Assembly: GCA_026394765.1 (NCBI GenBank)
Contig: JAPKXQ010000034.1
Coordinates: forward strand, 1 to 33,629
DNA: 33,629 bases
Direction of reading: 5' to 3'
Source of the DNA: Methanomicrobiales archaeon
Lineage (GTDB): Archaea > Halobacteriota > Methanomicrobia > Methanomicrobiales > Methanospirillaceae
The translations under genes were made by a program, and so were the position numbers. Of this stretch, positions 1-33,629 are shown one piece after another (position 1 is the first letter of the stretch; every line of letters starts with the position of its first letter). The notes under the pieces are model-generated. The model was given only the letters and a program-made list of their open reading frames with translations, was not told where the DNA came from and did no database searches.

Positions 1-392
1 TATTCTATCTCCTAATACCCCCACCCACTAATATCGGCCTCTGGAGGGCTCTTGGTTTTCTGGACCACACGGAGGGAGTTTCATAGGTGGGGATCCCAGT
101 GAAATGAGAGTTTAGAAGTTTTTCGACGTTGATATGAACGTATGTGCCCTAATTGCAGTCTAGATCACCAGATGTAAGATCATCTATCCTGGCAATGGCA
201 TAATTAACGATCAGAGGTCCACTGGCACCCCTCTTTGCAGTATCAGGAAGATAAAATAATGGACATCCACTCTTCATTGATGTGATGGGTAGTATCGCTC
301 ACCTCTTCCCTGTACCAGGGAGAATCTTTAATAACGTGACGAACTACCAATGCTTATCTATACCAGAATGGATGTCAGAGAGTCTGATAACT

Positions 393-998
393 ATGAAACT
401 ACACACAATCTTTCTAATTGTAATTGTCACAATAGCAATGGTAGTCTCCCCGGTGATAGCGATGCAGGCGTATAGACCTACCCTCTCAACGATCTCCCTG
501 GTAGATGCAGGTGTCATCCCGGCTCATAATTCCAATGTCAACGTCCAGTTAAGTGATTCTGTTCGTCCAATTTCCGGTCGAATAGAGCGGGCAATCATCT
601 TACAGACCAACAAGCAACGTGCAGCGCATGGACTTGGAAATCTATCCACAGACTACACCTTGCGGTCGATTGCCCGTTGGATGTGCAAAGACATGGCACT
701 TTACCACTACCTGGGCCATACAGACCACCTGGGCCGGCAGTTCTGGGAGCGGTATGACGCCCGGGAATATACCTACCTCGCCGGCGCTGAGAACAATGCA
801 GCAGGTTTTGCAGACTCCGGAACCCCGAATCAGATCGCACGGCAGATCATGAACCTTTGGATGGGATCTCCAAGCTACCGTAACTATATCCTCGGTAATT
901 ATAACCGGATTGGAGTCGGTCTCACCTATGGGAGAGTCATTTCGGGCGGGAATACTTATACTGGGTGGATCGTGATCCAGGATTTCGCCAGGCAATAA
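393..998 (+). CDS. secreted CAP/SCP-domain protein
   Basis: ORF 282..998. The internal ATG at 393 gives a signal-peptide-like N-terminus (MKLHTIFLIVIVTIAMVVSPVIA). The body has CAP-like stretches: RAAHGLGNLSTDYTLRSIARWMCKDM, YHYLGHTD, GAENNAAG, IMNLWMGSPSYRNYILGNYNRIGVGL. Confidence 0.8.
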   Translation: MKLHTIFLIVIVTIAMVVSPVIAMQAYRPTLSTISLVDAGVIPAHNSNVNVQLSDSVRPISGRIERAIILQTNKQRAAHGLGNLSTDYTLRSIARWMCKDMALYHYLGHTDHLGRQFWERYDAREYTYLAGAENNAAGFADSGTPNQIARQIMNLWMGSPSYRNYILGNYNRIGVGLTYGRVISGGNTYTGWIVIQDFARQ

Positions 999-1231
999 CC
1001 CATTCATTTTCTATTATTACCCGGATTTTTTACCATGAAGACTGTAATAACAAGCCTGAATACCTGTATCTACCCAGTAGTACCTCAATAGGTGGCAGGC
1101 AATCTTGGCTGCATCGATTACAGTCGTTGATGCTCCCAGGATAAGGGTGGTGAGAAGTCATACTCCCATGGATCTTTACATAGCCCTTCTCGAAGAGTTG
1201 GTCGCCAGGATCTTCTCCCGCTCACCTGATA

Positions 1232-2017
1232 TCACCCCCATAGGACATCCCCCCACCATACCGCCGAATGCATGGGGTTGTCTGAGCAGTTCAATGCGAC
1301 GAAGATGTCAAGATCGCCGTACCCCTCCGAGATGAGGCCTTCGGTCTTGACCCACCCGCTCTGCGGACCAGTCAGGATGCACTTCAGCGAGTCGGTATAG
1401 TAGTTCTGCTGTCCCCCTTTCAAGACCCATGCATTCTCCCCCTTGAGTGTCACCTTTATGGTTGCATTAGTCGCTGCTTCGGCTTCATAACGGGCGTGAA
1501 CAAAGCCCTTATAATTCATGCACTCACGGGCAGCCTCCTCCCCACCATCCTGACAACCCGTCAGAATGACGCCTTCTTTAGGTGCAAGCGTGTAGCCAGT
1601 CTGCAGCACATCGGTGGTCGGAAGTTGCCCTCGCACCACCACCCAATGTGAGAAGGAGGTGGATGCACCAACTCCAGGGACCGATCCCGATGCTATCAGG
1701 GGTACCTCGACTTTCAGGAAGGTCTCACGCTCAGATCCCACAAGGGAAGTCTTCCAGGATTTAGGGAGGGACGGGAGGGGCCCAACCCCCAGGTCCTCAG
1801 TGATGGGGTAGGTTGCGTACTGTCCCAGGGGAAGGGGAAGTAAGAATGTCACATCTGTCAACTGGCCATCGGCGGTCACATTCACCTCGTAGGTGAGCCG
1901 GGCCTCGTGCGTCCGGAGGTAGGTTGCACTGACCGTAGAGATTGCATAGAAGAACGCAGTGCATGTAGCGAGCATAACCAGAAGCACCGCAATAAGGATG
2001 AGGAGGGTTCGGTCCAT
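1232..2017 (-). CDS. hypothetical protein with one N-terminal transmembrane segment
   Basis: 261-aa ORF. N-terminus MDRTLLILIAVLLVMLATCTAFFYAI is a membrane anchor followed by a soluble domain. No family recognised. Confidence 0.6.
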   Translation of the reverse strand: MDRTLLILIAVLLVMLATCTAFFYAISTVSATYLRTHEARLTYEVNVTADGQLTDVTFLLPLPLGQYATYPITEDLGVGPLPSLPKSWKTSLVGSERETFLKVEVPLIASGSVPGVGASTSFSHWVVVRGQLPTTDVLQTGYTLAPKEGVILTGCQDGGEEAARECMNYKGFVHARYEAEAATNATIKVTLKGENAWVLKGGQQNYYTDSLKCILTGPQSGWVKTEGLISEGYGDLDIFVALNCSDNPMHSAVWWGDVLWG

Positions 2018-2383
2018 ACCACGTCAGTAAGTGATAATTGTTTTTCCTGAGGAAAAAGTCGATTGTTGCATGATGGCAAAAGCCCGTCCATGGTAAAGCC
2101 TCGTAATCCTCAATGCAATAAAGAAGTAGATAGCTCGGCAGTTCTTAACTATCGGCCAGGTAAGGGATCCTTGCACAGGTAACTGGTGAGACCTCCCTCA
2201 ACTGACGGTTTTAGCCGGTCAATCACCTTTGAGTGGCACCCTGGTAGTTCCAGTTATGGTGGGAACGTAATTCCGGATAGGACGACAGGAGTGAGGGTGG
2301 GCAGGTCCGGTGAACCAGGCCCTTCACTTGTCACTGATATGAACCACTTCGTGTTTCATAGCCTTCTATGAACCCTATGTTCA

Positions 2384-3288
2384 TCGATGACTTTTTGGCA
2401 TTCTCTTCTCTATCATCTCTATGGCCCAAGACGCTATCTTTCTGATCTCTTCATCTTCATGGTGAGAGAGGGGTTCAAACAGAGGAAATTCGTCAAGGCT
2501 GGCCTTACTGGCAAGCACATTCAATGCCCCGGTAATGATCCGGGGATCATCAGACTGGCATGCTGCGAGACACTCCTGGACTGGGGGTGGTTCGAGTCTG
2601 ATGAGGGTGTCGACCACCGTGTCCCAGGTGGAATCTTCTGGACTATTTAGAAGTGCGATGATGGCAGGCAGCCCTCGTTCCCGGTCCACCTCCAGGAGGA
2701 TTTTGACCGATTCATTGCGGAGCACAACGTTACTGCTTGTGAGGTGGGGAAGGAGGTGATCTGCAACGGCTGGCCTAAATCCGATGAGCGCCTGGGCCGC
2801 ATCCCACAGGATATCGAATCGGCATCTTTGAGGGCAGTTATCAGGTACGGGATAGAGATAAGGTCCCCTATCTCCCCTAGAACACTGATAAGCTCGATCT
2901 TCTGGCTCGCTTTGCATTTTTTGATGCACTGATCACCTTTGGGATTGCAGGGGTACCGATCCGGGTGAGGGCGTCGCATGCCATGCTGGAGAAGTCAGGG
3001 TAGCGCTTCATGATCCTGATGAGGAGGTCTATCGACTTCTCCCCATATGCAACAAAAATATCAGCTAGCTCATCTTCGACACGAGCAAGTCGACCTCACC
3101 TCGTCCAATCTCTTTTTCGATATATGGTATTACGCTTGGGCCTGTCGTGAGGAGGTGGTCTCTCCCAATATCCTGAAGTTCAGGTATGGGCTCAGCGAGC
3201 CTCCTGCCGCTCTCCGCACCGCCAGTCCCTCGGGTGTCTTTGCATTGATAGTCTCTATCCAGACCGTTCTGTTCTTATCTGGCTTCAT
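2384..3288 (-). pseudogene. frameshifted HEAT-repeat protein remnant
   Basis: Protein-like segments in successive, different minus-strand frames: MKPDKNRTVWIETINAKTPEGLAVRRAAG / RRLAEPIPELQDIGRDHLLTTGPSVIPYIEKEIGRGEVDL / ARVEDELADIFVAYGEKSIDLLIRIMKRYPDFSSMACDALTRIGTPAIPKVI / KASQKIELISVLGEIGDLISIPYLITALKDAD / ILWDAAQALIGFRPAVADHLLPHLTSSNVVLRNESVKILLEVDRERGLPAIIALLNS... to MPKSHR. Confidence 0.75.
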
Positions 3289-3375
3289 CTATGCATCATC
3301 TATTATCTGAACATATAGGTAAGGAATAGTTGTCATAAAGGTACTAGAAGTGATCTTGTCATCCATACTGGGTTT

Positions 3376-5685
3376 TCATCCCCGATTCGCCGACCAGAAA
3401 CTGAAGAGTTCCTGTAAGGTGCCTGCCCTCCATCCGGCCCCGGCAAGAAGTGAGGCAGCTTGTCCCCTGACCGCCTTGTTCCGGTGGCGCATCCCGCGGG
3501 TGAGGGCGGGGACTGCTGCGGGACCGAGGTGGATAAATACCGTGGTAGCATCCTCGCGAACCTCCTCGCAATCGTCAGCAAGGAGGGAGAGAAGCACATC
3601 CTCACCTGCAGATCCCATTCCCACCAGTGCTGGAAAGACTGCTGCCCGCACCCACGGGTCATTATCACTGGCAAGAAGTGAGAGTGTCGCCACGGCGTCA
3701 TGGCCCTGGAGGCTTACAAGGAGCCGTGCCAATTCCACCTTCACTCTTAATGGACGCCCATCCTCCCGGATCTGTTCCAGTATCCTCTGAAAAACATGTG
3801 TCGAGCCATTTTGGAGGAGAAGGATCGCTGCTTTCCTGACCTCGGCATCGTCTCCTATGGCAGAACTGATTAATTCTCCAGTGGCAGCATCTCCAAGGCC
3901 TACCAGTGTCTTGACCCCTTCATACCGCGCATGGGGGTTCTGGCTCTTGAGCATACCACAAGCTAACCTGGCTGCCGGAGCCCCCCGCGCGATGAGTGCT
4001 CTTCTGGCCGTCTGGCGGACGGTATGGGAAGGATCGGTCAGGTATGCCGCAACAAGGGGCAGGGCAGGGTCGGCGAGGGTGGCGAGCATGCAGATCAAAC
4101 TCACCTTCCTTTCCGGAGATATCGATGGTGCAATGACCTGGGGGACTTCAGGACCTGGAGGGGAGGTAAGGATCATGGTGGTGAGGAGGGGCATTATTGC
4201 TTCTTTGGGTACTTCTCCACCCAGAGCGAGGATAACGGCAGGAAACGCCCGCTCACCAAAGAGCACCAGGACACATGAAAGTGCGGCCACTACCCCGGGC
4301 TGTGCAACCCTGATACCTTCGAGGACGGCTGGGAGAGCATCGATGCCGATCTTTACCAGAGCTGCACCAATAATACTGATCTGGCCAGGGGTCGCTGATC
4401 CTGCTACTCGGACAAGGACAGGAGAAGCTTCACTGGGGATCTGCAGAAGGATCGCAAACGCTGCCTCACGCTTTCCCTTGTCTTCCCCAAGCAGGGTGGG
4501 TACAAGGTACTCTGCCACTTCCGTGGCCCTGGTGCTCATAAGTGTAATTAGGGATCTTTCAGGGTGAGTGCCACTCTGCACCACAGTATCTAGCAGCAGG
4601 TGGAGCCCCTCTTCTCCCCCTTTGAGGAGCAATCGCCAGGCCCGCCGACGGGCTTGGTGGTTTCCCTGAACTGCGAGGTCGGTGAGTGCTGGAAAGGCTC
4701 GCGACCCAATAGACTGCAGTGCACCTGCGGCAGTGCTCGTCTCCTCGTCAGGAAGATCAGAACTCAAAATCGCTATGCAGGTTACTACTGCAATGTCGAG
4801 GGCCGGGCCCCCCACCATCGTAAGGATAACTGCTCCTGCCGACCGTATCCTGGGATCATCACTTCTCGTGAGTTCGAGGAGTGGTTGGACCGAAGGCTCC
4901 CCGATCTTTGCAAGTGTCGTCCCAACGATGCCAGGGGCACAGGCCGGGTCTTCTTTCACCTTTGCCATGAGATGGGGGACTGCGGTGTCACCAATCCAGA
5001 TCAGGGTCTGGGCTGCTACGGCCCTCACCTCACTGTCCTCGTGAGCGAGGAGCGTGATGAGGTTTGCAAGGGCAGGGTCGCCGATCTTCTTGATCGTCCA
5101 GGCTGCATAGCCCCGCAGCTGGTTTGGGTCCTGCCTCAGGATATTGATCAAAGGCTCTACTGCTGCCTCACCCAGCTCAGAGAGTAACCATGCAACAAAT
5201 CCCCGTGAACGTGCGTCTCCACTCCGAAACTCATCAATTAGCGGAGCTATCGTCGGCTCGCCGATCCTCCTGACAAGGCGGGCGGCATACCCGTAATATT
5301 TGTCCCTCTGGCTGTTGATCTCCCGTATGAGCGACTCTATTGCAGGACGTTCCATTTCGGCAAGCGCGTCTATTATCTCGTCCTGACTAGTGACAGGGGC
5401 TTTTGAGAGGGCATGGATCAGTGGTTGGACTGCGGGTTCTCCGATACGGGAGAGGGCAGAGAGAGCTGCGCCTCGGGCCGGTTGCTGCGCTCTGCATATA
5501 AAGTCGGCAAGGGGCCAGACTGATGCGACGCCCAGTGCAGTGAGCTGCTGCACCAGGGCCTCACGACGTGCAGTGACAGGGTCGCCAAGCCCATTAATGA
5601 GGCCGATCACCTCCTGCGGAGGCGTCATAACTGGGATAGGGAGGGGTGGGGATGGGGGCGGGACCTGGTGGGAGGACGAGGGCAA
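3376..5685 (-). CDS. HEAT-repeat (PBS-lyase-like) protein, 769 aa
   Basis: Tandem about 30-aa repeats such as IGEPAVQPLIHAL, LGEAAVEPLINILRQD, IGDPALANLITLLAHEDSEVRAVAAQTLIWIGDTAVPHL. Pro-rich N-terminus MPSSSHQVPPPSPPLPIPVMTPP. Confidence 0.92.
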   Translation of the reverse strand: MPSSSHQVPPPSPPLPIPVMTPPQEVIGLINGLGDPVTARREALVQQLTALGVASVWPLADFICRAQQPARGAALSALSRIGEPAVQPLIHALSKAPVTSQDEIIDALAEMERPAIESLIREINSQRDKYYGYAARLVRRIGEPTIAPLIDEFRSGDARSRGFVAWLLSELGEAAVEPLINILRQDPNQLRGYAAWTIKKIGDPALANLITLLAHEDSEVRAVAAQTLIWIGDTAVPHLMAKVKEDPACAPGIVGTTLAKIGEPSVQPLLELTRSDDPRIRSAGAVILTMVGGPALDIAVVTCIAILSSDLPDEETSTAAGALQSIGSRAFPALTDLAVQGNHQARRRAWRLLLKGGEEGLHLLLDTVVQSGTHPERSLITLMSTRATEVAEYLVPTLLGEDKGKREAAFAILLQIPSEASPVLVRVAGSATPGQISIIGAALVKIGIDALPAVLEGIRVAQPGVVAALSCVLVLFGERAFPAVILALGGEVPKEAIMPLLTTMILTSPPGPEVPQVIAPSISPERKVSLICMLATLADPALPLVAAYLTDPSHTVRQTARRALIARGAPAARLACGMLKSQNPHARYEGVKTLVGLGDAATGELISSAIGDDAEVRKAAILLLQNGSTHVFQRILEQIREDGRPLRVKVELARLLVSLQGHDAVATLSLLASDNDPWVRAAVFPALVGMGSAGEDVLLSLLADDCEEVREDATTVFIHLGPAAVPALTRGMRHRNKAVRGQAASLLAGAGWRAGTLQELFSFWSANRG

Positions 5686-5706
5686 ACGAACTGGTGAAGG
5701 AGGTAT

Positions 5707-7188
5707 CTACACCTGGGGGCGCATTGGCAGGGGCCCCCTGCTAGAGACAGGATGTCCTGCGCCCCCTACGGCAGGTGCAGAAGATGGAGAGAGTGTTGGT
5801 GCACACCATGGACACCCGGGCAGGGAGTCCCGATAATAATGCCGGGAGTTTATCTGGCATTGCGTGAGCCTGGAAAACTCATAGAGGAGGGCTGTATACC
5901 ATTCCTGTGCCTTGGGCCTGATCGAGGGATTCCTGTGGCCAGGGACAAAAGCCCTAAAAAAAAGCTGCTGGAGGGGCTCAGGGACTCGTTGGTAGGGGGG
6001 AGCAAACTCGGGGGGCGTGACACCCTTAAGTCCCTCCCGATAGGGAAAGTGGCCAAGTCGGATCTTATCCGGGGTCGCAGGGGCGTTTCTCACAAGCGGA
6101 CCTCTTGCCTGGAACGGGTGGGTACCGTCCATCAGGAGGCGGAAGACAAGGACCGCGAGGGCAAAGAGGTCTGCATTCCGTTGCGCTGCCTCATCCCGAA
6201 GAGGGCTGCGGAAGGTCAACCCTGGTAGGAACTCAGGAGGGAGGTACTCTGGAGAGCCGACCCGTGTCGGAAAGATCCTCCCGGTCCCTGGATCTTTAAC
6301 CTGGAACGAGTCGCAATCGATGATGCAGACCTTCGCACTGGGTGAGATCAATATGTTGGTCTCCCGCAGGTCACCGATCGAATGACCTTTTGCATGGACC
6401 GCATGGACCACCATCACCAGGTTCACAGCGGTTGCGAGGAGGTGGCGCCATGTGAACTCTTCCCCGCAGATCCTTGTCCGGTCTGCTGGGTCGAAGTAAC
6501 GGTGTGCCTCGCGGTAACGGGATGTGTCGACCAGGGCCATCATGTATCCGGCGAACTGCTGCTGTGCAGCGTCATGGTACAATACAGCATGTGGCCAGGC
6601 GATCGAGGGCGGTACATTCCGGTCATCGGGGGGGTTTGCAATCATCACCCCGATCTTTTCGGCAATATCTGATGATAGGCGATCGCGATGATAGATCTTG
6701 GCACATGAGGTAGGGTTCCCAACAATGAAGTGTATCGCACCTTCACCCCCCTGACGGTGCATCGGACTGATGGTGAGGGGGGTCCCTTCTGTGGTATACA
6801 CCGTGGTCAGCTCATCGTGACTTTTTCCCTGAACAGATACGTCTTTTGCACCATCGATGAGGGTGACCGAGAAGTACACCATGCCTTCGCCTTTGTTCGT
6901 CCTAACCTCGACCTTTCCCAGGTGGCGGGTTGAATCACCCATCCCTGAGGTACGAAGAGAGAAGGGCACCTCCACAGGTGAATGAACCATATTCAGAGAA
7001 TTAGGGAGATTGACCCAGGGCTTGTCAGCATGGAGCGTGCCGGCAAGGAGATCGCCACCAGTATGAGCAATTGCAATAACCCCAGATAGTGTTGCACCCC
7101 TGGAGACCGCATGGTAAGAGAAAAAACTCTGGGAGATAGTGATCCCGGGTCGGTCAGGGTGAGCAGCCTGAATATCCATAATGATCAC
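5707..7188 (-). CDS. Ser/Thr protein kinase-like protein with an extra N-terminal domain and a C-terminal Cys/His segment
   Basis: Candidate ATP-binding Lys in SCAKIYHRD; catalytic-loop-like HAKGHSIGDLRETNILIS; DFG-equivalent IDCDSFQV; GSPEYLPPEF; C-terminal CQINSRHYYRDSLPGCPWC. Confidence 0.85.
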   Translation of the reverse strand: MIIMDIQAAHPDRPGITISQSFFSYHAVSRGATLSGVIAIAHTGGDLLAGTLHADKPWVNLPNSLNMVHSPVEVPFSLRTSGMGDSTRHLGKVEVRTNKGEGMVYFSVTLIDGAKDVSVQGKSHDELTTVYTTEGTPLTISPMHRQGGEGAIHFIVGNPTSCAKIYHRDRLSSDIAEKIGVMIANPPDDRNVPPSIAWPHAVLYHDAAQQQFAGYMMALVDTSRYREAHRYFDPADRTRICGEEFTWRHLLATAVNLVMVVHAVHAKGHSIGDLRETNILISPSAKVCIIDCDSFQVKDPGTGRIFPTRVGSPEYLPPEFLPGLTFRSPLRDEAAQRNADLFALAVLVFRLLMDGTHPFQARGPLVRNAPATPDKIRLGHFPYREGLKGVTPPEFAPPYQRVPEPLQQLFFRAFVPGHRNPSIRPKAQEWYTALLYEFSRLTQCQINSRHYYRDSLPGCPWCAPTLSPSSAPAVGGAGHPVSSRGPLPMRPQV

Positions 7189-7380
7189 CCCCTCTATCTG
7201 GTATTGCAGGGTTAAGTGGTGGGATCAGTGCGGTCCATTCCTCCAGGATACTTGTTCTTGCATTATGTATTAAATTCCCATAATAAATCTATATTTCGGT
7301 GAGAGGAGCCCATCGGAGATGAGTTGTGGTATTTAGGGGCCAGATCTGCGAATGGATCCAGGGTGGAGCGGGAGTTTTTC

Positions 7381-8283
7381 TTACAGAATTGCAACTGCGA
7401 GTGTCTTGTCGTCAGGTGAGACCATACCCATACGGGGTGATGAGAGGAGTCGTGTAATATCTCCCACCACGGCATCATGACTGGAAGAGTCAGCAATATA
7501 TTGGAAGAGCGGGGAGAAGAAGGGAACATAAGGGACGTGATCAGGTCCCTGTCGGGTGAGGACAGCCCCTTGACAGCCGTCGGTGAAGGCTGCGACCGCG
7601 AAAGTTGAGCCCATCCATGGAGTCATCCGGAATGACTCCTCCCAACAGTCAGAGGTGAGCGGCACCACCTCGTTCACATACTCCCCCCGGTGAGGCGCTG
7701 ATGCAAGGATATAATCCTCATGTTGGAGGATGACGACCCCGCCGTCCCCGATATGGCCGATTGCCACTGAAGGGCCACTTATAAGGACGAGTATCAGGGT
7801 ACACGCATATGCACGTAACGATAATCTGGCCCGCGACGCCTCATCATCCAGGCATTTTCGAGCCTGATGTGCTGCACGAATGATGAGAGGACGAGGGTCG
7901 GGTACTGCCCGGGTAGTGGTTAGGAAGGAGGTTCGGACTTCTTCAAGTGCTGATAAAACCGCACAAGAGGCTCCTTCTAATGATCTATCGGCAGACCCAA
8001 GTCCATCGGCGAGGGCAATTACAGCCCGGGATTTAGCACGGGGGAAATTTAGGGCAGTCAGGTATGCGCAGTGGTCCTGGCACGGCAGTCCTTTACTGCG
8101 ATGGGACTGCCCAATCACCGATGTGCCTACGATGAATGGGCGTGGCTTGGTCCCTTTAACACTGGGCTTGCTCATACTTGGGAAAGAAGGTTTTGGGGTT
8201 TGTGCTGGGTAAGGATATGCCACTGGAGACGCATCCAGAGGCCTTTCAATCCCGGCTTTTATAGTCCAGTCGCGAGCTGTCAA
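7381..8283 (-). CDS. PP2C-family protein phosphatase
   Basis: Metal-binding PP2C motifs: ALADGLGSADRS, AIGHIGDGGVV, AAFTDGCQG, SPDDKTLAVAIL. Start codon uncertain. Confidence 0.85.
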   Translation of the reverse strand: MTARDWTIKAGIERPLDASPVAYPYPAQTPKPSFPSMSKPSVKGTKPRPFIVGTSVIGQSHRSKGLPCQDHCAYLTALNFPRAKSRAVIALADGLGSADRSLEGASCAVLSALEEVRTSFLTTTRAVPDPRPLIIRAAHQARKCLDDEASRARLSLRAYACTLILVLISGPSVAIGHIGDGGVVILQHEDYILASAPHRGEYVNEVVPLTSDCWEESFRMTPWMGSTFAVAAFTDGCQGAVLTRQGPDHVPYVPFFSPLFQYIADSSSHDAVVGDITRLLSSPRMGMVSPDDKTLAVAIL

Positions 8284-8295
8284 AAAACCCCGCCA

Positions 8296-9078
8296 TCATG
8301 TCGGGACGCTGCCCCACCCTTGAGGGCCAGTAGGATTCTCGATTGTGATCTGCTCTCCAATACGGGAGTCCGAAATTGTCGCAAGACTTTTTGAGAGCCA
8401 TACGAACATCTCTGCGAAGTGCGTCTCTTTCAGCATGAGAGGGGGCCTGGTCGGGGGGGTTATCTGGGAGAGGATCTGAATGTTTGCCTTGTCCACCCCA
8501 AGCGCCCAGAAGAGGAACTTCTTGTCCCTTTCCCCGTTATGGACTCGGGATATGACCTCGTTCCAGAGGTTGTCGCCGGGCTGCATATCGGTCGGGTGGC
8601 CGTCAGTGATAAGAAAGATCCAGGGCCTGTAGTAATCGACCCCGGTATCACGGTACTCCTTCTTTCGCTTCTCCACCATCTCTATAGCGGCAGATATCGC
8701 TTTGCCCATAGGGGTAAACCCGTCGGCCTCGAGAACCGGCGGCGGGAAATCCTCAATTGAAGAGAATGAATGCACAACATTGACCCCTTTCCCAAAACTT
8801 ATCACTGCAATGTCTACTCTTTTACGTGCGAGCTCATCTGCCACGAGCTCGTCTTTAAAGATCGCAAGTCCTGAGTTGAGCTGATCGATCTTGAACCCAG
8901 CCATCGAGGCCGAGGTATCAAGGACAAGGACTGTGGGGCAGTGAGGCTGCTGTGGGTACGCAATATCGACTATCTCTTCCAATGCCCCCATAGAGCCAGC
9001 TGCGGTGCCCTTTTCCTGTAAATTCCTGGCTGAATCCCCTTCGCCTGTCATATGCAGTCGTATGTTGGATCTTTCCAA
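8296..9078 (-). CDS. von Willebrand factor A (TerY-like) protein
   Basis: MIDAS motif VLDTSASMAG, then GFTPMGKAISAAIEMV and FLITDGHPTDMQPGD. The start may be an internal ATG (MTGEGD or MGALEEI). Confidence 0.87.
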   Translation of the reverse strand: MERSNIRLHMTGEGDSARNLQEKGTAAGSMGALEEIVDIAYPQQPHCPTVLVLDTSASMAGFKIDQLNSGLAIFKDELVADELARKRVDIAVISFGKGVNVVHSFSSIEDFPPPVLEADGFTPMGKAISAAIEMVEKRKKEYRDTGVDYYRPWIFLITDGHPTDMQPGDNLWNEVISRVHNGERDKKFLFWALGVDKANIQILSQITPPTRPPLMLKETHFAEMFVWLSKSLATISDSRIGEQITIENPTGPQGWGSVPT

Positions 9079-9229
9079 TATATCATATGCGTGCCAAAGG
9101 CAATGCCACTATCAGTGCACCAGACCATTCCGTCCAGGATTGTTTGTGTTTGGGGTCATTGTAACCCAGATAGAGGTGGGCATCATACCGATCACAGGAA
9201 GACAAATCGAGGTTGATCGTGATCCCAGA

Positions 9230-9880
9230 TCACCTGCTGTGGAGGGATCGCTTCTTTGCCTTCACTATCTGGTAAGGGTCAAAGAGCCTGATAAGACGTA
9301 GCTCGATCTCGTCACCATCGGTGATGGTGGTGATATCAGAGACCATCTTCGCAAGGTCGATCCAGATCACGAGGTCCTTATCGGCCCCTTCTGAGGTAGT
9401 GGAAGCCCTTTTGAGATGGGCCTCCTCGCTGGCATTTGTCCGAAACCTCCCTATCATATAGTCATTCATCACTAGGCGCGAGTTCCTCTCGAATTTTTCG
9501 ACTCTTTCCTCGTCCAGTTCCAAAATTCCTGCAATAGCAGTGACTATCAGGCCATAAGTCTTATTTCCTGTGAGGCCCGGGTCTACAACGAGGATCCTGG
9601 CAGATCCCGTAGTATCGCTCCCCTCCACTCTGATGACCCTGGAGATATCAATCACATTCACAGTCAAGTCTCGCAGATCGATCGCACCTGCGATGTAATC
9701 GGGTGCATGTGGGAGCGGAGTGATTGCAGGACACCCCAATACCTCTTGAAGCGTGGTTATCGTCACGGCATAGAGGCGAGTCCCAAACTGGAAAATAAGG
9801 AGATTTTCTCGTTTGGCCCTATTAGCCGGTAATTCCCCGGGGGTGAGGAGGTGTTTTACTCCCCCAGCATGAAAGTTCAT
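9230..9880 (-). CDS. CheW-like chemotaxis coupling protein
   Basis: LLIFQFGTRLYAVTITTLQEVLGCPAITPLPHAPDYIAGAIDLRDLTVNVIDISRVI fits the CheW fold pattern. Its start overlaps the end of the upstream gene (ATGA-type). Confidence 0.83.
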   Translation of the reverse strand: MNFHAGGVKHLLTPGELPANRAKRENLLIFQFGTRLYAVTITTLQEVLGCPAITPLPHAPDYIAGAIDLRDLTVNVIDISRVIRVEGSDTTGSARILVVDPGLTGNKTYGLIVTAIAGILELDEERVEKFERNSRLVMNDYMIGRFRTNASEEAHLKRASTTSEGADKDLVIWIDLAKMVSDITTITDGDEIELRLIRLFDPYQIVKAKKRSLHSR

Positions 9881-10506
9881 CTACTCCTCCAATAGTAGAA
9901 CCCCTTCACAGGCTCCCTCACACCGCCACGGATGAGGAGGTCATGAATACGGGAGAAGTCTACCATAAGCAGCCGCATGTCTGACCTCCCCTCATCTCCT
10001 CCTGTCACTTCAACACTACCCGTCCGCCTGGAGAGGACGCCGGTGACCACCTGGTGTGCAGCACTCGCAAGAGGCATGGTATAAGGGAGGACGTCTCCCC
10101 TGGCGATCTGGTAGATGTCAGTCACCACGTCCACGACGAGGCCCCATGCAGCACCTTCAGAATCACGTCCTTTCATCATGATGAGCGTCTGTCCTTCAGC
10201 AGTACTGCGTGGGTAGCCAAAGAGCATGCGGGTGTCGATGATGAGGGTGATCTCGTCTCCTTCCTTTATGCAGCCGAGGAGGAAGGCTGGTGCATCGTAT
10301 ACCTGTATGAGTTGTGCTCTTATCGATTCACTATACTTCATGAATGTTTCAACAGTCCGGGCATCAAAGACAAACGCAGTATCTTGAACTGAGAATATGA
10401 CAATATTGAGAGACCTGTCTCCTTCACCCTCCAGAGGGGACTCGAGGACCTTTCGGAATATTTTAGCCCTCTCCTCGATTGCAGGGGGAAGTTCCGGTGA
10501 TGTCAT
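9877..10506 (-). CDS. divergent CheW-like protein
   Basis: NIVIFSVQDTAFVFDARTVETFMKYSESIRAQLIQVYDAPAFLLGCIKEGDEITLIIDTRMLFG; CheW-like order of strands but divergent. Confidence 0.7.
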   Translation of the reverse strand: MTSPELPPAIEERAKIFRKVLESPLEGEGDRSLNIVIFSVQDTAFVFDARTVETFMKYSESIRAQLIQVYDAPAFLLGCIKEGDEITLIIDTRMLFGYPRSTAEGQTLIMMKGRDSEGAAWGLVVDVVTDIYQIARGDVLPYTMPLASAAHQVVTGVLSRRTGSVEVTGGDEGRSDMRLLMVDFSRIHDLLIRGGVREPVKGFYYWRSR

Positions 10507-10582
10507 AGTAACCTAAGGCGAGAAAGAGGAGATGAGGCAGGGATGGTTAAATATGTTGTTGTGTCTTTCCCGAAAGGGTGAT

Positions 10583-11161
10583 TTATATCTCCTTCTCAAT
10601 GTCTTGGATAATCCGCCGCATATCGATCCAGATGATGATCTGGTCGGCGTCCTTTCCATCGATCTTTACCTTACGGTTGATGATCCCCTTGGCATAGGTG
10701 TTGTCCCGTCTCATCTCTGTCGACTTTGTATCGATCTCATCTTTAGTCACGGTTGAGACATTGAGGACGCGGTCGACAAGGATCCCCATCTTCTTTTTTG
10801 TCATCCGCTCATCGAGGACGATGAACCGCATCTTCTCTTCAAGAACTGATTGGTCTTTCGAGACATTTAGGATCTGGCGGATGTCGATGATTGTCGTTAT
10901 CTCGCGGCGGAGTGAGATAACACCCCTGATATACGTGGGGACATTAGGCATCGAGTTGATCTTGGAGAAAGGCACGATCTCCCTAACATCGAAGAGGTCG
11001 ATGGCATAGAGTTCTCCCCCAAGTACGAACTCAACTACCTTCTCCTGCCCTTGATGTCGCTTACTGGTGGGTGATACTATGTCGACAATGCCCCCGCGAT
11101 CATCGGGGGGTGCGGCCCCAGGCCGGGTATCAGCCTGGGGCTCTTCCTGGAGTGAACGCAT
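10583..11161 (-). CDS. CheW-like chemotaxis coupling protein
   Basis: KVVEFVLGGELYAIDLFDVREIVPFSKINSMPNVPTYIRGVISLRREITTIIDIRQIL is typical CheW sequence. Confidence 0.9.
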   Translation of the reverse strand: MRSLQEEPQADTRPGAAPPDDRGGIVDIVSPTSKRHQGQEKVVEFVLGGELYAIDLFDVREIVPFSKINSMPNVPTYIRGVISLRREITTIIDIRQILNVSKDQSVLEEKMRFIVLDERMTKKKMGILVDRVLNVSTVTKDEIDTKSTEMRRDNTYAKGIINRKVKIDGKDADQIIIWIDMRRIIQDIEKEI

Positions 11162-11174
11162 ACGGGAGGCCCCC

Positions 11175-13031
11175 TTACACCTTGAACCTGCTCATCTCCC
11201 TTGAGAGCCGCTCGATAATGACGTTTACGTTGTTTATCACCTTAGATACCTGGTCTATAGCAGCTGACGCTTCTTCAGTGGCGGCAGCAGAGTCCATCGC
11301 CTCTTTGGCAGTCCCCTGGACCAGGCTGTTCACTTCTGATACACTCGCCGAAATCTCCTCGACCGATGCCGCCTGCTCCTCACTTGCGGCGGCGACCTCT
11401 CCCATGTGACCGCTGATCTCTTCGACAGAACGGACGATCTTGTTAAAGACTATAAGGGACTCTGATACTGCAGCCCCACCCGCCTTAACTTCAGATGTCG
11501 CCTGTCCCATAGCACTGGCAGCCCGCTCAGTACTCTTCTGAAGCCTCCCGATGATCCCGGCTATGTTCTCAGCAGATGCCTGGGACTCCTGGGCAAGGGT
11601 CTTGACCTCGTTGGCAACGACGGCAAACCCAAGACCTGCGTCACCCGCTCTCGCGGCTTCGATAGCCGCGTTGAGTGCGAGCATGTTGGTCTGGTCAGCG
11701 ATGTCAGAGATGAGCCCGACTATCTTTCCAATCTCCTCCATCTGCTGCTTAACCTCGTTGATGATGACCTCCACGTCCCCGGCAGACTTGGTGATGCTCC
11801 CCATGCCGTGCTCAGCTTTCTGGGCAAGTTCTGCACCATTCTTCGAGAGCGTATTTGCAACTCCAGTCAGCTTCGAGATCGACTCGGTCTTGGTGGCGAC
11901 CTCCTGGACCGACTTGGAGAGGTCATCGATCGCACGCATGATCTGGCTCATCCCTGTACTGCTCCGCTCGGCGTTCCCGCTCACGATCCCTGAGCTCTTT
12001 GCTAGGGTGGCAGCGCCCGAGGTAATCTCCTCGGCACTCGCGTTCGCCTCCTCGGCGTTCCCTGCAAGTTCCCGTACCTGCTCGTTCACAATCTTTATCG
12101 CTGCTGAAACCTGGTTACCGATGTTTGCAAGGGCGGTCCGGAACTTAATGTAATCTCCTTCGAGCTTGACCTGATCGCTGATACGGGCTGTGAAGTCCCC
12201 CTTCGCAAGTTCGTTGGAGGTAACAAGGATAGGCTCGAGGATGCTGTTCTGGAAGTTCTCGGCAAACTGATCCATTGCACCGGAGAGGGCCCCGATCTCG
12301 TCCTTTCTGTTCATCTTGAGCCTTGTTCCAAGCGACCCGCGACCGATGTCACTCATCATGGCTATGACTGCAGCGAGAGGGCCGGTGATGCTCCGTGTCA
12401 GAATGACCGCAAGTGCCATGGCAATGATGATCCCGACGACTGTGGCTAAGATCATCATGAGCGAAGCATTTGCGAAGAATGCGTCATTGTTGTCACTGAG
12501 GATCTTTGCCTCTCGGGTATTGATCGCATCCATCGCCGCTACTGCTTCAACTGCCGCTGCTCGTGCGGTAAGGAGAGAGGATCCCTTTGCCAGCGCAGCA
12601 TCGACCGCTGCTTTGTCATTCGCTTTTGCTGCTGCAAAAAAGGTAGTCAACTCCCGCTTGACTATTGGGTAGTTGTCATTGAACTTCTTCAATTCCGTGG
12701 CCTCTTCAGAGGTGAGAGCGGTTGCACTGTATGATGCGAGTTTGTCTTCCAGATCTTTGTAGAGCGAGGGAAGAGCTGCATCAATCTCTCCTCTAGACTC
12801 TGGTGCATAGGCATACTGATATGCATCTGCTCTCAGAATCTGGAGAACACTATCGATCTTGCTCATCTGAGAGATAGGGAGCAACCGGTCCTGATACATC
12901 TCCGTGTCTTTGGTATTGATCGTATTCATGTTGGAATAACCAATCCAAGCCACGACGATCATGATTAATACAACCACTAGGAAACTGCCAATCAACTTCT
13001 TACCGAGCGGTATGTTGTCTAGAAATGACAT
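11175..13031 (-). CDS. methyl-accepting chemotaxis protein
   Basis: Two TM segments, HAMP-like RSITGPLAAVIAMMSDIGRG, and signalling hairpin ISDIADQTNMLALNAAIEAARAGDAGLGFAVVANEVKTLAQES. Confidence 0.95.
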   Translation of the reverse strand: MSFLDNIPLGKKLIGSFLVVVLIMIVVAWIGYSNMNTINTKDTEMYQDRLLPISQMSKIDSVLQILRADAYQYAYAPESRGEIDAALPSLYKDLEDKLASYSATALTSEEATELKKFNDNYPIVKRELTTFFAAAKANDKAAVDAALAKGSSLLTARAAAVEAVAAMDAINTREAKILSDNNDAFFANASLMMILATVVGIIIAMALAVILTRSITGPLAAVIAMMSDIGRGSLGTRLKMNRKDEIGALSGAMDQFAENFQNSILEPILVTSNELAKGDFTARISDQVKLEGDYIKFRTALANIGNQVSAAIKIVNEQVRELAGNAEEANASAEEITSGAATLAKSSGIVSGNAERSSTGMSQIMRAIDDLSKSVQEVATKTESISKLTGVANTLSKNGAELAQKAEHGMGSITKSAGDVEVIINEVKQQMEEIGKIVGLISDIADQTNMLALNAAIEAARAGDAGLGFAVVANEVKTLAQESQASAENIAGIIGRLQKSTERAASAMGQATSEVKAGGAAVSESLIVFNKIVRSVEEISGHMGEVAAASEEQAASVEEISASVSEVNSLVQGTAKEAMDSAAATEEASAAIDQVSKVINNVNVIIERLSREMSRFKV

Positions 13032-13142
13032 TTTGCATTAAACTCCTATTAAGGTGGAGTCGTTCTTGAGGAAGATAAAGGTTTTCTAAAATAATAATGA
13101 TTAATAATGGAAGATAGCATATTCTTTCCACTTTCCACTAAA

Positions 13143-13162
13143 GATCTTAAATCTTTAAGATC
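13143..13162. promoter_or_regulatory. perfect 9-bp inverted repeat upstream of the MCP/CheW genes (candidate operator)
   Basis: gatcttaaa-tc-tttaagatc, about 110 bp upstream of the MCP start codon. Confidence 0.35.
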
Positions 13163-14894
13163 GTTTAGATGTTGTATTGGGCGATTTGGCAGGAGAATGA
13201 TGAAGAATTGTCAGGTTGTGTGATGCTCCAAGATCCCCTTCATTTTTCCAGATCGGTTATTACGAGTTCCGGTGTTTTTCCGATTCTTTTGACCCGAAGA
13301 ATCATCCCGACATGTTCTTCTCCCTCTCAAGGAACAGTTTGCTTGGCACGGAGACATTGAGATTATCCTTTCCCAGCAACCTCTTCATTGCTTACTGGAC
13401 CAAAATATCCGTGAGGCCGACAATCGCTCAAGAATTTTCCGTATCTCTTTGCGGTAAATTTTTTGGTCTTTCCTAGGAAGATCCGACCAAGTTCAAGCTA
13501 GTATGGCTCGTCATCGATGTAGAGGTGGGAGAGCATTAAAGCCAATCTGAATGAGACTCTCTCACGATATGCTTTAACTTTGCGATGCGGAAGTGCCTGT
13601 GCCACCGTGGGTCAGGAGAGGGTGCCGTGACACGATCCTTGTGGGATATTATGGACAGAGGGCATGCACCCTGGTTTCAGCCGCCGAGTAAATCGCACCT
13701 GTCACATCAGCTCAAGAATCAATCGGGATCGAACTGACCTCATCAGACGGGGTATATGAGATGATTGGCATCTTTATCAGATCAAACTACCTTTAAGATC
13801 TTGGAAGGCTTAAAACTACCCCCATAGGGGAATAGTGATGGCCCCATGCAAGAGGGGAAAGAATCATTCAATCTACCCCTCCCCAGCCTGGTGGTCTCCC
13901 CCTCACTCCTACCCAGTCAAAGGGGAGAGGCCCCCAATACCAAAGCCCATCTACTATCTCTATATTTTGGCCCTTTTCCTGCTTACCTGGTGCTGGTCCT
14001 GCAATCAGTCCAACCTAATAAGGGTTCATGTACCAGGATACAAAGAGTCTTCCTCTTTACTGGACGGATTTCGGGCACAGTAACTAACGAACTGGGCGAT
14101 ATTGAATGGGCGGTGAGTATGAAGAGTTGCAACCGGGAAAGAAGAATTGATCCCGCTGGCATCTACCAGTAAAAGTCTCACGGGGGGCTGATAGCGGGAA
14201 TCAAACCAGAAGGCGTTTCATCTTCAGCCTTTGCCCCAATTCAGGAGTAAAAGAGGGCTCATCTTATCTTCCCAGTCCCTATTTGCTATGTCGCGAACGC
14301 AGCAGCGGGACCCCCAATTCAGTAATTGTACATTAGTACGATTGTGTTATATATCTCAATACTCATATATCATCACTGTTTACTCTAATTAGTGGAACAG
14401 TACTTCCGGAGACATTTCGCTGCACTTAACCCGCACATTGTCGTGGAGTCGATCAGTCCAAGAAACATCAAAGGAAGGAGATTCCGGTATGTACTGGAAT
14501 AGAGTGGGGATGAGTTGGAGTGGAGGGGGCTCTCTTTCGGACTTTGTAGATAATGCAGAGAGATCTCGATGACAGGGCGATCTGCATTTGGTTTCAATGC
14601 ACTTTAACGGGAACACAGGCGGGTCCTTGGGTTTTATCGATATTGGTCTTCCGGGCAGGGACCTTCTACGAAAAGAGGTAAGTCCACCCAACCTTTCATT
14701 GGTTGTTCACTGGACTTCTCAGTACAATTTGGAGCCAATGAGTGCTATTACAAGAGGTGTTGTAACTCCTGGCCAGGAAGTCCAAGAAAAACATTGACAA
14801 AAGACAACCCTCTAGACAGAAAGTAATCATGAAGAAACCTTTATCGCTCTGCGCCATAGATGAAGGAGCAGGTTATACCTCTCAGGAAGACTGT

Positions 14895-15113
14895 ATGGAA
14901 GATGATAAAGTTTCGATCCATATCCCCTCATCCCTCTTCGCTCGCCTCACCACCCATGTCGATGACATGGGTTATGACTCGGTCGAGGAGTTCGTCACAA
15001 TCCTAATAGAAGAAGCGTTGATTGGACCATCTCCATCTCTGGACCCGGGCATCGCATCTGGGGAGACTGAAGAGATCCGACGGCGACTGAGGAATCTGGG
15101 GTACTTTGAGTGA
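14895..15113 (+). CDS. small ribbon-helix-helix (CopG-like) protein
   Basis: Internal ATG of ORF 14829..15113: MEDDKVSIHIPSSLFARLTTHVDDMGYDSVEEFVTILIEEAL..., ending EEIRRRLRNLGYFE. Confidence 0.6.
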   Translation: MEDDKVSIHIPSSLFARLTTHVDDMGYDSVEEFVTILIEEALIGPSPSLDPGIASGETEEIRRRLRNLGYFE

Positions 15114-15189
15114 GGGAATAGCACCCGATTTTCAACCCTGGATAAGACCCTCTACTTTTATCATGGAATACACTAACCTCATGTAATCA

Positions 15190-15810
15190 ATGTTTGATGG
15201 TGTGTCAGAGGCCCGAATCCTCGACCTCCTGGGAAACAGGAACCGTCGTCGCATCCTGGCCCTCCTGAAACACAAGCCCTGTTTTGTCACAGAGATCTCA
15301 GACCGTCTGGAGATCAGCCCAAAGGCTGTGATCGAGCACCTCCATATGATGGAGCGGGAGGAGATCCTCTCCTTCAGGCGGGACGACCGGCGGCGGAAGT
15401 ATTACTACCTTGCCAACGACATCAGCATAAGCATCAGGCTCACCAGGCAGGAGACCGCCCCACATACCGATCACCTGGGAGAGTTACCTGCGCTCCTTGC
15501 CAACCTCTCCCGTCTGACCCAGATGGTGAGAGCCCGCGAAGAGATCGCAGACGCAGTCGGCCAGCTCGATGCAAGCATAGACGATCTCATAAGAAACGTT
15601 ATGCGGAAGAACCGCACTATCATCGGCGGAGACGAAGGCATGAATGTCACCTTCGCCCTTGCTCACGGCGACCTGACCTGCGAGGAGATTGGTATGCTGA
15701 CCGGCCTTCCACCCGACGTCCTGGACCATACCCTAAATGTCCTTGCCGGAAGGAAGATTATTGAGAAGGACGAAGAGAGGTACAGACTCCGGGACGCCCA
15801 TGCCACCTGA
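15190..15810 (+). CDS. ArsR-family winged-HTH transcriptional regulator
   Basis: ILDLLGNRNRRRILALLKHKPCFVTEISDRLEISPKAVIEHLHMMEREEILSFRRDDRRRKYYYL. Confidence 0.87.
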   Translation: MFDGVSEARILDLLGNRNRRRILALLKHKPCFVTEISDRLEISPKAVIEHLHMMEREEILSFRRDDRRRKYYYLANDISISIRLTRQETAPHTDHLGELPALLANLSRLTQMVRAREEIADAVGQLDASIDDLIRNVMRKNRTIIGGDEGMNVTFALAHGDLTCEEIGMLTGLPPDVLDHTLNVLAGRKIIEKDEERYRLRDAHAT

Positions 15811-16213
15811 ACCTACCGACGAATTTATGGAGAAGATCTCAAAGATCATCGAGGAGATAGTGAAAAACCTCCCTGATCATGAGAACGCCCATATCATGGG
15901 GTGCGCGATCATCACCGGCGGGCCCATCGATCCGGGTAGTTTCAGGATGCCAAATATACCCCATAAAGATGCAATTCCGTACGAGCTCCTGGAGGGGGAG
16001 GACAGGTTCTACCTCACCTTCACACTTCCCCCTAATCTCAATTCTGCCCCGGATATCGACATAAGGACTGATGGGGTCTCCCTCAGAATTGGAGAGCGTG
16101 AGACCACGATCCCTCTTGAGCGGACGGTCGATATCATTCACAGTTACTACTCTATCCGCCACAATGTGGTAGACATCGTCCTGAAAAAGGCGATGATCCG
16201 GCAGGTCATGTAA
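15800..16213 (+). CDS. Hsp20/alpha-crystallin-like protein
   Basis: ATG at 15800 overlaps the upstream stop. GEDRFYLTFTLPPNLNSAPDIDIRTDGVSLRIGERETTIPLERTVDIIHSYYSIRHNVVDIVLKK resembles a small heat shock protein core. Confidence 0.65.
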   Translation: MPPEPTDEFMEKISKIIEEIVKNLPDHENAHIMGCAIITGGPIDPGSFRMPNIPHKDAIPYELLEGEDRFYLTFTLPPNLNSAPDIDIRTDGVSLRIGERETTIPLERTVDIIHSYYSIRHNVVDIVLKKAMIRQVM

Positions 16214-16252
16214 GTTTCCCTTAAGTGCCCACCTCTCCAGGAGAGAGGGTGT

Positions 16253-18913
16253 TTATGCCTCTCCGGGGTCTGCCATGGCCTCCCCTGCCATCCACCCTGT
16301 GATTCCCTGGCGTCGCGGGTTATACTCCTTAAACTGATGGAGCGAGACTGTGAGGTCTCGGGTAAACGCGAAGTAACCGACCTGGGTACTCCTGCAGAGC
16401 TTAAATGCCATGTCCATCAAACCTCGAGGGTCGGGTCGAGCCTCACCAAGCCATATATGGAAGATATTGCCCCCGTCGACTATGGGAAAAAAGACGTGCT
16501 CGATCTCTATCCTTTTTGCAAGGGAGATCCTGGCCCCGGGCGCTACATGCGTCCCATTCGTGTAGTAAATGGGGAGGTCACGTGTAGATCCTATCATCTC
16601 CAATGCCCTGGAGAGGTCTCCCTTGATGAGCCGCATGGCAGAGTCCCGGAATCCCCTGTTGAGTAGGTCTGAAACTGCAAATCTCTGACCTGTCGTCTCG
16701 GCAGGAGTCCGTGCAAGGGCGATCTCCATCCCGTAACGAGCTGATAGATCTTTTGCATGGCGCTCCATCTCAGACATAGCCCTGACTGCGAGCTTAAACG
16801 CCTTATTCGATTCATGGAGCTGAGCACCGGTATGGTGCTGCACCATCTCGTTCACTCCTACCACCCCGATGGTGTAGACGAGGCCCTTAATATCGACAGC
16901 AGCTGCACCCCGTTCCCCGGTGACCGGGTCACGCGGACGCTGCTGTGCAAACGGCATCCGGAAGTGAGCCTGAATAAGTTCCATCCACCTCCGTTTGATG
17001 ATAAAGACTTCTATTGCAATGTCCATTAAGAGACAGAGCTCGGCAAAGAGCCGTTCGTCAGATCCTTCGGCACGGTACGCAGCACGGGGGCAGTTGACCG
17101 AGACGACCTGCCATGAGCCCATTGAGAAGTGCATCCCATCTTTGAAGAGAAGTTTCTCGTCAAAGCCCGCGTCCTCGTCAGCGAGTGAGGAAAATTGATA
17201 AGCGCAGCACTGGTAGCACGAGATACCTTTCCCGGCACCTCGATATCCAGGCATCTGATTGTCATAGTAGGGAGTCCCGAACTTGGAGGCTAAGGAAAAG
17301 GTCATCAGGTAGAGATCGCGGTACGTAGGGAGGTCGGGGTTGGCCCGGTTGAATTCATCATCCTCGTGCATGAAGTCGGGCTCGATGCTGATCTCGGGCT
17401 TGGGAAAGCTGAAGGGCTTGCCCCAGTAGTCCCCCTCCATCATAACCTCCATGAGGGCTTTGAAGAGGAGGCGGACCTCACGCTCGAACTCCTGGTAGGT
17501 CCTCAGCGGTGCCATGATACCGTCCCATACTCGCCCCTTATAAACTACGGGCTTGTCCTTCCAAAGCAATGGGACCCCCGGACTGAGCTGGACCGAAGAG
17601 AAGACGAGCTGGCCTCCTCGTGCCACCATCATCTGGGTCATCTCGTACACAAACATCTGCATCAGCTGCCGGATCACGTCGTACGAGACTCCCTCAAAGA
17701 AGGGTGCCATGAAGGTGAGGAAGTTGTAGTAGCCCTGTCCACCGGCAAAGTTGGTCTGGGCGCTCCCAAGGGCCTTTACTGCATGGAGGACCGCGACCTC
17801 TGGGCGCATTGCGGGTCCGGCGACTGAAGCCCTTGTCCCGTTCCCATCTGGCATCAGACCATAGTAGAAGAAGTAGCGGAGGTCCCAGTCCTGGCAGTTG
17901 TGTACGACTAGGCCTCCTGCTGCATAAAACATGTGGTCCCACTCATCACTCCCTTCGAGGAAGAGGTCGTACACATAGGGGCCCGATGGAGTGGCAGGAG
18001 ATAGAGCAACGACGGTCTCGCTCTTGGAACAGTCCGGGTCTGGTACAGTAACCGGCTGCGAATAGAGCTCATCACCTAAAGCGATCTCTTCGGTGCGGAG
18101 AATTCCGCGACCCTTGACTGGTATGCGATGGTCCTTTGTTGCCAGAAGAGTCTTATCACCTGATGTCTGCACCAAAAGGACCTCATTAGCACCCACCCTC
18201 CGGCGTGTGCCTTTCAGGACTCTCCGATACCCCCTGGGACCGAGGACTGCGAGATCATCAGGCTGGAGCGTATCGCTGTCAAAGGAAAGACCATCAAGAC
18301 GTATCACCCTGACTGCCCCCAACTCCCGACAGGTCACGGTAGTACTACCATCCAGGCAGAATGGCCGGGTGCCAAAGTATTCCAAATCATGGATATGAAG
18401 GTCGCCAAAGAGGTGGTGGTCAGCGAGGTGAGGGGGGAGCTGGAGGAGGTACTGCTCCTTGCTGATCTTATCGGCCTTCTTTTTGTGGGATGTCTCGGCA
18501 TTGTCCTGGAGATTTGCATTGTCCTTGGCCTCGAACCCCCTGCCGACATCGATCAGATGGGCGTCGTACACCGGGGTCCCGACCCGTGTGCAGACATTAC
18601 GGTACTGGATCATCCCACGCTCCAGAAGCGTAATGTTCACGATCTCACGAATAAGGGGGCCGGAGAGAGAGGAGAGACCAAGGGTGAGGATCCGGCGCTC
18701 GACTGCTGTTGCGATCTCCTGAGCGAGGTCCTCCCCTGCACCCTCATACCCATAGAAGATCTGGACAAGTTTTGTCTCCTGGACGATCTGGCGGACTATC
18801 CTGGCACGGTCCCATTCCACGATATGGCCATCAGTTGTCCTCACCGGGGGCATCGGAGCGACAAAGACTCCGTCCAGGGTCGTCTGCCAAGTCGAGGTCT
18901 TCATTGGGATCAC
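16253..18913 (-). CDS. nrdD: anaerobic (class III) ribonucleoside-triphosphate reductase, intein-containing
   Basis: ATP-cone-like N-terminus (DGHIVEWDRARIVRQIVQETKL). GDLHIHDLEYFGTRPF, then after the intein CQDWDLRYFFYYGL. Also ISCYQCCAYQF and GGNIFHIWLGEARPD. Confidence 0.9.
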   Translation of the reverse strand: MIPMKTSTWQTTLDGVFVAPMPPVRTTDGHIVEWDRARIVRQIVQETKLVQIFYGYEGAGEDLAQEIATAVERRILTLGLSSLSGPLIREIVNITLLERGMIQYRNVCTRVGTPVYDAHLIDVGRGFEAKDNANLQDNAETSHKKKADKISKEQYLLQLPPHLADHHLFGDLHIHDLEYFGTRPFCLDGSTTVTCRELGAVRVIRLDGLSFDSDTLQPDDLAVLGPRGYRRVLKGTRRRVGANEVLLVQTSGDKTLLATKDHRIPVKGRGILRTEEIALGDELYSQPVTVPDPDCSKSETVVALSPATPSGPYVYDLFLEGSDEWDHMFYAAGGLVVHNCQDWDLRYFFYYGLMPDGNGTRASVAGPAMRPEVAVLHAVKALGSAQTNFAGGQGYYNFLTFMAPFFEGVSYDVIRQLMQMFVYEMTQMMVARGGQLVFSSVQLSPGVPLLWKDKPVVYKGRVWDGIMAPLRTYQEFEREVRLLFKALMEVMMEGDYWGKPFSFPKPEISIEPDFMHEDDEFNRANPDLPTYRDLYLMTFSLASKFGTPYYDNQMPGYRGAGKGISCYQCCAYQFSSLADEDAGFDEKLLFKDGMHFSMGSWQVVSVNCPRAAYRAEGSDERLFAELCLLMDIAIEVFIIKRRWMELIQAHFRMPFAQQRPRDPVTGERGAAAVDIKGLVYTIGVVGVNEMVQHHTGAQLHESNKAFKLAVRAMSEMERHAKDLSARYGMEIALARTPAETTGQRFAVSDLLNRGFRDSAMRLIKGDLSRALEMIGSTRDLPIYYTNGTHVAPGARISLAKRIEIEHVFFPIVDGGNIFHIWLGEARPDPRGLMDMAFKLCRSTQVGYFAFTRDLTVSLHQFKEYNPRRQGITGWMAGEAMADPGEA
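17897..18358 (-). other. 154-aa mini-intein inside NrdD
   Basis: Begins CLDGSTTVTC (splicing block A-like); GDKTLLATKDHRIPV (block B, TxxH); YVYDLFLEGSDEWDHMFYAAGGLVVHN followed by extein Cys (blocks F/G, HN|C). No LAGLIDADG endonuclease segment. Confidence 0.9.
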
Positions 18914-19159
18914 TCACCTGCTAGTAAAGAGTGGCGTCAGGCGGTCTTCACGTACCTTGCCTGCTATGCAGAGGTCTGGCGAGGTAAGAAAGGAGGTCCC
19001 GACCTGGAGCACCGGGGCCTCACGGACAAAGACCCCGTTCACCCTGAGTTCAGTTAAGGCTGCCGGGGTGCTCATGTCCTGCTCGACAAATTGTATGCCG
19101 CGCTTGTTGAGATACTCCTTGAGAAGTTCGCAATTGGGACAGGACTCAAGGGTATACAC
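18914..19159 (-). CDS. NrdH/glutaredoxin-like protein
   Basis: 81 aa: MYTLESCPNCELLKEYLNKRGIQFVEQDMS... with CPNC redox motif and APVLQVG cis-Pro segment. Directly abuts nrdD. Confidence 0.82.
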   Translation of the reverse strand: MYTLESCPNCELLKEYLNKRGIQFVEQDMSTPAALTELRVNGVFVREAPVLQVGTSFLTSPDLCIAGKVREDRLTPLFTSR

Positions 19160-19350
19160 GATGATTTCGCGAATTTCGCTTATAATTACCCCTCCTTACA
19201 TCGTTACACAATAGGGAGGCTCTCACATAAATGATTCTGATATTGTTCAGGACTGGTATATTCTGAAGAGGATCCAAACCCGCCGATAGGAAGAAGTTCC
19301 TTCTGCACAAAGAGATGACGCTAACAGCGCGGTGGGTGTGACCAGCAGGG

Positions 19351-19941
19351 GTGAAGACCTCATTATATGGTCCCCGCTGCAATGCGAGGGAGAGTACCAT
19401 CGTCCGAACATTTGTTGCCATTGAGATCCCGGCAGAGATCCGGGAACGCCTAGGGGAGGTCCAGGTACCCCTCGGCAGGAGCAGGGCCCGCCTCACCATG
19501 GTAGATCCCAAGTCGATACACATCACCCTCAAGTTCCTTGGAGAGGTCCATGAGGAGAAGATCTCTACCATAGCAGCCGCCCTCCAAATGATCGTGATGA
19601 CCCAATTTAACGTCACCGTCGGGCCGGCGGGTGGGAACCGGAGGGACCGGCCCCGCGTGATCTGGTCAGATATCCGGGACGAGGGGAAGTGCGTGGCACT
19701 GGCGACTGCGATCGATGACCGGCTCGCACCCCTGGGGTTTCCCCGCGAAGAGCGCCCCTACCACCCGCATGCAACTGTCGCCCGGGTGAAAGAGTTCGAC
19801 CCTTCACTCATCTCAGCAATCAGGTCTCTTCCACCCGGAGAATTCGGTTCATTCACAGTCGAGGGATTCTCTCTTAAGAAGAGTACCCTCACCCCAGACG
19901 GCCCGCGCTATGAGGACCTCTGCACAATCAGGTGGGAATGA
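19351..19941 (+). CDS. thpR: RNA 2',3'-cyclic phosphodiesterase (2'-5' RNA ligase family)
   Basis: Two HxT motifs, IHITLKFLGEVH and HPHATVARVKEF. The body begins VRTFVAIEIPAEIRERL, so the true start may lie downstream of 19351. Confidence 0.88.
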   Translation: MKTSLYGPRCNARESTIVRTFVAIEIPAEIRERLGEVQVPLGRSRARLTMVDPKSIHITLKFLGEVHEEKISTIAAALQMIVMTQFNVTVGPAGGNRRDRPRVIWSDIRDEGKCVALATAIDDRLAPLGFPREERPYHPHATVARVKEFDPSLISAIRSLPPGEFGSFTVEGFSLKKSTLTPDGPRYEDLCTIRWE

Positions 19942-21314
19942 AGTCCCCACTTGAGAAGGAGGTCCTTGCAAAGGTCCGCCCTACTGATGAGGAGATCTGC
20001 CAAGTATGTGCGGTCGCTGCCAGGATCATCGACGAGGTAGATAAGAGCGGACTTGCCGAGGGGATGGTCGTGGGGTCAGTCGCTCGCGATACCTGGGTGC
20101 GGGGCGACCGGGACCTTGATATCTTCATGCTCTTTCCACCTGACCTTTCCAGGGAAGATCTGGAGCATGAGGGGCTCGCTCTTGCATACCGGGTCTTTAC
20201 CGCATTGGGGGCAAGGGCCCATGAGAAGTATGCAGAGCACCCCTACCTCAACGCGACCTTAGAAGGGCTCGATGTGGACCTTGTCCCCTGTTACCGGGTG
20301 GCATCCGGCTATGAGATCCGAAGTGCGGTGGACAGGACCCCGTTTCATACCCGCTATGTGAAGGCCCATATCGGGGACTATCGGGACGATGTCCTCCTCT
20401 TGAAGCAGTTCGCAATCTCCGGAGGCGTCTATGGTTCTGACCAGATGACAGGGGGGTTCTCAGGATACCTCTGCGAGCTACTGGTCATCCATTATGGGGG
20501 TTTTCCCCGGGTCATCCAGGCAGCATCCCGCTGGCGGCCTGGGACTGTTATCGCGGTTGAAGCAGAGGGGAACCGGGAATTTCATGAGCCCCTCATTGTC
20601 ATCGACCCTGTCGACCCGGGACGAAACGTCGCTGCCGCACTGTCCCTCACCCGGATGGCTGACTTTGTCGAGCTCTGCAGAGGGTACCTTACAGCACCCA
20701 AAGAGGCCTTCTTTCTGTCTCCTGCCCCCCCGGGCATCACCCGTGATATGGTGGAAGATATCATCCGTGACCGTGGGACCGCCCTCTATGCCCTTGTCTT
20801 TATGACACCACCCTATATCGAAGAGGTCGTGGTCCCCCAGCTCAAGCGGAGTGAGGCGTCTTTGGCTTCTCTGTTCACACGCCACGGATTCCATTTGACT
20901 AGGGCAGATTCAAAGATGAACGGCATACGCTCGATGGTACTAGTTGAACTCGAGTCTGGCTCTGCACCGAGGGTGCGACGCCACCGTGGCCCCCCGGTAT
21001 GGAACCTCGAGAACGCAGAGAAGTTCCTGGCAAAGTATCTCGGACCTGATGCTTCATCTGTTTTTGCTGGGCCTTACAATGAGGAGGGGGTCTACATCGT
21101 AGAGGTCCCCCGTGCTTATACAGACGCCGGATCACTCCTCGCCTCTCCCGAGGTTATGGGAGTAGGTCTGGGCAAGCATATCAGGATTGCATTAGAGGGG
21201 GGCTGGGAAGTACTAAAGGACGAAGAGTGCGTCATCCCTGGGTTTGAGGAGTTTGTCAGGGACTTTCTAGGGAAGTCCTCTCCCCTCGTCAAGGTGATTA
21301 GGGGAGTGCAGTAG
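19932..21314 (+). CDS. cca: archaeal (class I) CCA-adding tRNA nucleotidyltransferase
   Basis: GSVARDTWVRGDRDLDIFMLFP nucleotidyltransferase motif, LEGLDVDLVPCYRV, and FHTRYVKAHIGDYRDDVLLLKQFAISGGVYGSDQMTGGFSGYLCELLVIHYG. Confidence 0.95.
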   Translation: MGMKSPLEKEVLAKVRPTDEEICQVCAVAARIIDEVDKSGLAEGMVVGSVARDTWVRGDRDLDIFMLFPPDLSREDLEHEGLALAYRVFTALGARAHEKYAEHPYLNATLEGLDVDLVPCYRVASGYEIRSAVDRTPFHTRYVKAHIGDYRDDVLLLKQFAISGGVYGSDQMTGGFSGYLCELLVIHYGGFPRVIQAASRWRPGTVIAVEAEGNREFHEPLIVIDPVDPGRNVAAALSLTRMADFVELCRGYLTAPKEAFFLSPAPPGITRDMVEDIIRDRGTALYALVFMTPPYIEEVVVPQLKRSEASLASLFTRHGFHLTRADSKMNGIRSMVLVELESGSAPRVRRHRGPPVWNLENAEKFLAKYLGPDASSVFAGPYNEEGVYIVEVPRAYTDAGSLLASPEVMGVGLGKHIRIALEGGWEVLKDEECVIPGFEEFVRDFLGKSSPLVKVIRGVQ

Positions 21315-21717
21315 ATCTATCTGAATGCCAGATTCGGTGGATACTCACTCGGCACATACTCACTACCACTCATTTCCAATCTCACTTTTTTCTGCCATAA
21401 GGTGTCCAGATTTTTAATCACCTGGCAAATATTTGAAAAAATATCCATGTCCATGGGCAGGCAAAACTGAAGAATTCCAATTTCACAACTCATACTCCGC
21501 ATGATCATTAAGGGACTACGTAGAGTGCGTAAAAATATTTTTAGGTTTTTCTCCAGATTCAGGATGAAATCAAATTAGCAAAAATGATCATTGACACCCT
21601 GCGGCAGGAGTTCATTGGTCTTATGATTTCTTGCTAGTGTTTATGGGTAAGAAAAATATTCTAGCAATCCATCATAAAATTGGAGAAGAGCTGAAATAAA
21701 ATATTCGAAGGAAAAGA

Positions 21718-22212
21718 TCAATCAGCTTTTTGAGGGGCGCTATCGTAAAGGTGTTTGCTCTTCCCCCTCCATACTTGTATTAACGTTGGAACATACATAA
21801 CTGCAAAACCAATGATGACAGACAATATGATGTCAAATTGGTTTAGTATTCCAGATTCCAAAAAGTTAGTGTAAATATACACTGCAACAGGGGCATATAT
21901 TGCACTTGCAGTTACGACACCTGGAGAATATTCACCTGTATAGAGGGTAAAGAATGCATGGATTAAAAAATTTGAAAATATCCATGCAGCGGTGGATAAT
22001 CCAAGAACAAGCGTCCATTCACTTGGATAAAAGGTTGCAAGAAATACTGATATCAGAACATAAGCCATGAAAATAACGTTTCCAAGAATGAATTGGGCGA
22101 AAGTGGATGGTGCAGAAAAATATCTCTTTGCCCACGGGACAAACCTTGGTGTTTCCTCAATAATATGTATAAAATATGCAATTGGTACCAACCACAGAAT
22201 ATTTAAGTCCAT
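21718..22212 (-). CDS. HXXEE-domain membrane protein
   Basis: Multi-TM 164 aa. N-terminal AYFIHIIEETPRF matches the HxxEE signature. Confidence 0.7.
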   Translation of the reverse strand: MDLNILWLVPIAYFIHIIEETPRFVPWAKRYFSAPSTFAQFILGNVIFMAYVLISVFLATFYPSEWTLVLGLSTAAWIFSNFLIHAFFTLYTGEYSPGVVTASAIYAPVAVYIYTNFLESGILNQFDIILSVIIGFAVMYVPTLIQVWRGKSKHLYDSAPQKAD

Positions 22213-22326
22213 TTATTGCCCTTCCCGAATTGATATTAAATGATGGCATGTGTTGCACAGGGCCCCACAAATCATAGTTAACATTTCTATTCACTCCTGT
22301 CTGGTATATATTTTGTTGATTTCCAA

Positions 22327-22841
22327 TTATTTGTTAACCAGTCCATCACTCATATTCAAGAGACGTTCAAACTCAATAGGTTTCATAAATTTCGCCAATG
22401 TTTGCACTTTTATAAATGCGAGGACGTATCTGTCAAAAGCCTCTTTTGAATGGGACGTGCGACATGCAGCATTAGGTGTCCGGAACATTCTGCATATAGT
22501 GTGATACAATGGTTTGCTTATTTGTAAGAGATCTAACCATATCTCGGATAGTTCCTCGATAAGGAAAGATCTTTCCTATTTTTTTTGTATACCTGACTTT
22601 CTTGGCTGATAACTCCTAACACTCATCCCGGTTAGTTCAGCCACATCATCATGGAATAGCACACCAACATGTTTATGCGGTTTTTTTCAATAATCGAGAA
22701 TAAAGAAACGCTGAATCTTTTTGGGTAAATATCGACTTTCACGTAGTTTTTACTGCTACGACATATTGTGTGATCAAGCAAGTTGAAAGTTCTGTCATTA
22801 TCACCAATAAATGCCGTTATTTTCACATGGAGAAATATCAT
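22327..22841 (-). pseudogene. frameshifted DUF1670-like remnant
   Basis: Segments in different minus-strand frames: VLFHDDVAELTGMSVRSYQPRKSGIQKK / GKIFPYRGTIRDMVRSLTNKQTIVSHYMQNVPDT / CRTSHSKEAFDRYVLAFIKVQTLAKFMKPIEFERLLNMSDGLVNK. These fit the remembered DUF1670 C-terminal pattern. Boundaries approximate. Confidence 0.55.
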
Positions 22842-23038
22842 GAGTGTAAATTTCTATAAAAATAAACTTATGCTGTTTAGCAAAGAATAAGATATTTTGT
22901 ATAATAATAAGGGCCCAGTTATTTTTAGTCAATACACAGAGCAGGACCCATAGGCAATTATCGATCAAATTGCTCGCGAAAAGTGAAGGTGAGAGGGTAA
23001 GCCACCGTCGTCCAGTCACGATCCTGGGGTTCGATCTT

Positions 23039-24001
23039 TTACTCTTGAGTCTGCACCTCCGTCTTATCGTTCACTGATCTGACTTGATTAACTCCTTTCT
23101 TTCCGGTCGAGAGAACAATACTCACTGAGCTGTTCCTGATCTTTGACTCCAGGGATGCCTGTATCTTCGTAGCGGTCGCATGAACCTCTCCCATGTGCTT
23201 ATTTGAGTCAAACTCCAGGAGGATCTCGATATACACCATGCTTCCGGAACGGCGTGAACGAACCCCATGGAGGGCCTTGTAATCATCGAAGAACTCAGCC
23301 AGTTCCCGGGTGATGACGATCTGAAGGGACTCTTCCAGTGTCCGGTCCAAAAGGTCTGGAAAAGAAGTCATGAGGACCTTGTACCCTGACAGGAGGAGGA
23401 ACCCTGATATGATGAAAGAAGCGAAGGGATCAATATAGATCGACCAGGAGTAGCTCTCAAAAATTATGCCCGCCAGCAGAGAGAATAGGACAGTCCCATC
23501 AGAGAATGCCTTGGTCCTGAAGAGCCGCCACTGAGACTCCATAATCGGGGAGTGCTCCTTTTGAGCCACCCGGTAGTTCTTGATCCAGAGACCGCTGTTC
23601 GTGACGACCCCCAGGGTCATGAAAAAGATCCCGACCCAGACGCCTCCAGAATTGAGGATCTCGGGAGCAATAAGACGTGATATCGCGGTTGAGAAGACAA
23701 GGTAGAGAGAGATCAACATTGCCAACCCAACAATCGCGCTGGTGAGGTTCTCCAGCTTTCCCAGCCCATAGTCGTAGGCATGGTTCCCGCGGGAGACCTT
23801 TCTCAGGGTCAGCCAGGCGAGGAAGGTGGCAAAGATCTCATTTGCGCACTTGAGCACATCTGCCATCATCGTGACTGACCCAGACATCAATGCCGCAATG
23901 ATGTCTGGGATCCACAGGACTACGTCAATTATAAGACTCAGAAAAACGGCCCGTTCACGTTCGGCGTGGTTGGTACCACCTGCATCAATCTGCGCATGCA
24001 T
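23039..24001 (-). CDS. cation diffusion facilitator family transporter
   Basis: About six TM segments; AALMSGSVTMMADVLKCANEI, GNHAYDYGLGKLENLTSAIVGLAM, YIDPFASFIISGFLLLSGYKVL; cytoplasmic C-terminal domain. Confidence 0.85.
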   Translation of the reverse strand: MHAQIDAGGTNHAERERAVFLSLIIDVVLWIPDIIAALMSGSVTMMADVLKCANEIFATFLAWLTLRKVSRGNHAYDYGLGKLENLTSAIVGLAMLISLYLVFSTAISRLIAPEILNSGGVWVGIFFMTLGVVTNSGLWIKNYRVAQKEHSPIMESQWRLFRTKAFSDGTVLFSLLAGIIFESYSWSIYIDPFASFIISGFLLLSGYKVLMTSFPDLLDRTLEESLQIVITRELAEFFDDYKALHGVRSRRSGSMVYIEILLEFDSNKHMGEVHATATKIQASLESKIRNSSVSIVLSTGKKGVNQVRSVNDKTEVQTQE

Positions 24002-24073
24002 CGGGCGTGATCACAGATCAGAATAGGATATTAGGTACCATATAGCCATCTCCTGTTAAGGGTAGTGCAGAGG

Positions 24074-25750
24074 TCATTTCCACACTGGAGATAGAGGCCG
24101 TGGTGAGGATGCTCCTGACTCCACGTGCAGGGGGAGGTCCCTCAATCTCTGCCCAAATAACGGGAGAAAGTCTTTTTTTCGTGACATCACTCCGTCGAGT
24201 CGAAGAGGCTGACGGTCATATCCAAGGGCTGCGAGAACACCAGGTTTGGCGGCAGCGAAGAGTAGGCTCCCATTTCCAATCCCATTGGAGAAGAGGACGA
24301 GGTAGAGGGCGACCCCATCCCTTACGCGCAGGTTCTCAAGGGCATTTCTGATACTATCGACCCGTGTGAGCGCATAGTCATCAGATGCTACCATCACCTG
24401 GGCGATCGTCACCTCATGGCCAAACAAAGTATAGCGTTTCGCATCCCTGGGAATTAGATCCACTGGGGGGCAGTCCCCAGGGTCCATCCCGTGCTGAACG
24501 AGCGTGGTCCCAAGTTCGATAGGTTCGACGCCGACAATCCCGGCGAGGTAATCCACATTGTCGCGGTCTTCCAGGGTAGTAGTCGACATCCGAAGAACCA
24601 TGGTGTCAGAGAGGACCCCGCAAAGGAGAAGGCCTGCAATGGCAGGGGTCGGCGCAATACCAGATTCTCGGAACTTTCGCGCAATGATAGTCGAAGTCGA
24701 CCCCACCGGTTCGTTCAGAAACTTCACCGGGTTCAAGGTCGATATTGCGCCAAGTCGGTGGTGATCGATAACTTCTAATATATCAGCCCGCTCGATCCCA
24801 TCGACTGCCTGAGAGAACTCGTTGTGGTCGACCAGGACGACAGCTTTCTGTACCTCATGTAAGAAGGTATTTCGCGATATCATCCCCAGGAGTCGCCCCC
24901 CCCCATCAACTACGCATGCACTCCGGTAACGTGAGTTCGTAACCACCCGCTTTGCATATTCAAGGGGGTCTTCGGGTCTGAGGACTGGCATATCAGTGGC
25001 CATCACCCGTTCAGCAGGGACTGAAAGGAGGACCATGCGCCCCACAGAGAATGCATCGAGGGGCGACGCGATAATAGATACACCCCTGGCACGGGCGGCA
25101 TCAAGGATCCTTGTCCCTACTGGGGCGCCTTCGGCGATGATGAGCGCGGCGATACCAGCAGAGATTAGAGCGAGCTGTGACGGTTCGTTGTCTCCCATCA
25201 CCACCACGTCGCGTGGAGTGAGCCGGGAGAGGGCAACATGAAGTGCATCGATCACAATCACAACAGGACCATCGATGCAGGGTGAGGCCTCATTCCAGAC
25301 CGTCGCGTCCAGGATCCTTGCGAGCGTTGCAGGAGGTATCGGTCCGATTTTTAATGTATGGACTCGGTTAGGTGTGACAAATGCCTTTGCAAGACCATGC
25401 TCACTTACAAGACCAAGAAGCTCATCTTCCTGGCCGATAATGGGAATATTCCTGATATCCTGCTCGTCCATCATAGTAGCCACATCGATTGCGGGCATAT
25501 CCCTGGATGCACGGTGCGGGTAGAGGAACGGGATATCAGCGACAGTAGGCTCCACGCTCTCGATTATGACCGGGGCAGGGACTCCGAAACGTGAGAGTGC
25601 ATACTCTGATTCAGCATTCAAGGGTCCAGCAACTGCAGGGATAAACTTTCCAGACTCTCCAGTCAGGTTGAGTAGTGCGGAGTAACCTACCGCACTCGCA
25701 AGGCTGTCAGTGTCAGGGAGGCGATGGCCAATGACGTATACGGTCTGCAT
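24074..25750 (-). CDS. ppaC: manganese-dependent (family II) inorganic pyrophosphatase with CBS and DRTGG-like regulatory insert
   Basis: MQTVYVIGHRLPDTDSLASAVGYSALL, VLVDHNEFSQAVDGIERADILEVIDHHRLG and CGVLSDT (DHH family). CBS-like segments DIRNIPIIGQEDELLGLVSEHGL and SRYRSACVVDGGGRLLGMISRN. Start at ATG 25750 chosen over the longer ORF. Confidence 0.9.
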   Translation of the reverse strand: MQTVYVIGHRLPDTDSLASAVGYSALLNLTGESGKFIPAVAGPLNAESEYALSRFGVPAPVIIESVEPTVADIPFLYPHRASRDMPAIDVATMMDEQDIRNIPIIGQEDELLGLVSEHGLAKAFVTPNRVHTLKIGPIPPATLARILDATVWNEASPCIDGPVVIVIDALHVALSRLTPRDVVVMGDNEPSQLALISAGIAALIIAEGAPVGTRILDAARARGVSIIASPLDAFSVGRMVLLSVPAERVMATDMPVLRPEDPLEYAKRVVTNSRYRSACVVDGGGRLLGMISRNTFLHEVQKAVVLVDHNEFSQAVDGIERADILEVIDHHRLGAISTLNPVKFLNEPVGSTSTIIARKFRESGIAPTPAIAGLLLCGVLSDTMVLRMSTTTLEDRDNVDYLAGIVGVEPIELGTTLVQHGMDPGDCPPVDLIPRDAKRYTLFGHEVTIAQVMVASDDYALTRVDSIRNALENLRVRDGVALYLVLFSNGIGNGSLLFAAAKPGVLAALGYDRQPLRLDGVMSRKKDFLPLFGQRLRDLPLHVESGASSPRPLSPVWK

Positions 25751-25911
25751 AAAAACCACTCCTGGTAAACCTGCGCCAAATAAGGATGATGAGTCGGTAT
25801 CTTCCACATATGTCATGCACTCCGTGGAAGAACGTTTCGTGTTGCTATAGCTAGTGGCGACTTGATAGAAACGTCGATCAGATATGAGAGAAAGATGACT
25901 ATTTCGGGCAG

Positions 25912-27492
25912 TTGCGTATGGGTGAGACCATGTTCCAGGTGAGCGATCTTGCGACACTGCCCCAGGAACCCGGCTGCTATCTCTTCAGGGACGATAAGGG
26001 GTCGGTAATCTATATTGGCAAGGCCAAAGACCTCAAAAGACGGGTCTCCAGTTACTTCCAGCGCCACGACCTCGATTCCAAGACGCGCATCATGGTAGGC
26101 CATGCTCATCACTTTGACTTCATCGTGACTGCCAACGAAGTAGAAGCCCTACTCCTGGAAGACGCCCTGATCAAAGAGCACCAGCCTAAGTACAACATCG
26201 ACCTAAAAGACGCGAAGAGCTTTGCCTATATCCGCCTTACAGGGGAAGACTTTCCCCGCCTTGAGATTAGACGGACCAAGGCTGAAGGAGGAGAGATCTT
26301 TGGTCCGTTCACCTCTGCAGCAGAGCGAGACGAGGTCTTCTCATTGGTAAAGAGAGTCTTTCGACTCCGGACATGTCGAAGACTCCCCAGGAGAAGCTGC
26401 CTGAGGCTTCATCTCAGGACCTGCAGTGCACCCTGCAGCGGCGATGTGAGCAGGACCGAGTATGGAGAGCAGGTGAGAAGGGCAACCCTCGTCCTTCGGG
26501 GGAGGTCACATGACCTTGTCAAATCTTTGAAGGAGGAGATGACACAGTGTGCCGACGAGGAAGAGTTCGAGGCTGCCATAGCAATTCGAGACCAGATAAA
26601 GGCATTGGAAGGGCTCTCGCGCCGCCAGGACGTTGCAAGACAGGTGGAGCGAGACGAAGACGTCCTCACTTGGCGCCTCACTGATGACCGTGTCTTTCTC
26701 ATCCTTTTTCATGTCTATCAGGGAAGGCTCACCGCAAAGCATGCGTATATGTTTGAGGGCGGGGAAGACGTGATCGAGGAGTTTCTGGTGAGGTTCTATT
26801 CCGAGCACATCCCACCGCATGAACTTATCCTCCTTGCCAGTCCTGACCCTGCGATCACCGCATTCCTATCAACACGCCGTGGAGGGGCAGTCTCGGTGAC
26901 AGTACCCCAGAGAGGGGCCAAGGTGAGGCTCCTTGCACTTGCAGAGAAGAACCTTGAAGAGACTTTCTTCCACGAACAGCTCAAAGCACTCGACCTTCAA
27001 GAGCACCTCGGTCTCGACCACCCCCCTTCCCGGATCGAGTGCTTCGATATCTCTCACCTCTCCGGGACTGAGGTTGTTGGGGCGATGGTCCAGTTTACGG
27101 ATGGGAGGCCAGATAAACGCCAGTACCGGCGGTTTAAGATCCGGGACGTCCCTGGTATCGATGACGTGGCCGCCATCCGGGAGGTGGTGCGACGGCGGTA
27201 CCGGCGAATGAGAGACGAGAGCCTCCCACTTCCTGACCTTGTCCTGATCGACGGGGGGAAGGGCCAACTCAATGGTGCGAATGAGGAGATTTTATCCCTA
27301 GGACTCTCGATCCCGGTATTTTCCATTGCGAAAGGTAAGGAGTTGGTCTATGCACCCCGTCATGCCCATCCGCTCCCCTTCGATGCACACGAGCGTGCCC
27401 TGCGGTATCTCCAGGAGATCAGGGACGAGGCCCACCGGTTCGCTGTCGGATACCACCGGCTCATCAGAAAAAAGAGAGTCCTGCATGCATGA
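25912..27492 (+). CDS. uvrC: UvrABC system protein C
   Basis: GIY-YIG domain (PGCYLFRDDKGSVIYIGKAKDLKRRVSSYF), UVR motif, IECFDISHLSGTEVVGAMVQFTDGRPDKRQYRRF, LVLIDGGKGQLN. True start is probably 25918 or 25930. Confidence 0.97.
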   Translation: MRMGETMFQVSDLATLPQEPGCYLFRDDKGSVIYIGKAKDLKRRVSSYFQRHDLDSKTRIMVGHAHHFDFIVTANEVEALLLEDALIKEHQPKYNIDLKDAKSFAYIRLTGEDFPRLEIRRTKAEGGEIFGPFTSAAERDEVFSLVKRVFRLRTCRRLPRRSCLRLHLRTCSAPCSGDVSRTEYGEQVRRATLVLRGRSHDLVKSLKEEMTQCADEEEFEAAIAIRDQIKALEGLSRRQDVARQVERDEDVLTWRLTDDRVFLILFHVYQGRLTAKHAYMFEGGEDVIEEFLVRFYSEHIPPHELILLASPDPAITAFLSTRRGGAVSVTVPQRGAKVRLLALAEKNLEETFFHEQLKALDLQEHLGLDHPPSRIECFDISHLSGTEVVGAMVQFTDGRPDKRQYRRFKIRDVPGIDDVAAIREVVRRRYRRMRDESLPLPDLVLIDGGKGQLNGANEEILSLGLSIPVFSIAKGKELVYAPRHAHPLPFDAHERALRYLQEIRDEAHRFAVGYHRLIRKKRVLHA

Positions 27493-29428
27493 GTTTCTGC
27501 TCCACGCCCCATTCCAGCCCGCCGGGTCTCAACCTGATGCGATAGCCTCTCTCTGCAGCGGACTTGCATCTGGTGCACAAGCACAGACCCTCCTTGGGGT
27601 GACGGGTTCGGGAAAGACTTTTACCATGGCCAATGTCATTGCGGCGGTGCAGCGCCCCACCCTGATAATGGCCCATAATAAGACCCTCGCTGCCCAGCTA
27701 TACCAGGAGCTGAAGGACTTCTTCCCTAAGAACCGGGTCGAATACTTCGTTTCCTACTATGACTTCTACCAGCCTGAGTCCTATCTCCCGGCCCGAGACA
27801 TGTACATCGAAAAAGATGCGCAGATCAATCCCAGGCTCGAACAGATGCGCCTTGCAACCACCGCCTCACTCCTCTTACGCCGTGATGTCATCGTCGTCGC
27901 CTCAGTCTCCTGTATCTACGGTCTTGGAAAGCCTGAGCACTACCGGGAGATGGGGTTCGAACTTGAGGTGGGCCAGCGGGTCGACCGACGGGAGATAATC
28001 ACCCGACTCGTTGCCTCACTCTATGAGCGTAATGACATAGAGCTCCTGCCTGGACGGTTTCGGGTAAAGGGAGAGACGATCGATCTGGTCCCTGCTTATG
28101 CCAAAAACATTATCAGGATCGAACTCTTCGGGGACGAAGTCGAGCGAATAACAGAGATCGAGCGACCCGGAGGCGCATTGCTGGAGCGGCTTCAGTACTT
28201 TCATGTCTTTCCGGCCCGCCACTACGTGCTCCCTGAATCGGCGCAGAAACGCGCACTTCAATCGATTCGTGAGGAACTGATTATCAGGCTTCCGGAGCTC
28301 GGCATGCTGGAGGCCCACCGGCTAGAGCAAAGGACCCATTTTGACCTCGAGATGATCGAGGAGACCGGGACATGCAAAGGGATTGAGAACTACTCCCGCC
28401 ACTTCGACTTTCGCAGCCCTGGGGAGAAGCCCTACTGCCTCCTGGACTACTTCCCAAAAGACTTTCTCCTCATCATCGACGAGAGCCACCAGACGATCCC
28501 TCAGATACATGGGATGTACAACGGCGACCGCTCGCGCAAGAAGGCCCTCGTGGAGTATGGGTTTCGGCTCCCGAGCGCGTATGACAACCGCCCACTCAGA
28601 TTTGAAGAGTTTGCGTGCTTCATGCGCAGCGTCATCTTTGTCTCTGCCACCCCGGGAGACTACGAGCGCAGGATCTCATCCTGTTTAGTAGAGCAGATCA
28701 TCAGGCCCACGGGTCTTGTGGACCCTTACGTCGAGGTCAGGCCATCGGCAGGACAGGTCGCGGATGTGATTGCAGAGATAGGTACTACCACAGCCCGTGG
28801 CGATCGGATTCTCCTCACCACCCTGACCAAGAAACTCGCAGAAGAACTGACCGAGTATCTCGCCACGAAGGGGATCAGGACACGCTATCTGCATTCAGAT
28901 ATCGACACCCTGGAGCGGACCGAGATAATCCGCGAGCTCAGGCTGGGGAGATTCGACGTCCTTGTCGGGATAAACCTCCTCCGTGAAGGCCTCGACATCC
29001 CTGAGGTCGGCTTCATAGGGATCCTTGACGCCGACAAGGAAGGGTTCCTCAGGGACGCACGAAGCCTGATACAGATAATAGGGAGGGCGGCACGAAACGC
29101 GAACTCCAGGGTTGTACTATATGCAGATAATGTTACAGGATCGATGAAAGAGGCCATTTCAGAGACAGAACGGCGCCGTGCACTCCAGGTAGCTTACAAT
29201 ATACAACATGGGATAACCCCGCAGACGATCTGCAAACCTGTAAAAGAACGGGAAGTGGTGGTCAAAGATACCAGGCACATCCCGTGCGCCGAGGTCCCTG
29301 CCCTTCTTATCGACTTTGAGGCAAAGATGAAGGCAGCGGCTGAACGACTCGACTTCGAGGAGGCGATAGCGCTTCGAGACCAGGTCCGCAGGCTCAGAAC
29401 ACGTCTCGATGAGAGCGGGGCAGGCTGA
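27485..29428 (+). CDS. uvrB: UvrABC system protein B
   Basis: ATG at 27485 overlaps the uvrC stop by 8 nt. TLLGVTGSGKTFTMANVI, YFVSYYDFYQPESYLP, FLLIIDESHQTIPQIHGMYNGDRSRK, and C-terminal UVR motif. Confidence 0.97.
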   Translation: MHEFLLHAPFQPAGSQPDAIASLCSGLASGAQAQTLLGVTGSGKTFTMANVIAAVQRPTLIMAHNKTLAAQLYQELKDFFPKNRVEYFVSYYDFYQPESYLPARDMYIEKDAQINPRLEQMRLATTASLLLRRDVIVVASVSCIYGLGKPEHYREMGFELEVGQRVDRREIITRLVASLYERNDIELLPGRFRVKGETIDLVPAYAKNIIRIELFGDEVERITEIERPGGALLERLQYFHVFPARHYVLPESAQKRALQSIREELIIRLPELGMLEAHRLEQRTHFDLEMIEETGTCKGIENYSRHFDFRSPGEKPYCLLDYFPKDFLLIIDESHQTIPQIHGMYNGDRSRKKALVEYGFRLPSAYDNRPLRFEEFACFMRSVIFVSATPGDYERRISSCLVEQIIRPTGLVDPYVEVRPSAGQVADVIAEIGTTTARGDRILLTTLTKKLAEELTEYLATKGIRTRYLHSDIDTLERTEIIRELRLGRFDVLVGINLLREGLDIPEVGFIGILDADKEGFLRDARSLIQIIGRAARNANSRVVLYADNVTGSMKEAISETERRRALQVAYNIQHGITPQTICKPVKEREVVVKDTRHIPCAEVPALLIDFEAKMKAAAERLDFEEAIALRDQVRRLRTRLDESGAG

Positions 29429-29459
29429 ATTGCAGTGCGACGCTCATTCACAGACCGGG

Positions 29460-30485
29460 TCACTCAAATTTTTTTGGAGCCAGCTCACCTTTGGGGATGC
29501 GGGCCCACATCTTCACGAAACTGGTGACTGCGCGAGAGGGAACTCTCCTGGTAACGCGCTGTCTTTTCCGCAGCATACCAGGGACTCCGATTAGTCCGTC
29601 CCATTTCGCTTTCAGAATCACACCTAACTTCCCGTGGTATGCATAGTAAGGGATGAGTGCGATCGTCCTCCCCAGGATCCATGGGAGCGAAGTGAGGAGG
29701 AAGATGGGGGGAAAGTCCTTGAACGGGTACCAGAGTATGTTACGGTTCCCATAATAGACCGCAATCGCGGAACGAAACCCACTGGTCCCACCATGAAGAT
29801 GGACCACCACCGCGTCAGGGACGTATACACACAGCCAGCCGGCGAGATGTGCCCTGAAAGCGACGTCAACGTCCTCCATATAAAGAAAAAACTCCTCATC
29901 AAAAAGGCCGATCTCCTGAAGCATCACCCGGCGGTAGAGGGCCGACCCACCACAGGGCCCAAAGACCTCCTCCTGATGATCATACTGCCCGATATCTGGC
30001 TCGAACATACCCCGGTCCCAGGACGCACCACTCCGAGAGACCCGGATACCGGCAGAATTTATCCTCCCATCAGGAAAGACCATCTTGGGAGCGCACATCC
30101 CAATGGCAGGGTCATTCCTCATGACATGCACGAGGTGTGTGAGAAAGTCCCTCTGCGGGATGGTATCGGTATTCAGGGTGAGGACAAATTCGCCACATGA
30201 CGCGTTAATTCCGGCATTTACCCCACCAGCATAGCCATGGTTCTTCTGCAGTGCTATAGTGCGCACCATTGGATACTGTTCACTTATTAGGGCGAGGCTC
30301 CCGTCCGTGGACCCGTTGTCGACCACGACCACTTCTACGCCTGCAGTGGCACTGGGCATGAGTGCACTGAGGCACCTGGAGAGGAGATGTTCACCATTGT
30401 AGTTTACGATAATGACTGATATGGCGCAGGTATCTCCATTACTTCCAGACTTTTTTTGACAATTGCCCCCTGCTGCAAGGTCCAT
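29460..30485 (-). CDS. family 2 glycosyltransferase (rhamnosyltransferase-like)
   Basis: ISVIIVNYNGEHLLSRCLSAL, VVVVDNGSTDGSL, NHGYAGGVNAGI, EFFLYMEDVDVAFRAHLAGW. Confidence 0.93.
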   Translation of the reverse strand: MDLAAGGNCQKKSGSNGDTCAISVIIVNYNGEHLLSRCLSALMPSATAGVEVVVVDNGSTDGSLALISEQYPMVRTIALQKNHGYAGGVNAGINASCGEFVLTLNTDTIPQRDFLTHLVHVMRNDPAIGMCAPKMVFPDGRINSAGIRVSRSGASWDRGMFEPDIGQYDHQEEVFGPCGGSALYRRVMLQEIGLFDEEFFLYMEDVDVAFRAHLAGWLCVYVPDAVVVHLHGGTSGFRSAIAVYYGNRNILWYPFKDFPPIFLLTSLPWILGRTIALIPYYAYHGKLGVILKAKWDGLIGVPGMLRKRQRVTRRVPSRAVTSFVKMWARIPKGELAPKKFE

Positions 30486-31582
30486 CAGCAGATCTCCTGG
30501 TATACTGCTTCCACTTTTGCGGCTACAGACTCCCAGCTGAACTCGTCACAGACGAGGCGTCGTCCTGCTGCACCCATCAGCGCACCTGCCTCCTCGTCGT
30601 CAAGAACAGAAGCGATAGCCACCGCGAGTGCCGAAGCGTCGCCGACTGGCACAATGCATCCTGCACCATATGCTCGTATCTGCGCTGCCATCCCCGCGAT
30701 AGTTGTCGCGATGACCGGTCTGCTACAGGCCATCGCCTCGAGGAGGACGATACCGAACCCCTCACGGGTTGCATCAGTTGACGGGAGGACAAAGACCCTC
30801 GCAGATGAGTAAAAAGCAGGAAGGTCGGAATCTGGGATAAATCCGGAAAAGTGAACATGCGACCTGATGCCATACTCTTTCGCCATCTCTTCGTAGTGAG
30901 TGCGCAGCGGGCCGTCCCCCCCGATGGTGAGACTGACCGGCCGGCTCATTGAGAGTATCTTAACCGCCTTGAAGAGGACTTCAACTCCCTTGTAGTGGTG
31001 AAAATCGTCCAGCACACTCAGAAACGCAATGTCGCAAAGAGGTTCCCGGACCATAGGGACGAAACAATGGGTGTCGGTCCCGGGGGGGATAAATGAGATG
31101 CGTCTATGCGCTGCAGTCAGCGTTGGGGGTAGGTACGCATCGCGTGCAACAAGGACCCTCCCTGCTTCACTGAGCACGAGTCGCTCCAGGGTGAGGTTGT
31201 AAGCCCTGGCCACCAGGTGTGTGGGGCCTCTCCCTACGATCTCGTTATGGAACGTCACCACGAGGGGCAGACCCCGAAGATGTGCGATGACCATACTCCA
31301 GTCAGCAGACCATGGTGTCGGGATGTGCGTATGGACCAGGTCAAACTCCTCTCTCAAGAGGGCCAAAGGGAGACCTGGAGTTATCTGCGTATTGGCGATA
31401 CACCCCACGTGGGGCAGGAGTCGCACAGTAACTCCAGGTACATCTGGGACTTCTCCCCCGACCGCTGCTGCGATTACCACTACCTCATGACCGCGTGCAA
31501 CAAGGGCACGAGAGAGGTGCTGAACATACCGCTCCACCCCCCCAGTCGCAGTGAACCGTACAGGTGTCTGGAGGATCCGCAT
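30485..31582 (-). CDS. family 4 (GT-B) glycosyltransferase
   Basis: MRILQTPVRFTATGGVERYVQHLSRALVARGHEVVVI, SVLDDFHHYKGVEVLFKAVKIL, GFGIVLLEAMACSRPVIAT. Internal ATG at 31582 fits better than 31636. Confidence 0.92.
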   Translation of the reverse strand: MRILQTPVRFTATGGVERYVQHLSRALVARGHEVVVIAAAVGGEVPDVPGVTVRLLPHVGCIANTQITPGLPLALLREEFDLVHTHIPTPWSADWSMVIAHLRGLPLVVTFHNEIVGRGPTHLVARAYNLTLERLVLSEAGRVLVARDAYLPPTLTAAHRRISFIPPGTDTHCFVPMVREPLCDIAFLSVLDDFHHYKGVEVLFKAVKILSMSRPVSLTIGGDGPLRTHYEEMAKEYGIRSHVHFSGFIPDSDLPAFYSSARVFVLPSTDATREGFGIVLLEAMACSRPVIATTIAGMAAQIRAYGAGCIVPVGDASALAVAIASVLDDEEAGALMGAAGRRLVCDEFSWESVAAKVEAVYQEIC

Positions 31583-31875
31583 GAAAGACGACCGCACACC
31601 TACCGTGAAGGTAGGGCGACTGACCCAACCACCCAAGCGCGGGAGCTGGTTGGTGAGTTCTTTGCATGCCTGCTATTTGAAATCATGGCGAAGTGGCCTG
31701 CAACTGGTGACCTGTGAAGGTGCAGCACGGATGCACGTGGTGATGCTTTTTTATACCCTACCTCCTATGTAGTTGGGACTATTAACCGGCAGCGCATGGA
31801 CCGCTGGGGATCTGGACATAGAGTCTGGACATATAAGATTGGAGATCACGCTGGAATGAGGAGAGGGGGTACTGC

Positions 31876-32505
31876 ATGCTCAAGGAGATGGTGAAGAAGG
31901 CAGGTGAGGAGATCGCAACTGCTCTTTCATGTGCGAAGAACCCCTTCTTCTGCGTATCAGGGGGGAAGAACTCACTTATCCTACTCCATATCGCAAAAGA
32001 ACGCGTAGGGCCGGCACTTAAGGTCCTTCATATCAATACCGGAGTGGAGTTTGTCCATGTCGCCCCTTACCTCGCCCGGCAGAGGAAGACCTGGGGTTTC
32101 TCTTTAACTACTGCAGGACCGGCACAGGGCAGAGGAGAACCCGGGGTAGTGCGTGAGGAGTGCTGCAGTGACCGCAAACGGCGCCCCCTGAAAGAAGCGG
32201 TAAGGGAGCACGGGATCGACTACCTGCTCACCGGGGTCTGCCAGGGTACCGACCCCTGTACTGCAGCAGTCTTTCGTGAGATCCCGGGGTGCAGGGTCAT
32301 TGCCCCACTTATGCCACTATCAGACCATGACGTCTGGGAGTACATCATCTCCCATGCTCTCACCCCCTGCTCGCTCTATGACGAGGGATATTCCCATATC
32401 GAGTGCGTGCCCTGTGCAGTACTCTCCCAGGACGACCGTCCATTAGACTCAGGCGGGGAAGAGACCCTGATGAGAGCGCGGATGAAAAGCCTTGGATACT
32501 TTTAA
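31876..32505 (+). CDS. PAPS-reductase-like (adenine nucleotide alpha-hydrolase superfamily) protein
   Basis: P-loop-like FFCVSGGKNSLILLHIA, LKVLHINTGVEF, ECCSDRKRRPLKEAV, IAPLMPLSDHDVWEYI. Confidence 0.8.
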   Translation: MLKEMVKKAGEEIATALSCAKNPFFCVSGGKNSLILLHIAKERVGPALKVLHINTGVEFVHVAPYLARQRKTWGFSLTTAGPAQGRGEPGVVREECCSDRKRRPLKEAVREHGIDYLLTGVCQGTDPCTAAVFREIPGCRVIAPLMPLSDHDVWEYIISHALTPCSLYDEGYSHIECVPCAVLSQDDRPLDSGGEETLMRARMKSLGYF

Positions 32506-32580
32506 TTATTCCTGCATATTTGCGGAGAATATTACAATATATTTGATATCTGGCAGAAGGAGAGTCCCAATCTATAGAGG

Positions 32581-33357
32581 ATGACCATGTGGCTCACCAA
32601 GTACCGCGAGTTGATCTGGGTCCTCGCGGTCAATCAGCTCAGGGTGAAGTACAAGAACTCACTCCTCGGAATTGCGTGGTCGTTCATCAGTCCACTCCTG
32701 ATGATGCTGGTCCTCTACTTCGTATTTGTCAATATTTTTGAGAGGACACAGGACAACTATGCCATCTATGTCCTATCAGGGCTTATTTCGTGGCGGTTCT
32801 TCTCGATAACGACATCTGTTGCGATGACTTCAGTCGTGAAGAAGTCCTCTCTCATCAACAAGATCTACTTCCCGCGCCAGATCATCATCTTCTCTTCAGT
32901 ACTCGCCAGTGCGATCAGCTATATGATCGAGGTCGCAGTTCTCCTTATCCTCATAATAATATTGGGGCCAGGGATCACCTGGACTGCCATCTTCTTCCCG
33001 GTCATCCTCGCACTATACTTCGTCATATCCTATGGTGTTAGCCTCATTCTCGCAGCACTCTATGTCTTCTACCGTGACATCAACCAGATCTGGGGGGTCA
33101 TCACCCAGGTGATGTTCTTCCTAACCCCGGTCATCTACCCGATGTCCCGACTGTCAAAGTTCCCAAAAGAGTTTCTGGACATCTACTTTCTCAACCCTTT
33201 CACCGCAGTTATGGTTGCAATCCGTGACTGTCTCCTCTATGGGATTGTCCCTGGCCTCGATACTATCCTCGTCATCCTTGTCGCTGCTCTGGTCTTCCTT
33301 ATCGCAGGGCATGTCGTTTTTTCACGCCTTGAATGGCGATTCGCAGAGGAGGCATAA
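32581..33357 (+). CDS. ABC-2 type polysaccharide export permease (Wzm-like)
   Basis: RELIWVLAVNQLRVKYKNSLLGIAWSFISPLLMMLVLYFVF; multi-TM; AALYVFYRDINQIWGVITQVMFFLTPVIYP. Confidence 0.93.
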   Translation: MTMWLTKYRELIWVLAVNQLRVKYKNSLLGIAWSFISPLLMMLVLYFVFVNIFERTQDNYAIYVLSGLISWRFFSITTSVAMTSVVKKSSLINKIYFPRQIIIFSSVLASAISYMIEVAVLLILIIILGPGITWTAIFFPVILALYFVISYGVSLILAALYVFYRDINQIWGVITQVMFFLTPVIYPMSRLSKFPKEFLDIYFLNPFTAVMVAIRDCLLYGIVPGLDTILVILVAALVFLIAGHVVFSRLEWRFAEEA

Positions 33358-33629
33358 TGGACCTCACCAGATCACAGGATGACACCGCCACAGCAGATCA
33401 TAATGAGAGATACCCTGTGGTGGTTGAGAACGTAACGAAAAAGTTTCGTATCCCGTACGAGAAGCGGAGGACAGTGTTTGAACAGGTTACCGGTTTCTTT
33501 TCGGGTAAACGAGGATATGAGGACTTCGTAGCCCTCAACAATGTCACATTCAGGGTGGCTCGCGGTGAGACACTGGGCGTGATTGGACCCAATGGTTCTG
33601 GAAAGTCCACCCTGATGTCACTCCTTGCC
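33357..33629 (+). CDS. ABC transporter ATP-binding protein (Wzt-like), truncated by window end
   Basis: ATG overlaps the permease TAA. VVVENVTKKFRIPYEKRRTVFEQVTGFF...NNVTFRVARGETLGVIGPNGSGKSTLMSLLA with Walker A. Confidence 0.92.
   Translation, partial: MDLTRSQDDTATADHNERYPVVVENVTKKFRIPYEKRRTVFEQVTGFFSGKRGYEDFVALNNVTFRVARGETLGVIGPNGSGKSTLMSLLA

Follow-up and report, generated by a model that had tools for sequence, protein, structure and literature searches.

A putative endonuclease-free mini-intein at the active-site cysteine of an apparently split anaerobic ribonucleotide reductase in Methanomicrobiales

The nrdD gene for the anaerobic ribonucleotide reductase of a Methanomicrobiales archaeon is interrupted by a segment that we interpret, with a probability of about 95%, as a class 1 mini-intein. 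It is an allele without endonuclease in an intein family found at a single nrdD site in Methanomicrobiales and in two other families of the phylum. The gene lies in a stretch of 33,629 nucleotides (the window, meaning here the whole stretch of DNA analysed) from a draft genome of 1.83 Mb in 107 contigs, 79% complete. The window intein is a further instance of a known element type and an ordinary kind of element, and no report of it was found in the literature collection searched, which was partial. Its host, whose sequence suggests a class III ribonucleotide reductase divided into two proteins, is possibly more novel and may matter more than the mini-intein itself.

The interrupted nrdD gene and its insertion site

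Profile searches identified the precursor as NrdD (PF13597, E=1e-122; TIGR02487, E=8e-131, 437 bits, above the cutoff), and its nearest named relatives belong to Methanoregulaceae and other Methanomicrobiales. Translation showed that precursor residues 186-339 (CLDGSTTV...GGLVVHN) coincide exactly with the segment listed in Table 1, in agreement with the original prediction of a 154-aa intein in an anaerobic ribonucleotide reductase, whose boundaries and host identity are both borne out. A match to TIGR01443 (intein C-terminus) was above cutoff in the precursor (17.4 against 15.6 bits), thus the lack of any PF14890 (Intein_splicing) match over the curated cutoff, in the segment as in its whole genome, reflects a limit of model sensitivity. 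The segment alone matched no Pfam family, and a phmmer search against the PDB returned a weak match to NrdJ-1 only (E=0.14). Given the PF14890 and phmmer results, homology was taken from the allelic inteins and from the fold. Elsewhere in the window, genes for HEAT-repeat, protein kinase, PP2C phosphatase and VWA proteins, for three CheW proteins and for one MCP follow one another (3376-13031, reverse strand), a signalling cluster in which kinase/phosphatase components are combined with those of chemotaxis.

Table 1. Features of the nrdD precursor, its putative intein and the stand-alone glycyl-radical protein (window positions unless a contig is named).
Feature	Position	Strand	Description and basis
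nrdD precursor ORF, 886 aa	16253..18913	-	Class III (anaerobic) ribonucleoside-triphosphate reductase, intein-interrupted, without C-terminal Zn/glycyl-radical domain; Pfam/NCBIfam
N-extein, 185 aa	18359..18913	-	Ends ...HDLEYFGTRPF; sequence, empty-site junctions
Mini-intein, 154 aa	17897..18358	-	Empty-site homologs, allelic full-length inteins, AF2 model and Foldseek
C-extein, 547 aa plus stop	16253..17896	-	Begins CQDWDLRYFFYY; sequence, empty-site junctions
Cys1 codon	18356..18358	-	Block A nucleophile; sequence, invariant in all allelic inteins
T74-K-D-H77 (TxxH)	18128..18139	-	Block B; T and H invariant, role after PMC4031507
Scar loop, about residues 101-113	18020..18058	-	Replaces the ~325-aa endonuclease of full-length alleles; alignment, the one part of the model with low confidence (pLDDT about 61)
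Asp131 (VYDL)	17966..17968	-	Block F; invariant
His142	17933..17935	-	Block F; invariant
His153-Asn154	17897..17902	-	Block G; invariant
Cys+1 codon	17894..17896	-	Second nucleophile of splicing, also the conserved active-site cysteine of NrdD (Cys171 in P. copri); aligned with 8p23 residue 175
Stand-alone glycyl-radical protein, 120 aa	G000:C7:49238-49597 (locus L169 about 2239-2598)	+	CPLC..CPDCGS..RVTGYLQ..W..KQQELKDR; six-frame search

The insertion site was defined by relatives in which it is empty. The uninterrupted junction HDLEYFG[TS]RPFCQDWDLRYF[FL]YYGL was present in 91 NrdD ORFs of the fetched loci, a count in which some genomes were fetched twice, and the intein-less relatives read HDLEYFGTRPF followed directly by CQDWDLRYFFYY, with the exteins contiguous at exactly the predicted site. 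Deleting the segment gives back the family sequence exactly, in line with the prediction that the exteins join into a sensible NrdD. In the interrupted NrdD ORFs the same F/C residue pair is split by homologous inteins (CxDG...HN) at the same residue. The segment is thus an in-frame insertion missing from homologs whose exteins are otherwise contiguous, as expected of a class 1 intein. The original prediction was to fall if homologous NrdDs carried the segment as part of the ordinary protein. It stands: exactly this segment is missing from the intein-less homologs, and the other occupants of the site are all full-length inteins.

In an alignment with P. copri NrdD (chain 8p23), the residue that follows the intein (C+1) falls on residue 175. 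Since a second alignment places the glycyl residue at chain position 715, which is Gly711, the numbering is offset by 4 and residue 175 corresponds to Cys171. The conserved cysteine of the reductive half-reaction is Cys79 in the T4 enzyme and Cys175 in that of E. coli (PMC4493059), and inteins tend to insert at catalytic sites (PMC5874633). Because C+1 is NrdD's own active-site cysteine, the unspliced enzyme should be inactive.

Splicing residues, fold and the missing endonuclease

All eight residues C1, T74, H77, D131, H142, H153, N154 and C+1 are kept and invariant among the alleles, so the residue set of a class 1 intein (Cys1, TxxH, block F Asp/His, terminal HN, Cys+1) is complete, as had been anticipated for Cys1, TxxH, the terminal HN and Cys+1; block assignments and residue roles follow PMC4031507. 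The intein has three histidines only, all of them catalytic. The earlier description of the junctions as Cys-rich is right in that one cysteine stands on each side (C1 and C+1) but overstated, the other cysteines (C10 and C110) being internal. The AlphaFold2 model, built from nine sequences of the window and related loci, has a mini-intein fold (pLDDT 92.3, pTM 0.85), and its top Foldseek matches are inteins (Mvu TFIIB, TM 0.79; 7oec, 0.80; Pho RadA, 0.78), in accordance with the HINT fold of class 1 inteins.

The segment was searched against 232 genomes of the order Methanomicrobiales, 51 of which gave matches (best allelic match, E=4e-26). About 48 other genomes of the order carry an allelic intein at the same nrdD residue, leaving out G017 and G189, whose matches are not to this NrdD allele. 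Wherever a single contig includes both ends, as in 46 other genomes, the intein is full-length (45 of these inteins have 449-482 aa; the G068 allele, of 509 aa, is frameshifted), and the alleles of G109 and G118, the latter spread over two contigs, are incomplete on single contigs. The window intein was the only endonuclease-free allele found among the 232 genomes. Outside the order, G422 and G325 carry inteins of 480 and 473 aa of the same family at the same site. Over 150 splicing-domain columns the window intein shares 43-51% identity with the alleles of the order; this homology and the common insertion residue place it in the allelic NrdD intein family of Methanomicrobiales. Single-piece matches elsewhere in the phylum were rejected as NrdD mini-inteins, because their hosts, named by reading the sequences, are an MCM-like helicase (G505), an SMC-like ATPase (G485) and a terminase-like protein (G189), and no relatives of the intein sequence were found in viral contigs.

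The full-length alleles contain a LAGLIDADG endonuclease, whose motifs (LLGFFVSEGN and FLSALFTGDG) were identified by visual inspection of the alignments. Both motif regions fall into the alignment gap of the window intein, which has a loop of about a dozen residues instead, confirming that the endonuclease is absent. With 154 aa and no homing endonuclease domain, the element conforms to the definition of a mini-intein (up to 200 aa, without endonuclease; PMC8229266). Among the unique full-length alleles examined, both LAGLIDADG motif acids are kept in 29, both are lost in L006/L043 and one is lost in L032 and in L045, so other alleles too are undergoing endonuclease decay. This range of endonuclease states at one site supports the loss of the endonuclease. 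In the tree, the mini-intein groups weakly with f4/g20 alleles (support about 76) on a long branch, and phylogeny cannot fix its closest full-length relative. Additionally, several NrdD genes among the f5/g21 loci (L032, L034, L046 and others) have open frames of about 1,700-1,800 aa and are interrupted once more, probably by another intein, close to the position of residue 580 in the window precursor.

Splicing, evolution and alternative readings

Splicing of the window intein is likely, as predicted from the kept residues. With the help of T74/H77 and D131, Cys1 would undergo an N-to-S acyl shift, Cys+1 would attack to form a branched intermediate, Asn154 would cyclise with the assistance of His142/His153, and an S-to-N shift would leave ...TRPF-CQDWD... 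in mature NrdD. NrdD activity requires its activase, and the genome encodes NrdG2; no class I/II reductase was found in it at 79% completeness. Together these two findings favour an NrdD that is needed and hence spliced. Nevertheless, a class I/II reductase is present in 28 of the 41 genomes searched (the 41 include our genome), which means that NrdD may be dispensable here; of the 34 good genomes, 8 have no such reductase.

The mini allele probably derives from a full-length ancestor by in-frame loss of the endonuclease, and would be inherited vertically or through passive recombination, since without the endonuclease it can no longer drive its own homing. The original prediction had left a choice between a late stage of the homing cycle and domestication; the endonuclease-free state fits either, and the single occurrence argues for the transient late stage over domestication. 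One possible refinement of the preferred explanation, rather than an exclusive alternative to it, is a domesticated mini-intein with conditional splicing, in which a C1-C+1 disulfide blocks splicing in oxygen and NrdD matures only under reducing conditions. Such a redox gate might be suggested by the cysteines at both junctions, the insertion at the active-site cysteine, the disulfide precedent in P. abyssi PolII (PMC5874633) and work on internal-disulfide switches that is cited in PMC4031507. We regard it as much less likely, however, given that C1/C+1 pairs are common among inteins and that the mini allele occurs in one genome, with most relatives intein-less, so that no conserved regulatory need is visible.

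A decaying intein that has lost splicing, in an nrdD turning into a pseudogene as a class II reductase takes over, is improbable. In its favour, the mini-intein is only 44-50% identical to its allelic relatives, compared to means of 55-57% at equal host distance, its branch is the longest in the tree, and its GC3 of 0.545 is lower than that of the exteins (0.67-0.71); these features could reflect relaxed constraint, and many relatives also have a class I/II reductase. Against it, the catalytic residues are all intact, the reading frame is open, the exteins share 74-81% identity with relatives from the same order, the mini-intein model is confident, and our genome yielded no class I/II reductase. 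The faster evolution of the intein fits a release from endonuclease function as well as relaxed constraint. An assembly artefact, by which the metagenome assembler collapsed a full-length intein, is still less credible: the genome is a fragmented and incomplete draft, but the segment has at most about 51-53% identity to any full-length allele, its frame is unbroken and the scar sits precisely at the endonuclease position of those alleles. Finally, we can practically dismiss a bacterial-intein-like or Hedgehog HINT domain, or a normal NrdD domain, since, although the fold is common to inteins and Hedgehog proteins (a Hedgehog structure appears at Foldseek rank 50), such readings are contradicted by the uninterrupted empty-site homologs, the HN/C junction and the endonuclease-bearing allelic inteins at the same residue.

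Thus one site in one archaeal order has empty, full-length intact, full-length decayed (L006/L043, L045, L032) and endonuclease-free alleles side by side, a compact natural series for testing the effect of endonuclease loss on splicing and intein survival. Besides, the window intein is a possible source of a small mini-intein.

The apparently split host reductase and the closest known systems

The window NrdD covers PF13597 only to profile position 510 of 562, and all Methanomicrobiales NrdDs examined end soon after GYFAFTRDLTVS. They have neither the Cys4 zinc site nor the RxxGYL glycyl-radical loop, both of which are present in the NrdD of G325, outside the order. A six-frame search found the missing tail as a stand-alone ORF in 29 of 31 genomes, our own included, the two exceptions being 73% and 62% complete. 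The 120-aa protein of our genome (Table 1) covers positions 508-562 of PF13597, complementary to the part matched by NrdD, and its alignment with P. copri NrdD extends over the glycyl residue; the predicted radical site in this copy is Gly95. Of the 25 genomes of the order that were listed in a sample of the phylum, 24 had the free tail protein, and the exception (G056) is also without NrdD. Elsewhere in the phylum the domain mostly forms the end of a longer ORF (about 600-820 aa). A few f8 and f24 genomes have a fused NrdD together with a free copy, a state through which the split may have arisen.

These observations incline us to think that NrdD has lost its Zn/glycyl-radical C-terminus throughout the order and uses a separate subunit of ~120 aa in trans, a function suggested by complementarity and co-occurrence. 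Since the core here would also be spliced at its active-site cysteine, the mature enzyme would be put together from three separated coding pieces. If the NrdD glycyl radical is truly on a separate polypeptide, this would be a natural two-component glycyl radical enzyme; no paper on a split NrdD was found in the partial collection searched. Our genome also contains a second, divergent free glycyl-radical-like ORF (119 aa at 46% identity; G000:C73:1141-1380, reverse strand, locus L170), in which AKAGYL replaces RVTGYL. None of the other genomes searched in the order showed a second copy of such similarity.

Among known systems, the window intein most resembles the full-length NrdD inteins of Methanomicrobiales (for example L051 of Methanoregulaceae, L054/L055 of Methanoculleus and L125 of Methanocalculus, with L150/L151 outside the order), which share its host residue and catalytic residues but have the ~325-aa LAGLIDADG endonuclease that it lacks. 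In phages, one distant NrdD intein was found, that of Fusobacterium phage phiKSUM (OR492276), whose nrdD (L158) appears broken over at least three ORFs. This intein is inserted at the equivalent position, so that the active-site Cys follows it immediately (QPN/CLLADI), but it is 464 aa long with an endonuclease-sized insert, belongs to a bacterial phage and shows only 31% identity over the first 81 residues. Moreover, the archaeal mini-inteins whose structures have been determined (M. vulcanius and M. jannaschii TFIIB, P. horikoshii RadA) have the same HINT fold without an endonuclease (TM about 0.7-0.8), but differ in host protein and insertion site and are 16-19% identical to the window intein.
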